From Pedobacter panaciterrae (lineage in GTDB: Bacteria; Bacteroidota; Bacteroidia; Sphingobacteriales; Sphingobacteriaceae), in NCBI RefSeq assembly GCF_013204795.1, contig NZ_JABMKW010000007.1:1-64000 (forward strand): a stretch of 64,000 nucleotides of DNA, written 5' to 3'. Position 1 is the stretch's first letter; each line of letters begins with the position of its first letter. The position numbers and the translations under genes were made by a program. The notes beneath the pieces were generated by a model that saw only the letters and a program-made list of their open reading frames with translations, ran no database searches and was not told the DNA's origin. Positions 1 to 64,000 of this stretch are shown piece by piece.

Positions 1-30
1 ATTTATGCGCCCCTTTTTTATGGATTAAAT

Positions 31-561
31 TTACTTTTCTACAAAGGCCTTTAAGTTTGCTAAGCCTTTTTCATAATCTTTTCCGATCATAGAATCATAT
101 GCCAGTGACATCCATCTTGAGAAGATCGATGTATTTTCACCTCTAAAGTCCCAAGTTACCTTTGTGCCGCCATTAGCTGTGGGCTCAAAATAGAATGATG
201 TAATTGCTGTACTTTGGAAAGGTTTAATGAATTCCAGTTTTTCGTCGATCTGCTTGTTTGGATTAAGCTTTTCAATTGTGATACTTCCGGTTCCAACCTC
301 TTTTCCTTCCCAGTTAAACTTAGACCCAACAGAAACACCATCGCCTGTTACTGTATGTTTTGCTGCCTTATCCATTTGCATCCATGGATTCCATAAGCCG
401 AAATCGTTAAAATTTAGCGTTTTCTGATAAGCTATACTGTCGGGTTTGTTAATTTCAATGGATCTGCTTACGCTGTAAGTTTTAGGAAGGAAGAAACCAA
501 TGATAAAGAAGAGGGCAATAATTACTACAATAATGCCCGCTAAAACCTTAATTATTTTCAT
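31..561 (-). CDS. SRPBCC-fold (polyketide cyclase/START-like) membrane-anchored protein
   Basis: A 176-residue protein with one N-terminal membrane segment (about residues 5-24), followed by a START/Bet v 1-like domain. The domain is recognised from the repeated pattern seen in SRPBCC proteins: a first strand (SVSRSIEINKP), a WNPW motif near residue 58, the G-S-F-W strand and a C-terminal amphipathic helix with LANLKAF. Family members bind small hydrophobic ligands in a cavity; no catalytic residues can be assigned. It stands alone, divergent from the lycopene-cyclase-domain gene. The ATG at 561 is the first in frame and places the membrane helix at the N terminus. Ligand and role are unknown. 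Confidence 0.8.
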   Translation of the reverse strand: MKIIKVLAGIIVVIIALFFIIGFFLPKTYSVSRSIEINKPDSIAYQKTLNFNDFGLWNPWMQMDKAAKHTVTGDGVSVGSKFNWEGKEVGTGSITIEKLNPNKQIDEKLEFIKPFQSTAITSFYFEPTANGGTKVTWDFRGENTSIFSRWMSLAYDSMIGKDYEKGLANLKAFVEK

Positions 562-648
562 TTTTATTTGTTTTGGTTACTTAAAATTAACTTAAAAAGT
601 TTTATGGGGCAAACAATTAATTCTTAGAATATATAGATAGGAGATAAG

Positions 649-679
649 GTTGTTTAACTGGGTCAAAATCATATTTTTG
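649..679 (+). promoter_or_regulatory. Bacteroidota-type promoter for the lycopene-cyclase-domain gene
   Basis: TATTTTTG at 672-679 matches the -7 consensus TAnnTTTG exactly, and GTTG at 649-652 serves as the -33 element with a 19-nt spacer. The predicted start site leaves a leader of only about 15 nt before the ATG at 700. Identified by eye only. Confidence 0.5.
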
Positions 680-699
680 AGCTGAATTTATTTCTATAC

Positions 700-1377
700 A
701 TGAATTATTACTATTTATTGATCAATCTGGCGCTGCTTCTTTTATCATTTTTGTTGACTTTGGATAAAAAGGCCAATCCAATCAGGAGTTGGAAGCCAAT
801 GATTCCTGCAGTATTGGTTTCCGGACTGTTTTTTTCAGTTGTTGCATTGATCTTTAATCAATTCAAAGTATCCATATTTAATGATGAGTATACTGTTGGA
901 GCTCATATTCTTCAATTGCCAATTGAAGAGGTCTTGTTTCACTTTATATTAGCCTTTGCCGGGTTAAATATTTATGTGGTTTTGAATGCACGCTTTCCGA
1001 AAAATAATCTGGAGAGGTTTAGCCTGTCTGTAAGTAATTTATTATTGGGCGTGCTCATAGCAATGTTGTTTTTTACACATACTAAATTGTATAGTGTTAT
1101 TACTTTTTCTGTGTTGTTTCTTTCGCTTTTTTACATAGAGTATGTGAACAGCCTCAGGTTTATGTATAAGTTTTACAGAGCATATGTAGTACTGCTTATT
1201 CCCTTCTGCTTGTTATATCTGTTTATTGGGGGCTTACCAATCCTTACCTATGTATTTGAAGAAACCATTAAATTAAAGTTGGGGGTAATTCCATTCGAAA
1301 ATTTCTTTTACCTCATGAGTAATCTTCTGGTAAGTGTTTACTTATTTGAAGTGGTTAAAAGTAAAAGCAAAGCATAA
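700..1377 (+). CDS. lycopene cyclase domain-containing membrane protein
   Basis: A 225-residue polytopic membrane protein with about seven hydrophobic segments. It contains LPIEEVLFHF near residue 78, which resembles the conserved acidic motif of CrtYc/CrtYd-type heterodimeric and fused lycopene cyclases; those enzymes close beta-ionone rings on lycopene. Its length is about that of two fused CrtYc/CrtYd units. The stop codon overlaps the next start by one base (TAATG), so it is probably translationally coupled to the cytochrome b5-like gene. No other carotenoid gene (crtB, crtI, crtZ) is in the window, so the carotenoid role rests on family resemblance. Carotenoid pigmentation is common in this group. 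Confidence 0.75.
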   Translation: MNYYYLLINLALLLLSFLLTLDKKANPIRSWKPMIPAVLVSGLFFSVVALIFNQFKVSIFNDEYTVGAHILQLPIEEVLFHFILAFAGLNIYVVLNARFPKNNLERFSLSVSNLLLGVLIAMLFFTHTKLYSVITFSVLFLSLFYIEYVNSLRFMYKFYRAYVVLLIPFCLLYLFIGGLPILTYVFEETIKLKLGVIPFENFFYLMSNLLVSVYLFEVVKSKSKA

Positions 1378-1613
1378 TGGAGCTGCCAATTTATACAAAG
1401 CAACAGCTTGCATTACGAAATGGCCAGGATAAGCCACAGATCTGGGTTGCCTACAGAGGTATTATTTACGATGTAACAGAAAGCAGGCTTTGGAGGAATG
1501 GCAAGCATTATGAACATTGGGCGGGTCAGGATTTGACAGATGAGCTGCCAGACGCCCCTCATACAGAAGCCGTATTTGAGAAGTTTAAGGCAATAGGCAA
1601 ATTAAGTACATAA
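1377..1613 (+). CDS. cytochrome b5-like heme-binding domain protein
   Basis: A 78-residue single-domain protein. Its sequence fits the short bacterial cytochrome b5-like family: WVAYRGIIYDVT near the N terminus, then NGKHYEHWAGQDLT and APHTEAVF, with His44/His47 and His62 as candidate axial heme ligands. It has no signal peptide or membrane helix, so it is probably cytoplasmic. The start overlaps the stop of the upstream cyclase gene by one base. The pairing suggests electron delivery to a membrane-bound lipid or carotenoid enzyme; that link is inference. Confidence 0.8.
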   Translation: MELPIYTKQQLALRNGQDKPQIWVAYRGIIYDVTESRLWRNGKHYEHWAGQDLTDELPDAPHTEAVFEKFKAIGKLST

Positions 1614-1649
1614 AGGAGCTCTGGTTATAGTGCTTCTTTATGTACTTAA
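1602..1649. terminator. hairpin between convergent genes
   Basis: A perfect 14-bp stem (1602-1615 with 1636-1649) and a 20-nt loop. It includes the stop codon of the cytochrome b5-like gene and lies before the end of the convergent PfkB gene. There is no long T tract on either side, so terminator activity is probable but not certain. Confidence 0.45.
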
Positions 1650-1657
1650 ATCAAGTT

Positions 1658-2578
1658 TTATGATTCTATTGTGAATGAACTTAAAGTCACAAATTCCTGA
1701 ACACGTGCAGCAACTTCTTCAGACGTTAGGTTAATGATTTTTTCTGTTCCAAATTTCTCTACGCAGAAAGAAGCAAGGGCAGAGCCAAAGATTATTGCAT
1801 TCTTCATGTTGTTGAAGTTCACTGTTCCTACTTTAGCCATGTAACCAATAAATCCGCCTGCAAATGTATCTCCTGCACCGGTTGGATCAAATACTTCAGC
1901 CAATGGCAATGCCGGGGCCGAGAAAATTTTATCCTCATGGAATAATAGAGCGCCATGTTCGCCTTTTTTGATGATCAGGTATTTAGGACCCATTGCCAAA
2001 ATTTTCTGAGATGCCCTAACTAATGAGTATTCTCCGGAAAGTTGACGCGCCTCCTCATCATTGATAGTAAGAACATCTACCATTTTAAGTGTTTCTAAAA
2101 GATCTGGCATCATAATGTCCATCCAAAAGTTCATTGTATCTAAAACAATTAGCTTAGGCTTGTTTTTAAGGCGTTTGATGACAGTCTGCTGGACTATTGG
2201 AGTAAGATTACCTAACATTAAGTATTCGCAGTCCTGGTAGCTCTCAGGGATAATGGGATCGAAATTCTCCAGTACATTAAGTTCGGTAACTAAGGTGTCG
2301 CGACTATTCATGTCGTTGTGATATTTTCCAGACCAAAAGAAAGACTTTTCTCCCTCTTTTATTTGCAGTCCTTCGGTATCAATTCCATGTTGGGTAAACG
2401 TATCTATGTCCTCTTTATGGAAGTCATCGCCCACAACACCAACGATTTTTACTTTATTGTAGAAGTAAGAAGCGGCTAAACTTGCATAAGTTGCGGCACC
2501 ACCTACTATTTTATCTGTCTTTCCGAAGGGAGTTTCGATCGCGTCAAAAGCTACAGTACCTATGATTATCAGGCTCAT
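1658..2578 (-). CDS. PfkB-family carbohydrate/nucleoside kinase
   Basis: A ribokinase-fold kinase that transfers phosphate from ATP to a sugar or nucleoside hydroxyl. The C-terminal signature DPTGAGDTFAGG carries the catalytic Asp and anion hole, and the N-terminal GGAATYAS segment is the substrate-side glycine motif. I place the start at the ATG at 2578 (MSLIIIGTVAFD), because family members begin directly with this first strand. A longer frame to 2626 would add 16 basic residues unlike the family. The substrate cannot be read from the sequence; adenosine, ribose and fructose-type sugars are all possible. The gene stands alone and converges on the cytochrome b5-like gene. Confidence 0.85.
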   Translation of the reverse strand: MSLIIIGTVAFDAIETPFGKTDKIVGGAATYASLAASYFYNKVKIVGVVGDDFHKEDIDTFTQHGIDTEGLQIKEGEKSFFWSGKYHNDMNSRDTLVTELNVLENFDPIIPESYQDCEYLMLGNLTPIVQQTVIKRLKNKPKLIVLDTMNFWMDIMMPDLLETLKMVDVLTINDEEARQLSGEYSLVRASQKILAMGPKYLIIKKGEHGALLFHEDKIFSAPALPLAEVFDPTGAGDTFAGGFIGYMAKVGTVNFNNMKNAIIFGSALASFCVEKFGTEKIINLTSEEVAARVQEFVTLSSFTIES

Positions 2579-2648
2579 ATGAAATAATTGAGTTTTTTTT
2601 AAATTTTTTCTCTGCAAATATTGCATAAATAAATTAAAACCCCTAATA

Positions 2649-2679
2649 TTGCATTCCCAAAACGAACAAGATATTATGT
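2649..2679 (+). promoter_or_regulatory. probable promoter of tRNA-Asn copy 1
   Basis: TTGCA (2649-2653), an 18-nt gap and TATTATGT (2672-2679) lie about 40 nt before the tRNA. The same arrangement is found ahead of copy 2. The -33-like half is identical in both copies, while the -7-like half keeps only TAT at its start. Confidence 0.4.
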
Positions 2680-2718
2680 TCCTAGGAACACATCAGAAGC
2701 GTTTTTGGACGACCAGAC

Positions 2719-2792
2719 TCCTTCTTAGCTCAGCTGGTTAGAGCATCTGACTGTTAATCAGAGGGTCGCTGGTTCGAGCCCAGCAGAGGGAG
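2719..2792 (+). tRNA. tRNA-Asn (GTT), copy 1
   Basis: A 74-nt cloverleaf. The acceptor stem is TCCTTCT with AGAGGGA (one T-G pair), the D arm contains AGCTCAGCTGGTTAGAGC, the anticodon loop is CTGTTAA with anticodon GTT, and the T loop is GGTTCGAGCC. The discriminator base is G, and the 3' CCA is not encoded. It is identical to the copy at 4299-4372. Confidence 0.97.
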
Positions 2793-2795
2793 CAG

Positions 2796-2837
2796 AAATG
2801 GGCAAGCAGAAGAAATTCTAGTTTGCCCATTTTTTTT
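2796..2837 (+). terminator. rho-independent terminator after tRNA-Asn copy 1
   Basis: The stem AAATGGGCAA pairs with TTGCCCATTT and is followed by a run of eight T. Confidence 0.8.
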
Positions 2838-3044
2838 GCCCCGTCCCCAGTTACAATCTTTTCTATTCACTTTCTGACTTAATGGCTTTATAACCAGCGC
2901 TAAAAAAATACAAAATGTGGTATTTTAACTATTCCCAGATTCTAACAAAAAACTTTAAACATTAAAATGTTATTAGCAATTTGCAATTAATGAAAGGAGA
3001 ATAGACCTCAATCTGTCATTAGCAAACCATAAAAAACCTCAACC

Positions 3045-4163
3045 ATGAAAAACCTAGAAACATTTAATTTATCGGTTCCTCCGTCAGTGTTGGATGATCT
3101 AAAAGATCGTTTAAAAAATACCCGTTGGCCGGGTGAAGCAGAAGGCTCTGGCTGGAATTTTGGCACAAGTGAAACTTATCTTAAAGAATTAGTGGACTAT
3201 TGGATCAATAAGTACGATTGGCGCAAACAAGAAGCTGAGCTTAATAAATACCCGCAATATACTACAGATGTGAATGGCATGAAAATTCATTTTCAATACA
3301 TCAAGGGGAAAGGCAAAGATTCCAAGCCTCTTCTGTTGACCCACGGGTGGCCGGATAGTTATTATCGTTTTCACAAAATCATTCCACTATTGACAGAAGG
3401 CAATCAAAGTTTTGATCTGATCATTCCATCCATTCCAGGCTTCGGATTCTCTGAAAAAAATGCAGTTCACAATGAAGCAGTTGCAGATTTATGGAAAGTA
3501 TTGATGACCGAAAATCTTGGTTATCATAAATTTTATGCAGCTGGGGGCGACGTAGGTATGAGCGTTACTAAAGCCCTTGCATCTAAATATCCCGAAGTAG
3601 TTGCTGGTGTACATTTTACAGATGTTGGTTATCCTATGGGACAGGAGGATCCCAATACCATGACAGAAGCTGAGAAGCAATTTGCGCAGTTTGTGCAACA
3701 GTGGTGGTACAGCGAAGGTGCATATGCTATGGTACAATCTACCAAACCACAATCGCTGGCCTACGGTTTAAACGATTCTCCTGCCGCACTTGCTGCCTGG
3801 ATACTCAGTTTCGGCAATGCTGGGGCTTCTCCTGAGATTTTAGAAAAGGCATTTGGTGGAAGGGATGAACTGCTCACTAACATCATGATCTATTGGGTAA
3901 CGGAAACGATAGGTACTTCTGCCAGGATGTACAAAATGGATGCTATGGCACAATGGAGCGGTGCAGAACCATTACAGAAAAGTAATGTGCCTGCAGGTGT
4001 AGCAGTATTCCCAAGAGAAGCACAATTCCCAAAAGAATGGGCCGAACGTTTTGTTAATGTGGTTAGCTTTAGGCAAATGAAAGAAGGTGGACATTTTGCT
4101 GCCCTGGAGGTGCCTGATGTTTTTGCTGAAGAACTAAGAGACTTCTTTTACAGTATTGCTTAG
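3045..4163 (+). CDS. epoxide hydrolase (EHN-type alpha/beta hydrolase)
   Basis: A 372-residue enzyme of the microsomal-like epoxide hydrolase family. It carries the N-terminal EHN region (residues 1-105, with RWPG near 27-30) and an alpha/beta-hydrolase core. Visible motifs are HGWPDS (100-105, oxyanion hole), the nucleophile Asp169 in GGDVG, and His350 in EGGHFAALEVP. The usual GGDWG has Val in place of Trp here. The family opens epoxides to diols through an alkyl-enzyme ester. There is no signal peptide, so it is cytoplasmic. The gene sits between two identical tRNA-Asn genes as the only passenger, which suggests acquisition or a local duplication around it. A 14-nt palindrome at 2958-2971 lies upstream. 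The native substrate is unknown. Confidence 0.88.
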   Translation: MKNLETFNLSVPPSVLDDLKDRLKNTRWPGEAEGSGWNFGTSETYLKELVDYWINKYDWRKQEAELNKYPQYTTDVNGMKIHFQYIKGKGKDSKPLLLTHGWPDSYYRFHKIIPLLTEGNQSFDLIIPSIPGFGFSEKNAVHNEAVADLWKVLMTENLGYHKFYAAGGDVGMSVTKALASKYPEVVAGVHFTDVGYPMGQEDPNTMTEAEKQFAQFVQQWWYSEGAYAMVQSTKPQSLAYGLNDSPAALAAWILSFGNAGASPEILEKAFGGRDELLTNIMIYWVTETIGTSARMYKMDAMAQWSGAEPLQKSNVPAGVAVFPREAQFPKEWAERFVNVVSFRQMKEGGHFAALEVPDVFAEELRDFFYSIA

Positions 4164-4229
4164 TACGCGCTAATGAAAGAGATAACATTTTAGGAAAAGT
4201 ATTGTATGGTATAATTAAAATCCCTAATA

Positions 4230-4260
4230 TTGCATTCCCAAAACAAAAATGCTATGCATC
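4230..4260 (+). promoter_or_regulatory. probable promoter of tRNA-Asn copy 2
   Basis: TTGCA (4230-4234), an 18-nt gap and TATGCATC (4253-4260), placed as in copy 1. Confidence 0.35.
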
Positions 4261-4298
4261 CTTAAGGACAAATTAGAAGTGTTTTTGGAAGGTCAGAC

Positions 4299-4372
4299 TC
4301 CTTCTTAGCTCAGCTGGTTAGAGCATCTGACTGTTAATCAGAGGGTCGCTGGTTCGAGCCCAGCAGAGGGAG
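4299..4372 (+). tRNA. tRNA-Asn (GTT), copy 2
   Basis: Identical over all 74 nt to copy 1 at 2719-2792, with anticodon GTT, discriminator G and no encoded CCA. It has its own terminator. Confidence 0.97.
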
Positions 4373-4380
4373 CAAAATTT

Positions 4381-4416
4381 AAAAGCCCATTTCTTAATTG
4401 AAATGGGCTTTTTTTG
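4381..4416 (+). terminator. rho-independent terminator after tRNA-Asn copy 2
   Basis: A 13-bp stem (4381-4393 with 4400-4412) with a 6-nt loop, running into a T tract. Its sequence is unrelated to the terminator after copy 1 except for the GCCCAT core. Confidence 0.85.
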
Positions 4417-4426
4417 TAGAATGTAT

Positions 4427-7246
4427 CTAAGGAGCTATTGCGGGTGGTGGGCAATTCTGACATCTTTTAACAGTGATCCGTTTTCTCTTAACACCAAGGT
4501 GTCCTTGTAAATCGGCTCCTTCAACAATCACGGTATAAGTTCCGGGATTATCTGCTGCATAAAACCCAATTGTTGCTTTGCCATCCTTGTCCGTAATGAT
4601 ATTTGGCGTCCAATATATTGTTGAACGTATATCCGACATATCAGTGATATTACCTGCAGTATATTTTGGACTATAAAACTCCTTTGGAGTGATAAATGGC
4701 ATTGGTTTATATAGATAAGTGCCAACGCTTTTCTTTAGGAAAGGGCCTTTTCCACCCCGGGTAGTTACTTCAATAAAGGAATGGTCCCATGGTACATCTA
4801 GTGGTTTGAGGTAAGTACTGGTATAATTCATTTGATATTTGCCACTCACCATTACTTCTATCCCTTTAATTTCTTCAGCATCGTAATAATCAAAGATATC
4901 TTTGAGGTATTGGTATCGTGGTGTTTCCGGCGAAATAAAAAACTCAGTATTTACACCATCGATAACCAGGTGAAGCAATGTGGTGTACACACTATAATAA
5001 GTTTCGCCGGTTTTGCTAACTCTAATTCCGAACCCCTTAACGTTCTTACGCAAGAGGTCGCCAAGTGTAGTTCTGCCGGCTTTTTTTAGTTGTTCTTCAT
5101 CAATGATAATATCTGCACCGCCAGGGCCATTTAAGTTTTTGGAACCTTTAACAACCTTTTTTGCATTAATAACTACCTCTTTAAGCAAATTACCTCCGGT
5201 AACACGCAATTGTTCTTTTTTTAAAGTCACCCGATTGTTAACAGCTAAATAGGTTCCGGTGTCAATATTTACAAACCATGGCACAATCGAATTGGTAATT
5301 GGGGAGAAAACAGGAGCTTTAAATTCATCCATTTCAATGCCAACATTAAAGCTTTTTCCTCTCTTGTTTTTAGCGCTTATAAAGTACGCAGGGGTATCAA
5401 TCGGAGCAATCCCTTTAAAAATAAAATTTCCATTATCGTCAGTAATACTCTCTAGCACAAGTAATGGGTTTTTTGAGAATAATGTAATTGCAGATTTCGC
5501 CACTGGTTTATTGAAGGCATTGGTAACTTTGCCTTTTATTAAAAATTCCTCTTCAGCAGGATAGACCAATGGCTTAACGGGCTTAAATAACTGACTCCAA
5601 TCGTAACCGGCCCAACCTTGCGCCATCAGCAAATGATTAAGATGCTGCCATTTTTCAGGATGAATTGCAGCATCGTCGTAATAACCGGGACCTTCTACAT
5701 TACCTTTTAAGTCCGAAGTTAATAGCATGTGGCTTACAAGTGAGCGCTCTGCAATACTGTCTGTTTTAACCTGTCCGTTATCTGTTACTGCAAGAGAAAA
5801 ACTGCCTTGTATGGGCTCACCATGATTGTCAGTTACTTTAATATTTAAAGAAATGCTATCCCTTTGCCGATACTCAGATTTATCTGATTCCAATTGAATA
5901 TTTAACTGATCATCACGACCGTTGTAAAACATACGTTCATTCAGCCCCACTTTGTTTTCGTTCATTAAAATTAGGCGAACTATACCACTTGGAAAGACCT
6001 GTTTATTTAAAGTAAATTGAAACGGGCCTTTATTGAATTTAACCAATGCACCCCAACAAACTACATTTCTGGCCATACCAACCAGGTAATAAGTTTTATC
6101 GGCAGCAACAATATCTGGGGTGGGCGTAAGTGTTATATCACAGGAATCACTTTTAAATCGATTGTTTACATTTAAGGTTATGCCGCTACTTTCAACAGAT
6201 GGGAGTTGATAGGTTTGGTATTTCCCGTCAGGTAATTGTATTCTGGCAGTGTAAATTTCCGCATTTTCAGGTACAAGACTAAATAGGCCCATTCCTGAAT
6301 GTGTAGCTGTAAAGGAAGTAATTTCCTGCTGTTTGTTGTTGTAAATTTTGCCTGACACAACTGCTCCGTATCCATCTTCGTTTAAGGCCTTAAAGGCGAT
6401 GTTAGTTTGCTGACCTGCAACCAGCTTTCCGCCCTCGGGCATAAACTGTAGGTCTACTTTTTCTGGCCTGTTTAGTATAACTGGAATCGAAATCTTACGA
6501 CTGCCCTGACTTTTACGTAAATCCTGGACAACAAGCGAGATATTTTTTGAGTCAGCCTTATCAGGCAAATCGAAACTTAACTTTAAAGCGCCGTCTAAAT
6601 TTGTTTCAGCTTTGTCTTTAAACAATGTTCTTTTACCATCGGAAATACTCAACTGCATTTCTCTTAACCCCACAGGAGCTTTATCGAACTGGGTGATCTT
6701 TAAGCCCATTTCAATTTTGTCTTTGCTGTCCTTTATTAAATGTGCATTATAATTGATCAGCCACTCCGATCCGGCATTGGTACCCACATAAAAGTGTTTC
6801 TTAAAAAGATAACTCTCATCAAAGTTTCTCATCCAATTGGTGTATCCGGTTAAGGTATACCCACCTTGCGTCATATCTGCGTCTAATCCTATATAGCCGC
6901 TTGCCATTCCACCGTTTACGGGAACCATAACTCGTTGAATAAGCCGATTGCTATCATTTGAAAGTTCCAGGTAAAGGACCGCGCTTTTATTTGAGTAGGT
7001 TAGAAAGGAAGCATTCAGTAAATAAGCTTTGAACCACAGGGTATCGCCAGCCAGATATGTAGGTTTGTCGGTTTGCAAGTAAAGTTTTTCTATCGAAAGA
7101 CTGTCGTTTTGTGTATTAAGTTTAGCAATGATCTGACTTAGATTTTGTTTGGCAAGCGTCTGAGAGCAACCTGGTGAAATGTTGAAAAGGTGGAGCAGAA
7201 CACAAATAAAAATACCTGTTATAATATGAACAGCCTTAGTTTTCAT
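4427..7246 (-). CDS. large exported protein with macroglobulin MG2-like, carboxypeptidase-regulatory and TonB-plug domains
   Basis: A 939-residue protein with a signal peptide (cleavage near residue 29). From about residue 50 it has YLQTDKPTYLAGDTLWFKAY, the hallmark of alpha-2-macroglobulin MG2 domains. A carboxypeptidase-regulatory-like domain follows near 565-640, a TonB-dependent-receptor plug-like region near 690-800 (EVVINAKKV, LGDLLRKNVKGFGIRV), and another MG-like Ig segment near 880-930. I see no thioester CGEQ motif and no transmembrane beta barrel large enough for transport. The type recurs in Bacteroidota, where it is annotated by its domains only. It is probably periplasmic or anchored at the outer membrane, perhaps docking with other TonB-linked proteins. 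It stands alone. Function unknown. Confidence 0.75.
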   Translation of the reverse strand: MKTKAVHIITGIFICVLLHLFNISPGCSQTLAKQNLSQIIAKLNTQNDSLSIEKLYLQTDKPTYLAGDTLWFKAYLLNASFLTYSNKSAVLYLELSNDSNRLIQRVMVPVNGGMASGYIGLDADMTQGGYTLTGYTNWMRNFDESYLFKKHFYVGTNAGSEWLINYNAHLIKDSKDKIEMGLKITQFDKAPVGLREMQLSISDGKRTLFKDKAETNLDGALKLSFDLPDKADSKNISLVVQDLRKSQGSRKISIPVILNRPEKVDLQFMPEGGKLVAGQQTNIAFKALNEDGYGAVVSGKIYNNKQQEITSFTATHSGMGLFSLVPENAEIYTARIQLPDGKYQTYQLPSVESSGITLNVNNRFKSDSCDITLTPTPDIVAADKTYYLVGMARNVVCWGALVKFNKGPFQFTLNKQVFPSGIVRLILMNENKVGLNERMFYNGRDDQLNIQLESDKSEYRQRDSISLNIKVTDNHGEPIQGSFSLAVTDNGQVKTDSIAERSLVSHMLLTSDLKGNVEGPGYYDDAAIHPEKWQHLNHLLMAQGWAGYDWSQLFKPVKPLVYPAEEEFLIKGKVTNAFNKPVAKSAITLFSKNPLLVLESITDDNGNFIFKGIAPIDTPAYFISAKNKRGKSFNVGIEMDEFKAPVFSPITNSIVPWFVNIDTGTYLAVNNRVTLKKEQLRVTGGNLLKEVVINAKKVVKGSKNLNGPGGADIIIDEEQLKKAGRTTLGDLLRKNVKGFGIRVSKTGETYYSVYTTLLHLVIDGVNTEFFISPETPRYQYLKDIFDYYDAEEIKGIEVMVSGKYQMNYTSTYLKPLDVPWDHSFIEVTTRGGKGPFLKKSVGTYLYKPMPFITPKEFYSPKYTAGNITDMSDIRSTIYWTPNIITDKDGKATIGFYAADNPGTYTVIVEGADLQGHLGVKRKRITVKRCQNCPPPAIAP

Positions 7247-7360
7247 AGTTCGAGTATCTGGTTAAGATGAGTTAATTTCTTATAAAGATACTGATACACA
7301 ATCTTTTTTAAAAGAGACGATTGCAATCCGGATTAAAAGAAGGAACCGGTTAAAAAGAAA

Positions 7361-7414
7361 AAAGAAGGTGTTCAAAAGAGTACTGCTATAGTACTCTTTT
7401 GGACACCTTCTTTT
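7361..7414 (-). terminator. terminator of the inositol oxygenase operon
   Basis: A long stem (GAAGGTG..CAAAAGAGTAC with GTACTCTTTTG..CACCTTC, one mismatch) and a 7-nt loop. Read on the minus strand it ends in CTTCTTTTTTC. It lies just past the end of the MIOX gene. Confidence 0.8.
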
Positions 7415-7433
7415 AAATAACTTACCAGCTGGT

Positions 7434-8306
7434 TTAAAGTTTAACCGTTGCTGGTAAGTATTTGGCGATCAGATCTTCGTAATAAGGTTTAAGTTCTGAT
7501 ACAACGGGAGGCTTAGGGCTTTTCGAATATAAATCGTAAGGGTTAAACTTGTCAACCCATTTAAACATTTCCTGATCGTGAGCGCTTAACAGGTGATCGT
7601 AAGCGTGTTCACGGTGCTGTGAGTAAAAGGAGTGATAGCGAATCATGTATAAAGCAGGCTCCGGCAGGTAATCTTTAGTGATGTGGTATAGATACTCGTC
7701 GTGTCCCCATGACATATGGATGTTGTCGAGCCCACATTGGTGCGTATACACCCCATATTTCGTGTTGTAGCGTTCATCTGTACTATCAGGGTTGTCTGAA
7801 AAGAAATCAGGATACACAATTTTGTCAGAGAACTTACAGCCAACTGGGAATGAATCACCAACAACATTCCACTGAGGTTCTCCAAAAAGGCAGAGCACCT
7901 TACCAAGGTCATGTATAAACCCGGTTAACACAAACCAATCCGGATGTCCGTCGGCACGGATCGCTTCGGCAGTTTGTAATAGATGTTGTAACTGATCAAG
8001 TGATGTGTCGGGATCTGAATCATCAATTAATGTATTCAGGTATTCCATTGCGGCCCACCATGGCATCTCTTTTTTATCAAACTGTAAAAAGTTAGCTTTT
8101 TTTGCAAGTACATTTCCATAAGTTTGGTACTTGTGATTCAAGCGATAAAATTCGCGTACTGAATCATTTTCCGGGCTATCGTAATTTCTAAATTCTTCTT
8201 TCTTTTTTTCAGGAACACCAGGTTCCGGATATCTTTTTAATACATCGTCCTCCCACACATCGAGGCTAGACAATGGAGATAGTTCCTCTTTTCTTGACTC
8301 TTTCAT
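7434..8306 (-). CDS. miox: myo-inositol oxygenase
   Basis: A 290-residue non-heme di-iron oxygenase that converts myo-inositol and O2 to D-glucuronate. By comparison with mouse MIOX, as I recall its sequence, all six iron ligands are present: His108, His132 and Asp133 (IHDLGK), His202 (SWGHDEYLY), His225 (IRYHSFY) and Asp258 (YDLYSK). The lid lysine of HDLGK (Lys136) is kept, as is the [16 protein letters not shown] segment. Length is close to the eukaryotic enzyme. It is cytoplasmic, with no signal peptide. It lies 41 nt after a sodium-solute symporter on the same strand, with a LacI-type regulator divergent upstream, so uptake and first oxidation of inositol appear to form one operon. Identification is strong; the operon's inducer is inferred. 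Confidence 0.95.
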
Positions 8307-8347
8307 AATGCTTAATTTTTTATAGTTAATTATTTATTCTATTTTTT

Positions 8348-9976
8348 TTACCAAAACACTGTATATAAAGCAGTAAGTATGCCCATAATAAGAATAGAGC
8401 CTATGGCAAAACTAGTGCTGATCTTAAACATAGAGGTATCCACTTCAATTGCATTTTCACTGGCAATTTTTTGAGGCTTGCTCAAACTGATCACAATCAT
8501 TAGAATCACAATGACTACAAAGTCAATAGCCATTCTGTCGAGGAAAGGATAATCCGGAAAAGCGCCATTTGTCCAGACAGGAAGAAACTTTAACACAGTT
8601 GAAAGTGGAATTGTAATCAGTGCTCCCGTCATAGCTGCCGCAGTTGTGGTGCGTTTCCAATAAAAGCCCAGCAAGAATATAGCCAGTACTCCCGGCGAAA
8701 TAAAGCCCACATATTCCTGGATAAACTGGTAAGCCTGATCAAGTGATTTTAAGGATGGTGTTACAATTGCCGCAACCAGCATGGAAATCACAACCGCCCA
8801 TCGGCCAACATTAACCATCTTTTTATCTGAGGCTGTTTTGTTGAAGTATTTTTTATAAATGTCAAGCGAAAAAATTGTAGATATACTGTTTGCTTTACCT
8901 GCCAATGAAGCAACAATGGCCGCTGTAAGGGCAGCAAATGCAACGCCTTTTAAACCTGCCGGCAATAAATTCATTAAGGTTGGATAAGCATGATCAGGTT
9001 TCAATACACCTCCATCCGACATTTCTGTAACAAATAAGCCTTTACTGTGAAGCACATACATCACAATTCCGGGAAGGACGGCAATTACCGGTACAAGTAA
9101 TTTTAAAAATGCTGCGAATAATATACCCTTACGTGCCGTATTTAAATCGGCACCTAATGCACGCTGTACAATGTACTGGTTGCAGCCCCAGTATGCCAGA
9201 TTATTGATCAGCATGCCGCCAATTAGTACAGACAACCCCGGCAGTTCCTTATAGTATTTATCAGATGAATCAAATATCATGTGAAAATGATCTGGAGCCT
9301 CCTTCCTTAAGATAGACAGACCCTTAAAAATATCCTCACCAAATCCGTATTCCCTGGAAAGTAAAGAAAGTGCAAGGTAAGTGGTAATCAAACCGCCAAA
9401 GATCAAGACCAGTACCTGAATCACATCGGTATAGCCAATAACTTTCATTCCTCCTAAAGTGACCACCATAGAAAAGATGCTGAGCCCCACAATACTCCAC
9501 TCAAAGCTAATGGGTGATATAGAAGAGATGGCTAATGCACCCAGGTAAATGATAGAAGTAAGATTCACAAAAACATACACCAACAACCAGAATACAGCCA
9601 TAATGGTGCTTACCTGATCATTATACCGCTTTGATAAGAATTGCGGCATGGTAAAAATCTTGTTCTTCAGGTATACCGGGATGATAAAAATAGCCACAAT
9701 GATCAGTGTTGCGGCTGCCATCCACTCATAAGAAGCAATGGCAAGTCCCAGTGCAAAGCCAGAACCAGACATCCCAATGAAATGCTCAGCAGAAATATTT
9801 GAAGCAATCAATGAGGCCCCAATAGCCCACCAGGTAAGCGAACCCTCTGCCAGAAAAAAATCCTTCGCACTACTGGATGTGGTTTTTTTCTTATGATAAA
9901 TGTAATAGCCATAGGCCGCTATCGCGATAAAATAAATAAAGAAAACTACATAATCGGCTATGTCAAGATGATTCAT
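8348..9976 (-). CDS. sodium:solute symporter (SSS family), probable inositol or sugar importer
   Basis: A 542-residue inner-membrane protein with about 13-14 hydrophobic segments in the SSS/SGLT pattern. WWAIGASLIASNISAEHFIG near residue 50 is the unwound first core helix with its sodium-site serines, and YWGCNQYIVQRALGA near 260 is the family signature segment. SSS carriers couple sodium entry to uptake of sugars, polyols or acids. As first gene before MIOX it probably brings in myo-inositol, though a uronate or hexose is possible. The upstream region (9977-10185) is shared with the divergent LacI regulator, which likely controls it. Confidence 0.87.
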   Translation of the reverse strand: MNHLDIADYVVFFIYFIAIAAYGYYIYHKKKTTSSSAKDFFLAEGSLTWWAIGASLIASNISAEHFIGMSGSGFALGLAIASYEWMAAATLIIVAIFIIPVYLKNKIFTMPQFLSKRYNDQVSTIMAVFWLLVYVFVNLTSIIYLGALAISSISPISFEWSIVGLSIFSMVVTLGGMKVIGYTDVIQVLVLIFGGLITTYLALSLLSREYGFGEDIFKGLSILRKEAPDHFHMIFDSSDKYYKELPGLSVLIGGMLINNLAYWGCNQYIVQRALGADLNTARKGILFAAFLKLLVPVIAVLPGIVMYVLHSKGLFVTEMSDGGVLKPDHAYPTLMNLLPAGLKGVAFAALTAAIVASLAGKANSISTIFSLDIYKKYFNKTASDKKMVNVGRWAVVISMLVAAIVTPSLKSLDQAYQFIQEYVGFISPGVLAIFLLGFYWKRTTTAAAMTGALITIPLSTVLKFLPVWTNGAFPDYPFLDRMAIDFVVIVILMIVISLSKPQKIASENAIEVDTSMFKISTSFAIGSILIMGILTALYTVFW

Positions 9977-10185
9977 ATTTGGTTTGCGCTAAATCAGTTT
10001 CCCTCATATAAATGAGTTAAATTAATTATATTACATTTGGTTAAAAGCAAAACCTTAGGGTGGTCTTACTTATCAAAGCTGTATATAAAAATATTAAATC
10101 TGAGATTAAGCAGGCATTTTATTTACGAATACGTTTAAGTAAAAACCCCACCATTATTGGCAAAAACTTTCAAATTTAAATGTAA

Positions 10186-11196
10186 ATGAAGGGAACTGTA
10201 ACTGTAAAAACGCTAGCTAAAGAGTTAAATATATCTATTGCCACTGTTTCAAAAGCATTAAATGACAGTTATGAAATTAGTTTGGAAACCAAGCAAAAGG
10301 TTTGGGACCTCGCTAAAAAGTTAAAATATGAACGTAATCCATCTGCAAGTAACCTCCGTAGTCATAAAACAAAAACTATAGCCGTTATTATTCCAGAGAT
10401 TGCTAATAATTTCTTCTCGCTGGCCATAAACGGGATTGAAGAAATAGCCAGGAAACGTGATTATCATGTATTGATCTATCAAACCCACGAAAACAGTGAT
10501 ACAGAAATTGCTTTTACTGATAGCCTGTTAAGCGGCAGAGTAGATGGAATATTGATTTCTGTGTCGAGTAATACAAATAATAATGAGCATTTTAAAGAGC
10601 TGGTTAAGAAAATACCGGTTGTTTTTTTTGATAGGGTTTTTGAAGATATAGATGCCGTAAAAATAACAACAGATGATTATGAAAGTGCTTACAATGCAAC
10701 TTGTCATCTAATAGAATGTGGTTGTAAAAAGATTGCCTATCTGTTTGCACTTAATAATCTGGTGACCGGTAAAAATAGGTTTGCCGGATATCTGAAGGCT
10801 TTAGAAAAGTACAATATGCTTTATACTGATGAGATGATTGTTCATTACGACAAAGATACCAGCAAGAATTATGAAAATATAAAAGCCATGGTATCGAACC
10901 AGAAGCCAGACGCTGTTATTGCTTCAATCGAGGAGCTTGCTTTGCCCTGTTATTATGTTGCTCGCGAGTTAAATCTAAATATCCCGAAAGATCTAAAAAT
11001 AATAAGTTTTTCCAATCTTAATACTGCACCTCTTTTAAATCCATCCCTTACAACAATTGAGCAGCCTGCTTTTGAAATTGGAAAAGAAGCAGCTGGTATT
11101 TTATTCAAAATATTAGAAAAAAAGTATTTAGAACCAAATGAAAACCACATCTTAAAATCCCGCTTGATTAAGCGCGAATCAACATCTTGCGGCTAG
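10186..11196 (+). CDS. LacI-family transcriptional regulator
   Basis: A 336-residue repressor-type protein. The N-terminal helix-turn-helix and hinge are clear (VKTLAKELNISIATVSKALN, residues 6-25, then NPSASNLRSHKT), followed by a periplasmic-binding-protein-like effector domain (KTIAVIIPEIANNFFSLAI onward). It is divergent from the symporter/MIOX operon across a 209-nt gap, so it probably controls that operon in response to inositol or a product. In the gap I see a partial dyad, ACG-N4-CGT, at about 10127-10136, too short to call an operator. The start ATG at 10186 gives the standard N terminus. Confidence 0.92.
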   Translation: MKGTVTVKTLAKELNISIATVSKALNDSYEISLETKQKVWDLAKKLKYERNPSASNLRSHKTKTIAVIIPEIANNFFSLAINGIEEIARKRDYHVLIYQTHENSDTEIAFTDSLLSGRVDGILISVSSNTNNNEHFKELVKKIPVVFFDRVFEDIDAVKITTDDYESAYNATCHLIECGCKKIAYLFALNNLVTGKNRFAGYLKALEKYNMLYTDEMIVHYDKDTSKNYENIKAMVSNQKPDAVIASIEELALPCYYVARELNLNIPKDLKIISFSNLNTAPLLNPSLTTIEQPAFEIGKEAAGILFKILEKKYLEPNENHILKSRLIKRESTSCG

Positions 11197-11301
11197 CTTG
11201 TTCGTTTTTGTTTATTGTATGGGTTAACAAGAATAAATAAGATCTGATCATGTAAATATTCCTTAGATTTTCTTAACATTGTCTTAATCTAAATTAACCA
11301 A

Positions 11302-11856
11302 ATGGAGAATAAGCTCTTGCATCATTTATTATGGGAACGTATCAGGGGAGGTGATAATGGTGCATTTTTTGATCTCTACAAAGCGCTTTATTATGACCTG
11401 GTTAATTTTGGTATTCGTGTATGCGGAGATGCTGAAACATCAGGGGAGGCAACCGATCAGGTATTTATTACCATCTGGGAAAAACACGAGCAGCTAAACA
11501 GGGTTGATAATGTGCCTGCTTACTTGCGTACATTTTTAAAACGTAAGATTTTACGACTGTTAGAGCGTAAGCGCAAAATTAATGATGCGCTGCAAAATGC
11601 AGGTGCAGAGGGCGAGTGGATGGAGATGTCGTACGAAGAGTTTATAGTAAAAGTTCAGACCGATGAGTTGGTACGATATAAACTTAAAAATGCGCTGGAG
11701 AAATTGACCTTCAGGCAAAAACAATTGATTCATCTAAAATTCTTTGATGGATTGAGCTATGAACAAATAGCTGATCAAACTCAACAAACCATTAAAACTG
11801 CTTATAATACGGTTTATGATGCGCTTAAGATATTGCGTAAAGAGTTGAAAGACTAA
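11302..11856 (+). CDS. ECF-type RNA polymerase sigma factor (FecI-like)
   Basis: A 184-residue sigma-70-family factor. Region 2 is at about residues 20-80 (FDLYKALYYDLVNFGIRVCG, ATDQVFITIWEKHEQL) and region 4 at about 130-184 (LTFRQKQLIHLKFFDGLSYE, then QIADQTQQTIKTAYNTVY). Members of this family are held by FecR-type anti-sigma factors and start transcription of a linked SusCD pair when the SusC signalling domain is occupied. The gene lies 129 nt ahead of the FecR gene, in the standard order. The region before the start has no obvious TAnnTTTG element. Confidence 0.93.
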   Translation: MENKLLHHLLWERIRGGDNGAFFDLYKALYYDLVNFGIRVCGDAETSGEATDQVFITIWEKHEQLNRVDNVPAYLRTFLKRKILRLLERKRKINDALQNAGAEGEWMEMSYEEFIVKVQTDELVRYKLKNALEKLTFRQKQLIHLKFFDGLSYEQIADQTQQTIKTAYNTVYDALKILRKELKD

Positions 11857-11985
11857 TAAATTCAGAATGGCGGGATGGTAAAAGTGTGCTATTAAGCAAT
11901 GTTATTCGTGTAAAGTAAAAAAAAGTAAAATTTTCTTAGGAAAAACATAACATTTTTGGCACTGGTATTATAAAAGCCAAATGTT

Positions 11986-13056
11986 ATGATAGATCGTAGT
12001 CTTTTCAATGTTGAAGACTTTTTAGTAGATAATACCTTCCAGCTATATTGTGCCGGAACAGATAAACTTTGTATTAGCTACTGGGAAAATTATATTAAAG
12101 CACATCCTGAGCAAGAGACTGTTATTGCCGAAGCAAAACGCTTGTATGTGATATTAAGTGGGAACAAGAAACCATTAAATAAACAGGTAGACCTCTTGAA
12201 AAATAATATTGAACCTCAAAATGAGGCTGATATTATCCCTATCCATAAAAATTATATGTGGCTGAAAATTGCAGCGGCGGTTCTGCTAATGGTAGGCGTT
12301 GCGGTTATCTTTAAAAATAACCCTAAAGAAAATACCCCAAAGGTTAGTTTGGTTACCAATTTTAGTACAAAAGGTGGCGAAAAGAAAAAAATCACGCTAT
12401 CGGATGGTTCTGTGGTTTTGCTTAATGCCAAAAGTACATTAACGCTCGATAAGAATTTTAATGAAAAAAACAGGGAGGTTAATTTAGTTGGAGAGGCCTT
12501 TTTTGATGTTACCCACAATAAGAGTAAGCCCTTTAAGGTACATACCGAAGATTTTGATATCAATGTGCTTGGTACCTCTTTTAATGTTAAAATATATCCG
12601 GGAGAAGCAACATCTGAAACAGTGCTGATTAAGGGCCTGATTGTGATGGAGGGAAAAGGAACCAAGGGGAGCTCTATAACTTTAAGGCCAAGTCAGAAGG
12701 TTACTTTTTATAAAAAAGTTGACGAACTTCCTAGTAACATCAAACCACAAAAACCTTCAGTTGTACATCCGCAAATAGCTATTAATCAATATACCAAAGT
12801 TAACGACAGCACAATTGTAGAAATGGCCTGGACGCAAAACAGGCTGGAGATTTTAGATCAAACTTTTGCTGAAGTTAAAGGGGACTTGGAAAGATGGTAC
12901 AACGTAGAGATTATTTTTAATGATCGTGAAGTAGAAAAATATCGTTTTACAGCAACATTTAGACATGAAAATATAGAGCAGGCATTAAAGGCATTTCAAG
13001 ACGCAGAACATTTTAAATATGAAATAAAAGGGAATCAAATTACCATATCTAAATAA
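11986..13056 (+). CDS. FecR-family anti-sigma factor
   Basis: A 356-residue inner-membrane anti-sigma protein. The cytoplasmic N-terminal region (residues 1-88) has the helical pattern expected to bind the sigma factor, one membrane segment lies near 91-109, and a periplasmic FecR domain follows (GEKKKITLSDGSVVLLNAKS, LVGEAFFDVTHNKSKPFKVH). A C-terminal STN-like domain with ERWYNVEIIFND and ITISK ends the protein. It receives the signal from the STN domain of the SusC protein encoded next and releases the sigma factor. A terminator hairpin separates it from susC. Confidence 0.93.
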   Translation: MIDRSLFNVEDFLVDNTFQLYCAGTDKLCISYWENYIKAHPEQETVIAEAKRLYVILSGNKKPLNKQVDLLKNNIEPQNEADIIPIHKNYMWLKIAAAVLLMVGVAVIFKNNPKENTPKVSLVTNFSTKGGEKKKITLSDGSVVLLNAKSTLTLDKNFNEKNREVNLVGEAFFDVTHNKSKPFKVHTEDFDINVLGTSFNVKIYPGEATSETVLIKGLIVMEGKGTKGSSITLRPSQKVTFYKKVDELPSNIKPQKPSVVHPQIAINQYTKVNDSTIVEMAWTQNRLEILDQTFAEVKGDLERWYNVEIIFNDREVEKYRFTATFRHENIEQALKAFQDAEHFKYEIKGNQITISK

Positions 13057-13063
13057 TTAGAAA

Positions 13064-13100
13064 GGGACGGTGTTGACGCACCGCCCCAATAATTTTTTTG
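13064..13100 (+). terminator. terminator between FecR and SusC genes
   Basis: GGGACGGTG (13064-13072) pairs with CACCGCCCC (13079-13087) with one A-C mismatch, and seven T follow at 13094-13100. It implies that the regulator mRNA ends here and that SusCD has its own start. Confidence 0.7.
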
Positions 13101-13171
13101 ATATAAGCACTGGCAGTTTTATGCGCAAACAGATTGCTGCCAAATACTAAAGCAACCAAAAAAACAAAAAT

Positions 13172-16100
13172 ATGATTAATTATTACTTACTGCAAGTGCG
13201 TCCCGATGTCAGGACGTTCTTAAAATTCATTATTTTAATGAAATTAACCTGTATTATAATTTTTATTACATGTCTCAATGTTTCGGCATCTGTCTTTTCT
13301 CAGCAAAAGATATCACTAGATGTTACGAAAACAAAGCTGGGCAAAGTTTTGAAGATTATTGAAGAGCAAAGTGATTATCATTTTGTGTACAGTTCGTCAA
13401 ATGTTCCTATAAACAAGGACATCACATTGTCGGTAAAAAATACTTTAGTTACAGATGTTTTAGCTGTAATATTTAACAACACTAACTTAAATTATTCTGT
13501 TTCTGGTGCAGGGCTGATTGTAATTAGCCGGAAAAAAGATATTAAAGTCAGCGGCACCGTCAAGGACGCTAATGGCGGACCTTTACCGGGGGCAACGGTT
13601 CGAATTAAAGGAAGTGGTGCAGGAACATCAACCGATATAAATGGTAAATTCTCAATATCGGCACTCCCAAATGCAATTCTAGTAGTTTCATATGCTGGTT
13701 TTCAGACAAAAGAAATAGCCGTTGATGGTAAAACAGACTTACAGGTTGTATTAACAGAAGACACCAAATTGTTAAACGAGGTAGTGGTAACAGCTTTGGG
13801 TATTAAAAAGGAACGTAGAGCACTGGGATATTCTGTTTCTCAGGTTCAGGGCGAATCTTTAACGCAAGCCAGAGAAAACAATGTAGCTAACGCTTTAGTC
13901 GGTAAAGTTGCAGGTCTGGACATCAGCTCAACTTCAGGTGGTGCAGGTGCAGCTACAAGTGTTACCATTCGTGGTGTTTCCAGCCTTAGCCAAAGTAATC
14001 AGCCACTATATGTAATTAATGGTGTGCCAATGGAAAATAAGCCTACAGGTTTAAACAATATCAATCCAAATGGGAACTCAGGTAGTCAGTGGGACAACGC
14101 CCCGGATCTTGGAGATGCAGTGGGTAACTTAAATCCTGATGATATTGAAAGTATCTCTGTATTGAAAGGTGCAGCCGCATCAGCACTTTATGGTTCAAGA
14201 GCTAAAGCAGGTGTTATTCTTATTACAACTAAAAGTGGTAAAGGAAATAGCGTTGACTTTAATAGTAATTACGTGGTAGAGCAAATCATGGACAGAACCG
14301 ACTGGCAGTATGTATATGGGCAGGGGGCCAACGGCACAAAACCATTAGACAAGGCTGCGGCCGCACAAGTTGGTGGATCTAGCTGGGGTGCAAAATTAGA
14401 CGGGACCAGCGTGGTTCAGTTTGATGGTGTTTCAAGACCGTATTCAGCACAGCGTAATAATATAAAGAACTTTTATGGTAATGGCGGTACATGGTCTAAT
14501 ACACTTGCCTTAAACAAAACATTTGAAGGAGGCGCAATCCGCTTTTCTGCCAATGATGTAAATAACAATTCTGTAGTTCCAAATTCAGGACTGAATAGAC
14601 AATCATTTAATTTGGTAGGTACATTTGAGCCAGTTAAACGCTTAAACATTGATGCCCGCTCTAATTATATTTTGGAGCAGGCTAAAAATAGACCAATGGT
14701 GTCAGACGGTGCCGGTAATGCTAACTATAATGTGGTGTTTTTACCCACCAGCGTTAGCGTAAATGATCTAAAGCCAGGGAAAGATGCAGATGGGAATGAA
14801 TTAAAGTACAATACCGGAAATGCATTTGCTACCAATCCATGGTTTGCTGCAAACGAATTTGTTAATGACACTAAACGCGAGAGATTAATTAGCTCTTTCA
14901 ATGCACGCTATACTTTTGATAACGGTCTGTTTATTCAAGGTCGTGCAGGTCGCGATGCTTACTCTGATACTTATAAGAATGTGGTGCCATCAGGAACTGC
15001 GTATTATGAACCCGGCAAAATTGCAGAACAGCAAACCAAGTTTGCAGATGTTAACACCGATGTATTATTGGGGAAATCATTTGCTGTAGGTGATGAATTT
15101 ACTGTTACTCCAAATGTTGGGGCAAGTTTCAGAAATACCAGAATTAATCAAACAACAAATAATGGGACTAATTTCGCAGTGTTTGGAGTTTATAACATCT
15201 TAAATGCTAAAAACAAATCAGTTGGACATATAGAGACCGAGTCAGAAACTCACTCGGTATATGGCACTTTAGAACTTTCTTATAGAGATATACTTTATTT
15301 AACCGGTAGCGGAAGATCAGACTGGTTTTCTACACTTGCTACTCCTGGAAAAGACAATAAACTCAGTGTTTTTTATCCTTCTGTAAGTGGTTCATTTGTG
15401 TTCTCAGAACTTTGGAAACCCTCATTCCTTAATTTCGGTAAGTTAAGGGCAGGCTATGCCATTGTTGGACAAGCAACCGATCCTTATCAAACCTTACTTA
15501 CCTATGGTTTTAGAAGTGAAACCTTGAATGGAAATCCATTAGGTATCATAAATAACTTAAGTATTCCTAATCCGGGATTAAAAGCTTCTAAAGCAACTGA
15601 GCTGGAAATTGGTACTGAGTTAAGATTCTTTGGCGATCGTTTAAACCTGGATATGACCTGGTACAAAAAACGTTCAAAAGATGAGATATCTGTAGTTACC
15701 ACATCAAGTACAACTGGTTATTCCGGAGCAGTTTTAAATTCTGGAGAAATTGAAAACAAAGGGGTAGAGGCACTAATCTCTGGGGTTATTCTTAAAAATG
15801 AAGATTTTACCTGGACTTCATCAGTGAATGGAACGTATAATGATAATACGGTGCTTTCTTTAGCAGAAGGATTGCCTTCGCAACTATTGGCAACTTCCAG
15901 ATCGGGGGTTGGGTTTTTACAGAATATACCGGGGTTAGCTGCGGCTCAGGTAATGGCATATGATTATAAGTATGATGCTAACGGCGCAATTTTAAAAGAT
16001 GCACTTGGAGAACCGTCAAGAGGAGATTTAAAAGCATACGGATCGGCATATAATAAATGGTTTGCAGGCTGGAATAATGAGTTTAACTATAAAGGGGTAA

Positions 16101-16516
16101 GTCTTTCTTTCCTTATTGATGGAAAATGGGGAGGCAAGGTATTCTCGGCAACTGATTACTACGGATATATTTTCGGATTACATAAAAATACCCTTGTAGA
16201 TCGTGAAACTCTTGGGAATAATGCGGCAAAATTCTATGAAAATACCGCCAATAATGTATCTAATAAATTTGTACAGGATGCGAGTTTCATCAAATTCAGA
16301 CAGTTAACGTTGGGCTATAATTTCCCGGCAAAAATGTTTAATAATAAAGTAAAAAGCTTAAATGTAAGTCTGGTTGGCAGAAATTTATTTATTCTGATGA
16401 AGAAAACAGACAACATCGATCCAGAATCGAGCTACAATGCTACATTTCCAGGAATGGAGTTAGGAGGGGTGCCGCCAGTAAGAACTTTCGGCGTAAACCT
16501 AAGTGTTAAGTTTTAA
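13172..16516 (+). CDS. SusC/RagA-family TonB-dependent transporter with STN signalling domain
   Basis: A 1114-residue outer-membrane transporter. A signal peptide is followed by an STN domain (about residues 45-120, ISLDVTKTKLGKVLKIIEEQ), a carboxypeptidase-regulatory domain (about 125-205, VSGTVKDANGGPLPGATVRI), the TonB-box and plug region (EVVVTALGIKKERRALGYSV; VLKGAAASALYGSRAKAGVI) and a beta barrel ending in a typical terminal strand (FGVNLSVKF). The STN domain ties it to the upstream sigma/FecR pair as a trans-envelope sensor. The ATG at 13172 gives a long leader; an internal ATG at 13238 (MKLTCIIIF) gives a more standard signal peptide, and either could be used. The substrate is not evident because no hydrolase is adjacent. 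Confidence 0.94.
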   Translation: MINYYLLQVRPDVRTFLKFIILMKLTCIIIFITCLNVSASVFSQQKISLDVTKTKLGKVLKIIEEQSDYHFVYSSSNVPINKDITLSVKNTLVTDVLAVIFNNTNLNYSVSGAGLIVISRKKDIKVSGTVKDANGGPLPGATVRIKGSGAGTSTDINGKFSISALPNAILVVSYAGFQTKEIAVDGKTDLQVVLTEDTKLLNEVVVTALGIKKERRALGYSVSQVQGESLTQARENNVANALVGKVAGLDISSTSGGAGAATSVTIRGVSSLSQSNQPLYVINGVPMENKPTGLNNINPNGNSGSQWDNAPDLGDAVGNLNPDDIESISVLKGAAASALYGSRAKAGVILITTKSGKGNSVDFNSNYVVEQIMDRTDWQYVYGQGANGTKPLDKAAAAQVGGSSWGAKLDGTSVVQFDGVSRPYSAQRNNIKNFYGNGGTWSNTLALNKTFEGGAIRFSANDVNNNSVVPNSGLNRQSFNLVGTFEPVKRLNIDARSNYILEQAKNRPMVSDGAGNANYNVVFLPTSVSVNDLKPGKDADGNELKYNTGNAFATNPWFAANEFVNDTKRERLISSFNARYTFDNGLFIQGRAGRDAYSDTYKNVVPSGTAYYEPGKIAEQQTKFADVNTDVLLGKSFAVGDEFTVTPNVGASFRNTRINQTTNNGTNFAVFGVYNILNAKNKSVGHIETESETHSVYGTLELSYRDILYLTGSGRSDWFSTLATPGKDNKLSVFYPSVSGSFVFSELWKPSFLNFGKLRAGYAIVGQATDPYQTLLTYGFRSETLNGNPLGIINNLSIPNPGLKASKATELEIGTELRFFGDRLNLDMTWYKKRSKDEISVVTTSSTTGYSGAVLNSGEIENKGVEALISGVILKNEDFTWTSSVNGTYNDNTVLSLAEGLPSQLLATSRSGVGFLQNIPGLAAAQVMAYDYKYDANGAILKDALGEPSRGDLKAYGSAYNKWFAGWNNEFNYKGVSLSFLIDGKWGGKVFSATDYYGYIFGLHKNTLVDRETLGNNAAKFYENTANNVSNKFVQDASFIKFRQLTLGYNFPAKMFNNKVKSLNVSLVGRNLFILMKKTDNIDPESSYNATFPGMELGGVPPVRTFGVNLSVKF

Positions 16517-16536
16517 TTATTTAAAGATAAAGAGAA

Positions 16537-18135
16537 ATGAAAACGAATATATTAAACAAATATAGCCTGGTATTACTTGTTACTGTTCTAGTAGGTACAA
16601 GTTGTACAAAAGATTTTAAGGACATCAATACCAATCCAGTTGCCTATGGGCCGAGTAGTTTTGATCCAAATTACACATTAACATCAGCACAGCTTACTTA
16701 TACAGGGAGTATAGATTTTGCATACGATACCTGGCGTGGAAATTTGATTTACTCTGCCACAATGATGCAGGGTTTTTCTACAGTGATTAGCTATTGGGCA
16801 GGCGACAAGTATCTTTTGAATGAAGGCTACACAGCTGCGTATTGGGGAAATGGTAGTGTAGGTGCGTATATAGAGCAAGTACGACCAATTGTTGATGTTG
16901 TTGAGTACGCCAAAGGCAAACCAAAGTTAAACAATGTGTATCAGGTAGCCCGCATCTGGAAAGCGCTGATTTTTGAGCGACTAACTGATTTGTACGGAGA
17001 CGTTCCTTATTCAGAAGCCGGATTGGGAGTGTATACCGGTAATTTTACACCTAAATATGATAAGCAACAAGCTATTTATATGGATTTGCTGAAAGAGGTA
17101 GAGGAAGCTTCGACTGCTTTGAATGAGACTGGCGATGCAGTAACAGGGGATGTTATTTACAAAGGAAACATTGCACAATGGAAACGGTTTGCCAACACTT
17201 TAATGCTTCGGTTAGCAATGAGGTTAACTAAGATTGATGAAGCCACGGCAAAAACATATGTTCAAAAAGTTGTTGGTAAAACAATGAATGATAATAAGGA
17301 TAACGCATTTTTGGCCCATGATGCTGCTGGATCAAGGGTAACACAAAACAGAAACAGTCAGGTGCTACTTGGTGATGGCGGACAGGAGAACTACTATGTT
17401 AAATGGTCGAAAACATTTATCGACTTTTTGAAAAATAATAATGACCCTCGTCTGGAGAAAGTTGCTGTAACACAGTTGTATTTAACAGAGAGTGGTAAAG
17501 CACAAAATCCACTTTATGTTACAGCTGCTGCGGCTCAAAAAGGAATGCCAAATGGTAAGGATTTAAGTGGACTAGCTGGTAGAGACGTTAGGCAAGACCC
17601 CTCATTTACAAGTTTCTCTGATTATTCATCTCCAAATCCGGCAATGATAAAACAAAATGGGGTAACATTTATTCTTACCTATGCCGAGAGTGAATTATTG
17701 CTTGCAGAGGCCGCACAAAGATGGGGGATAGGAGGTGTCGCGGCTGATCATTATAAGAATGGGGTTGCAGCTGCAATTACTTTTCTTGGGCAATATGATG
17801 CATCGCTGGCAATATCAGAAGGTGTTGCTGTAAGTTACGCGAATGCACATCCTTACAATTCCGCAAATGGTTTAGAAATGATTAACAACCAATACTGGGC
17901 TCATACCAATACCATGCTCGATTTTTATGAAACCTGGTCTAATTGGCGTAGAAGTGGGTTTCCTGCATTAACACCAGTTGTATACCCTGGAAACGCAACT
18001 AATGGTACTATTCCTCGTCGTTTCCCTTATCCTGTAGAAGAAGGTGCGAAAAATGGTGCTAATTACAAAGAAGCATCTGCCGCAGTGCCGGGTGGAGATA
18101 AATTATCTGGTAGAGTATGGTGGGATAAACAATAG
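16537..18135 (+). CDS. SusD/RagB-type nutrient-binding outer-membrane lipoprotein (SusD-like group 2)
   Basis: A 532-residue surface lipoprotein. The lipobox is VLVGTSC with lipidated Cys23, followed by the KDFKDINTNP opening typical of the second SusD family group, TPR-like helices (VARIWKALIFERLTDLYGDV) and a C-terminal LLAEAAQRWG segment. It caps the SusC barrel encoded 20 nt upstream and binds the incoming substrate. The final RVWWDKQ is the usual ending. Group-2 SusD proteins are found in peptide as well as glycan systems, so the ligand class is open. Confidence 0.93.
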   Translation: MKTNILNKYSLVLLVTVLVGTSCTKDFKDINTNPVAYGPSSFDPNYTLTSAQLTYTGSIDFAYDTWRGNLIYSATMMQGFSTVISYWAGDKYLLNEGYTAAYWGNGSVGAYIEQVRPIVDVVEYAKGKPKLNNVYQVARIWKALIFERLTDLYGDVPYSEAGLGVYTGNFTPKYDKQQAIYMDLLKEVEEASTALNETGDAVTGDVIYKGNIAQWKRFANTLMLRLAMRLTKIDEATAKTYVQKVVGKTMNDNKDNAFLAHDAAGSRVTQNRNSQVLLGDGGQENYYVKWSKTFIDFLKNNNDPRLEKVAVTQLYLTESGKAQNPLYVTAAAAQKGMPNGKDLSGLAGRDVRQDPSFTSFSDYSSPNPAMIKQNGVTFILTYAESELLLAEAAQRWGIGGVAADHYKNGVAAAITFLGQYDASLAISEGVAVSYANAHPYNSANGLEMINNQYWAHTNTMLDFYETWSNWRRSGFPALTPVVYPGNATNGTIPRRFPYPVEEGAKNGANYKEASAAVPGGDKLSGRVWWDKQ

Positions 18136-18158
18136 TCCATCAAAAACTATTATTAATG

Positions 18159-18203
18159 ATCAGAAGGCCCTTCAGTTATACTGCTGGGCCTTCTGATTTT
18201 ATT
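18159..18203 (+). terminator. terminator of the SusCD unit
   Basis: A perfect 12-bp stem (18159-18170 with 18186-18197) with a 15-nt loop, then TTTATT. Confidence 0.8.
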
Positions 18204-18300
18204 GAAAAATCTTGTAATACTAAGCTAATTCATGTAAATTCACATTGCCTTATGTCAAATCTATCTGTTTAATCTGAACAGTTAAAATCATTAAAATAGC

Positions 18301-19191
18301 ATGTCAAATATTAACTTGATTATCGAAGAAAGACCAAGTAACATTGGTAATTTTATGGTTGGCAGACTTTTGCCCTTTCGTGAAAAAAGAATGGTTGGGC
18401 CATTTGCCTTTGTAGATCACATGGGCCCCACAAGTTTAAGTGACCACGAGAATTTTGATGTTCCCCCACATCCGCATATTGGGCTTTCTACTTTAACCTA
18501 TCTTTTTGAAGGAGCCATAATGCATAAAGATAGTTTGGGTAATGAAACTGAAATTCAACCTGGGCAGGTAAACTGGATGACTGCAGGAAGCGGAATTGTT
18601 CATTCAGAAAGAACACCAGTCTATTTAAGAACTTCCAATAAAATGCTCCACGGGCTTCAAATATGGGTTGCTTTACCAAAAGCCCTGGAGGAAATGGAAC
18701 CAGAGTTTTTTCATTTTAATGAAGATGAGATTCCGCACTGGACAGAAAATGGAATTGATTTTAAACTGATTGCCGGTGATGTATTTGGACACTTCTCACC
18801 AGTACCGGTGTACAGCCCGCTTTATTTTCTGGAGTTAAAAAGCGCCAAAAGTCAACCTGTTAAAATAGGTAAAGATCTATTCGGTGAAAGTGCCTTATAT
18901 ATTCTTGAGGGTGGCATTGAAAGTGAAGGACATATCTTTGGGCCTAAACAACTCCTGGTGGCTAAAGACAGTAAGCTGTGCGAATTTGTAATGCAGGAAA
19001 ATTCAACAATATATATATTTGGCGGAGAGCCTTTTTCTGAGGAACGTTTTATTTACTGGAATTTTGTAGCGTCTACCCGCGAAAGAATCGAGGAAGCAAA
19101 GGAAAAGTGGCTTTCACAATCTTTTATTCCAGTTCCAGGCGAAACTGATTTTGTTCCGTTGCCAGAGCAAAGTAGAAATATTAAAAACTAA
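18301..19191 (+). CDS. pirin family protein
   Basis: A 296-residue bicupin. The N-terminal cupin carries the pirin metal-binding pattern, FDVPPHPHIGLSTLTYLFEG near residues 51-70 followed by HSERT near 101, and a second cupin ends in FGGEPFSEERFIYWNFV. Some pirins are quercetin 2,3-dioxygenases and others are redox-linked regulators; the sequence does not decide between these. It is followed 9 nt later by an NADPH-dependent FMN reductase-like gene, so the two probably form an operon, a pairing compatible with response to oxidised or quinone-like compounds (inference). Confidence 0.92.
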   Translation: MSNINLIIEERPSNIGNFMVGRLLPFREKRMVGPFAFVDHMGPTSLSDHENFDVPPHPHIGLSTLTYLFEGAIMHKDSLGNETEIQPGQVNWMTAGSGIVHSERTPVYLRTSNKMLHGLQIWVALPKALEEMEPEFFHFNEDEIPHWTENGIDFKLIAGDVFGHFSPVPVYSPLYFLELKSAKSQPVKIGKDLFGESALYILEGGIESEGHIFGPKQLLVAKDSKLCEFVMQENSTIYIFGGEPFSEERFIYWNFVASTRERIEEAKEKWLSQSFIPVPGETDFVPLPEQSRNIKN

Positions 19192-19200
19192 TTATATCAA

Positions 19201-19737
19201 ATGAAGATTTTAGCGTTCGCCGGAAGCAGTAGTCGCCAATCAATTAATCGGAAATTGGTTATCCACACCATTTCTTTCTTTAAAGAGCATGATGTTAAGC
19301 TGTTAGATTTAAATGATTTCGAGATGCCATTATTCTCTGTAGACAGAGAGGCCAGTGACGGATACCCGGAAAAGGCTTATAAGCTAATAGATCATATATC
19401 AGAAACGGATCTTATTATTCTTTCCCTGGCCGAACACAATGGAAGTTACAGTGCTGCTTTTAAGAATGTGATGGATTGGTGTTCCCGTACAAACAGTAAG
19501 TTTTTCCAGAACAAGCCAATGTTGCTAATGAGTACTTCGCCTGGTGGATTTGGAGGCGGGAATGTAATGAATGCGGCGATAATCAGACTCCCAAAATTAG
19601 GTGCAGAAGTATTGACAACCTTTTCGCTTCCTTCTTTTCATCAAAATTTTGACCAGGAAACAGGCATCTCAAACCAAGAACTTCTTGAAACACATCTTTC
19701 CAAGATTAATGAGGTAAAAGCTAGAATGTCTCTTTAA
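19201..19737 (+). CDS. NADPH-dependent FMN reductase-like flavoprotein
   Basis: A 178-residue flavodoxin-fold protein. The first loop, FAGSSSRQSINRKL, is the FMN-phosphate site, AEHNGSYSAAFKNVMDW is the central isoalloxazine-binding segment, and MSTSPGGFGGGNVMNA follows. Relatives reduce FMN, quinones, azo compounds or chromate using NAD(P)H. It is the second gene of a two-gene unit with pirin. Its last 17 nt overlap the end of the convergent alpha/beta hydrolase gene. Confidence 0.88.
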   Translation: MKILAFAGSSSRQSINRKLVIHTISFFKEHDVKLLDLNDFEMPLFSVDREASDGYPEKAYKLIDHISETDLIILSLAEHNGSYSAAFKNVMDWCSRTNSKFFQNKPMLLMSTSPGGFGGGNVMNAAIIRLPKLGAEVLTTFSLPSFHQNFDQETGISNQELLETHLSKINEVKARMSL

Positions 19738-20578
19738 TTATGGCGTCTATTTCTTTGATTACCCTTGGGTCAATAATTATTTTGGCATGAGTGGTATCAT
19801 CATATCTGGAAGCATTTATTGTTGGGTACTGCTCTAGAAATGTTTCAATAAAACCTGCAGGAGATATATTGTCATTAACTTCATAGATGAGCAGATGCTT
19901 TAACTCCTCAGAAAAAGTGTACATATCATTTAATAAAAAGCGATTGGTACTCATTTGGTAAAGCTCTTCGAATTCATTAAAAAAACGTTGCTGTATATTT
20001 TCAGGGATGCTTACAGCTGTCATAGACGATTTGAAGTTCTCTGTTAAATTAACGAGAGGAGCAATGCTGATGAGAAGTTTAGGGAATTGCAGTGTTTCCT
20101 GTATCACCAATGTATTTGCCATGCCACCTAGTGAGTGACCGATCATTGCATCGGGAGCTCCATAATTTTTTTGGAATTCTTTAATCGCCTCTGCAAAAAG
20201 GATCAGGTTGCTGAGTTCGCCTTCTGAACTTCCATTCCCTGGTGCGTCAAAGGCCCATATCTCGAGATCTTTGTTAAGTAATAACACATCAATCAATTCG
20301 CTAAAATCTATGGCTTTAGAGCCCCATCCGTGTGTAAGCAAAACCTTAATTGATCCATTGCCCCATCTAAAACAATTAAAATTCAGATCTGATTTGCTGA
20401 AATATTGATCATACACTTTTAAAGTAGAGGTTTTGGCAGCATTTAAAAGATTTTGCTGATGTAAACGACTTGGCATTTTTGGGGAGTAACAAATAAACTT
20501 CCAGAGCGTTGCCTGTAAAAGTTCAGGGTTGTGGCCCTGAACTTTTATATCTTCGATTATTTGTTTTAGATTTTTCAC
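19721..20578 (-). CDS. alpha/beta hydrolase
   Basis: A 285-residue serine hydrolase of the alpha/beta fold. HGWGSK at 83-88 forms the oxyanion loop, GHSLGGMA places the nucleophile at Ser149, and DTTHAKII near residue 265 probably holds the catalytic His. Substrate unknown; esters or lipid-like compounds are plausible. It begins 1 nt after the stop of the sterol-desaturase-like gene, so the two are co-transcribed and may act on related lipids. Its 3' end overlaps the FMN reductase gene. Confidence 0.85.
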   Translation of the reverse strand: MKNLKQIIEDIKVQGHNPELLQATLWKFICYSPKMPSRLHQQNLLNAAKTSTLKVYDQYFSKSDLNFNCFRWGNGSIKVLLTHGWGSKAIDFSELIDVLLLNKDLEIWAFDAPGNGSSEGELSNLILFAEAIKEFQKNYGAPDAMIGHSLGGMANTLVIQETLQFPKLLISIAPLVNLTENFKSSMTAVSIPENIQQRFFNEFEELYQMSTNRFLLNDMYTFSEELKHLLIYEVNDNISPAGFIETFLEQYPTINASRYDDTTHAKIIIDPRVIKEIDAIIKETF

Positions 20579-20579
20579 T

Positions 20580-21458
20580 TTATAATTCCCGTTGCATTAC
20601 CCTTGCCGTTTGTGTACTGCCATCGTGGCTCCATCCCGGAGGGTAAAAAATATACTTTAATTTATCTTTAAAGGTAGGCGCTTTTTTAACATCGGCATAT
20701 AGCGCAATAAATTCATGGAAAATGATATTTACCGGTCCAGAGTCTTCTGGCTGCTTTGTTAATCCATACTTTATTTCTTCCTCCGGTACCTCTGCCTGGA
20801 ATGTTCCGAATATACGATCCCATAGAATTAATACCATACCCATATTCTTGTCAAGATAACGTACATTACTTGCATGATGAACACGATGATGTGAAGGAGT
20901 GACAAAAAGATATTCAATTATTGGATGTAGTTTTCCAACCGATTTAGTATGTACAATATTGCCATAGATTTGAGTAACCAGGTAGGCAAAAAGGATATCA
21001 ACTGCGTTGAACCCCATCATCGCTAAAGGCAAATAGAAGAATACCCTGTATAGTGGTTCAAATACTGTAGACCTGAAGCCTGTGGTAAGGTTAAAATGTT
21101 CGGAAGAATGGTGGGTAACATGCATTGCCCAAAAGAAACGTACATAATGACCAGTGTAATGTAATAACCAGTATAAAAAGTCTTGAGCCAGGATGAGTAC
21201 GATCCAATAAACTAATGTATTTGAAATTTGGAATAGGCGATAATGAACATAGAAATACTGAAGTAACATGAAGGTTCCGGCTTTTGTAAGGATATTGATC
21301 ACAAAGGCGCTGGCCATCAGGTAGATATTGGTAAGTGTATCACGTTTCTGATAATGTTTTTTATCATGGACGTAACTAAAGTACATTTCAAACAAGGTAA
21401 GTAATATAACGAAACCAAATAGTGTTCCAACCGTTATACTTTTATCCAAATCTGTCAT
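20580..21458 (-). CDS. sterol desaturase / fatty acid hydroxylase family membrane protein
   Basis: A 292-residue membrane-bound di-iron oxygenase with several hydrophobic segments and the histidine clusters of the family: HYTGH, HVTHHSSEH and PSHHRVHHAS. These enzymes hydroxylate or desaturate sterols, carotenoids or fatty acyl chains using O2. The precise substrate cannot be read; in this group, sphingolipid or carotenoid hydroxylation are candidates. It is the first gene of an operon with the alpha/beta hydrolase. A -7-like TAAATTTA sits 16 nt before the start codon. Confidence 0.9.
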   Translation of the reverse strand: MTDLDKSITVGTLFGFVILLTLFEMYFSYVHDKKHYQKRDTLTNIYLMASAFVINILTKAGTFMLLQYFYVHYRLFQISNTLVYWIVLILAQDFLYWLLHYTGHYVRFFWAMHVTHHSSEHFNLTTGFRSTVFEPLYRVFFYLPLAMMGFNAVDILFAYLVTQIYGNIVHTKSVGKLHPIIEYLFVTPSHHRVHHASNVRYLDKNMGMVLILWDRIFGTFQAEVPEEEIKYGLTKQPEDSGPVNIIFHEFIALYADVKKAPTFKDKLKYIFYPPGWSHDGSTQTARVMQREL

Positions 21459-21473
21459 TTTGAGGGCTTTCTA

Positions 21474-21503
21474 TAAATTTACGGAATTACTATTGCTTAA
21501 AAA
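21474..21503 (-). promoter_or_regulatory. possible promoter of the sterol-desaturase/hydrolase operon
   Basis: On the minus strand: TTTT, an 18-nt spacer and TAAATTTA, with 7 of the 8 -7 consensus positions, shortly before the ATG at 21458. Confidence 0.3.
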
Positions 21504-21622
21504 CTCGATACTGCAAGTTTAAACAGTATTGATTTAAACAAATCAAAATTCCTGATTTTTATAGAAATAGCTGTCCTTAGAGTGTCATAATCAATACTTT
21601 TACCCTAAAAGTCTGACTTTTA

Positions 21623-22744
21623 TTACCTTCCGGTCAAATCGATTGAAAATTCATCAAATAAAGTGGCTTCCTCATCAGTATCTAAATTCGGAACGGTATA
21701 GTATTCACCTTGGATAGTAAAGTTAAAAGGTGTTTTCTCGATGCTGACTTTTAAAAAGCCGTGTCTGTTGTCGCAGTAGCTATCAAGCTGGACCTTATTA
21801 AATAAGTCACTTTTAGCGATGTAATTGTTATCGTAAGGATCTGCAAGTTGGTGTAATTCGTCAAAACCTCCGGCTCCTGCAACAATAAATGGCAGTGTTT
21901 TCCCATCTTCATATTGTTTACTAAAGCGTTGGTAATTATGTACGTGTCCGCTAAAAATAATGTCTGGTTTTACCCCAGCTTCTTTAAAGGCAGTTTCCAG
22001 AAATTCTATCATTGGTTTGCTCGATCCATGATTTGTATCTGCAGAATAAGGGGCATGGTGCATACAAACAATTATAGCCTTATCAGAGCGAAGTGTAGCG
22101 GCATTTTGCAGCTCTTTAACAAACCAGTTTTTTTGTTCCTTGGTAATGTGACCATATTTTGGAACATTGGTATGAAGGCCAATTATTGTCGCCAATGGCG
22201 ATTCCATTGTCCAAAATACGTGAGGCTGAATCTGACTTTTTCTACTGCTTTCGGTCCCAAAATGAATTGTTTTAGGGCAAGTATTGCAAAATGCAGCATA
22301 AAATGCATCAAGACTTTCGTAATGTAAATCGCAGTCTGGATTTATATCTGTGTCATGATTCCCAGCAATGGCATAAATAGGGCCAGGGTAGGTCTCAAAT
22401 GGTTTTAAAAACTGTTCGTTATATTGCTCTGCCTCGCCATAATGATATACAATATCTCCAAGGTGGTATAAGAATGCAGGCCTGTCGTGTTCGCTCGTTG
22501 CGCACAAGTATTGTTCGGCCATTTTCCCTGCCACCTGTTTTTGAGCATCAGCAGATTTCAGTCCGCCGGTATCACCAACCATATGAAAAACCATTTTCCC
22601 AGGTACTGTTTCATTTAAGCGATTTCCAAGATTTAATCGGTACGGGTAACTACCGGTAGGTTCAGGCAAAGGTTGAAATTTATCAAGGTCATCTACCTGA
22701 TCTGTTTTAAAAACAGCGTTATACAGAATCTTTGTGCTGATCAT
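21623..22744 (-). CDS. calcineurin-like metallophosphoesterase
   Basis: A 373-residue two-metal phosphoesterase. The metal-binding motifs appear in order: VGDTGG (near 57), YHLGDIVYHYGE (near 93-104), AGNHDTD, CMHHAPYS and FSGHVHNYQRF. The order and spacing resemble purple-acid-phosphatase-like and phosphodiesterase members. There is no clear signal peptide, so a cytoplasmic location is likely. Substrate unknown. It is flanked by intergenic gaps on both sides and probably transcribed alone. Confidence 0.9.
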   Translation of the reverse strand: MISTKILYNAVFKTDQVDDLDKFQPLPEPTGSYPYRLNLGNRLNETVPGKMVFHMVGDTGGLKSADAQKQVAGKMAEQYLCATSEHDRPAFLYHLGDIVYHYGEAEQYNEQFLKPFETYPGPIYAIAGNHDTDINPDCDLHYESLDAFYAAFCNTCPKTIHFGTESSRKSQIQPHVFWTMESPLATIIGLHTNVPKYGHITKEQKNWFVKELQNAATLRSDKAIIVCMHHAPYSADTNHGSSKPMIEFLETAFKEAGVKPDIIFSGHVHNYQRFSKQYEDGKTLPFIVAGAGGFDELHQLADPYDNNYIAKSDLFNKVQLDSYCDNRHGFLKVSIEKTPFNFTIQGEYYTVPNLDTDEEATLFDEFSIDLTGR

Positions 22745-22910
22745 AATCTTAACGTTTGGTGACTATCATAAAATTAGTACGCTAATATTAAGTCAGCATT
22801 AAAAATTGATTATTATCAAAAATGGTAATATTGCCTTATCAGGAGTAATTGTGATAAATCTATTGTTAAGGGTTTGGGTTGTGTTAACATAATGATAATT
22901 GAATATTAAA

Positions 22911-23168
22911 ATGCAGTTAATTTATATTTGCGGAGTGACAACACCTCTATACGTACTTTACGAATTACTGATCAGACTCACAGAGTTAGATCCAACGATT
23001 GGCGATTTCTACGCTCATAAATACACAGATGCCGGTGCAATTATCAGGACAAACAATGGATCATTGATCGTTCCTCAACATATACTTGAAAAACAATTCT
23101 CAAATCCGTCCCAAATAACGGATGCAGATTTAAAGCAGTTAGTAAATGAATTTAAATGGAGTACTTAA
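22911..23168 (+). CDS. small hypothetical protein
   Basis: An 85-residue protein starting at ATG 22911; a TTG at 22899 would add four residues. The first 26 residues are mostly hydrophobic (MQLIYICGVTTPLYVLYELL) and the rest is soluble, with DPTIGDFYAHKYTDAGAIIR and a C-terminal amphipathic helix. I do not recognise a family. A TTTG and a TA-rich box at a 19-nt spacing lie upstream, so expression is plausible. It is isolated between a divergent phosphoesterase gene and the M13 peptidase gene. Confidence 0.55.
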   Translation: MQLIYICGVTTPLYVLYELLIRLTELDPTIGDFYAHKYTDAGAIIRTNNGSLIVPQHILEKQFSNPSQITDADLKQLVNEFKWST

Positions 23169-23248
23169 TTTAAGACCATCAAATTTATGTTGGGATAAAG
23201 TAACTAAGATATTATGAACTCTTTAGAAGTTAGGTGATAATCTTTTGT

Positions 23249-23256
23249 TAAATTTG
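23249..23256 (+). promoter_or_regulatory. candidate -7 element of the M13 peptidase gene
   Basis: TAAATTTG matches TAnnTTTG exactly, 38 nt before the ATG at 23295. The -33 half is weak. Confidence 0.4.
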
Positions 23257-23294
23257 GTTTAACACTTATTTCTTATTCATAAATTCTTATATAA

Positions 23295-25334
23295 ATGAAA
23301 ATTAAAAAATCTTTTAGCATCCCGCTTACGGCTTGTTCTTTGCTGCTTATGGCATCCTGCAATAATTCGGAACCGAAGCAAGAACTGCATTCAGGTATTA
23401 TCCTTAAAAATATGGATACTACAGTGGCGCCGGGGAATAATTTTACGGCCTATGTGAATGGCACCTGGATGAAAAACACAAAAATCCCTTCTGATAAGGC
23501 TTCATATGGTATAGGGGCAATGGTGAATGATAAGGCACAGGAAGATGTTAAAGCAATAATTGAGAATGCTGCCAAGGGAAATCCTGCTGAGGGTTCTGAT
23601 GAGCAGAAAATAGGCGACTTTTATGAATCTTATATAAATATGAAGGTTCGTGATTCTATAGGGCTGGCACCTTTAAATGTTGAGTTTAAAAAAATTGATG
23701 CTATCGCCTCCGGGAAAGATTTGGCTTCCTATTTTGCTTATGCCAATAAGATAGGCAATATGATTCCTTTCAATTTAAGTGTTGCTGAGGATCTGAAAGA
23801 TCCAAGAAAGTACATGCTTTATACCTGGCAAGGTGGCCTGGGTTTACCAGATCGTGAGTACTATCTATTAAAGGATGCAAAATCTGCAGACATCCGTACT
23901 AAATATGTAGCCCATATTGAAAAGATGTTAACTCTTGCCGGAATTCCTGATGCAAAAGCTAAGTCTGTTCAGATAATGGCACTCGAGACCTTGATTGCCT
24001 CAAAACAAATGAAGAAGGAAGAAACCAGAAATATGGCTGGTCTTTATAATAGTTTTCCAATTAAGAATCTGAGTACGTTAACTCCAGATTTTGATTGGAA
24101 CACCCTGCTAACAGAGGCAGGAGTAAAGAATCATGATACCTTAATTATTAGCCAGGTAGCATATACAAAGGATCTAAATGCCATTTTGAAAAATACACCA
24201 CTTGATACCTGGAAAAATTATTTAAAATGGAGTGCTGTTACAAGCGCTGCAACTGCTTTGAACACTGCGCTTGATCAGGAGAATTTCAATTTCTATGCTA
24301 AAACATTATATGGCGTTAAAGAGCAGAAACCTCAATGGCGCAGGGCCGTTGATGTAGTTAACGGCAACCTTGGTGAGGTAGTTGGTAAACTATATGTTGA
24401 AAAGCATTTCCCGCCTGCAGCTAAGGAACGCATGCTTAAACTTGTTGGCAATCTATTGAAAGCCTACGAGACGAGTATTAAAGAGCTCGACTGGATGGGT
24501 GCAGAAACTAAAAAACAAGCACTTGAAAAAATAAACAAGTTCACTCCAAAAATTGGATATCCGGATAAATGGAGAGATTATGGTAAACTTAAAATTGCAA
24601 AGAACGATTTGTTTGGTAATGAAAAACGGTCTGCAGAGTTCGAATACAACCGGACTTTTAACAAGCTGGGCAAGCCTGTTGACCGTACAGAATGGGGGAT
24701 GACACCACAAACTGTTAACGCATACTATAATCCTAGTATGAATGAGATTGTTTTTCCGGCTGCAATTCTTCAGCCGCCATTTTTTGATATGACTGCAGAT
24801 GATGCGGTAAATTATGGAGGTATTGGTGCGGTGATTGGTCATGAAATAGGTCATGGTTTCGACGATCAGGGAAGTACATTTGACGGCACAGGTGCAATGC
24901 GTAACTGGTGGACGGCGAAGGATCAAAGTGAGTTTAAAAAGAGAACAAGCGCTCTAAAAGCGCAATACAGCGGGTTTAAAGTTTTTCCTGATCTGAATGT
25001 AAATGGAGATTTTACACTTGGAGAAAATATAGGTGACCTTGGCGGATTAAGTATTGCACTGAAGGCCTATAATGCAAGCTTAAATGGTAACCCAGCACCA
25101 GTTATGGATGGATTTACTGGCGAGCAAAGAGTATTCCTTGGATGGGCTCAGGTATGGTTAAATAAATCAACAGATGAGGCATTAAGAAATCAGGTTGGAA
25201 CAGATCCCCATTCTCCGGCTAAGTTTAGGGTTAATGGTGTAGTTAGAAATATACCAGAGTTTTATACTGCATTTAATGTAAAACCAACAGATTCTTTATA
25301 CCTGGCACCAGAGAAAAGAGTTAAAATCTGGTAG
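23295..25334 (+). CDS. M13-family zinc metallopeptidase lipoprotein (neprilysin/PepO-like)
   Basis: A 679-residue peptidase with a lipoprotein signal (LLLMASC, Cys22). The zinc site is HEIGH at 516-520 with the third ligand in ENIGD (Glu577), and NAYYNPSMNEIVFPAAILQP upstream is the substrate-binding NAYY element. The C terminus ends in KIW, close to the CxxW ending of neprilysins but without the Cys. M13 enzymes cut short peptides; lipidation places it in the periplasm or on the outer membrane. It stands alone and ends at a strong bidirectional terminator. Confidence 0.93.
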   Translation: MKIKKSFSIPLTACSLLLMASCNNSEPKQELHSGIILKNMDTTVAPGNNFTAYVNGTWMKNTKIPSDKASYGIGAMVNDKAQEDVKAIIENAAKGNPAEGSDEQKIGDFYESYINMKVRDSIGLAPLNVEFKKIDAIASGKDLASYFAYANKIGNMIPFNLSVAEDLKDPRKYMLYTWQGGLGLPDREYYLLKDAKSADIRTKYVAHIEKMLTLAGIPDAKAKSVQIMALETLIASKQMKKEETRNMAGLYNSFPIKNLSTLTPDFDWNTLLTEAGVKNHDTLIISQVAYTKDLNAILKNTPLDTWKNYLKWSAVTSAATALNTALDQENFNFYAKTLYGVKEQKPQWRRAVDVVNGNLGEVVGKLYVEKHFPPAAKERMLKLVGNLLKAYETSIKELDWMGAETKKQALEKINKFTPKIGYPDKWRDYGKLKIAKNDLFGNEKRSAEFEYNRTFNKLGKPVDRTEWGMTPQTVNAYYNPSMNEIVFPAAILQPPFFDMTADDAVNYGGIGAVIGHEIGHGFDDQGSTFDGTGAMRNWWTAKDQSEFKKRTSALKAQYSGFKVFPDLNVNGDFTLGENIGDLGGLSIALKAYNASLNGNPAPVMDGFTGEQRVFLGWAQVWLNKSTDEALRNQVGTDPHSPAKFRVNGVVRNIPEFYTAFNVKPTDSLYLAPEKRVKIW

Positions 25335-25361
25335 CGTATTTATCAGAGAGCCGGCATAAAA

Positions 25362-25402
25362 GAAAAGCTCGTATCATTAATCATGATACGAGCTTTTCAA
25401 TT
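25362..25402. terminator. bidirectional terminator between M13 peptidase and CBS genes
   Basis: A perfect 16-bp stem (25362-25377 with 25383-25398) with a 5-nt loop and A/T-rich flanks, between two convergent genes. Confidence 0.85.
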
Positions 25403-25441
25403 TAATTGAGATTACGGTTAATATTAGATTGATAAAGTTCT

Positions 25442-25870
25442 TTAACTACTGATATAGCTTTCTAGCTGAGATATGGTTTGTTTCTGATCTGCAATGATGA
25501 ATTTAACCACATCACCTATGGAAACCATTCCAAGTAATTGATTGTCCTGCATTACCGGTAAATGTCTGATATGTTTGTCAGTCATGATTTGCATGCACAG
25601 GTCTATACTGTCTGTCGGCACGATGGTGATTGGATCGGGTGTCATTACCTCTTTTATCGGAGTGCCAGCCGATGATTTCCCATACAGTATGATCTTCCGG
25701 GCATAATCTCTTTCTGTAAATATACCCTGTAGCTTATGATCTTCAAGAATAAGCAACGCGCTTACATTCTTTTCCATCATCAACTGAAGCGCCTCTAAAA
25801 CAGATGAATTTTCTGTAACTGAGAAAATCTGTACAGGTTTAGCATTAAGTATTTGTTGTACTGTTTTCAT
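25442..25870 (-). CDS. tandem CBS-domain protein
   Basis: A 142-residue protein made of one CBS pair (residues about 8-62 and 76-136), with GIFTERDYARKI in the first and RHLPVMQDNQLLGMVSIGDV in the second. CBS pairs bind adenosyl nucleotides and act as energy or ligand sensors; stand-alone CBS proteins of this type regulate unknown partners. It follows the GH3 gene after 72 nt on the same strand. Confidence 0.92.
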   Translation of the reverse strand: MKTVQQILNAKPVQIFSVTENSSVLEALQLMMEKNVSALLILEDHKLQGIFTERDYARKIILYGKSSAGTPIKEVMTPDPITIVPTDSIDLCMQIMTDKHIRHLPVMQDNQLLGMVSIGDVVKFIIADQKQTISQLESYISS

Positions 25871-25942
25871 AAGCGATTAAGAATTAGCTATTTAAATTTA
25901 ACTAAAAAAAATTAAATCACCATTATCTTATACAAAAAAATA

Positions 25943-27454
25943 TTATTTCATCAGAGGCAATATTTCCTCTACATATTTCCTGTCATTTGCCAGTCTGGGA
26001 ACCTTATGTTGTCCTCCAAGTTTACCTTTCGATTTTAGCCAGTTATAAAAAGTATTGTTAGGGGCATTATGTACTTTAGGACGACGTAGTGCCATATCTT
26101 TAAATCTTTTGGCATCATAATCAGAATTCACTTCTCTTAAAGTCTGGTCCAGAACATCTACAAAGAGTTCAAAATCATTGGGCTGATGATCAAATTCGAT
26201 GATCCATTCATGACCTCCAACCTCTTCACCTTTAAAGTAAATTGGGCAAGCAGTATAATCTTTAAAAACTGCTCCTGTTGCATCACAGGCTTTGCAGATC
26301 GCTTGTTCGGCGTTGTCTATAATAACTTCTTCTCCAAAAGCATTTATGAAGTGCTTTGTTCTGCCTGTTATCCTTATTCGGTATGGAGACAGACTTGTGA
26401 ACTGAACGGTATCTCCAATCATGTACCGCCAAAGACCACCATTTGTGGAAATTATGATGGCGTAGTTTTTATTTAGTTCTACCTGTTCAAGAGTTAAGGT
26501 ATCAGGATTTTCATCATCAAGTTTTTCAAACGGTAAAAATTCGTAGTAAATGCCGTAGTCAAGCATCAGCAGAAGTTCATCAGAATCTACTTCATCCTGA
26601 ATGCCAAAAAAGCCTTCAGAAGCATTATAGGTTTCCAGGTAATACATGTGATTACAAGGGATTAGTTCTTTGAACTGCTCTCTGTAAGGTTTAAAATTTA
26701 CTGCTCCATGAATATAAAGCTCAAGATTTGGCCATACCTCAAGCAAGTTGGCTTTGCCTGTAATTTCCAATACTTTTTTAGCCAATACTATTGTCCAGGT
26801 GGGTACCCCGGCAATATTGGTTACGTTCTCTTTGATGGTAGCCTCAGCCATTTTTTCCATCTTTTCCTCATAGTTCTCCATTAGTGCAATGGAGATATTT
26901 GGTGTGCGGTAATATTCGGCCCACATAGGCAGATTTTTGATCAGCACGGCCGAAAGGTCACCATAAAAGGAGTCTTCATTGAGCTGGTTAATTTGATGGC
27001 TGCCGCCAAGAACCAGCCCTTTCCCGGTAAAAATCTCATTGTCAGGTCTGTTGTTGCAGAAAATCGACAACATGTCTTTCCCTCCTTTAAAATGACATTC
27101 CTGCAAAGATTCCTCTGATACGGGAATAAACTTACTTCTGTCGCTGGTGGTGCCAGATGATTTGGCAAACCATTTAATTTCAGTTGGCCAGAGGATGTTT
27201 TGTTCTCCTTTAAGCATCCTTTCTATATATGGCTTTAGCGTATCGTAGTTCTGTAGAGGAACACGTTCTTTAAATTGTTTAGGGGTCTCAATAGTACGGT
27301 AATCATATTTTTCCCCCCATTCAGTATCCTCAGCACTGGAAATTAGTTTTTGAAACCATTCTTCCTGTACATCATGTGGGTACTTCATAAAAAGCTCAAT
27401 CTGGTGAACGCGCTTTTTCATATACCAGGTAAAAATTGAATTTACAATTGCCAT
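25943..27454 (-). CDS. GH3-family acyl-adenylating protein
   Basis: A 503-residue member of the GH3 auxin-responsive family of the adenylate-forming superfamily. WFAKSSGTTSDRSKFIPVSE is the ATP-binding P-loop-like motif, YLETYNASEGFFGIQDE the acyl/adenylate motif, and YMIGDTVQFTSLSPYRIRITGRTKHFINAFGEE (read in parts) the hinge and lid region. Plant GH3 enzymes conjugate amino acids to hormones; the substrate of bacterial homologues is not established. It is the last gene of the recJ-lptB-GH3 string, 20 nt after lptB. Placement next to LPS export may be coincidental. Confidence 0.9.
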   Translation of the reverse strand: MAIVNSIFTWYMKKRVHQIELFMKYPHDVQEEWFQKLISSAEDTEWGEKYDYRTIETPKQFKERVPLQNYDTLKPYIERMLKGEQNILWPTEIKWFAKSSGTTSDRSKFIPVSEESLQECHFKGGKDMLSIFCNNRPDNEIFTGKGLVLGGSHQINQLNEDSFYGDLSAVLIKNLPMWAEYYRTPNISIALMENYEEKMEKMAEATIKENVTNIAGVPTWTIVLAKKVLEITGKANLLEVWPNLELYIHGAVNFKPYREQFKELIPCNHMYYLETYNASEGFFGIQDEVDSDELLLMLDYGIYYEFLPFEKLDDENPDTLTLEQVELNKNYAIIISTNGGLWRYMIGDTVQFTSLSPYRIRITGRTKHFINAFGEEVIIDNAEQAICKACDATGAVFKDYTACPIYFKGEEVGGHEWIIEFDHQPNDFELFVDVLDQTLREVNSDYDAKRFKDMALRRPKVHNAPNNTFYNWLKSKGKLGGQHKVPRLANDRKYVEEILPLMK

Positions 27455-27474
27455 GCTTTTGTTTAAGTAGTGAA

Positions 27475-28209
27475 TTATAAGTTTTTACTTCGTAATACGA
27501 AATTAGAGCCTAAGTAAACCCGTCTTACCATTTCATTGGCAGCAAGTACTTCCGGAGTGCCGGATTCGAGGATTTTACCCTCAAATAGTAAATAAGCTCT
27601 GTCGGTGATTGATAAAGTTTCCTGTACGTTGTGGTCGGTAATCAGAATACCTATGTTTTTTTGTTTTAGTTTGGCTACGATGGTCTGAATTTCCTCAACA
27701 GCAATAGGGTCTACTCCTGCAAATGGTTCATCCAATAAAATGAAGTTTGGACTGGCTGCAAGTGCCCTGGCAATTTCAGTTCTTCTGCGTTCTCCTCCTG
27801 AAAGCAGGTCGCCTCGGTTCTTACGTACCTTGTGTAAGCTAAATTCAGTAATCAGTTCTTCCAGTTGCTCATGGCGTTCTTCTTTGCTCATTTTAGTCAT
27901 TTCTAAAATGGCCATGATATTATCTTCCACTGAAAGTTTTCTGAAAACTGAAGCTTCCTGAGCTAAGTATCCAATACCTTTTTGTGCCCTTCGGTACATT
28001 GGGTCGGTAGTAATATCCTCCTCATCTAAATATATTGTACCCTCATTTGGTTTAATCAGACCCACAATCATATAAAAAGAGGTGGTTTTTCCAGCACCAT
28101 TTGGGCCTAATAAACCAACAATTTCACCCTGACTAACACTAAACGAAACGTCGTTAACAACAGTACGTTGTTTATATTTTTTTATCAGATTTTCAGCTCT
28201 TAATATCAT
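27475..28209 (-). CDS. lptB: LPS export ABC transporter ATP-binding protein LptB
   Basis: A 244-residue ABC ATPase that powers LPS extraction from the inner membrane with LptFG. It has Walker [10 protein letters not shown] near residue 35, Q-loop [20 protein letters not shown], signature LSGGERRR, Walker [14 protein letters not shown] and the H-loop ITDHNVQE. The [14 protein letters not shown] and [13 protein letters not shown] segments are typical of LptB rather than of amino-acid importers. lptFG is not in the window. It begins 9 nt after the recJ stop. Confidence 0.95.
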
Positions 28210-28218
28210 CTAATTATA

Positions 28219-29922
28219 TTAGTTATCAATTTCTATCGCTTTAATGTTTAGTTGCAAGCGCCGTTGATCTTTCCATATATTTTCTTCCACTGTATAACAA
28301 ACAGAGAAGGGCTGGTTTGGTTGCAAAAGCGATTCATATTCTGCCAAGCCAAATCCAATGCCTTCAAAAATAGTGGAATTTTGTTGTTTTAAATTTAATT
28401 TTAAATGTTTTATACCTACAACATAAGGTTTTCCTGTAATAAATACATTATGTGAAACAAAAACGGGTGCTGTATTTAGTGGGCCAAATGGGGCCATTTG
28501 TGCTACAATACGTTGAAATTTACCATCTATCTGGCCAAACTCAATTTCTGTATCGATATTTATTTCAGGGCTTAGTAAGTCATCCGTTATGGTTGAAGCA
28601 ACGATATTTTCAAAACGATCAGAAAATAATTGAATATTTTCAGGTTTTATAGTTAGCCCGGCAGCAAATTTATGTCCACCAAACTGAACCAAAAGGTCCT
28701 GACAACCAAGTAATGCTTCATATAGGTCGAACCCAGCAACAGACCTGGCTGAACCCGTAAGTAATCCATTTGAAGCTGTAAGCACAACAGTTGGCCGATA
28801 GTATTTTTCAATCAACCTCGAAGCAACAATCCCAATTACGCCTTTATTCCAGCTTTCATGATACACCACTGTAGTTTTTTTATTTACAAGGATATCGCAT
28901 TCTTCAATCAAAGCAAGTGCTTCAGCAGTCATGTTTTGATCGGATGTTTTACGATCAGTGTTCTGTAGATTGATAAATAAACTCTGTTCCTGAGCCAGAG
29001 AACTTTCAGTACAAAGTAACATTTTAACAGCTTCCGATGCATGATCCATTCTTCCTGCCGCATTTATTCGGGGCGCCAATGTAAACACTACGTCTGTAAG
29101 TGTGTAATCCTTGCTCTTTCCGGAAATTTCCATTAACGCCTTTAATCCAACACAAGGCTTAGCATTTAACTTAATTAAGCCATGATACGCTAGGATTCTG
29201 TTCTCATCAATTACTGGTACAATATCCGCAGCAATACTTACCATTACTAAGTCTATATACTGCTCATAATTTTCGGCAGGTAGCTGATGTGTGTCACAAT
29301 AAGCCTGGGCAAGTTTAAACCCAATACCGCAGCCTGCAAGTTCTTTAAAAGGGTAGGCGCAGTCATTACGTTTGGGATCAAGTATTGCGATTGCCGCGGG
29401 AAGTTCATCGCTGGGTAAATGGTGATCGCAAATAATAAAATCTATATTTAAGGTATTAGCGTAAGCAATTTTGTCATTAGATTTTATTCCGCAATCAAGA
29501 GCAATGATTAAAGTAAAGCCATTTTTTGCAGCATAATCAATTCCAGCTGTTGAAATGCCATAGCCTTCTTTATGCCTATCGGGAATATAATATTCAATGT
29601 CTGATGTAAATTGACTAAAGAAACTGAATGCAAGCGCAACTGATGTTGTGCCATCAACATCATAGTCTCCATATATTAATATTTTTTCTTTTTTGGCTAG
29701 GGCTACGTCAATTCGATCGATGGCTTTATCCATATCCTTCATCAAAAAAGGATCATGTAAATGAGACATCTGAGGCCTAAAATAGTCACGTGCAATATCA
29801 AAGGAAGAAATACCCCTTTGAACTAATATTTGTGCTAAGCTATTGTCTATGTTTAATTGTTGTGCAAGCAAATCTGTTGTTTCTGTATTGCCCTTTGCGG
29901 CCTGCACCCATCTTTTTTTCAT
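28219..29922 (-). CDS. recJ: single-stranded-DNA-specific exonuclease RecJ
   Basis: A 567-residue 5'-3' ssDNA exonuclease used in recombination and mismatch repair. The DHH-domain motifs are present: IYGDYDVDGTTSVA near residue 82, ALDCGIKSND, and CDHHLPSDELPAA. The DHHA1 part follows (GSARSVAGFDLYEALLGCQD, FGGHKFAAGLTI), and a C-terminal OB-like domain ends the protein. The first ATG at 29922 gives the usual N terminus. It is the promoter-proximal gene of recJ-lptB-GH3. Confidence 0.96.
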   Translation of the reverse strand: MKKRWVQAAKGNTETTDLLAQQLNIDNSLAQILVQRGISSFDIARDYFRPQMSHLHDPFLMKDMDKAIDRIDVALAKKEKILIYGDYDVDGTTSVALAFSFFSQFTSDIEYYIPDRHKEGYGISTAGIDYAAKNGFTLIIALDCGIKSNDKIAYANTLNIDFIICDHHLPSDELPAAIAILDPKRNDCAYPFKELAGCGIGFKLAQAYCDTHQLPAENYEQYIDLVMVSIAADIVPVIDENRILAYHGLIKLNAKPCVGLKALMEISGKSKDYTLTDVVFTLAPRINAAGRMDHASEAVKMLLCTESSLAQEQSLFINLQNTDRKTSDQNMTAEALALIEECDILVNKKTTVVYHESWNKGVIGIVASRLIEKYYRPTVVLTASNGLLTGSARSVAGFDLYEALLGCQDLLVQFGGHKFAAGLTIKPENIQLFSDRFENIVASTITDDLLSPEINIDTEIEFGQIDGKFQRIVAQMAPFGPLNTAPVFVSHNVFITGKPYVVGIKHLKLNLKQQNSTIFEGIGFGLAEYESLLQPNQPFSVCYTVEENIWKDQRRLQLNIKAIEIDN

Positions 29923-30008
29923 CTAATACCTGTCTTCTTTTTCTCTGCGAAGCTTGCATAAACTTCTGTTTATTTTATTGCCAGCGTGTTAACTTCATGG
30001 AGGTTCCC

Positions 30009-30016
30009 TATCTTTG
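30009..30016 (+). promoter_or_regulatory. candidate -7 element of the MBL-fold gene
   Basis: TATCTTTG fits TAnnTTTG exactly and lies 53 nt before the TTG start at 30070. The -33 half is weak. Confidence 0.4.
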
Positions 30017-30069
30017 CAATGATATTGTTGTAAATATATCATTTAATTTTCTTACTAATAACTACGCCA

Positions 30070-30837
30070 TTGCAAGTTTTCACTTTATACGAAGGATCCT
30101 ATTCTGTAGACGCTACTAAAAAATTTATACCTTTTAATGCCGAAAAAGATAATCCTAAAGATCGCCCTGCCTCCCTTTTTATACACGTACAACCCTTTTT
30201 AGTTAAGCTAAAAAATAGTCTTGTTTTGTTCGATACAGGCTTAGGGTATAGTGATGAGGATGGGCAGCTGATTTTACATAAAAATATCAGGAAAGCTGGT
30301 TTTGATCCTGAGGATGTAGACATGGTTTTAATGTCTCACCTGCATTTTGATCATTCTGGAGGTATGGTTCATAACAAGCTAGATGGTAGTGTGGAATTAA
30401 GCTTTCCGCATGCAACTTATGTTATTCAACATGGAGAGTGGGAGAATGCGTTTACAAACACCTCTTCATCTTATAAAACTGAAATATTTGATTTTTTACA
30501 GCGCAATGCACAACTGAAATTTGTTGAAAACTCTGGTCAGCTTACTGATGAGATTAGTTATGAACTAACGGGGGCACACTGTCCGTTTCATCAGGTGTTT
30601 TTATTGGACGATGGGGTAGATAAAGTGTTTTTTGGAGGTGATGTTTTACCCGAACCTGAAGAGCTGTTAAGGAGATTTATTGCCAAATATGATTTCGATG
30701 GTCGAAAGGCAATGGAACTACGAGAAGAGTTTGGCAAAAAAGCAGCAGAAGAGAATTGGAATTGCCTTTTTTATCATGCAAAAAGTAAGGCTACCGGTTA
30801 TATAACCTATACCGATGGGCAGTTTAAAATAATTTAA
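30070..30837 (+). CDS. MBL-fold metallo-hydrolase, TTG start
   Basis: A 255-residue metallo-beta-lactamase-fold hydrolase. The zinc motif is SHLHFDHSGGM near residues 90-100, followed by GAHCPFHQVF and the late FFGGDVLPE. The substrate is not known; quorum lactones, thioesters or phosphodiesters are handled by different family members. The reading frame has no ATG between an upstream stop (30031) and the homologous N terminus, so TTG at 30070 (MQVFTLYEGSYSVD) is the likely start. It converges on the response-regulator gene with a 4-nt overlap. Confidence 0.88.
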   Translation: MQVFTLYEGSYSVDATKKFIPFNAEKDNPKDRPASLFIHVQPFLVKLKNSLVLFDTGLGYSDEDGQLILHKNIRKAGFDPEDVDMVLMSHLHFDHSGGMVHNKLDGSVELSFPHATYVIQHGEWENAFTNTSSSYKTEIFDFLQRNAQLKFVENSGQLTDEISYELTGAHCPFHQVFLLDDGVDKVFFGGDVLPEPEELLRRFIAKYDFDGRKAMELREEFGKKAAEENWNCLFYHAKSKATGYITYTDGQFKII

Positions 30838-31238
30838 GGAACAACCAACTGTAAAAGCTCTTTAAGCCTTTCTATGGTTAAAGGTTTAGAAATAAATCCA
30901 TCAACCGATTTGAAGCCTTTAGCTTTCTCAATATCATACTCATAAACAGATGAAGAGAGCATATACAAGAAAACCTTTTGGCGCTGGATGTTAAGTTTTT
31001 CATAAACTTCCAGAAATTCCCAGCCATTAAGAACAGGCATGTTGATGTCAACCAAGATGATGTGTGGAAAAATTTCTACATTATTAGCGATGCTGGTTAA
31101 ATAATCTACAGCTAATTGGCCATTACTTTTCGAAATCATGTCTACCTCATAGCCTGTCTTTTCTATCACTTTTTTTATGATAAATATATTGATGTCATCA
31201 TCATCAATTACAAGCATATTGATTCTAGAGTTTCCCAT
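30834..31238 (-). CDS. single-domain response regulator
   Basis: A 134-residue CheY-like receiver with no output domain. The acidic pocket is VIDDDDINIF, the phosphorylated Asp is in ILVDINMPVLNGWEF, and the conserved Lys is in FISKPL near residue 118. It probably passes phosphate or docks with a partner such as a hybrid kinase elsewhere in the genome; none is nearby. It has an isolated transcription unit. Confidence 0.93.
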   Translation of the reverse strand: MGNSRINMLVIDDDDINIFIIKKVIEKTGYEVDMISKSNGQLAVDYLTSIANNVEIFPHIILVDINMPVLNGWEFLEVYEKLNIQRQKVFLYMLSSSVYEYDIEKAKGFKSVDGFISKPLTIERLKELLQLVVP

Positions 31239-31317
31239 AAATTTCGTAGAGAGCGGAAAATGTAAAGTCCAAAATTAAAACATATTTGAATGTTTTAACA
31301 AGTATATTTATAAGAGC

Positions 31318-31348
31318 AAAAAAAAAGCCATTAAATGAATAATGGCTT
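31318..31348 (-). terminator. terminator of the yceI-like gene
   Basis: Read on the minus strand, AAGCCATT and AATGGCTT form an 8-bp stem followed by a run of nine T. Confidence 0.8.
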
Positions 31349-31363
31349 CTAGTTTCTATTTTT

Positions 31364-31957
31364 TTATTTTTTTGCCACAAGCTTGATAGTCAGTTCAAAA
31401 TCATCATAGATCATTTTATCGCCAACATCAGGGAACATTCCTTTTGATCTAAATTTAATACCAAATTTAGTCCTGTCCACAGTAACTTTTTCAGCGGTAG
31501 CAGTTACTGATCCATCTGCATTCCAGGCAATAGTTGCAGGGAAAGTGATAGAATTTGTAATGCCTTTAATGGTAAGATTACCTGTTACATTTGCCGTATT
31601 GGCTCCTGTATTTGTAATCTTTTTAATTACAAAAGCAGAGGTTGCAAATTTATCAACTCCAAAAAAGTCATCCGCTTTTAAATGGCCTTCTAACTTTTCA
31701 CTTTTGTCGGCATCTTTAATCGTTGCCATATTTATAGTGAAATTGCCACCTGCCAGTTTTTTATCATTGAAAATCAAACTTCCTGACTGAAGATCGATAG
31801 TTCCATTGTGACTGCCTGTAAGTTTTTTGCCAACCCATGTTAATGATGATTTCTCAACATCCACTTTATAAGTAGTTGCCTTAAACACAGGAGCAATAAA
31901 TGCCGAAGAGACAAATACTATTAAAAGTAATGCCAGCGAAGTGATTTTTAATTTCAT
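31364..31957 (-). CDS. YceI-family lipid-binding periplasmic protein
   Basis: A 197-residue exported protein. A signal peptide (about 1-22) precedes a YceI lipocalin-like barrel: YKVDVEKSSLTWVGKKLTGS, LEGHLKADDFFGVDKFATSA, and a C-terminal DFELTIKL strand. The family binds isoprenoid or lipid molecules in the periplasm. It stands alone with its own terminator. Confidence 0.92.
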   Translation of the reverse strand: MKLKITSLALLLIVFVSSAFIAPVFKATTYKVDVEKSSLTWVGKKLTGSHNGTIDLQSGSLIFNDKKLAGGNFTINMATIKDADKSEKLEGHLKADDFFGVDKFATSAFVIKKITNTGANTANVTGNLTIKGITNSITFPATIAWNADGSVTATAEKVTVDRTKFGIKFRSKGMFPDVGDKMIYDDFELTIKLVAKK

Positions 31958-32068
31958 TGTATTCTAATTTAATTTTTTAATACTAAGGTCTGTTTTAGCC
32001 TTTTGATACATTTAATAATACAAATGTATCAAAAGGTTTAACGGCCAAAGTTGACCTATGATAAGTTT

Positions 32069-34945
32069 TTAAGCTAGATCTTCTGCATAGCTTTCAATCG
32101 GCGGGCAAGCACAAACCAATGATCTGTCGCCAAATGAATCATTTACTCTTCCAACCGATGGCCAGAATTTGTAAGCAGCTACATAAGGTAGTGGGAAGGC
32201 TGCAGTTTGTCTGCTGTAGCCATGATTCCATTCATTACCGGTTACTACAGCTGCAGTGTGCGGCGCATTTTTTAGTGGGTTATCAGTTTTGTCAAGCTCG
32301 CCAGTTTCAACGGCAGTTATTTCATTTCTAATGGCAATTAAAGCATCACAGAAGCGATCTAACTCATGTTTAGGCTCACTTTCTGTTGGCTCAACCATTA
32401 ATGTTCCGGCAACCGGGAAAGAAACAGTAGGCGCATGGAATCCGTAATCCATCAAGCGTTTTGCAATATCAACAACCTCAATACCGAAGTTTTTAAATCC
32501 TCGGCAATCTAAGATCATTTCGTGTGCACAACGGCCATTAGCGCCTGAATAAAGTACAGGATAATGTTTTTCTAAACGAGCCTTCATATAGTTGGCATTC
32601 AATATCGCATATTTTGTAGCGTTGGTTAATCCTTCGCTACCCATCATTGCTATATAAGCATGAGATATGATCAGAATTGAAGCTGAACCCCATGGTGCCG
32701 AAGAAACTGCATGAATGGATTTATCATTATTGATGTCTACCACGGCATGTCCTGGTAAATAAGGGACAAGGTGTTTTGCAACGCCAATCGGACCCATGCC
32801 AGGGCCACCACCACCGTGAGGAATACAGAATGTTTTATGTAAGTTAAGGTGACAAACATCGGCACCGATATTTGCAGGGCTGGTTAAACCAACCTGAGCA
32901 TTCATGTTGGCTCCATCCATGTAAACCTGGCCACCATTTTCGTGAATGATGTTACAAATGTCTACTATGCTTTCTTCAAATACACCGTGTGTAGAAGGGT
33001 AGGTTACCATTAAACAAGAAAGATTGGCTGCATGTTCAATTGCTTTAGCTTTTAAATCCTCAACATCAATATTTCCGTTTTCTAATGATTTTACAACCAC
33101 AATCTTCATACCTGCCATTGCCGCAGAAGCCGGGTTAGTTCCATGAGCAGACGAAGGGATTAACGCGATGTTACGATGAGCATCGCCACGATCCTGATGG
33201 TAAGCTCTGATTACCATTAAACCTGCATACTCGCCTTGAGCACCGGCGTTTGGCTGTAAACTCATAGCAGCAAAACCGGTAATTTCACTTAACCATCTGT
33301 CAAGCTCATTAAATACCGTATAGTATCCAGCTACCTGATCAGCAGGAGCAAAAGGATGCACTTTGCCAAATTCAGGCCATGTAACCGGAATCATTTCAGT
33401 TGTTGCATTTAGCTTCATTGTACATGAACCCAAAGCAATCATCGAATGACAAAGAGAAAGATCTTTAGTCTCTAATGATTTTATATAACGCAACATTTCA
33501 TGTTCAGAATGGTGCGCGTTAAATACCGGATGTGTTAAATAGGCAGATTTACGTTGTAAATTTGCAGGAATTACAGTTTCAACGTTTTCATCAGCCAGCT
33601 CAACAGCATCAGCAGCAATTGCTTTTACTTTTGAGAATATTTTAGTTAATAGCTTTATATCTTCAACTGAAGTAGTTTCATCAAGAGCGATGGTAACTAC
33701 ACTTCCTTTATAGTTAAGGTTGATTTCATTGTCGATGCATTCTCTGTGAATAGAATCAACTAAATCGCCAAGGTCTAACTGAATGGTGTCGAAATATGCT
33801 TTGTTTAACTGTTTGTAGCCTATTTTCTCTAATGATTTAGCTAATGTAATTGCCAGGCCGTGTGTACGCTCTGCAATAAGCTTTAATCCTTTAGGGCCAT
33901 GATAAACAGCGTAGAAACCAGCCATAATAGCCAATAATGCCTGTGCTGTACAAATGTTAGAAGTAGCTTTATCTCTACGGATATGTTGCTCTCTTGTTTG
34001 CAAAGCCATGCGTAAGGCATAGTTGTTATTACTATCGATGGTTACACCAATGATACGTCCTGGGATTGAGCGTTTGTATTCATCTTTAGTCGCAAAAAAC
34101 GCAGCATGAGGCCCACCAAATCCCATTGGTACACCAAAACGTTGTGTTGTTCCAACTACAACATCTGCGCCCCACTCTCCCGGAGGAGTTAATAAGGTTA
34201 AGCTAAGTAAGTCGGCAACAACTGTAACTTTAACATTTTTTTCATGTGCTTTTTGAGCAAAAGCAGTATAATCAAATACTTCACCGTTTCCGGCAGGATA
34301 TTGAATAATTGCTCCGAAGAATTCTTCATTTAGCTCAAACGAGTCATGCGCACCAATTACCAATTCAATTCCAAAAGGATTTGCACGGGTTTTTAAGATG
34401 TCGATTGTTTGAGGAAATAACAATTCAGAAACAAAGAATTTAGTTGCCTGTTGATTTTTGCGCAGGCTATATTGCATAAACATGGCCTCAGCAGCAGCAG
34501 TACCTTCATCAAGAAGTGATGCATTTGCTATTTCCATACCGGTAAGATCAATAACCATAGTCTGGAAATTCAACAAAGCCTGTAAACGACCCTGAGCAAT
34601 TTCAGCCTGGTAAGGAGTATATTGAGTATACCATCCCGGGTTTTCCATTACATTACGTAAAATTACACCGGGAGTTAAAGTATCATAATATCCCTGACCG
34701 ATATATGATTTGAAAACTTTGTTTAAAGAAGCAGTTTGTCTTAAGCTGCTCAGGTAATCTGTTTCAGATTTTGCTTTTGGCAAATTTAACGGTTGTTTCA
34801 ACCTGATCTTTTGTGGAACAGTTTGTTCTATTAATTCGTCAACAGAACCAACGCCAAGCGTGGTTAGCATTGCGTTTGTGTCATCAGTATTAGGCGCAAT
34901 GTGGCGGTCTTTAAAGTCTTCTTGGTAATGAATGTTTAAGCTCAT
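32069..34945 (-). CDS. gcvP: glycine dehydrogenase (decarboxylating), P protein
   Basis: The PLP-dependent P protein of the glycine cleavage system, which decarboxylates glycine and passes aminomethyl to the H protein. It is a full-length fused form of about 958 residues. N-terminal half: [30 protein letters not shown] and the [15 protein letters not shown] segment. C-terminal half: [12 protein letters not shown], and the PLP lysine in [19 protein letters not shown] start at ATG 34945 ([10 protein letters not shown]), because an exact TACCTTTG -7 box at 34970-34977 lies over the longer alternative start at 34972. gcvT and gcvH are not in the window. Confidence 0.96.
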
Positions 34946-34969
34946 GTATTCTTTGAATAAAAAGTTGCG

Positions 34970-34999
34970 CAAAGGTAATAAAAAAATAGCCTTTTAACC
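34970..34999 (-). promoter_or_regulatory. candidate gcvP promoter
   Basis: On the minus strand TACCTTTG (34977 to 34970) matches the -7 consensus exactly, 24 nt before the ATG at 34945. The -33 half is poor (GGTT with an 18-nt spacer). It overlaps the 3' end region of the upstream lipoprotein gene. Confidence 0.45.
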
Positions 35000-35563
35000 A
35001 CCAACTAATATCCAGCCAACTTCTTTCTTCAGCTTCAACTTATAAGTTTTGGTAATGAAGTTGCTGCCGATGTTTTTATCTTTAAAGAATATCGAGAAAT
35101 CTGTCATTTCTTTTTTGAGTGAAACAGTAACGCGAGCTATTTTTGAGTCTCCTTTTATAAGTGTAATTGGCTTCTCTTCATCAAGAACATAATTAACGGC
35201 TCTTACGGTAGCATTATGTGCATCATGTTTAATAATGTAAGGTTTTGATTTATCGGTTAGCGTAATCAAATAGAAGTACACACTGTCTTTAGATAAGAAC
35301 TTCTTTTTTTGATTCTGAAGGACCATTTCAACAAGTCCTTTTTCTTCCAGGGCTTTATACTTTTGTAGCTCCAACTGATCGTTCTTGCTTCTGAACTTAA
35401 TTTCCCCAATATTTATTTTGGTACTCTCGTATTCCGGATTTGCTTTAAGGTGGGCTGATATTACATCTTCAGCTGTACCCTCGTCTAAATTACCACCGCT
35501 TTTACAAGATGATATAAAGAAAATCAATGTTGCTGCGATAGTTAATAATGTGAAGTTTTTCAT
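34994..35563 (-). CDS. hypothetical lipoprotein
   Basis: A protein of about 189 residues (192 from the ATG at 35572). The lipobox FISSC lies near residue 20 of the shorter form. The mature part has alternating strands and charged segments (YESTKINIGEIKFRSKNDQL; KKEVGWILVGG at the end) and no motif I recognise. It is probably anchored facing the periplasm. It follows pdxJ by about 15 nt on the same strand, so the two are likely co-transcribed. No function is inferred. Confidence 0.7.
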   Translation of the reverse strand: MKNFTLLTIAATLIFFISSCKSGGNLDEGTAEDVISAHLKANPEYESTKINIGEIKFRSKNDQLELQKYKALEEKGLVEMVLQNQKKKFLSKDSVYFYLITLTDKSKPYIIKHDAHNATVRAVNYVLDEEKPITLIKGDSKIARVTVSLKKEMTDFSIFFKDKNIGSNFITKTYKLKLKKEVGWILVGG

Positions 35564-35578
35564 GGTGAGCATTATAGA

Positions 35579-36298
35579 TTAATGTGTCAATTGTTTTAGG
35601 TATAATTGAATGGTGTTCTCCAAACCTAAATAGAGGGCATCACTGATTAATGCGTGGCCAATACTAACCTCCAGTAACCCAGGAATGCTTTCAGCAAAAT
35701 ATTTTAGGTTGTGTAAGTCTAAATCGTGGCCTGCATTAATGCCCAGTCCTATTTCATTAGCCTTGTGCGCAGCTGCGATGTAAGGTAAAATGGCTTTTTC
35801 CCTATTGTCGTAATAATTATGCGCATAAGCCTCGGTGTAAAGTTCAATTCTGTCGGTTCCACTTTCTGCCGCAGCCTCCACCATTTCTACTACCGGATCT
35901 ACAAAGATGGACACACGAATTCCGGCAGATTTAAACACAGAGACCATCTCTTGCAGGTAATCTTTATGTTTTATAGTGTCCCATCCATGATTGGAGGTAA
36001 TTTGGCCTTCTGCATCCGGAACAAGGGTTACCTGGGCAGGTTTATTTGCTAAAACCAGGTCAACAAATTTTTGCTCTCTGCAGTTACCCTCTATATTAAA
36101 TTCTGTAGCTATAGTTGCTTTCAAATCAAAAACATCCTGATATCTGATGTGTCTTTCATCAGGTCTGGGGTGTACAGTTATCCCCTCCGATCCAAAGCGC
36201 TCACAATCCAATGCTACTTTAACAAGATCCGGATTGTTTCCTCCACGACTATTACGAAGGGTTGCTATTTTATTGATGTTTACTGAAAGTTTCGTCAT
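35579..36298 (-). CDS. pdxJ: pyridoxine 5'-phosphate synthase PdxJ
   Basis: A TIM-barrel enzyme that condenses 3-amino-2-oxopropyl phosphate with deoxyxylulose 5-phosphate in vitamin B6 synthesis. Visible motifs are [17 protein letters not shown] at the N terminus, [27 protein letters not shown] and [13 protein letters not shown] set the start at ATG 36298 (MTKLSV), the standard N terminus; the longer frame to 36322 would overlap the -7 element. The exact TATATTTG at 36306-36313 lies only 7 nt before this ATG. Confidence 0.95.
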
Positions 36299-36305
36299 GT
36301 TATCC

Positions 36306-36313
36306 CAAATATA
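36306..36313 (-). promoter_or_regulatory. candidate -7 element of pdxJ, nearly leaderless
   Basis: TATATTTG on the minus strand fits TAnnTTTG exactly. Only GGATAAC separates it from the ATG at 36298, so transcription would begin at or next to the start codon. Confidence 0.4.
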
Positions 36314-36373
36314 AATATGCAAGTAAAGGTAAAAAATTTCTGTATTTTGCTATCAGTTATAATCATTCGATAT

Positions 36374-37942
36374 ATGTCATTTAAATTGTTGATCTCATTT
36401 GTCGCTTTCTGTTGTATTCAGCATGTTGTTTATGCACAGAAAGATACTGTTGTGTTTAAAGGGTATCCTGTAGTTGCGCATACAGACACACTCTTTCACA
36501 TTAAAAATAAGCTTGGCTCCTTGTCTGCACCAGAAAGAGCACAAAGAACTTCTTCCAAAGTTGAGGCCTTATCTGAGGATCTTCTTTTTGTACCCGATTC
36601 TTTAATTACAGTTGATGATTCTACCCTTGTAGGAATTGTTTATAAAGGCGATATTTTATTAAGCTTATCAAAAGCTGACGCAGATTCCGTGAAGATGGAT
36701 AAAGAGGTTATGGCTAAAGCTTATCAGGAAATTATTATAAATAATATCAATAATTACAGGAAGGAAACCAACGTATCAGAACTTTTAAAGCGAGCGGGAT
36801 TGGGGCTGCTGATCATTGTTGTATTAGGCGTATGTATATTTTTTTTAAATAAATACTCTAACAGGTTTAACAGCTGGTTGAGTTTCAAATTGCATGAAAG
36901 AATTGGGCATTTGAAAATTAAGGATTATGAGTTGATCGACAGAAGAAGGGAGCTGATATTAATAAGCAAGTTCCTGAACTTAATTAAAATCTTTGTCATC
37001 CTTTTGCTGATCTATCTTACCCTCCCAGTTATTTTTAGGCTCTTTCCATGGACAAAACCCTGGAGCGATAGTCTGATTAGCTTTGTGCTGAACCCACTAA
37101 AGAACATATTTAGTGCTTTAATTGACTTTGTACCAAAACTGATTACTATAGCTGTTATAGTTGGGGTATTCCATTATGTGAAAAAGGCAATTAAGTTTTT
37201 AGCTTACGAGGTCGAGACTGAAAGGCTAAAGGTTAGCGGTTTTTATCCTGACTGGGCAAAACCTACATTTAATATTGTTAAGATTTTATTAAACGCCTTT
37301 ATGATAGTGATGATATGGCCCTATATTCCGGGGTCGGATCTGGCCATATTTAAAGGAGTATCTGTGTTTTTGGGGATACTGATTTCCTTTGGATCATCAT
37401 CGGCCATTAGTAACGGCGTGGCTGGCATGGTGATTACTTATATGCGTCCTTTTAGAATTGGAGATGTAGTTAAAATTGGAGATACTACCGGCGCTGTTTT
37501 AGAGAAATCATTATTAGTTACCCGTGTCAGAACAATCAAAAACGAAATCATTACCATTCCTAATAGTGCCATCTTAAATGGGAACACTGTGAATTATACC
37601 AGCATGTCTGTTAACGAAGGATTGATTATCCATAGCACGCTTACTTTAGGCTATGATATTCCATGGACAAAAATTCATGAACTGCTGATTAATGCTGCAC
37701 TTGCAACCGAAGGCGTAATTAAGGATAGAGCTCCTTTTGTGCTGCAAACAAGTCTTGATGATTGGTACGTGTCTTATCAGCTAAATGCCTACATCAGTAA
37801 TCCGGGCATTATGGCTGTTATCTATTCAGAGATGCATAAGAATATTCATGAAGCATTTGATAAAGCGGGAGTAGAGATTATGTCTCCTCATTATCAGGCA
37901 ATAAGGGACGGCAATGCAAGCACTGTTCAGGTTAAAAATTAA
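36374..37942 (+). CDS. MscS-family mechanosensitive ion channel
   Basis: A protein of about 522 residues. It has a signal peptide ending near VVYAQ, a periplasmic N-terminal region of about 110 residues, several membrane helices, and the MscS core: the pore-lining TM3 segment GILISFGSSSAISNGVAGMV, then MRPFRIGDVVKIG and the beta domain (TIPNSAILNGNTVNYT). These channels open under membrane tension and release solutes during osmotic downshock. I prefer the ATG at 36374 (MSFKLLISF), which gives a proper signal peptide, over the ATG at 36317. It is divergent from pdxJ. Confidence 0.92.
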   Translation: MSFKLLISFVAFCCIQHVVYAQKDTVVFKGYPVVAHTDTLFHIKNKLGSLSAPERAQRTSSKVEALSEDLLFVPDSLITVDDSTLVGIVYKGDILLSLSKADADSVKMDKEVMAKAYQEIIINNINNYRKETNVSELLKRAGLGLLIIVVLGVCIFFLNKYSNRFNSWLSFKLHERIGHLKIKDYELIDRRRELILISKFLNLIKIFVILLLIYLTLPVIFRLFPWTKPWSDSLISFVLNPLKNIFSALIDFVPKLITIAVIVGVFHYVKKAIKFLAYEVETERLKVSGFYPDWAKPTFNIVKILLNAFMIVMIWPYIPGSDLAIFKGVSVFLGILISFGSSSAISNGVAGMVITYMRPFRIGDVVKIGDTTGAVLEKSLLVTRVRTIKNEIITIPNSAILNGNTVNYTSMSVNEGLIIHSTLTLGYDIPWTKIHELLINAALATEGVIKDRAPFVLQTSLDDWYVSYQLNAYISNPGIMAVIYSEMHKNIHEAFDKAGVEIMSPHYQAIRDGNASTVQVKN

Positions 37943-37955
37943 ATGAAATAAGTGT

Positions 37956-38921
37956 GTGAAGACGATTTTGTATCTATTAATGGTCTTAGCTATTCCTTGT
38001 TCGGCTCAGGTTAGTATTGAGGGGTATAATAAATATTTTGCAATTACTAAGTATAACAATAAGGAATTACTGATACTTCGGAAATTCAAAACCTCAGGAA
38101 CTGCTTCTTATTTAGCGGTTAATCCTGCTGAACTAACTACATCAATAATTCCGGCTGCCGGAGTAATTGTGAAAGAAATGGCGTTAGACCAAGCACTTAT
38201 TTATTTTGAAAATTCAGCATATTCTAAGGCAATGTCGTCGGCAAGGCAACTATCTAATAGCTTGCAGGATGCAGGAATTATTCATGGTTTCCAAAAAGAA
38301 AAAGGAATAACGTTAACAATTGATCTGTGCCCTTCGCATAAAGTTCTAGATAGAATAATCTTTACCTCACTCATTTCAGAATTTCAGAAAACAGAGAAAC
38401 CGGTGCCAATTGCAATATCAATTACCGGCCGATGGATGCTTACCCATGCCAACGATTTAAATTGGCTTAAAGAGCTGGAAAAATCCAACTATATAAAGGT
38501 TACATGGATAAACCATTCTTACAATCATCATGTAAGTTCTAAAGCACCCCTTAAAACTAATTTTTTATTGGAGCCGGGCACAGATTTGAATTTCGAAGTA
38601 TTAGGAACCGAACTGGCTATGTTACAACACGGGATGTTGCCATCTGTTTTCTTCCGTTTTCCGGGTCTTGTATCAGATACAGAAGTAGTAAAACGTGTGC
38701 TTTCTTATGGGGTTATTCCTGTTGGGAGTGATGCATGGCTTGCAAAAGGTCAGCCAGCCAACTCAGGGAGTATAGTTCTAATTCATGGAAATGGAAATGA
38801 ACCACTGGGGGTTCAGGATTTTATTAAACTCCTTAAGAATAAGCAAAAAGACATTCAAGGCAAACAATGGATAATGTACGATTTAAGAGAAAGTGTTGAG
38901 GATGAGTTTCAACAGAAATAA
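37956..38921 (+). CDS. polysaccharide deacetylase-like exported protein, GTG start
   Basis: A 321-residue exported protein. The signal peptide (MKTILYLLMVLAIPCSAQ) precedes a NodB-like carbohydrate esterase domain from about residue 110: LTIDLCPSHK holds the first motif Asp, WINHSYNHH the metal histidines, and FFRFPGL and VLIHGNGNEP the later motifs. The first motif usually reads TFDD; here a single Asp followed by LCPSH is seen, so activity needs testing. A GTG at 37956 is the start, since the only nearby ATG (37943) runs into a stop at once. It lies 13 nt after the MscS gene and is probably in its operon. Confidence 0.78.
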   Translation: MKTILYLLMVLAIPCSAQVSIEGYNKYFAITKYNNKELLILRKFKTSGTASYLAVNPAELTTSIIPAAGVIVKEMALDQALIYFENSAYSKAMSSARQLSNSLQDAGIIHGFQKEKGITLTIDLCPSHKVLDRIIFTSLISEFQKTEKPVPIAISITGRWMLTHANDLNWLKELEKSNYIKVTWINHSYNHHVSSKAPLKTNFLLEPGTDLNFEVLGTELAMLQHGMLPSVFFRFPGLVSDTEVVKRVLSYGVIPVGSDAWLAKGQPANSGSIVLIHGNGNEPLGVQDFIKLLKNKQKDIQGKQWIMYDLRESVEDEFQQK

Positions 38922-38937
38922 TGGATATGCCTGATAA

Positions 38938-38976
38938 CAAAAAGAGGGAAATTACATTAGTAATTTCCCTCTTTTT
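38938..38976. terminator. bidirectional terminator between deacetylase and ahcY
   Basis: A 15-bp perfect stem (38941-38955 with 38960-38974) with a 4-nt loop, T run on one side and A run on the other. It is shared by two convergent genes. Confidence 0.9.
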
Positions 38977-38992
38977 ATATCTATCCGAGTGA

Positions 38993-40309
38993 TTAGTATC
39001 TGTAAGTATCTGGTTTAAATGGACCTTCAACCGGAACACCAATGTATTCTGCCTGATGTGCATCTAAAACATCAAGTTCAACACCAATTTTAGCCAGGTG
39101 TAAACGAGCTACTTTTTCGTCCAAATGCTTAGGTAACACATAAACTTTGTTCTCATATTGATCTGTATTGGTCCACAATTCTAATTGAGCCAAAGTTTGG
39201 TTAGTGAATGAGTTAGACATTACAAAACTTGGGTGACCAGTTGCACAGCCTAAATTTACCAAACGACCTTCGGCCAATAGGATGATGTCTTTTCCGTCAA
39301 TAGTATATTTATCAACCTGAGGTTTGATCTCTACTTTAGTAGCACCATAGTTTTTGTTTAACCAGGCAACATCAATTTCATTATCAAAGTGACCAATGTT
39401 ACAAACGATCGCTTTATCTTTCATGCTTTTGAAATGCTCAGCACGAACGATATCGCAGTTACCGGTTGTAGTTACAATAATATCAGCTTCTTTAACTGCG
39501 GTAGCAAATTTCTTAACTTCATAGCCTTCCATTGCAGCTTGTAAAGCACAGATCGGGTCAATTTCAGAAACGATTACACGTACACCTTGTGAGCTTAAAG
39601 ATTCAGCTGAACCTTTACCAACATCACCGTAACCAGCAACAACAGCTACTTTACCAGCCATCATGATATCAGTAGCACGACGGATCGCATCTACTAATGA
39701 TTCACGACAACCGTATTTGTTGTCAAATTTAGATTTGGTAACTGAGTCGTTTACATTGATTGCAGGTAAATGCAATGTTCCGTTTTTCATACGCTCGTAT
39801 AAGCGGTGAACACCGGTAGTAGTTTCTTCAGATAAACCTTTGATGTTAGCGATAAGCTCCGGGAATTTATCGAAAACCATATTGGTTAAGTCGCCACCAT
39901 CATCTAAGATCATGTTTAACGGCTGACGCTCAGGGCCGAAATGTAAAGTTTGCTCGATGCACCAGTCAAAGCTAGCTTCATCTAAACCTTTCCAGGCATA
40001 TACCTGAATACCAGCTGCAGCAATAGCAGCAGCAGCGTGATCCTGAGTAGAAAATATATTACAAGATGACCAGGTAACTTCAGCACCTAACGCAACTAGT
40101 GTTTCAATTAAAACTGCAGTTTGGATGGTCATGTGAAGGCAGCCTGCAATGCGTGCGCCTTTTAATGGTTGAGAAGGACCAAATTCTTCGCGTAATGACA
40201 TTAAACCAGGCATTTCTGCTTCTGCCAGTTCAATCTCTTTGCGGCCCCATTCTGCCAGTGAAATGTCCTTAACTTTGTAAGGAACGTAAGTTGTCTCTAC
40301 TGATGACAT
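38993..40309 (-). CDS. ahcY: adenosylhomocysteinase
   Basis: A 438-residue NAD-dependent enzyme that splits S-adenosylhomocysteine into adenosine and homocysteine, clearing the by-product of methylation. Motifs: [16 protein letters not shown] near the N terminus, the substrate segment [20 protein letters not shown], the Rossmann loop [15 protein letters not shown], and the C-terminal DTYRY. The length is the normal bacterial form. Start ATG at 40309 is preceded by an exact -7 box. It is transcribed alone. Confidence 0.97.
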
Positions 40310-40663
40310 ATGTTTATTTATTAAGTTTCTAATATACAGCCTGCAAATTTACGACTATTTATGTTTATTTATTGCAACAAAAAAGGAATGGATCAATTCA
40401 ACTCGTTCTGGTCTATTTGATACGATGTTTCGTATTAGATAAATCGGCATTAAAGAGCCCGATTGTTCGGTAAAAGCACCTTTTTTTCTAAGTATGGGGA
40501 CGAAGTATCATCGAACAGAAACACAGAGCAAACAGCGTTCCTTTTGTAGAGTAAGACGTGTTTTGTCTAAACGTTAATTATTGTTAAAAATAAAGACCGA
40601 GCTTCACATAGAATCATTTGTCTCCTGAAAATTAATATATTTAAGGAACCAAATGACGCCTTT
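40310..40663. other. 354-nt intergenic region between divergent ahcY and the propeller gene
   Basis: It holds the ahcY promoter near 40344-40377, a perfect inverted repeat ATACGA-tgtt-TCGTAT at 40420-40435, and a TTTG/TATATTTA-like pair just before the propeller gene. No open frame of note and no clear SAH- or SAM-riboswitch fold were seen by eye. Confidence 0.5.
40344..40351 (-). promoter_or_regulatory. candidate -7 element of ahcY
   Basis: On the minus strand TAAATTTG matches TAnnTTTG exactly, 34 nt before the ATG. A TTG lies about 23 nt further upstream, a little far for a -33 element. Confidence 0.5.
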
Positions 40664-41917
40664 ATGTTAAAATTCGCTCTCAGCAGTTTAATAATCTGCA
40701 TTTTCTCCTATGGCCATGCTGTGGCTCAAGCAAGCAAAATTGATAGCACAGGAATGGTGACGCTCAGGATTGACCCCAACAGCGCACGCGGTGCGGCTGT
40801 ATCTCAGTTCTTCGATGAAGTTATCTTTACCCCGTTAGAAACCACTAAGGAAAGTCTGTTTGGTTCTATAAATTCACTGAAAATCGCCGGCGACAATTAT
40901 GTTATTTACGATTGGGAAACCAAAGCAGTATTGATTTTTACTAAAGCGGGAAAATATGTTGCGAAGATCAATGCCAATAAAATAGAGAAAGATCCTAAAG
41001 TTAAAGATCAGAGTTTCTATGGCTTTAATATTAAAAAGGAAGATGGTCAAGTGCTGATTGAGATTTCGTCAGGTAAACAAATTTACTATTTTGATTTAAC
41101 TGCCAAGCTGGTAAAGAAAGTACCTATTGTTAAGGATAAACAGAAAGACTATACCAATTATAAGAAATTTAGTGATGGTACGATTATAGACCAGGCTTTT
41201 CTGGAGGAAAGTGGTAAAGACAGCATCTACTATAACGTAAGCATTTTGAAGGATGGCAAGAGGGTAGAAAGTTATTTCCCTTACCGAACGGCTGACCACA
41301 AGGGCGATGAGCGCTGGCATGGTGGCCGTGTATATGATTATGGTAATCCGGATGAGTATCTTTTTGTAAAGAACTTCTATTATAACATTTACAAATTAAC
41401 GGCTAAAAAGCTTTCTTTGGCTTATAGGATCTTGTTTCCGGCCTCAAACTCTCTTCCTATGGATTATGATACCAACCCAATCTATAAAGGGAAGGGTTAT
41501 GATTATTATGAGAAAAACAGGGATGTTTTTTATGATTTGGCCAACAGTTACCTGCATTTTAATAACCTGTATTTCCAGGTTAGGAACTGGAATTGGAGCC
41601 GGGATGAGAAAAAAGCTTTTATATATAACTTAAAAACAACTGAATTGACATCTATTGCAGATATAGAGCCTGATTCTACCTCTCAGTTTTTGCCGATTAC
41701 GGATTTGGCATCTCAATATGATTTTACAAACAAAGGCTTTCATATCGTTACTCCTGAATGTTTTTACACCAGCTATTCTTCTCTAACGCTCTTTACCGCT
41801 AAAGAACAGAATGAAGATAAAAACAGGAAGTATAATGCTGCTTTAACAGAGTACTTTAAAACACAAAACAAGAAAAGTAATCCCATAATTATTCAGCTTA
41901 AACCAAAAAAATTCTAA
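40664..41917 (+). CDS. exported 6-bladed beta-propeller-like protein
   Basis: A 417-residue exported protein with signal peptide MLKFALSSLIICIFSYGHAVAQ. The first blades read VIFTPLETTKESLFGSINSL, DNYVIYDWETKAVLIFTKAG and KYVAKI, the pattern of Bacteroidota 6-bladed beta-propeller proteins (PLETT, then a display strand with a repeated x-V-F-x-K-x-G-K). Members usually occur beside outer-membrane transporter or barrel genes; their ligand is not known. Here the partner is the barrel protein starting 6 nt downstream. No lipobox Cys is present. Many aromatic residues (WHGGRVYDYG, KGYDYYEKN) could bind a ligand. Confidence 0.72.
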   Translation: MLKFALSSLIICIFSYGHAVAQASKIDSTGMVTLRIDPNSARGAAVSQFFDEVIFTPLETTKESLFGSINSLKIAGDNYVIYDWETKAVLIFTKAGKYVAKINANKIEKDPKVKDQSFYGFNIKKEDGQVLIEISSGKQIYYFDLTAKLVKKVPIVKDKQKDYTNYKKFSDGTIIDQAFLEESGKDSIYYNVSILKDGKRVESYFPYRTADHKGDERWHGGRVYDYGNPDEYLFVKNFYYNIYKLTAKKLSLAYRILFPASNSLPMDYDTNPIYKGKGYDYYEKNRDVFYDLANSYLHFNNLYFQVRNWNWSRDEKKAFIYNLKTTELTSIADIEPDSTSQFLPITDLASQYDFTNKGFHIVTPECFYTSYSSLTLFTAKEQNEDKNRKYNAALTEYFKTQNKKSNPIIIQLKPKKF

Positions 41918-41923
41918 CGCTCC

Positions 41924-44767
41924 ATGTTCAAATTAAATACCATAACGCTGGCATTTCTGCTCAGTATTGCCTGCTTTACGCTTAATGCACAGCAAGCTAC
42001 CACTGTAAATCCAGGAACTGCAAAGGGTATTGTGAGAGATACGGCACAGAACTATGTGCTAAAATCTGCTACCGTATCTATCTATAAATCGGCCGATAGC
42101 ACCTTGTTAAGCTACCAGGTAACCAATAATTATGGGGAATTTAGCTTTAAAAACCTGCCTGTAAATGTTCTTCTAAGACTGGATATTAACAATGTAGGTT
42201 ACTATACTTCCAGAAAGACATTTACGATACCTGCGGGTAAGAATACCATTGACCTCCAGACCATTGTTGCCAACCGCAGGGACATCACGCTTGACGATGT
42301 AGTGATCACCGTGCCACCGATTAGTATGAATGGTGATACGTTAGAGTTTAATGCTGCGGCTTTTAAATTAGATAGTAATGCTGTGGTTGAGGATTTGCTT
42401 AGGCAGATACCCAACATCACCTTGTGGGGAGACGGACAGATTACGGTAAACGGTAAAGAGGTTAAAAGCTTATTGGTAAATGGAAAGTCCTTTTTTGGTG
42501 GTGATATGAAGCAGGCTACACAAAATCTGGCTAAAAATGCGGTCCAGAAAATACAGGTGTACAACAAATCAAGGAGTCAGCAAAGTACCAATCCTGCAGA
42601 TTCTACGCTGGAGATGAACATTAAACTAAAAAAAGGCAAGGATGTTGGTTTTTTTGGTAAGATTGGCGCAGGTTATGGAACAGATAAGCGTTTTGAAACG
42701 GACGCCAGTATCAATATGTTTACGCCCAAAATGCAACTTGCCGTTGTTGGCGCCATAAACAATATTAACAAGATTGCGGATAATACGCGCGATCTCCAAT
42801 CTAACAGTACGTTTAAGGGGGTTGGTACCAATGTAGAATATCAGCCTGATTTTAGGGCTGAAGGGATAACACGCCCCAGTGCACTCGGGGCAAACTTTAC
42901 CTACAATTTTATAGAAAAGCCCACGTGGGAGTTAAAAAACACCTTAAAATCTAATTACTTTTTACAAGACAAGAATACCAATTACCTAGCTGATGCTAAG
43001 ACAACTACCTCTGTTAACAGTACGGATAAGGTGATTGACAACAGCATTACCAACAATCAATCTTCTAATACCACGCAGCGATTTGATTCGAATTACGAGT
43101 ATACTAAAAAGGGGCATAATTTGAATTTCTCCCAGGAAGTAAACTTTAATCAGGGTGATAATGTAGATCAGACTTTTCGTACGGCTACTAATTTGCAGGA
43201 TGTGCTAACCAGTACAAATAATTCAATGAATACCGGAAATTACAACAATAAGAGTTTTAGGTTTGGTGGTCAGTACAGGTATTCTCCATATATCATTACA
43301 CAAACAACGCGGTTTAGGGGTTTCGAGGCCAACTATAATTTGAATACCTACAATAATGAAAGCGACCGCCTGAACCTGACTGAGTTTAAATCATTTACTG
43401 GTACTGCAGCTAATCAGAAATTTAACAGAAAGTACAACACCCTTGCGGAAGGGTTCAGACAGGAACTCAATTTAACTATACAGGATCTAAAGGGGCTGAT
43501 TTTTGGAAACAAAAAATACTCACGTATGAGCTTTGATTTAACGAACAGGTTACTGCTGAACTCTGATAAAAATAATAACAGGGTGCAGGATTTGGATACC
43601 ATAAATAACGTATACCGGACTAACGCCTATTTAAATAATCAAATAACTACGAATGTTATTGAGGAAACACCTGGGTTGAGAATAAGAAGATCTTTCTCGA
43701 AAAGTATGTCTAACCGTTATTACAAGTCCTTGTCCCTCACGTTTCATCCTAAAGAGCTATTAATTAGTCAGGATAATAAATCTGACAGGTCTTTCCAAAA
43801 CTTAAAACGCAACTACAGCCAGTTTGCCCCTGACGTAGAGATTAGTTTTTACAATAATCAATATGGGGAAACCTCGAGGAACTACTCTCTTGAGTACAGA
43901 ACAACTTTGAAGATACCTAATATCAATCAGCTTGCTCCACTAACCGACAGCACCGACGTATACAATCTTAGAAGAGGCAATATTAACCTGAAAGAATCGG
44001 TACAGCGTGAATTGTCATTCAGCTTTTACAGCGATGATCAACATAGTAAAAATACGCTTAATTACAACTTCACACTAAGGGCAGGGTTGATTGCTAACAA
44101 TATTGTAGACAGTCTTTTGATTGACGAGCAGAACAGGCGGACGGTCTATTTGGTCAATGCAGATGGGAATAAATATTTAAATGGCGAAGCGGGTATCAGG
44201 AAGGCTTTAAAGCTTAAAACATCGGAATTTCAGTTTAATTTATATGGAAACTTCAATACAGCTATAAACCCTGGGTATACCAATAGTGTATTTACTTATT
44301 CGAGTAATTTAAATACGTATTATAGCGGTAGTGTTAATTATACGTATAAGAGTTATTTGGCGGTGGCGCTTAGCCAATCGTGGTCTACCTACAAATCCAA
44401 ACAAGAGGCCTTTAACACCCAATATAGCGGAAAGAACGTTGGCACCACATTGACGGCCAGCTATAACATCACCAAGAAGTTGACGTTGAATAGCAATATC
44501 AGTAACAACAACAGTTCTTCATCGAATTCTAAAAACATTGTTTACACCATCTGGAATGCGAACCTGGTTTGTCGCTTCCTTAAAGGTAATAATGCTGAGG
44601 TCAAATTCGCGGCCCTCGATTTATTAAGGCAGAACACCAGCGTAATTAACTATGGTGATGCCAATAGTTTTACCATAGGTAGGCAAAATGTATTGACACA
44701 ATATTTTATGACCACAATTTCCTACTATCCAAGACAGTTTGGAAAGAAGGCCAAGGCTAAGAAATGA
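41924..44767 (+). CDS. outer-membrane beta-barrel protein with carboxypeptidase-regulatory and plug domains
   Basis: A 947-residue outer-membrane protein. The signal peptide ends near NAQ23. A carboxypeptidase-regulatory domain follows (about 30-110, GTAKGIVRDTAQNYVLKSAT), then a plug-like region (about 115-210, DLLRQIPNITLWGDGQITVN and GGDMKQATQNLAKNAVQKIQ), then a long barrel rich in Asn/Thr/Tyr strands of the outer-membrane barrel family 3 type. It lacks a terminal aromatic residue; the end is FGKKAKAKK. TonB-type transport or assembly is possible. It lies 6 nt after the propeller gene, so the two form one operon. There is no SusD partner. Confidence 0.82.
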   Translation: MFKLNTITLAFLLSIACFTLNAQQATTVNPGTAKGIVRDTAQNYVLKSATVSIYKSADSTLLSYQVTNNYGEFSFKNLPVNVLLRLDINNVGYYTSRKTFTIPAGKNTIDLQTIVANRRDITLDDVVITVPPISMNGDTLEFNAAAFKLDSNAVVEDLLRQIPNITLWGDGQITVNGKEVKSLLVNGKSFFGGDMKQATQNLAKNAVQKIQVYNKSRSQQSTNPADSTLEMNIKLKKGKDVGFFGKIGAGYGTDKRFETDASINMFTPKMQLAVVGAINNINKIADNTRDLQSNSTFKGVGTNVEYQPDFRAEGITRPSALGANFTYNFIEKPTWELKNTLKSNYFLQDKNTNYLADAKTTTSVNSTDKVIDNSITNNQSSNTTQRFDSNYEYTKKGHNLNFSQEVNFNQGDNVDQTFRTATNLQDVLTSTNNSMNTGNYNNKSFRFGGQYRYSPYIITQTTRFRGFEANYNLNTYNNESDRLNLTEFKSFTGTAANQKFNRKYNTLAEGFRQELNLTIQDLKGLIFGNKKYSRMSFDLTNRLLLNSDKNNNRVQDLDTINNVYRTNAYLNNQITTNVIEETPGLRIRRSFSKSMSNRYYKSLSLTFHPKELLISQDNKSDRSFQNLKRNYSQFAPDVEISFYNNQYGETSRNYSLEYRTTLKIPNINQLAPLTDSTDVYNLRRGNINLKESVQRELSFSFYSDDQHSKNTLNYNFTLRAGLIANNIVDSLLIDEQNRRTVYLVNADGNKYLNGEAGIRKALKLKTSEFQFNLYGNFNTAINPGYTNSVFTYSSNLNTYYSGSVNYTYKSYLAVALSQSWSTYKSKQEAFNTQYSGKNVGTTLTASYNITKKLTLNSNISNNNSSSSNSKNIVYTIWNANLVCRFLKGNNAEVKFAALDLLRQNTSVINYGDANSFTIGRQNVLTQYFMTTISYYPRQFGKKAKAKK

Positions 44768-44850
44768 TGATATAACAGAGGAGAGCGCTTGTTTTTGATT
44801 TATACAAAGTAATTTAAAGGTCAAAACTATATTGGTCTTATCGCCAATGC

Positions 44851-44881
44851 TTTGATGCTAGTTACAGGTACAGTACCTTTG
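44851..44881 (+). promoter_or_regulatory. promoter of the bacilliredoxin gene
   Basis: TTTG (44851-44854), a 19-nt spacer, and TACCTTTG (44874-44881): a full match to the Bacteroidota promoter consensus, 37 nt before the ATG at 44919. The clearest promoter in the window. Confidence 0.7.
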
Positions 44882-44918
44882 TATACTCAAAAAGAAAATT
44901 TATAAAAATATTAAGCAT

Positions 44919-45329
44919 ATGTATCCAGAATATTTAGTTGAACCAATGCGTGCTGAACTTACAACCGTAGGTTTTGAAGAATTAAAAACTGCTGAAGCAG
45001 TTGATAGCGCCATTACAAGCGAAGGAACTGTGTTTGTAGTAGTGAACTCGGTATGTGGTTGTGCAGCTGCAAACGCGCGTCCGGCAGCAAAATTAGCTGC
45101 AGCAAATGAAAAACACCCTACAAAATTGGTAACGGTTTTTGCTGGTATGGAAAAAGAAGCGGTTGACAGAGCTAGAGGTTATATGTTGCCTTTTCCTCCA
45201 TCATCACCTTCAATGGCTTTATTTAAAGATGGTAAATTAGTTCATATGATAGAGCGTCATCAAATAGAAGGCCGTCCGGCGCAAATGATTGCCGATAGCC
45301 TTATTGGTGCTTTTGAGCAGTACTGCTAG
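44919..45329 (+). CDS. BrxA/BrxB-family bacilliredoxin
   Basis: A 136-residue thioredoxin-fold protein with the CGC active site (Cys46-Gly-Cys48 in NSVCGCAAANARP) and the YPPSSPS-like segment MLPFPPSSPSMALF. Bacilliredoxins remove bacillithiol from protein thiols in Firmicutes; Bacteroidota homologues may serve the same or another low-molecular-weight thiol. It is transcribed alone between its own promoter and a strong terminator. Confidence 0.93.
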   Translation: MYPEYLVEPMRAELTTVGFEELKTAEAVDSAITSEGTVFVVVNSVCGCAAANARPAAKLAAANEKHPTKLVTVFAGMEKEAVDRARGYMLPFPPSSPSMALFKDGKLVHMIERHQIEGRPAQMIADSLIGAFEQYC

Positions 45330-45340
45330 AAATAAAAAAA

Positions 45341-45381
45341 TATAAAAGAGGGAGCCTGAAAATATCAGGCTCCCTCTTTTT
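45341..45381. terminator. bidirectional terminator between bacilliredoxin and GH30 genes
   Basis: A 16-bp perfect stem (45344-45359 with 45365-45380) with a 5-nt loop and T run, shared by convergent genes. Confidence 0.9.
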
Positions 45382-45395
45382 GCGCTTAATATTAT

Positions 45396-46994
45396 TTAAA
45401 GAGCAGAAAATATAAAGGTGCTTATAGAACGCGGTGGTAGGGCAGTATCTCCAATTGGATAAGGGCGAATATTGTCATCCTGCTTTTCAGAGGTTATATA
45501 ATGCTTTTTAAGCTTTAAGGCCTGTCCTTTAAGTAGCCCTTTCAATACAAAATCAGTTTTTTTAGTTTCACTTGTGTAGTTAATTACATTTATTACAAGA
45601 CTTTTTCCATTCGGGTCTTTAAATGCAGAAACCATTACCTGCTGGGCAACCTCCATGTCATTTAAGCTGTCGCTTCTTTGTGTTTCTATACGAACCATAC
45701 CAGGGCGGATAAAAAGACTGTAATGTCCTAAGGTCCACAGATTTTTAGTAATGGTGTACTTGTTTTCAGGTTTGCTTGCTCTTTGCGGATTTAATGCGAT
45801 AAGAAAGTAACGTGGATTTAACGGATTCCCGGGCTCGTATGCATTCCAGAAATGCCAGGCAGATGCATCCCCTACGGTAAAATCATGATTAATTACCTTT
45901 GCAAGGAATAATGCATGATCCATCTCGCTTGGCTTGCCTTCGATTTTATCTTTATAACCATTACCAAGCATAGAGTATTCTGATTGCCAATATTCCAGAC
46001 CATTATATTTCTTTAAAGTATCTCTTAAAGATCTTCTTGTGTTTATTAGCGTACTGTCGCCGTTTTCTGTAAAATATCCATGGCCTTCAACAAACTTTGT
46101 ACTATTGCTAAAACCGCCTATGTATAAAGGGCTTTTTGGATTCCAGAAGCTGTCTATCTGGCGTGATGTCCGTCCCTTGTCAGCATACAAAAAATCAAGC
46201 TGACCGGCTTCGGTGGTCAGGATTTTTGTACTAAGCTTTTGCTTCTGTAAACTGATATTTAAAGATTTAATGGTTTGATACATTTCCTCATTTGTCCATG
46301 GACTGCCTTCCTGATTAGATTGCTTTAACCAATCCCATTGGGGCTCATTTATTGGACTTATGTAGTTAAAACGAAGGCCCTCTTTATCATAATGCTTTAT
46401 TACTTCGGTCAGGAAGTTTGCATAAGCATCATATTTATCGGGCCTTAAATTTGTAGAGCCATCTTTTTGCGACTTGTACCCACGGCCATTCTTGTTAAAC
46501 TGTACCGGAGGGCTGTTTACAAATGCAATCAGGTCTTTTACTCCATAATTTTTTGCCTGCCGTAACATCCAGGTGTATCCTTGCTGTTTGCTCCAGTCGT
46601 AAGTTCCATCAGGAGATAAAAAACACTCTACTCTGCGCGAAGGATCTGCAATTCCACTACTGTCGCCTTGTTCAGCAGTACCCCCGCCAATATTAAACCT
46701 CCAAGCAGATAAGCCGATCCCCTTTGGCCTGCCATCTTTTTCAAATCCCCTGCTAAATAACAATTCTGCAATGTGTTGTTTTTCGGCCAATGGCCATTGC
46801 TTGCCAATTTCCTCGGTATACCAGCAACCAGAACCGCCGATGTTGTGTATTTGTTGTGCAGTTTTGTTGAGCAGAAGGGTAAATTTAATTGGTTTCTGAT
46901 CTTGCGAGAATGAACTTAGGGCACTGGCTAAAAGAAAAGTGCACAGGGTAATTTTCCTAATAAAGACACTGGAAAGGAGTAGCTTAATTTTCAT
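45396..46994 (-). CDS. glycoside hydrolase family 30-type enzyme
   Basis: A protein of about 532 residues with a signal peptide. The TIM-barrel core carries NIGGSGCWYTEE, the acid/base glutamate in YISPINEPQWDW (Glu217 from the chosen start) and the nucleophile in YWQSEYSML (Glu339), followed by a C-terminal beta domain. The spacing fits GH30, whose members act as beta-1,6-galactanases, glucosylceramidases or xylanases; the subfamily cannot be settled here, though the NEPQWDW form resembles beta-1,6-galactanase types. I start at ATG 46994 (MKIKLLLSS), since the ATG at 47030 puts 12 extra residues ahead of the signal. Divergent from the DUF4185-like gene by 66 nt. Confidence 0.85.
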   Translation of the reverse strand: MKIKLLLSSVFIRKITLCTFLLASALSSFSQDQKPIKFTLLLNKTAQQIHNIGGSGCWYTEEIGKQWPLAEKQHIAELLFSRGFEKDGRPKGIGLSAWRFNIGGGTAEQGDSSGIADPSRRVECFLSPDGTYDWSKQQGYTWMLRQAKNYGVKDLIAFVNSPPVQFNKNGRGYKSQKDGSTNLRPDKYDAYANFLTEVIKHYDKEGLRFNYISPINEPQWDWLKQSNQEGSPWTNEEMYQTIKSLNISLQKQKLSTKILTTEAGQLDFLYADKGRTSRQIDSFWNPKSPLYIGGFSNSTKFVEGHGYFTENGDSTLINTRRSLRDTLKKYNGLEYWQSEYSMLGNGYKDKIEGKPSEMDHALFLAKVINHDFTVGDASAWHFWNAYEPGNPLNPRYFLIALNPQRASKPENKYTITKNLWTLGHYSLFIRPGMVRIETQRSDSLNDMEVAQQVMVSAFKDPNGKSLVINVINYTSETKKTDFVLKGLLKGQALKLKKHYITSEKQDDNIRPYPIGDTALPPRSISTFIFSAL

Positions 46995-47060
46995 AGATAC
47001 AATATTAATAATTGACAGCTTAATATACATATAACTCTACTTTTAATATATTTATACCTG

Positions 47061-48257
47061 ATGAATAGACTTAAATTTACCTCAGGCATAAAAGAAATCG
47101 TTTTGTTATGTTGTTTGGCCGGCTTTTTTAGCAATTCCAATGCTCAGGATTTGACGAATATAAAATTTACGGCTACGGAGGCTACAGAGTGGACAAATTT
47201 ATTTGTAAGAAATAATGGATGGTTTGGCGGTGATGGTATCTATACTATTCCATTAAATGGGGTAGAATCAGGTAAACCAGAAGCTAAGAAAACCCTCTTC
47301 ATTTTTAGTGATAGTATGATTGGGAACATTAAAGATGATAAAATGGAGCCCGGAGCTAAAATGATCCATAATAGCATAGCGATATTAAAAGGTACAAAAC
47401 CTGTAAAGGACAACATAACTTTTTTTTGGAAAAACGACCAGAAGGATAACCCGGAAACTGTATTTGTGCCGAAAACTCCCCTAACAGGCCCTACAGATTA
47501 TTATTGGCTTGGCGATGGTTTTGTAAACCAGGAGCAAAATAATGCCATCTATATTTTTGGTTACAGGGTTAAACAGGTAAGTGATGGCGCTTTTGGCTTT
47601 TCTGAGGTAGGTAATACGCTAATCAAAATCGCCGAAAAAGAAGAGCCTCCTTATAAAACCTTTGAACAGAAAGATACTCCATTTTATTTAAGCAGTAATG
47701 AAACCGAAAAGGAAATGGCATCTTTTGGTGCAGGTATATTCGTAAACACAGCCAAGGCCGGAGCGCCTGGGCCTGATGGATATGTTTACGTTTATGGGGT
47801 AAAAGGGATGGCTAAAAAATTGCTGGTAGCAAGGGTAAAACCTAAAGAATTTGATGATTACGCTAAGTGGAACTTCTGGGATGGGGCAACGTGGAATGCA
47901 GATATTAAGAAGGCTGAAGCAATAACAGATCAGGTTTCAAATGAGCTTAGTTTATCGGTATTGCCAGATGGGAGATATGCGTTAATTTTTCAGCAGGGTG
48001 GCATGGGAAGAGCAGTAGGGATGCGTTTAGGGAAAAGCCCTATCGGGCCTTTTGGGCCAATAATAAAATTGTGGGACAGCTCTGATGCGTTAAAAAAGAA
48101 AAGTTATTTTTCTTATAATGCTAAGGCTCATCCAGGTTTATCTGAAAAAGGAGAACTTTTAATTAGTTATAATGTTAATTCTTTTGATTTCTTTAAAGAT
48201 CTTGAAACGGATCCTCAGTTGTACAGGCCCCGGTTCATTAAGATAAAATTTAACTAA
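47061..48257 (+). CDS. exported DUF4185-like beta-propeller protein
   Basis: A 398-residue exported protein with signal peptide (cleavage after SNSNA). The repeated propeller strands KKTLFIFSDSMIG, NAIYIFGYRVKQ, GYVYVYGVKGMAKKLLVARV and the closing ISYNVNSFDF with YRPRFIKIKF fit DUF4185, a five-bladed-propeller family related in fold to glycosidases of the GH43/GH32 type. A catalytic role is not proven. It is divergent from GH30 and followed 21 nt later by a FecR-type gene, suggesting a small glycan-use group. Confidence 0.72.
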   Translation: MNRLKFTSGIKEIVLLCCLAGFFSNSNAQDLTNIKFTATEATEWTNLFVRNNGWFGGDGIYTIPLNGVESGKPEAKKTLFIFSDSMIGNIKDDKMEPGAKMIHNSIAILKGTKPVKDNITFFWKNDQKDNPETVFVPKTPLTGPTDYYWLGDGFVNQEQNNAIYIFGYRVKQVSDGAFGFSEVGNTLIKIAEKEEPPYKTFEQKDTPFYLSSNETEKEMASFGAGIFVNTAKAGAPGPDGYVYVYGVKGMAKKLLVARVKPKEFDDYAKWNFWDGATWNADIKKAEAITDQVSNELSLSVLPDGRYALIFQQGGMGRAVGMRLGKSPIGPFGPIIKLWDSSDALKKKSYFSYNAKAHPGLSEKGELLISYNVNSFDFFKDLETDPQLYRPRFIKIKFN

Positions 48258-48278
48258 AACTGAAAAGGAAGTGTAAAA

Positions 48279-49247
48279 ATGAGTGAAGAACCAGAAAAGA
48301 AGCCAATATTTTACGACAGGTGGGCATTCAGATATTTAGCAATAGCCTGTTTGGCGTTAATAGCGTGTGCGATTGGGGCAATTTTTTATAACCATCATCC
48401 AAAACCCTTAAAAGAAAACAGGTTTGCTAAGAGAGACATTCATGCAGGCAGCAGCAGGGCTATATTAACTTTGGCAAGCGGTAAAAAGATTAGTCTTGAT
48501 GAAGCGCCTAATGGAGTTCTGGCTGAGGAGTCTGGGGCAAGTATTGTGAGGACAGGAAGCGGACAAATTACCTATGCTGTTCATGAAAAAGCGCTTAATT
48601 CTGATACGGTTAAAAATGTAGGGATTAATAATCTTGAGACTCCCTTGGGTGGCCAATATCAGGTTCGTTTACCAGACGGCACTAAAGTGTGGTTAAATGC
48701 GGCCTCTAAATTAACTTATCCGGCATCATTTGATCCAGGTGCTGAGCGTAAAGTAGAGCTAAAGGGTGAAGCTTATTTTGAGATCGCTCAGATTGCCAAT
48801 ACGCCATTTGTGGTATTTTCTGGAAAGCAGCGCATTGAGGTTGAGGCTGCGCAACTTAACATTAGTAGCTATGTTAATGATGAGGCCATAAAAACTACGC
48901 TGTTGGAGGGGATGGGCAGAATTAATTCCGATAATATCATAAAGTCGGGCCAGCAGGCTATAAATAAAAAAGGCAATTTGGAAATCATTCCTGCAAATAC
49001 CAAGGAAGCAGTTGCATGGAAAAACGGGCTCTTCTTATTTGAAGATGAAAGCCTGGAAACTATAATGAAAAGTATTTCCAGATGGTACAACGTTGAAATA
49101 ATTTATGCTAACGAAAACGCACCTAAAGAATTATTTAGTTTATCTGTTTCAAGGTTTGATAACATCTCTTCTACTTTAAAATCTTTAGAGAATACAGGTT
49201 TTGTACGGTTCAAAATAAAGGGGAGAAAAATAACCGTTCTTCGCTAA
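48279..49247 (+). CDS. FecR-domain protein lacking the sigma-binding region
   Basis: A 322-residue inner-membrane protein. Only about 16 residues precede the single membrane segment (17-37), so the roughly 80-residue cytoplasmic anti-sigma part seen in the other FecR of this window is missing. The periplasmic FecR domain is complete (GGQYQVRLPDGTKVWLNAAS, GEAYFEIAQIANTPFVVFSG), as is the C-terminal STN-like domain (MKSISRWYNVEIIYANENAP, ITVLR). No sigma factor or SusC lies nearby. It begins 21 nt after the DUF4185-like gene. Either it works with a partner that supplies the cytoplasmic part, or it is a periplasmic decoy or scaffold. Confidence 0.82.
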   Translation: MSEEPEKKPIFYDRWAFRYLAIACLALIACAIGAIFYNHHPKPLKENRFAKRDIHAGSSRAILTLASGKKISLDEAPNGVLAEESGASIVRTGSGQITYAVHEKALNSDTVKNVGINNLETPLGGQYQVRLPDGTKVWLNAASKLTYPASFDPGAERKVELKGEAYFEIAQIANTPFVVFSGKQRIEVEAAQLNISSYVNDEAIKTTLLEGMGRINSDNIIKSGQQAINKKGNLEIIPANTKEAVAWKNGLFLFEDESLETIMKSISRWYNVEIIYANENAPKELFSLSVSRFDNISSTLKSLENTGFVRFKIKGRKITVLR

Positions 49248-49410
49248 GTCTGGCATCTGTTGCGAAAAGCAACAGCGGCTAGGTCTCATCGAAGAAGGTG
49301 ATTTTTAAGGAAAGTAGGGGGCTATCTAGTATTGCCAGTTGAACAGACAGTATTAATTATCATCAATTTATATTAACATAAGAAGGTGGTTTGCCATGCT
49401 ATTTTCCTTA

Positions 49411-49458
49411 AATTCAGTGTCAGAGATGGGGCCTAGGAACCATCTCTGACACTGAATT
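49411..49458. terminator. 19-bp perfect hairpin between FecR-like and cdaA genes
   Basis: The stem AATTCAGTGTCAGAGATGG (49411-49429) pairs perfectly with 49440-49458 around a 10-nt loop. It overlaps the cdaA stop codon. Neither strand has a T tract, so it may be a bidirectional terminator of weak intrinsic type or an mRNA-end stabiliser. Confidence 0.6.
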
Positions 49459-50248
49459 AAAAATCTTTATTTAGAAGTTTCTCCAACTCTCCAAAAGATA
49501 CATTCATTCTTACACGGCCTTGTTTAGCATAGGCAATCTCTCCGGTTTCTTCTGAAACAATTACTGCAACGGCATCCGTAGTTTCAGACACGCCAATCCC
49601 GGCTCTATGACGAAGACCAAACTGAGGTGGTAATTTATCATTATCAGTTAAAGGGAGGATACAACTTGCACTTTTGATTTTGTTTTCGGCAATAACAACT
49701 GCTCCATCATGTAATGGGCTGTATTTTTGAAAGATGCTCTCCAGCAATCGTTTTGATATTTTTGAATCTATTAGCTCACAACTGTTGGCAAAAAGCTGAT
49801 CGTCGTAAAACTTTACAAATACAATTAGTGCTCCGGTTCTTGATTTTTTCATGCTCTTGCAAGCATCAATGATAGGTTTTATCCTTACTAAATTGTCGCG
49901 CTCAATATTTTTACTTCCAAATAAATAGCCCCACCAGGCTTTGTTTTGCTGTAGAAAAGTATTTTTCCCGATGAGTAATAAGAAGCGCCTGATCTCTGGC
50001 TGGAAAATAACAATTAGGGCTATTATCCCCACACTCATAAATTGGTTAATGATAGTGGATAGTAAATTCATTTTTAATGCATCTACAACCCAATGTATTA
50101 CCAATATGATTACCATACCTAACAACAGGTTTACTGCGAGGGTGTTCTTAATCAGGTTGTAGATGTAATAGATAATTAAAGCGACAAGAATAATATCTAC
50201 CGCATCTGTTACTGTTACCTTTAAGAAATCAAATTCTAAGCCTTTCAT
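49457..50248 (-). CDS. cdaA: diadenylate cyclase CdaA
   Basis: A membrane-bound enzyme of about 263 residues that makes cyclic di-AMP from two ATP. Three N-terminal hydrophobic segments precede the DisA_N catalytic domain with SPLHDGAVVI (DGA motif) and GLRHRAGIGVSE (RHR motif), followed by a TDAVAVIVSEETG segment. I start at ATG 50248 (MKGLEFDF), 20 nt past the folP stop; the longer frame to 50305 runs back into folP. c-di-AMP controls potassium and osmotic balance and wall integrity in other bacteria. It is probably co-transcribed with folP. Confidence 0.93.
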   Translation of the reverse strand: MKGLEFDFLKVTVTDAVDIILVALIIYYIYNLIKNTLAVNLLLGMVIILVIHWVVDALKMNLLSTIINQFMSVGIIALIVIFQPEIRRFLLLIGKNTFLQQNKAWWGYLFGSKNIERDNLVRIKPIIDACKSMKKSRTGALIVFVKFYDDQLFANSCELIDSKISKRLLESIFQKYSPLHDGAVVIAENKIKSASCILPLTDNDKLPPQFGLRHRAGIGVSETTDAVAVIVSEETGEIAYAKQGRVRMNVSFGELEKLLNKDF

Positions 50249-50268
50249 CACTGCCAAGTTATGGATTT

Positions 50269-51126
50269 TTATTGTTGCTGCGTCTTTTGAACTAAAGCTA
50301 TACACTCTACTGCAGCTTTTACATCGTGAACACGCAATATGCTTGCTCCTTTTAATAGCGCTATAGTATTCAATACCGATGTTCCGTTAAGGGCTTCCTG
50401 CGGAGTTAAACCCAGAATTTTATAGATCATAGATTTTCTGGAAAAGCCGACAAGTAGGGGAAGCTCAAAAATGTTAAAGTCCTGAAGTTGATTTAGCAGC
50501 TGATAATTCTGGTCTAAAGTTTTTGCAAAACCGAAGCCGGGATCTAAAATAATATCTTTTACCCCCAGTTTCTGTAGTTCGGCAACTTTAAGGGAGAAGT
50601 AGTCCGTTATGTCCAATGCAAGATCTTTATATTCTGTTTGTTGTTGCATGGTTTGTGGCGTTCCCTTCATATGCATCATAATGTATGGAACCTGAAGGGC
50701 CGCAACTGTTTCAAACATGGCTTCATCCATGTCGCCCGAAGCGATATCATTTATGATATGAGCGCCTGCTTCTATGCTTTCTTTTGCTACTCTTGCTCTA
50801 AAAGTGTCTATAGAAATGATTACTTCAGGTAACTTTTTTGTGATAGCCTCTACAAACGGAACTATCCTTTTTAATTCTTCATCCGGACTCACTTCTGCTG
50901 CACCCGGACGAGAGGAGTATGCTCCTATATCTATAAACTTAGCCCCATCTTTCAGAAAGGCTTCCGTTCTTTGCAATGCATCGTCTAAAGAGCCGGCCCG
51001 GCTGTTACTGTAAAAGGAGTCTGGGGTCAGATTTAGGATGCCCATTACACATGGGGCACTGATATCTGTCAGTTTGCCTTTGACGTTTAGTGTAGTCTTT
51101 CGGTTTAAAAATGTATCTTTAGCCAT
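50269..51126 (-). CDS. folP: dihydropteroate synthase
   Basis: A 285-residue TIM-barrel enzyme of folate synthesis that joins p-aminobenzoate to the pterin pyrophosphate; it is the sulfonamide target. Motifs: MGILNLTPDSFYSNSRA at the N terminus, IDIGAYSSRPGAAEVS, INDIASGD, DIILDPGFGFAKT and LVGFSRKSMI. It is the first gene of folP-cdaA, divergent from the DUF1599 operon across 93 nt. Confidence 0.96.
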   Translation of the reverse strand: MAKDTFLNRKTTLNVKGKLTDISAPCVMGILNLTPDSFYSNSRAGSLDDALQRTEAFLKDGAKFIDIGAYSSRPGAAEVSPDEELKRIVPFVEAITKKLPEVIISIDTFRARVAKESIEAGAHIINDIASGDMDEAMFETVAALQVPYIMMHMKGTPQTMQQQTEYKDLALDITDYFSLKVAELQKLGVKDIILDPGFGFAKTLDQNYQLLNQLQDFNIFELPLLVGFSRKSMIYKILGLTPQEALNGTSVLNTIALLKGASILRVHDVKAAVECIALVQKTQQQ

Positions 51127-51219
51127 TGTTTGAATACAAACTTAGATAAAATCTTTAAATGATTTTACTCAATTAGGATACAGTATTAAAACGGATGTAA
51201 ACTTATTATTTTAATCGTT

Positions 51220-51762
51220 TTGGCAACAAACACTTCACAAGAATTTGACTCAGTAATAGCGGTTTGCAAATCGCTTTTTTTAAAGAAAACAAACGACTAT
51301 GGAACAGCGTGGCGAATATTAAGGCCGGCTTCTATAACAGACCAGATCTTCATTAAAGCACAGCGGATCCGCACGCTTGAGGAAAAGAAAGTATCTAAAG
51401 TAGGAGAAGACATTGTTTCTGAGTATATAGGAATTATTAATTATTGTGCAATTGCCATGATGCAGCTTGAGCTTGGAGAAGATGATCCGTATGAGCTGGG
51501 TGTGGAAAGAGTAGAGAAGCTTTTTGACGAGAAGGTAAATGGGACTAAAGAACTTATGTTTGCCAAAAATCACGATTATGGTGAGGCCTGGAGAGACATG
51601 CGCATTAGCTCTTTAACAGATCTGATTTTAATGAAAATTTTAAGAGTAAAACAAATAGAAGACAATTCGGGGCACACCCTGGCCTCCGAAGGTGTAAATG
51701 CAAATTATCAGGATATGCTAAACTATGCTGTTTTTGCTTTAATTAAGTTGGGCGTAAAATAG
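51220..51762 (+). CDS. DUF1599 (nucleotide modification-associated domain 1) protein, TTG start
   Basis: A 180-residue protein made of two tandem copies of one domain. Copy 1 (about 12-86) has KKTNDYGTAWRILRPASITD, QIFIKAQRIRTLEEKK and a NYCAIAMMQLE helix. Copy 2 (about 98-179) has AKNHDYGEAWRDMRISSLTD, LILMKILRVKQIED and NYAVFALIKL. The DYGxAWR motif occurs in each. The domain is associated by bioinformatics with modified-nucleotide metabolism; no biochemical role is established to my knowledge. No in-frame ATG precedes the first copy, so TTG 51220 is the likely start. First gene of a tight four-gene operon. Confidence 0.85.
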   Translation: MATNTSQEFDSVIAVCKSLFLKKTNDYGTAWRILRPASITDQIFIKAQRIRTLEEKKVSKVGEDIVSEYIGIINYCAIAMMQLELGEDDPYELGVERVEKLFDEKVNGTKELMFAKNHDYGEAWRDMRISSLTDLILMKILRVKQIEDNSGHTLASEGVNANYQDMLNYAVFALIKLGVK

Positions 51763-51772
51763 CTGGTAAACA

Positions 51773-52924
51773 ATGAAGAAAGCCGCATTAAACTTTTCCA
51801 GGATATTTGTTGGTATCCTCTTTATATTTTCAGGATTAATAAAAGCCAATGATCCACTTGGATTTGGTTATAAATTGCAGGAGTACTTTGAAGTGTTCCA
51901 TATGTCGTTTCTTAGTGGCATGGCTACAGGAATTGCCATATTGCTTTGTGTATTTGAAATTGTATTGGGTGCTTTACTGCTTTTTGGTTTTTGGCGCAAA
52001 CAGGTAACAACTGGTTTACTGGTGGTTATTATTTTCTTTACATTTCTAACCTTTGTTTCGGCAGCGTTTAAAGTAGTAACCTCATGCGGATGTTTTGGAG
52101 ATGCCATTCCTTTAACCCCTTGGCAATCTTTTTCTAAAGATCTGGTTTTATTGGTAATGATCGTTTACCTGTTCAAAAACAGGGATAGGATACACCCGGT
52201 TACTGAAAATGCCAGATGGCAAAGCGCTTTGTTTGCTATTGTACTTACTTTTTCATTAATGTTTAGTCAGTTCACCTATAGCAGATTGCCTGTACTAGAT
52301 TTTCTGCCTTATAAAGTTGGGGCTAGCTTGCCCGATTTGATGAAGATACCTGCCGGGGCAACGCCTGATGAGTATTTAATCATGTACAACATGAAGAATA
52401 AGGAAACAGGTGAAACCAAGGTGATGAGTGATAAAGATTATCTGAAAACAGAGATCTGGAAAGACGATAACTGGGAAATTATAGGTGATCCGGAGAGCAA
52501 GCTGATTAAAAAAGGCTATGAGCCTAAAATTAAAGATTTACAAATAACCGATGCTTCGGGCACCGATTATACAAAAGAACTAATAGAAAATCCATATTAC
52601 AATCTGGTAATTGTAGCATACAATTTAAAAGACTCCAATGAGGAAGGTATAGCTAAGTTAAATGCGCTGGCATTAAATGCAACGGAACAATTTAATATCA
52701 GGTCCATAATGTTAACCTCGAGTTCAGCACAAGATGCAGATGCCTACAGCAAAAAAATGAAACTGTTTAGTGAAGTCTTTTATGCTGATGCTGTGCCTTT
52801 AAAAAGTATGGTGAGGGCAAATCCAGGTGTGCTTTTACTTAAGAACGGTGTTGTTATTAATAAATGGCATTATAATAATGTTCCTTCTTTTGACGAACTT
52901 ACTAAAATGTATTTTGCTAAATAA
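51773..52924 (+). CDS. BT_3928-type membrane protein (DoxX/MauE-like plus thioredoxin-like C-terminal region)
   Basis: A 383-residue protein. The N-terminal 175 residues form about four or five membrane helices of the DoxX/MauE type (FSRIFVGILFIFSGLIKAND, then SCGCFGDAIPLTPW with a Cys-Gly-Cys). The C-terminal region looks like a thioredoxin fold (YYNLVIVAYNLKDSNEEGIA; PGVLLLKNGVVINKWHYNNV) but has no CxxC. MauE-like proteins are linked to disulfide chemistry in the envelope; a redox role here is inference. It lies 10 nt after DUF1599 and 2 nt before the permease gene. Confidence 0.82.
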   Translation: MKKAALNFSRIFVGILFIFSGLIKANDPLGFGYKLQEYFEVFHMSFLSGMATGIAILLCVFEIVLGALLLFGFWRKQVTTGLLVVIIFFTFLTFVSAAFKVVTSCGCFGDAIPLTPWQSFSKDLVLLVMIVYLFKNRDRIHPVTENARWQSALFAIVLTFSLMFSQFTYSRLPVLDFLPYKVGASLPDLMKIPAGATPDEYLIMYNMKNKETGETKVMSDKDYLKTEIWKDDNWEIIGDPESKLIKKGYEPKIKDLQITDASGTDYTKELIENPYYNLVIVAYNLKDSNEEGIAKLNALALNATEQFNIRSIMLTSSSAQDADAYSKKMKLFSEVFYADAVPLKSMVRANPGVLLLKNGVVINKWHYNNVPSFDELTKMYFAK

Positions 52925-52926
52925 TC

Positions 52927-53982
52927 ATGTTACAATACGCTTTTAAAAAATTCATCTATGGATTTGCCGTAATGGCAGGCGTAATTGTAGTCGTGTTTGT
53001 ATTATTTAATGTATTGCCCGGAGATCCCGCAAGGATGACTTTAGGACAACGTTCTGATGTACAATCTTTAGAGGCTGTACGCAAAGAGTTTGGGTTAGAT
53101 AGATCAAGACCTGTACAATTCTTCCTTTATTTAAATGACCTTTCGCCAATAGGGCTCCACGATAATGATAAGGAGACGAAGGACAAGTACCATTATGTAA
53201 AACTGTTTTCTGTTGGCAAAGATGTTATAGCGCTTAAATGGCCTTATTTACGCCGTTCTTATCAAACTAAACGTGATGTAACCACAATTCTTACTGAAAC
53301 GGTTCCCAATACTTTCATTCTGGCACTTACAGCTATGATATTTGCTACTATAATAGGTGTTTTTTTAGGGGTACTGTCGGCTGTTCATAAAGATAGCTGG
53401 ATTGATAAGACTGCAAATGCTTTTGCTATTTTGGGTATATCTGCACCTTCTTTTTTCGCCGGGATCATTATAGCGTGGTTTTTTGGCTTTGTACTTAGCG
53501 ATTACACCGGGTTAAATATGTCTGGCAGTTTGTATAGCTATGATCCTTTTGAGGGTGAGGTAACCACCTGGAAAAATCTGTGGTTACCAATGGTAACCCT
53601 GGGCTTAAGGCCACTGGCTATTATTGTACAGTTAACGCGCAGTGCGATGTTAGATGTTCTTGCACAGGATTACATTAGAACTGCACGGGCAAAAGGATTA
53701 GGGAGAAATGCAATAATTTACAAGCATGCACTTAGAAATGCCCTAAATCCCGTTATCACCGCTATTTCGGGATGGTTTGCTTCACTGCTGGCTGGTTCGT
53801 TTTTTGTAGAGTATATTTTTGGTTATAATGGTTTAGGGCGCACTACTGTAACTGCACTGGAGATGTCAGATTTTCCGGTAGTTATGGGGTCTATACTTTT
53901 TATTGCCTTTGTTTTTGTAGTAATTAATATTTTTGTAGATATTTTATATGCCTTTGTTGATCCAAGGGTAAAGTTGGCTTAA
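52927..53982 (+). CDS. ABC transporter permease, DppB/OppB type, without partner subunits
   Basis: A 351-residue inner-membrane permease of the peptide/nickel importer class. It has GDPARMTLGQRSDVQSLEAV near the N terminus, the EAA-loop equivalent RTARAKGLGRNAIIYKHALR and the closing FVDILYAFVDPRVKLA. An extended region (about 75-120, DNDKETKDKYHYVKLFSVGK) lies between the first and second membrane helices. The usual DppC, DppD, DppF and binding protein genes are absent; instead it sits between a BT_3928-type gene (2 nt) and aroK (1 nt). Partners must be encoded elsewhere or the protein has a separate role. Confidence 0.9.
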   Translation: MLQYAFKKFIYGFAVMAGVIVVVFVLFNVLPGDPARMTLGQRSDVQSLEAVRKEFGLDRSRPVQFFLYLNDLSPIGLHDNDKETKDKYHYVKLFSVGKDVIALKWPYLRRSYQTKRDVTTILTETVPNTFILALTAMIFATIIGVFLGVLSAVHKDSWIDKTANAFAILGISAPSFFAGIIIAWFFGFVLSDYTGLNMSGSLYSYDPFEGEVTTWKNLWLPMVTLGLRPLAIIVQLTRSAMLDVLAQDYIRTARAKGLGRNAIIYKHALRNALNPVITAISGWFASLLAGSFFVEYIFGYNGLGRTTVTALEMSDFPVVMGSILFIAFVFVVINIFVDILYAFVDPRVKLA

Positions 53983-53983
53983 A

Positions 53984-54490
53984 ATGAAGATATTCCTGAT
54001 TGGATTTATGGGTTGCGGCAAAAGTACTTTAGGTAAAAAATTAGCCACTAAATTAGGTTACGATTTTATAGATCTGGACCATGTACTGGAAGACAAGGTG
54101 GGTTCCAATATCGGAGACTATTTTGCGGCTAATGGAGAAGATGCTTTTAGAAGATTGGAAAGCAAATTACTGAAAGAACATAATTACCCTGCAAACTGTG
54201 TAGTAGCAACCGGTGGAGGCGCTCCATGTTATTTTGATAATATGGAATGGATGAACGACAACGGGGTTACCATGTATGTCGAAATGTCTCCAATTGCCCT
54301 GGCTAAGAGACTGGAAAAAGGTAAAGAAAAACGCCCCTTAATTAAAGATATGAATCATGAGCAGCTGATTGATTTTATTGAAACCAGGTTGGCTGAAAGG
54401 AACCGTTTCTATAAACGTGCTATTTTAAGTGTTGATGGAATAAACCTTACACCAGATAAGGCATTGGAGCATTTATCTCAGTTCATCTAA
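53984..54490 (+). CDS. aroK: shikimate kinase
   Basis: A 168-residue P-loop kinase that phosphorylates shikimate in aromatic amino acid synthesis. Walker A GFMGCGKSTLGKKLA at 7-21, the shikimate-binding DLDHVLE near 31-37, GEDAFRRLESKLL (Arg in FRRLE), ATGGGAPCY and the lid segment KEKRPLI are all present. It begins 1 nt after the permease stop as the last gene of the operon. Its 3' end overlaps the convergent M28 peptidase gene by 18 nt. Confidence 0.95.
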   Translation: MKIFLIGFMGCGKSTLGKKLATKLGYDFIDLDHVLEDKVGSNIGDYFAANGEDAFRRLESKLLKEHNYPANCVVATGGGAPCYFDNMEWMNDNGVTMYVEMSPIALAKRLEKGKEKRPLIKDMNHEQLIDFIETRLAERNRFYKRAILSVDGINLTPDKALEHLSQFI

Positions 54491-56182
54491 ATACTGGTTG
54501 GTTTGTTTTTCTACTTCCAGAACTGCAAATTTAATTGCTGAACTTACTCGTTTTGTTTCTGTCTTTACCGGGATTGAAGAAATGGTTGCAAGGGCATCGG
54601 CATAGTATTTTCCCCAGGTTGATAGGATGTGCTTTTCCTGCTCGATAGTAGACTTTCCGCTCATAATGGCTTGTTTGCTCAAGCTAAATTCTGTTTTTAA
54701 TCGAATTAAAGCAGCCGCTTTTACTTCATTAACGGTAAATAATGCGGTGTTTTCATCTGCTGTTACCAGTGTGTAGGCAGTGGTTAGGGCGCTGATACCA
54801 ACGTTTTTCATAGTTGTTGCTGATACTTTGTCTAGCCGGTCATTATCGGTATGGTAAAAAACATCTGTAAAATGCCACATTAATAAACCCGGGATTTTGT
54901 TTTTCAGGAAAGGTGTATGATCGCTACCTCCTTCAAAGGGGTTATAGTTAACCTTCCAGTTTGCATGTTTGCCCTGGTCATTACAAATTTTCATGACCAG
55001 ATCGTTATAGTAATGAGGGAAAAGATCCTCCTCCTTTACATCTCCGGATCCCCATTCTGAATGTTTATCTGTACCTCTTGTCCATATGGCCGAAGGATCG
55101 GGCATTTTTTCTATGAGGAAAGATCCTCCGGTTTTCTCTGTGTTTTCTCCAACCATATCCAGGCTCATTCCCCACATAATTCCCTTTGCCCTTTCGTTAT
55201 TCTCTTTGATGTACCGCTGGGTAGAAACAATTTCATCACCCCATAGAAAGGTTAGTGTTCTTTGAGGTATAAGTTTCCCTGATTTTACCAGCGATGCAGT
55301 AAGTCTTGCCATTTCAGCTAAGGTACCTACCCCAGATGCATTGTCGTTTGCACCAGGTTCCTGTACATGAGCACTATATACAAAACGCTCATTAGGCTTA
55401 AGGTTCCCTTTTATGTTGGCAATTATAGTTAATTCTTCTGAAGGATAGGTGTTTGTTGCTACAGTAACATTTAGTTTAACAGGGCCTTTTGCTATTGCTT
55501 TCTTTAGGCGCTCTTTGGCCTTGTATGAAAGATTGATTGCCCAGCCCTTACCGTCCGGGTTATTAATTCCAGAAAATTGAATAGATGTTTGATACTTCTC
55601 GGGTTGGGTGTAATCAGGCATTGCATATCCTAAAACTCCCAGAGCCCCCGCATTGATGGCAACATTGAAAAGCCTCCCTGTTCCAATTTCTGAAAATACA
55701 ATTTTGCCTTTGATGTCCTTATCATCTATGGTGCTGATATCTGCTGGATTTACGTAAATCACCTCGGTCGTAATACCTCCTATAGGGGTTGAAGAAGAGT
55801 TTATCGTAATCATATTGCGATTCATTTTAAACTCTAATAGAGGCTCATGCTCACCTTCAATGCCTACTGTGGCATTAACCGGCTCCCATGTATTTTGTTT
55901 CATCGGACGTTTTTCGATGCGGTAGGTTAATAAGCCTTCCGATTCATCTTTTTGTTCCGCTACGAACCCTGCTTTTTTTAATAGACCTTCTACATAATAA
56001 ATGCTCTCATTAAAACCCTTGTTGCCAGGCAAGCGCCAGTGCTGTTCCACAAAAGATGTAGTTTCAAAGGCGTTTTTTTCATTGAACCCATTGCGGGTAA
56101 TGTCGAAATAGGATAACGTAGGGTCTTGCGCAAAACTATGCGAAGCATATAATAGCAATCCGGCAAGCAGCAGTTTTTTCAT
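54473..56182 (-). CDS. M28-family zinc aminopeptidase, exported
   Basis: A 569-residue exported peptidase. The signal peptide ends near SHSFA. A PA-like insert (about 145-240, VIYVNPADISTIDDKDIKGK) precedes the M28 catalytic domain: SAHVQEPGANDNASGVG (His and bridging Asp), FLWGDEIVSTQRYI (glutamate region) and NPFEGGSDHTPFL (late His). The usual EE pair is not clearly seen; DE stands in its place. It removes N-terminal residues from peptides in the periplasm if active. Confidence 0.88.
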   Translation of the reverse strand: MKKLLLAGLLLYASHSFAQDPTLSYFDITRNGFNEKNAFETTSFVEQHWRLPGNKGFNESIYYVEGLLKKAGFVAEQKDESEGLLTYRIEKRPMKQNTWEPVNATVGIEGEHEPLLEFKMNRNMITINSSSTPIGGITTEVIYVNPADISTIDDKDIKGKIVFSEIGTGRLFNVAINAGALGVLGYAMPDYTQPEKYQTSIQFSGINNPDGKGWAINLSYKAKERLKKAIAKGPVKLNVTVATNTYPSEELTIIANIKGNLKPNERFVYSAHVQEPGANDNASGVGTLAEMARLTASLVKSGKLIPQRTLTFLWGDEIVSTQRYIKENNERAKGIMWGMSLDMVGENTEKTGGSFLIEKMPDPSAIWTRGTDKHSEWGSGDVKEEDLFPHYYNDLVMKICNDQGKHANWKVNYNPFEGGSDHTPFLKNKIPGLLMWHFTDVFYHTDNDRLDKVSATTMKNVGISALTTAYTLVTADENTALFTVNEVKAAALIRLKTEFSLSKQAIMSGKSTIEQEKHILSTWGKYYADALATISSIPVKTETKRVSSAIKFAVLEVEKQTNQYLDELR

Positions 56183-56235
56183 GCATATAAAATATGCCGA
56201 AAGATACTAAGAATCGCAGAATCGTTATAGGCTAT

Positions 56236-56691
56236 CTACCTGTTAATATCTTGCCTTTTTTTCATAGAGTAATCTACCGAGTATGGTCCAGATCCAATAA
56301 CCCAAAATAAGACCAATAACAGCAGTACAATAATTGAAAGCCACAATTCAGAATTCAAAGCTGAAAAGCCATGTGACAGGTTGACGAAAAAAACAGCACA
56401 CAATAATATTGGAATCTGTATCACAGATGCAAACCGTGTAAGCAAGCCTATAGCAATTAAAAGACCTCCTACCAGATGTACAAATCCGACAATGTGAACG
56501 GCTACGCTTGCCATCATTCCAGAAAAACCAAATACATTATTCTGTAATAATAGATCTTGAAGCACTGCCGTGTTGCTAACTATTGCAATACCCTTACTAA
56601 AAATGAGAATACCTAAAGCAATACGGATGATGTCTAGCCATTTGGCATGATGTAGATCGCCCCAACGCTCGATTTTTTGAATAACAGTCAT
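56236..56691 (-). CDS. DoxX family membrane protein
   Basis: A 151-residue protein with four membrane helices of the DoxX type (ALGILIFSKGIAIVS, VAVHIVGFVHLVGGLLIAIG, LLTRFASVIQIPIL). DoxX proteins take part in redox or thiosulfate-linked complexes in some bacteria; the role here is not known. It stands alone, with 53 nt before the M28 gene on the same strand. Confidence 0.85.
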   Translation of the reverse strand: MTVIQKIERWGDLHHAKWLDIIRIALGILIFSKGIAIVSNTAVLQDLLLQNNVFGFSGMMASVAVHIVGFVHLVGGLLIAIGLLTRFASVIQIPILLCAVFFVNLSHGFSALNSELWLSIIVLLLLVLFWVIGSGPYSVDYSMKKRQDINR

Positions 56692-56777
56692 GATAATGCC
56701 TCCTATTTTATAATGGTCTATTAAAGCTAACTAATTTTGATTAAATAACCAATAGCAAGATATTAACAATCAATATA

Positions 56778-57587
56778 TTATAATGTTTTCCAGGAAAGGT
56801 CTGTTTGCTTCTGAAGTATAGATGAAAAAGCGGTTCTGGGAGGTAAATTTAAATATGGATAAGTCACTTTTGACAGGTATAATCCTTGAGGGTGCGCAGG
56901 TGTAATTAATGCCGGGGTCTGTTTGTTGACCAGGTAACTCTCAAATTCGTCTACACTTAAAACTCCTTTCCCAATTTTTAAAAGCTGGCCCATGATAATC
57001 CTGATCATCTTGCTTAGGAAGCGATTTGAAGCGATTTGGAAGCGTAACTTGTCGCCGGTGGAGTCTACCGCCAGATTTGCAGACATGACATTACAGATGG
57101 TGTGTTCGTATTTATCAGGGCTGGTACAAAAGGGTCTGTAATCTTTATAATTCGGAAGTATTTCAACCGCCTGTTTCATTCTATCAAAATGAAGGTCTTC
57201 AAGCAAATAAAAGGAACTGAGGCCACTTAGAAAAGGATCTTTATAAGTGTGGATAAAGTAGTCATAGGACCTTTGTACGGCATCAAATCGGGCATGTTGC
57301 AAGCCATCCATTGCAATGATATCAAATATGGCAATGTTTTCAGGCAAGAGCTTATTTAACCTGAACAAGAGATCAAAATCCCATGTTTGTTCTATATCCA
57401 TGTGAAAAAAGAACTGACTGGCGTGTACATGTGCATCAGTACGCCCGCAACCGATAATAAATACAGGAGTCTTTAATACCTGAGTAAGTGCTTTCTCAAG
57501 CACACCTTGTACGTTTAGTACTCCGGGTTGTTTTTGCCAGCCGTTATAGTGTAAGCCGTTGTAGCCAATGTGAACAAAGTATCTCAA
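56778..57587 (-). CDS. truA: tRNA pseudouridine(38-40) synthase TruA
   Basis: A 269-residue synthase that isomerises uridines 38-40 in the anticodon arm. The catalytic Asp51 lies in IGCGRTDAHVHASQF; other landmarks are VHIGYNGLHYNGWQKQPG at the N terminus, HARFDAVQRSYDYFI, and NRFLSKMIRIIMGQLLKIG. It starts 4 nt after the GH20 stop and is probably co-transcribed with GH20. Confidence 0.96.
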   Translation of the reverse strand: MRYFVHIGYNGLHYNGWQKQPGVLNVQGVLEKALTQVLKTPVFIIGCGRTDAHVHASQFFFHMDIEQTWDFDLLFRLNKLLPENIAIFDIIAMDGLQHARFDAVQRSYDYFIHTYKDPFLSGLSSFYLLEDLHFDRMKQAVEILPNYKDYRPFCTSPDKYEHTICNVMSANLAVDSTGDKLRFQIASNRFLSKMIRIIMGQLLKIGKGVLSVDEFESYLVNKQTPALITPAHPQGLYLSKVTYPYLNLPPRTAFSSILQKQTDLSWKTL

Positions 57588-57591
57588 TGTC

Positions 57592-59553
57592 TTATTTTCT
57601 AGATCTTCTGCTTAACTCGTCTACAGGCATAGACAACATTCTGCCTACTGGTTGTTTTCCTTTGTAAGTAATCACTTTAAGTGTAGTAGCGTCTTTTGGC
57701 GGTGCTAACTTTTCTGTGTACTTAGGGTAAAAACGATCGGGAAATGAATTATCGAAACTGTAATAAATATCAAGCCCAGGTACCTCTGTACTCAATTCGA
57801 TCATAAGCTGCTTATCTGCCGATCTGCTTACACTAAATATAGGGTCATAAACACTTGGGGCATATTTTGTTTCAGCTACGTCGAGCCTTTTAAAATGCTG
57901 CTCAACCCGATTAAAGAAATTGTTCCAGTTTTTCTTTTCAATAGGCGACCATACGGACTCCGCTATGGCCAGCCCTCTTGGCCAGGTCATATATTCTGCC
58001 TGGCGGATATTGTAAACTTGTTCAGTCCATAAGTTGGCCTGTCCGCCTTTAATGTATTTTTTGTCAACACCAGCCGGGATAGGATCGAACTCATATGATT
58101 TACTTAGTCTTAATGAGGCATATACCTTGGGTTCTGTAATGGGGTCAGCCTGCATATAATCTAGGTAAGCATAAGTAGTTGGACTCATCACTACTTCGTG
58201 TTTTCTTTTGGCTGCTTCAATCCCGTATTTCATACCCCGCCAGCTCATCACGCTAGTGTTTGGTGGCATATCTCCATCCAGAATCTCATCCCAACCCATA
58301 AATTTCTTACCTTTTGATTCAACGATCTTTTGTACCCGCTTTTCAAAATAGCCCTGAACCTGATGCATATTTTTTAAGCCTTCCTTTTTCATTAGGGCTT
58401 TAATGCTATCACTCTTTTCCCAAAAGTTAAACGGAGCCTCATCACCACCCATATGAATGTATTCGAATGGGAATAATTGGGCTACCTGTGTAATTACAGT
58501 ATCTAAAAAAGTGTACACTTTTTCATTGGCAGGACAAAGCGTGTTGTCTACTAGAGCAATAGGAGGGGCGCCTCTCGACCAATCCATAATTCGTTCACCA
58601 GAACGTACACGGTAGTTCTCGGCACCAGGGGTACATGATAATTCGGGATACGAAGCAATCGCAGCTAAACTATGACCGGGAACATCTATTTCTGGCATTA
58701 TATCTACAAATCTTTCTTTAGCATATTGCACTAGTTCTCTTATATCATCCTGGGTGTAAAAACCTCCATAGTTTCGGGGCTCATCAGCGGCAGGAGGGAA
58801 GAAGTTTCCGAATTCACCTATCTTTTTAACATTCCATGCACCTACTTCAGTTAATTTTGGCAAACCTTTTATTTCTATTCTCCATCCCTCATCATCAGTT
58901 AGATGTAGATGCAGGATATTGTATTTGTATCTTACCATTGCATCTATGTATTGTTTCACTTCTGCTTTGGTGAAAAAATGACGTGCGACATCAAACATTA
59001 ATCCTCTCCACCCCACTCGTGGATAATCTATTATTTCTACACAAGGAGCTTTCCATTCTATATTTTCAACAGCTTCTTTACTTTCAATTTCTTTAGGAAA
59101 CAACTGGATAAGACTCTGAACACCATAAAATAAGCCTGCTGGTTTGTTTGCTTTAATGGTAATATGATTAGGTGTTACCGACAATTGATACCCCTCTTTA
59201 CCTAACGCCGAATTTGCTTTTTCATTTAGGATGAGGTTAATGGTTGATTTTGCAGACGGAGTGCTCACCTCAGCAACGTAACTTCCTGTTGGAATAGAAA
59301 GTCTTTCTTGTAAAAAAGCCACCACCTGCTTAATTTCTGCCACTGCCGGGGCTTGTATAACGACATTTGAAGGAAGCAAAAAATACCCCTCACTTTTTAT
59401 AACTGATACCGGTTCTGGTATAATTGCAATATCCGGTGCATTGTTTACTATAGCAACAGTTTCTGTTGTAGCTTCGGTATTGGGAATAGCATACTGACCG
59501 AAGGCAGGAATACTTAAAAGACTTAAACAGAGCAGGTAAAAGGTGTTTTTCAT
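57592..59553 (-). CDS. GH20 beta-N-acetylhexosaminidase, exported
   Basis: A 653-residue exported glycosidase. Signal peptide (MKNTFYLLCLSLLSIPAFG), a GH20b N-terminal domain (about 40-170) and the TIM barrel with GWRGLMFDVARHFF, HLHLTDDEGWRIEI and the catalytic pair Asp371-Glu372 in HMGGDEAPFNFW; a chitobiase-like C-terminal segment follows (STEVPGLDIYYSFDNSFPDR). Uses substrate-assisted hydrolysis to release GlcNAc or GalNAc from glycans or wall fragments. Located in an envelope-related run with the PBP4 gene upstream (21 nt). Confidence 0.94.
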   Translation of the reverse strand: MKNTFYLLCLSLLSIPAFGQYAIPNTEATTETVAIVNNAPDIAIIPEPVSVIKSEGYFLLPSNVVIQAPAVAEIKQVVAFLQERLSIPTGSYVAEVSTPSAKSTINLILNEKANSALGKEGYQLSVTPNHITIKANKPAGLFYGVQSLIQLFPKEIESKEAVENIEWKAPCVEIIDYPRVGWRGLMFDVARHFFTKAEVKQYIDAMVRYKYNILHLHLTDDEGWRIEIKGLPKLTEVGAWNVKKIGEFGNFFPPAADEPRNYGGFYTQDDIRELVQYAKERFVDIMPEIDVPGHSLAAIASYPELSCTPGAENYRVRSGERIMDWSRGAPPIALVDNTLCPANEKVYTFLDTVITQVAQLFPFEYIHMGGDEAPFNFWEKSDSIKALMKKEGLKNMHQVQGYFEKRVQKIVESKGKKFMGWDEILDGDMPPNTSVMSWRGMKYGIEAAKRKHEVVMSPTTYAYLDYMQADPITEPKVYASLRLSKSYEFDPIPAGVDKKYIKGGQANLWTEQVYNIRQAEYMTWPRGLAIAESVWSPIEKKNWNNFFNRVEQHFKRLDVAETKYAPSVYDPIFSVSRSADKQLMIELSTEVPGLDIYYSFDNSFPDRFYPKYTEKLAPPKDATTLKVITYKGKQPVGRMLSMPVDELSRRSRK

Positions 59554-59574
59554 AATTGCCGCAATTTATCAATT

Positions 59575-60981
59575 TTACTTAAGGGCATCCAAAACCCGGA
59601 ACAGTTTTTTGCTGATCCCGGAACCAGAATAGTTGTTTATGTTAATTACTATGATATATTTATTGCCGTTCTTGTCGGTGTAATAGCCGGCATAGGCTGA
59701 TACGTCATTAATACTTCCGCTTTTAAGTCTCATGCCATTGTTTTCCGGCATGGATTCGTAATAAGCAGGGAACCAGCTTTCCTTTTGACTTTGAAAAAGA
59801 ACGCTTGCCATTGCTGCGGTTGTTACTCGGGTGCCAGGCGATAGGCCACTGCCATCCAAAATGTTTAGCGCGCGACTATCTATGCCTTTTGCGGACCAGT
59901 AATTAATTACAGTAGCAGCTCCGTTTTGTGTGGTAGCTTCTTTTCCCGATTTCCAGGCAATGGTTTTTAATAAGTGTTCTCCATATAGGTTCACACTTTT
60001 TTTATTGAACCAGTATACAATTTCGCTAAGAGCAGGGGAGCTTATTGTTGTTAATTTTTGGGTTACTACCGGCATTGGTTTTTGTTCTGCCGTCAACTGT
60101 CTGGCTGTAGTAGGTGTTTCTGTTGCGCTTATGCCTATACGATGTAAAGTGTCTTGTAATCTAAATGCCGCATCAAAAGCCGGATCAGGCAGTGCTGCCG
60201 AAACTCCCGATTTTGAAATGCCAATAGCCCAGCTTCCTCTTAAATACGCAGTAGTGCTAAGTGGAGGTAAATAGGCATAAACCCTGTCTCCTGTGCCCTC
60301 AGCGCCCGCCTTCAATTCATTTACAAACTTAATGTAAGGCATTTCAGGGACGGTTTTTAATACTGTTACAGTCCGCTCAGCTTTATTTGCCTTTAAATGA
60401 AGATCAAATTGGTTCTCTCTCCAACTCAGTGCCGAAGCCCCTGCACCATAGTAATTACCTATATCTTGCCAAATCCAACCATCAGGAGTCGTTTGGCTTC
60501 CCCATAAACCATCATCGCCTATAACTTTTCCTTCAATCTTTTTAATCCCGGCACCTTTTATGGCATTTACCCATTGATTTAAGATCACCCCTTCTTTAGT
60601 TGTTTCATATCGCCATGAACCCAATGTAGGGTCTCCGCCGCCAACAATAATCAGGTTTCCTTTTAATGTCCCTTCTGAATTGATGGTGCCGCTGTAGGCT
60701 AATGTTGTCTGGTATTGAAAATCTTTACCTAGTAATCCAAATGCAGTTGCTGAGGTGATGGTTTTCAATGTCGACGCAGTAGCCACGCCTATATTCTCAT
60801 TTCTGGCGAAGATCGTTTGTCCAGTTTTTGCATCCAGTACACATAAAGAGGTTAGTGCATATTTTGCCTGCGGGTCGGCAAGTAAATTATTAAAGGCCTG
60901 TTCCAGTTTCTGCACAGGCGCCTGTGCGTAAACAAGACTTTGAGACAATAAGAACAGTAAAAGGAAAAATTTCTTTAACAT
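59575..60981 (-). CDS. dacB: D-alanyl-D-alanine carboxypeptidase/endopeptidase (PBP4, DacB type)
   Basis: A protein of about 468 residues with a signal peptide, a class C low-molecular-weight PBP. The catalytic motifs are STLK (Ser70 from ATG 60981), SVN in the NKKSVNLYGEHLLKT segment, and KSG in LKSGSINDVSAYAGY. It trims D-Ala and cuts cross-links in peptidoglycan. The start is ATG 60981 (MLKKFFLLL) or 60987 (MPMLKKF). A longer frame to 61017 would translate across a strong terminator hairpin, so I reject it. That hairpin ends only 4-10 nt before the start. Confidence 0.92.
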   Translation of the reverse strand: MLKKFFLLLFLLSQSLVYAQAPVQKLEQAFNNLLADPQAKYALTSLCVLDAKTGQTIFARNENIGVATASTLKTITSATAFGLLGKDFQYQTTLAYSGTINSEGTLKGNLIIVGGGDPTLGSWRYETTKEGVILNQWVNAIKGAGIKKIEGKVIGDDGLWGSQTTPDGWIWQDIGNYYGAGASALSWRENQFDLHLKANKAERTVTVLKTVPEMPYIKFVNELKAGAEGTGDRVYAYLPPLSTTAYLRGSWAIGISKSGVSAALPDPAFDAAFRLQDTLHRIGISATETPTTARQLTAEQKPMPVVTQKLTTISSPALSEIVYWFNKKSVNLYGEHLLKTIAWKSGKEATTQNGAATVINYWSAKGIDSRALNILDGSGLSPGTRVTTAAMASVLFQSQKESWFPAYYESMPENNGMRLKSGSINDVSAYAGYYTDKNGNKYIIVININNYSGSGISKKLFRVLDALK

Positions 60982-60990
60982 AGGCATTTT

Positions 60991-61038
60991 AAAAAAAAAG
61001 TGATGTAAAAATAGCAATCGAGCTATTTCTACATCACT
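60991..61038 (-). terminator. terminator/attenuator between asd and dacB
   Basis: On the minus strand AGTGATGTA-GAAATAGC, a 7-nt loop, GCTATTT-TTACATCACT (one mismatch) then nine T. It sits directly ahead of the dacB start codon. Confidence 0.8.
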
Positions 61039-61057
61039 AACGTTTTTTACAGATATT

Positions 61058-62050
61058 TTATATCAGCTCATTTCTTACCAGGAACTCTGCAATCTGTACA
61101 GCGTTGGTAGCAGCACCTTTACGCAGGTTATCGGCAACAATCCACATGTTTAATGTGTTTGGCAACGATTCATCACGTCTGATCCTTCCTACAAATACTT
61201 CATCTTTTTCATGAGCATCTTTAGGCATCGGGTATTTAAGGTTCGCTGTATCATCAACAACAATGATTCCTTCAGTTTTAGTAAGCAAATCTCTTACATC
61301 AGCAAGGTCAAAATCATTCTCAAACTCTATGTTCACTGATTCAGAGTGCCCCCCCATAACCGGGATACGTACTGTAGTAGCAGTAACCCTGATGCTGTCA
61401 TCGCCCATGATCTTGCGTGTTTCAAGTATCATTTTCATTTCCTCTTTAGTATATCCGTTTTCAGTGAATACATCAATTTGAGGAATAACATTTAAATCAA
61501 TAGGATATGCGTAAGCCATAGGGCCGTCTGTAATACCTTTACGCTCATTCATTAGTTGTTCTACAGCTTTTACACCAGTACCGGTAACAGACTGGTAGGT
61601 AGAAACCACAACGCGTTTGATTCTATATTTATCGTGAAGTGGTTTTAAAGCCACTACCATTTGTATGGTTGAACAGTTAGGGTTTGCAATGATCTTATCA
61701 TCGATAGATAATTCATTTGCATTAACTTCAGGAACGATCAGTTTTTTTGAAGGATCCATACGCCATGCCGACGAATTATCGATTACTGTTGTACCAGCCT
61801 CTGCAAAAAGAGGAGCATATGTTAATGAGGTACCACCACCTGCAGAGAACAATGCGATGTCGGGCCTCATTGCAATTGCAGTTTCCATATTTACAACAGC
61901 ATACTTCTTACCCTTGAATGAGATTTCCTTACCAACACTCTTCTCAGATGCTACAGGGATCAATTCAGTTAACGGGAAGTTACGCTCTTCTAATACTTTT
62001 AACATTACGGTGCCTACCAGACCGGTGGCGCCAACTACTGCAATTTTCAT
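61058..62050 (-). CDS. asd: aspartate-semialdehyde dehydrogenase
   Basis: A 330-residue NADP-dependent enzyme of the lysine, threonine and methionine pathway, also needed for diaminopimelate. VVGATGLVGTVMLKVLEERN forms the Rossmann loop, the catalytic Cys126 is in NPNCSTIQM, and the late His lies in VRIPVMGGHSESVNIEF. The length is standard. It is followed by a terminator, so it is probably expressed apart from dacB. Confidence 0.96.
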   Translation of the reverse strand: MKIAVVGATGLVGTVMLKVLEERNFPLTELIPVASEKSVGKEISFKGKKYAVVNMETAIAMRPDIALFSAGGGTSLTYAPLFAEAGTTVIDNSSAWRMDPSKKLIVPEVNANELSIDDKIIANPNCSTIQMVVALKPLHDKYRIKRVVVSTYQSVTGTGVKAVEQLMNERKGITDGPMAYAYPIDLNVIPQIDVFTENGYTKEEMKMILETRKIMGDDSIRVTATTVRIPVMGGHSESVNIEFENDFDLADVRDLLTKTEGIIVVDDTANLKYPMPKDAHEKDEVFVGRIRRDESLPNTLNMWIVADNLRKGAATNAVQIAEFLVRNELI

Positions 62051-62174
62051 TTTTTTCTAATTGTTTTTTACTTGTTTTTAATTAATTATAAAGGTTTTAT
62101 GTTTAATAAGTCCCCAAAGATGTGAAATATTTCAGCATTAAGTAAATGTTTCTGCAAACCAGGGTACTTATAAA

Positions 62175-62213
62175 CAAAAAAGGGAAGTGATTTTTGTAAA
62201 CCACTTCCCTTTT
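62175..62213 (-). terminator. terminator after the TIM-barrel gene pair
   Basis: A perfect 12-bp stem (62178-62189 with 62202-62213) with a 12-nt loop. On the minus strand it runs into TTTTTTG. Confidence 0.85.
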
Positions 62214-62232
62214 GTTGTTAAGATATATCTTC

Positions 62233-63117
62233 TTAAACCAGTTCGCGATTTACGTAATCAAAGCTTTGCTTAATGCTTACAAAAGGATCCTTTGAGAAAT
62301 TCTCCTGCTCAACAATTAAGTGTTTAAGGCCTGATTCCTTGGCGTGCTTATAAATGCTCTTAAAGTCGATTTTTCCACTTCCTACTTCTGTATTAATCGT
62401 ATTGTTCGCTTTATCCATATCCTTTACATGCCACATCACAAAACGACCAGGATGTTTCGCAAATAATGCAAGTGGATCGTTCCCGGATCTTACAACCCAG
62501 TATAAATCCATCTCAAACTGAACATTTTTCTTGTCGGTTTCCTGAAGCAATATGTCGTATCCGGTAGTATCTCCGTATTTTTTAAATTCAAAATCGTGAT
62601 TATGGTATGCTAGCTGTAATCCAGATTTAGCACACAGTTCTGCTGCTTCATTTAATCTTGCCGCTACCTTTTTAAAAGCATCAAGATCGGGTCTTAATGA
62701 TTCATCAAGATATGGACAGGTTAGATATTCCATATTTAAAGTTAAAGCACCTTCAATTAAAGGTTTAACTTCGTCCAGATTGCCGCTTTTAATAAAGCCA
62801 TCTAAGCCAAAGTGGCCACTAGGAGCTTTTAATCCATTCGCATCAAGCAAACCTTTAAATGTTTTGGCATCTAAACCCCAAAATCCTGCATCAGCAGTAT
62901 AACCATAGGTTTCAACTTCCTTGTAACCGGCTTTTGCTACCTTTTCTATTACACCTTTAACATCTTTAGGTAGTAATTCTCTTAAGGTATAAAGTTGTAG
63001 CCCAATTGGATGCGCACCACCTGCAGCAGGCGTGCTGCTGCAGGCAAAAGATGGTAATAACGCTGCACCTGCAACGGCAATACCTGCCTGCTTAATAAAA
63101 TTTCTTCTAGAATTCAT
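62233..63117 (-). CDS. Tat-exported sugar phosphate isomerase/epimerase-like TIM-barrel protein
   Basis: A protein of about 294 residues. It starts with a twin-arginine signal (MNSRRNFIKQAGIAVAGAAL, matching SRRxFIK) and a Cys near residue 26 that might be lipidated. The xylose-isomerase-like TIM barrel has GLQLYTLRELLPKD, YHNHDFEFKK (metal-site His), FEMDLYWVVRSG, MWHVKDMD and EQENFSKDPF. The fold is used for sugar epimerisation or isomerisation; export means it acts in the periplasm. I start at ATG 63117. The neighbour 10 nt upstream has the same fold and signal type. Confidence 0.88.
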   Translation of the reverse strand: MNSRRNFIKQAGIAVAGAALLPSFACSSTPAAGGAHPIGLQLYTLRELLPKDVKGVIEKVAKAGYKEVETYGYTADAGFWGLDAKTFKGLLDANGLKAPSGHFGLDGFIKSGNLDEVKPLIEGALTLNMEYLTCPYLDESLRPDLDAFKKVAARLNEAAELCAKSGLQLAYHNHDFEFKKYGDTTGYDILLQETDKKNVQFEMDLYWVVRSGNDPLALFAKHPGRFVMWHVKDMDKANNTINTEVGSGKIDFKSIYKHAKESGLKHLIVEQENFSKDPFVSIKQSFDYVNRELV

Positions 63118-63127
63118 AGTTTTTGAA

Positions 63128-64000
63128 TTATACATCACAAATATTTACTGCTTCTCTTAATGACTTCATACCGTCTTTACTCTTTGGAATAAATTCCTGG
63201 GCAAGATAGCCTTTGAAACCAGTTGCTACAATAGCTTTAATAATAGCAGGATAAAATAGTTCCTGAGTATCATCAATCTCATTTCTTCCGGGTACTCCGG
63301 CCGTGTGATAATGAGAAATGTATTGGTGGTTATTTGTTATTGTACTGATAACATTCCCCTCGTCAATTTGCATATGGTAAATGTCATAAAGCAATTTAAA
63401 GTTTTCAGAGCCTAACCTTTTACATAGTTCGACACCCCAAGGGGTATTATCGCACTGATAATCTCCATGGTTAACTTTACTGTTAAGTAGCTCCATAACC
63501 ACTACTACATTATGCTTTTCAGCAATTGGAAGTATTTGTTTTAAGCCTTCAACACAGTTTTTTAATCCTGTCTCATCGTCTTTACCCCTACGGTTTCCGC
63601 TGAAGCAGATCAATTGCTTGTAGCCCGCTTCGGCAACCTTCGGAATCATTTCTGAATAGTTTTTAATCAGTGTTGCATGAAATTTAGGATCATTCCACCC
63701 GTCCGGGATACTGATTTCTGCACCATTACACATTGAAGAGTATAAGCCATGTTTCTTTAACGTAGCCCAATCATTAGGGCCAACAAGGTCTATCGCTTTA
63801 ATGCCGATTTTTTTTGCCTCAATACATAAAGTATCAAGATCTACGCTTCCAAAGCACCAACGGCAAACAGAATGATTTACATTTCCTTTTAACATAGTTG
63901 ACTTATATGGGTCAAGAGCAAAAGCGGGCAAAGCTGCCGAAACACCTAATGCGGCGGTTCCGGCAACGATATTTTTCAGTGCAGTTCTCCTGCTTAATTC
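63128..64000 (-). CDS. Tat-exported hydroxypyruvate-isomerase-like TIM-barrel protein, 5' end cut by window edge
   Basis: The frame is open to the right edge, so the start is beyond base 64000. Residues upstream of the first TTG (63931) read ELSRRTALKNIVAGTAALGV then SAALPAFA, a clear Tat signal peptide, so the full gene extends past the edge. The visible part is 290 residues. The TIM barrel has VVVVMELLNSKVNH (metal Glu), LLYDIYHMQIDEG (Asp/His), YISHYHTAGVPGRNE and AQEFIPK, the spacing of hydroxypyruvate isomerase and related epimerases. Exported location suggests action on a periplasmic sugar derivative. It precedes the second TIM-barrel gene by 10 nt in one operon. Confidence 0.88.
   Translation of the reverse strand, partial: ELSRRTALKNIVAGTAALGVSAALPAFALDPYKSTMLKGNVNHSVCRWCFGSVDLDTLCIEAKKIGIKAIDLVGPNDWATLKKHGLYSSMCNGAEISIPDGWNDPKFHATLIKNYSEMIPKVAEAGYKQLICFSGNRRGKDDETGLKNCVEGLKQILPIAEKHNVVVVMELLNSKVNHGDYQCDNTPWGVELCKRLGSENFKLLYDIYHMQIDEGNVISTITNNHQYISHYHTAGVPGRNEIDDTQELFYPAIIKAIVATGFKGYLAQEFIPKSKDGMKSLREAVNICDV

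Follow-up and report, generated by a model that had tools for sequence, protein, structure and literature searches.

A gene of Pedobacter panaciterrae (48279-49247 of the window, i.e., the whole 64,000-nucleotide stretch analyzed here) codes for a 322-residue FecR-like protein that is a FecR by fold and ancestry but lacks the defining domain of an anti-sigma factor. FecR proteins in general are regarded as anti-sigma or pro-sigma factors. This one has lost the sigma-binding part and the self-cleavage site, the rest being mostly preserved, and it probably does a job that has not yet been described.

A FecR-like protein with hardly any cytoplasmic part

The cytoplasmic anti-sigma domain (ASD), normally about 80 residues, is absent from the short FecR. 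Only about 16 residues precede the membrane helix, and the start is identical in all six orthologues. The other FecR of the window (11986-13056, 356 residues, locus L016) has ca. 92 residues ahead of its hydropathy peak, which agrees with the first-pass annotation of this DNA, where about 16 residues had been set against about 88. In the short protein the hydropathy peak begins at residue 20, with the helix at about residues 17-38, and the AlphaFold2 (AF2) model (mean pLDDT 80.7) has a helix at 14-39. That annotation had also held that the choice of start could not explain the difference, as the DUF4185 gene ends 21 nt upstream. Indeed, no start can add a cytoplasmic domain, because the frame is closed immediately upstream by TAA (48255) and TGA (48261); the remaining two frames across 312 nt of the junction contain many stops. 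A sequencing error is unlikely, since the orthologues in five other species have an equal start, an equal 21-nt gap and no frame break. The six concordant orthologues and the upstream stops together rule out an error or frameshift, so that two of the findings the first-pass annotation had named as fatal to its idea, a sequencing error or an upstream frame restoring a sigma-binding region, are excluded. Neither is there a sigma domain on the same chain, as in IutY of P. putida, described as a sigma/anti-sigma fusion (PMC5411451): the cytoplasmic part is those ca. 16 residues, and the Pfam scan gave no sigma match.

The DUF4185 gene and the short FecR lie in a common frame; of the five species displayed, three have a single stop between the genes and two have two. 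A read-through fusion was considered and rejected, since an extracytoplasmic DUF4185 part would put the FecR part inside the cell, and we take the shared frame as chance.

Table 1. Features of the short FecR locus (window coordinates) and of two helix-only relatives (coordinates of their own loci)
Feature	Position	Strand	Basis or remark
GH30 gene, divergent neighbor kept with the DUF4185-FecR pair	45396..47030	-	Pfam, orthologous loci
DUF4185 gene (GH183-like), 21 nt upstream of the short FecR	47061..48257	+	Pfam; spacing equal in 6/6 species
In-frame stops TAA (48255) and TGA (48261), blocking N-terminal extension	48255..48263	+	TAA is the DUF4185 gene's own stop
ASD-less FecR-like gene, 322 aa	48279..49247	+	ORF, Pfam, orthologues in 5 other species
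Short cytoplasmic tail, residues 1-16, FY motif (F11 Y12)	48279..48326	+	Sequence comparison
Highly conserved transmembrane helix, residues 17-38 (FxYLxxACxAL)	48327..48392	+	Conservation, AF2 model
Juxtamembrane and middle periplasmic region, residues 39-118	48393..48632	+	
FecR domain (PF04773), residues 119-211	48633..48911	+	Pfam; fold matches 4m0h/4m0n, 6ovk_R
Residues 190-191 (Ala-Ala), place of the lost Gly-Thr self-cleavage site	48846..48851	+	Alignment
FecR_C / STN-like domain (PF16344), residues 252-320	49032..49238	+	Pfam, fold search
Residue 288 (Leu), place of the conserved docking-edge Gly	49140..49142	+	Alignment; FoxR G293 equated
27-nt inverted repeat (89%) between the convergent short FecR and 49457-50305 genes	49408..49461	.	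Terminator-like
Helix-only protein, 82 aa	L220 8543-8791	+	Adjoins gatB (GatB_N 410.9 bits)
Helix-only protein, 89 aa	L221 8945-9214	-	Adjoins gatB by resemblance

Genomic neighborhood and census of FecR proteins

All six Pedobacter orthologous loci agree in the start, in the 21 nt that follow DUF4185 and in having GH30 as a divergent neighbor (neighbors in L061-L064 were judged from the beginnings of their sequences). The DUF4185 gene and the short FecR probably share an operon. As the DUF4185/GH183 family is described as including endo-D-arabinofuranases (PMC10115798), a link of the short FecR to glycan handling through this neighbor is possible. Downstream, the inverted repeat is perhaps a two-way terminator.

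The first-pass annotation had seen no sigma factor or SusC nearby, and wider searches gave the same picture. Among the ORFs between 38279 and 59247, a ten-sequence sigma profile (E 1e-5) found no sigma gene and a search with six SusC proteins (E 1e-10) no SusC gene; neither was found in the flanks of the five other orthologous loci, where the single weak sigma-profile match (L180) is a response regulator by Pfam. An outer-membrane-type protein of 947 residues is encoded 3.5 kb upstream (41924-44767), with CarboxypepD_reg at 32.5 bits (over the cut-off), OMP_b-brl_3 at 23.8 bits (under it) and no STN.

This isolation is exceptional within the genome. An ECF sigma gene lies within 4 kb of 35 of its 39 FecRs and an STN in a neighboring frame accompanies 33, and the short FecR is the only one with neither a sigma-r4 nor an STN hit within 4 kb; each of the other 38 has one or both. 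This test used 68 of 85 sigma-r4 and 35 of 55 STN hits, and its STN part was repeated with all 55; weak sigma hits, hits of the FecR frames themselves and second hits were left out, none of them within 4 kb of the short FecR. The censuses of single genomes (39 and 44 FecRs) served as a control against the uneven sampling of loci, and in them every other FecR with a readable start has at least 55 residues before the hydropathy peak (38/38 and, in the second genome, 42/42).

Among 16 other DUF4185 loci (three of them short contig ends), four have DUF4185 directly beside or inside sigma-FecR cassettes (L169, L174, L175 and L176; sigma domains were checked in L169, L174 and L176). In L176 (7336-11136), a DUF4185 gene stands between ECF sigma and full-length FecR genes and is followed by a second sigma-FecR-SusC set. 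We discarded this arrangement as the ancestral setting, as its FecR is only 36% identical to that of the window, below many unrelated full-length FecRs, and no direct ancestor was found among the DUF4185 loci of the 16 other genomes.

A FecR periplasmic fold

Both periplasmic domains of a FecR are present, at nearly full domain length, with 44.6 bits for FecR (PF04773, cut-off 24) and 75.5 bits for the C-terminal STN-like FecR_C (PF16344, cut-off 24.4). When the predicted model was searched with Foldseek, the closest solved fold was 4m0h (E 3.7e-19, TM 0.88 by target), and PupR solved with PupB (6ovk_R) was matched at E 1.3e-13. The short FecR is thus predicted to be a complete FecR periplasmic fold on a helix with almost no part inside the cell. 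The nearest solved fold belongs to BDI_1681 of Parabacteroides distasonis (4m0h, 4m0n), a putative anti-sigma factor, whose deposited sequences read G-G in one entry and G-A in the other at the self-cleavage site; we infer that these are engineered changes of Gly-Thr, as if the Thr had been altered to get an uncut protein.

Like FecR of Escherichia coli, FoxR of P. aeruginosa and PupR of P. capeferrum, the short FecR has a predicted single helix, a periplasmic FecR part and a C-terminal STN-like domain, and PupR (6ovk) is matched both by Foldseek and in sequence. Unlike them, it has no anti-sigma domain, no linked sigma gene, no linked TonB-dependent transducer, no Gly-Thr site and no Gly at the STN edge, and its conserved helix is specific to a subfamily. 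Across 185 ordinary and same-helix full-length FecRs (the latter share this helix, see below), 65 positions are conserved in at least 75%, and 56 of them are still represented in the window's group, i.e., the six orthologues. The nine missing from all six members are residues 91, 189-192 (the region of the self-cleavage motif), 213, 221, 223 and 288. The first-pass view that the periplasmic parts are complete is therefore right about the fold but not about the Gly-Thr self-cleavage site and the STN-edge Gly, both of them functional sites.

Loss of the self-cleavage site

The self-cleaving bond of E. coli FecR is reported as Gly181-Thr182, a site kept in several anti-sigma factors (PMC8144685), and the translation of the K-12 gene puts these residues in ALGTEF. 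At the equivalent place the six orthologues read AA, AG or VG. In a 203-row alignment, Gly-Thr is found in all 190 FecRs with a cytoplasmic domain (182/182 ordinary full-length, 3/3 intact same-helix and 5/5 fusion proteins) and in 4 of the 13 without; beyond the window's group, the pair is replaced in L193 (EA), L189 (NA) and L194 (AG). The alignment holds 203 distinct FecRs of the 204 found (L274, with a run of N at its start, was omitted) and over-represents the same-helix subfamily, as loci were fetched by similarity to the window protein or its tail and helix. The two-genome census, made by motif pattern, gave Gly-Thr in 38/39 and 43/44 FecRs, the exceptions being the two short ones and the pattern being present in every other FecR (38/38 and 43/43).

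Fisher's test of ASD against Gly-Thr gives p = 5e-13, a value that treats related sequences as independent and is no true probability. By parsimony there were three changes for ASD loss and two for Gly-Thr loss, counts that are not phylogenetically independent, and a phylogenetic test of the two losses has only two or three independent pairs. Outside the compared set, Gly-Thr is not strictly tied to output through an ASD, because the PupR sequence in 6ovk has no Gly-Thr although PupR has an ASD (its authors describe the self-cleavage site as nonconserved) and because FoxR without self-cleavage is reported to retain about 70% of its signaling activity (PMC9249621). Within the compared Bacteroidota, only FecRs without the cytoplasmic domain lack the site, suggesting that the cut is important for releasing the cytoplasmic part.

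The STN docking edge and possible receptor partners

At the docking edge of the STN-like domain, 88% of the 185 full-length FecRs have Gly, while all six members of the window's group have Leu. Residue 288 aligns with Gly282 of E. coli FecR, in LSGTF; FoxR itself is not in the alignment, and we equate the position with its Ser292-Gly293 by the Ser-Gly pair and the place in the STN domain. A change of FoxR Gly293 was reported to abolish binding to FoxA in two-hybrid tests (PMC11637429). Judged from this Gly-to-Leu replacement, binding of a transducer signaling domain has possibly been lost in the window's group. The other ASD-less FecRs retain the Gly in six of seven cases, and all five fusions have lost it. 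These six, and the four ASD-less proteins that keep Gly-Thr, may have ordinary receptor binding.

The main rival reading, which we consider rather unlikely, is that the short FecR is a decoy whose periplasmic part binds the STN domains of SusC transporters paired with other FecRs. The classical model would predict damped signaling. A newer one, in which the receptor domain shields FecR from proteolysis, would instead predict raised sigma activity. The FecR and FecR_C domains and the predicted match to PupR solved with PupB fit such a role, an excess of receptor signaling domain is reported to block signaling (PMC9249621, PMC11637429), and targets are not lacking, with twenty frames of more than 850 residues having an STN match over the Pfam cut-off in the genome (31 counting weak ones). 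Against it stand the Leu at the STN edge in all six orthologues and a conserved helix, kept even in helix-only proteins, that a decoy would leave unexplained. Moreover, no FecR-less STN transporter was found among the 55 STN hits of the genome (E <= 1). Only four hits have no FecR within 4 kb, and all were discarded as non-transporters: two in one secretin (Pfam Secretin, 127.1 bits), a weak one in a photolyase gene and a weak one in an 86-residue frame. Short FecRs in which Gly-Thr and the STN-edge Gly persist are more plausible decoys than the window's group.

Purifying selection

Orthologues at E <= 1e-100 were present in 5 of 145 genomes of the genus, including that of the window, and further records raise this to six distinct species. 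Identity to the window protein is 95% (94.7%) for Pedobacter sp. V48, 80% for P. panaciterrae O48 and 72% for both Pedobacter sp. B4-66 and P. foliorum. Over the 15 pairs of orthologues, dN/dS (Nei-Gojobori) ranges from 0.072 to 0.184, most dS values being high; the close, unsaturated pair with V48 has a dS of 0.275 and a dN/dS of 0.093. Compared with the other FecRs shared by these two genomes, the short FecR has the third lowest dN/dS among 22 usable pairs (range 0.024-0.366). For this control, 31 of 39 and 31 of 44 FecRs were used and gave 24 reciprocal best pairs, of which one was a 45% identical non-ortholog and one met an assembly gap. The short FecR is under purifying selection, within the range of intact FecR orthologues. 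Other short FecRs gave 0.14-0.22 in three pairs, with dS saturated in two.

These values largely refute the idea of a decaying relic, left after deletion of a sigma gene, which we regard as extremely improbable. The DUF4185 genes beside or inside sigma-FecR cassettes do make a lost sigma gene plausible, and the helix-only proteins could be a further step of decay. However, a dN/dS of about 0.1 at 94.7% identity to V48 is like that of intact FecRs, and most of the positions conserved in full-length FecRs are still represented.

A subfamily with a common membrane helix

Searched with a nine-row profile (A2) of the tail and helix, the 145 genomes of the genus gave 22 matches of at least 53 bits, the next one scoring 39.6 bits; eight of the 22 were themselves among the rows used to build it. 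In 399 sampled genomes of the family, tail and helix hits at E <= 1e-8 came from only one of 25 genera, Pedobacter (up to 43 candidates were scored per genome in the genus and up to 15 in the family). The 22 matches comprise five window-type proteins, seven other short FecRs (L189-L194 and L196), three intact members with an ASD and adjoining sigma and SusC genes (L217, L218 and L222), five fusions and two helix-only proteins. Counting P. panaciterrae O48, there are 13 short FecRs, all with the helix motif, and all were read from the first possible start, which rules out an overlooked longer N terminus. In L194, the longest of them, the hydropathy peak is preceded by 51 residues at most, and every motif-less FecR of the table has 55 or more, except the row with the run of N. 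The search for other short-N-terminus FecRs and their neighbors, proposed in the first-pass annotation, thus leads to a single subfamily with a conserved helix. Relatives with a linked sigma gene, which it had regarded as evidence against its idea, do exist. They are the three intact members and, among the seven other short FecRs, the one of L182; there the sigma gene adjoins a full-length FecR of its own.

Ten helix positions are identical in all 23 sequences compared, nine of them being wholly or nearly fixed by the motif expression that picked 21 of the rows; all 20 FecR hits of at least 53 bits in the profile search satisfy this expression. At a periplasmic identity of 0.35-0.50, same-helix pairs are 54-62% identical over a helix window of 26 residues and other FecR pairs 25-27%, an excess that is partly by construction, as the expression fixes ca. 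1/3 of that window. Among the six members of the window's group, mean pairwise identity peaks in the helix (0.92 versus 0.64-0.86 elsewhere); at the distance of V48 the helix is 0.95 identical, no better than in ordinary FecRs, where 0.95-1.0 is frequent. A single origin of all ASD-less FecRs was not rejected at 0.05 (AU p 0.059), although the best tree splits them, and neither was a single clade of all same-helix rows (AU p 0.278). For these tests five long-branch rows were dropped and the full-length rows thinned to 36, and support is poor for many of the deep branches in the periplasmic tree.

The helix might also be read as a signal peptide or lipoprotein signal, with the FecR and STN-like parts released or lipid anchored as a periplasmic binding protein. 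A short basic tail precedes a hydrophobic stretch, the helix Cys is present in 23/23 sequences and AxA-like residues can be seen by eye near the helix end. Nevertheless, the stretch is ca. 20 residues long, the same helix is internal in the ASD-bearing L217, L218 and L222, and a Phe twelve residues after the Cys is kept in 23/23, all of which make this improbable. We deem it very improbable that the protein is half of a split FecR, with the anti-sigma module supplied by another protein: the conserved F11 and Y12 of the tail could be an interaction site, but inspection of the genes flanking the six loci revealed no candidate module, and the Gly-Thr site of the ASD-bearing relatives is lost.

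The five fusions (L199-L203, 469-482 residues) are found in the Pedobacter genomes G081, G100, G128, G114 and G142. Their first 128-142 residues match residues 1-138 of the L217 sigma factor (47-49% identity), region 4 not being covered, and from residue 77-89 on they match the L217 FecR from near its first residue, so that the matches overlap and the junction is uncertain. In the two tested, Sigma70_r2 scored 18.6 and 18.1 bits (cut-off 24) and Pfam reported no region-4 family. No SusC was found in the flanks of the five, and dN/dS was about 0.05 and 0.10 in the two pairs computed. They appear as orphan proteins made of sigma region 2, the FecR cytoplasmic domain, the helix and the periplasmic part. 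Like IutY, they join a sigma part and a FecR in one chain; they differ from it in matching region 2 and not region 4, and the window protein has no sigma part at all.

The two helix-only proteins (L220 and L221) keep the tail and helix, 58% identical to the window protein over 41-48 residues, and have no FecR domains. In L107/L214 the gatB neighborhood holds a short FecR instead. Between the two, pN/pS was 0.138/0.860 for tail and helix (45 codons) and 0.497/0.956 for the remaining 36 codons, a pattern that in sequence terms indicates purifying selection in the tail and helix part. A small divergent gene for a protein of 160-163 residues with a lipoprotein-like start adjoins the subfamily FecRs in L181, L182, L183, L215, L217 and L219. 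It is kept with or without sigma and SusC, and its L217 copy has no Pfam match.

A possible function through the membrane helix

We give an even chance to the reading that the short FecR is a functional FecR paralogue uncoupled from sigma control, which acts by its periplasmic part and helix. It would cross the inner membrane, its tail in the cytoplasm. As there is no ASD left to be released, self-cleavage would no longer be needed, and the Gly-Thr site would have decayed. Periplasmic binding would then be coupled not to sigma release but to specific packing of the helix with a putative inner-membrane partner or with itself, a packing that we infer from conservation. We place the output in the helix mainly because the smallest relatives have kept little else. 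The presence of the helix in intact members and, nearly alone, in the 82-89-residue proteins suggests a second, helix-borne role that would predate the loss of sigma output. Of the two roles offered by the first-pass annotation, a sensor with a new output remains viable, as the protein is no artifact, is conserved, shows purifying selection and has neither a sigma nor a SusC gene linked to it; that of a competitor for SusC signaling domains is weakened by the Leu in 6/6 and by the failure to find a FecR-less STN transporter. A new output fits the short FecR better.

More broadly, and only tentatively, there may be a FecR-derived class with the transmembrane helix as its output, recognizing a specific inner-membrane partner under periplasmic control. 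This doubtful but possible role would already have existed in intact sigma-FecR-SusC members and outlasted two or three apparent losses of sigma coupling, even in proteins of 82-89 residues that are hardly more than the helix. The losses of ASD and Gly-Thr rest on two or three apparent events. A search by title and the start of the abstract in the open-access literature found no paper on FecRs lacking the anti-sigma domain; subscription journals lay mostly outside it, so this is no proof of novelty.

The ASD-less lineage is a natural experiment on what Gly-Thr self-cleavage is for. If the proposed class is real, the loss of the site in parallel with the ASD would show self-cleavage to be a means of ASD release. 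Domain-based annotation would probably label the short FecRs as anti-sigma factors, likely in error where the window's group is concerned. A lineage that is under selection without its sigma-binding part means that the periplasmic and membrane parts of a FecR can have value alone.
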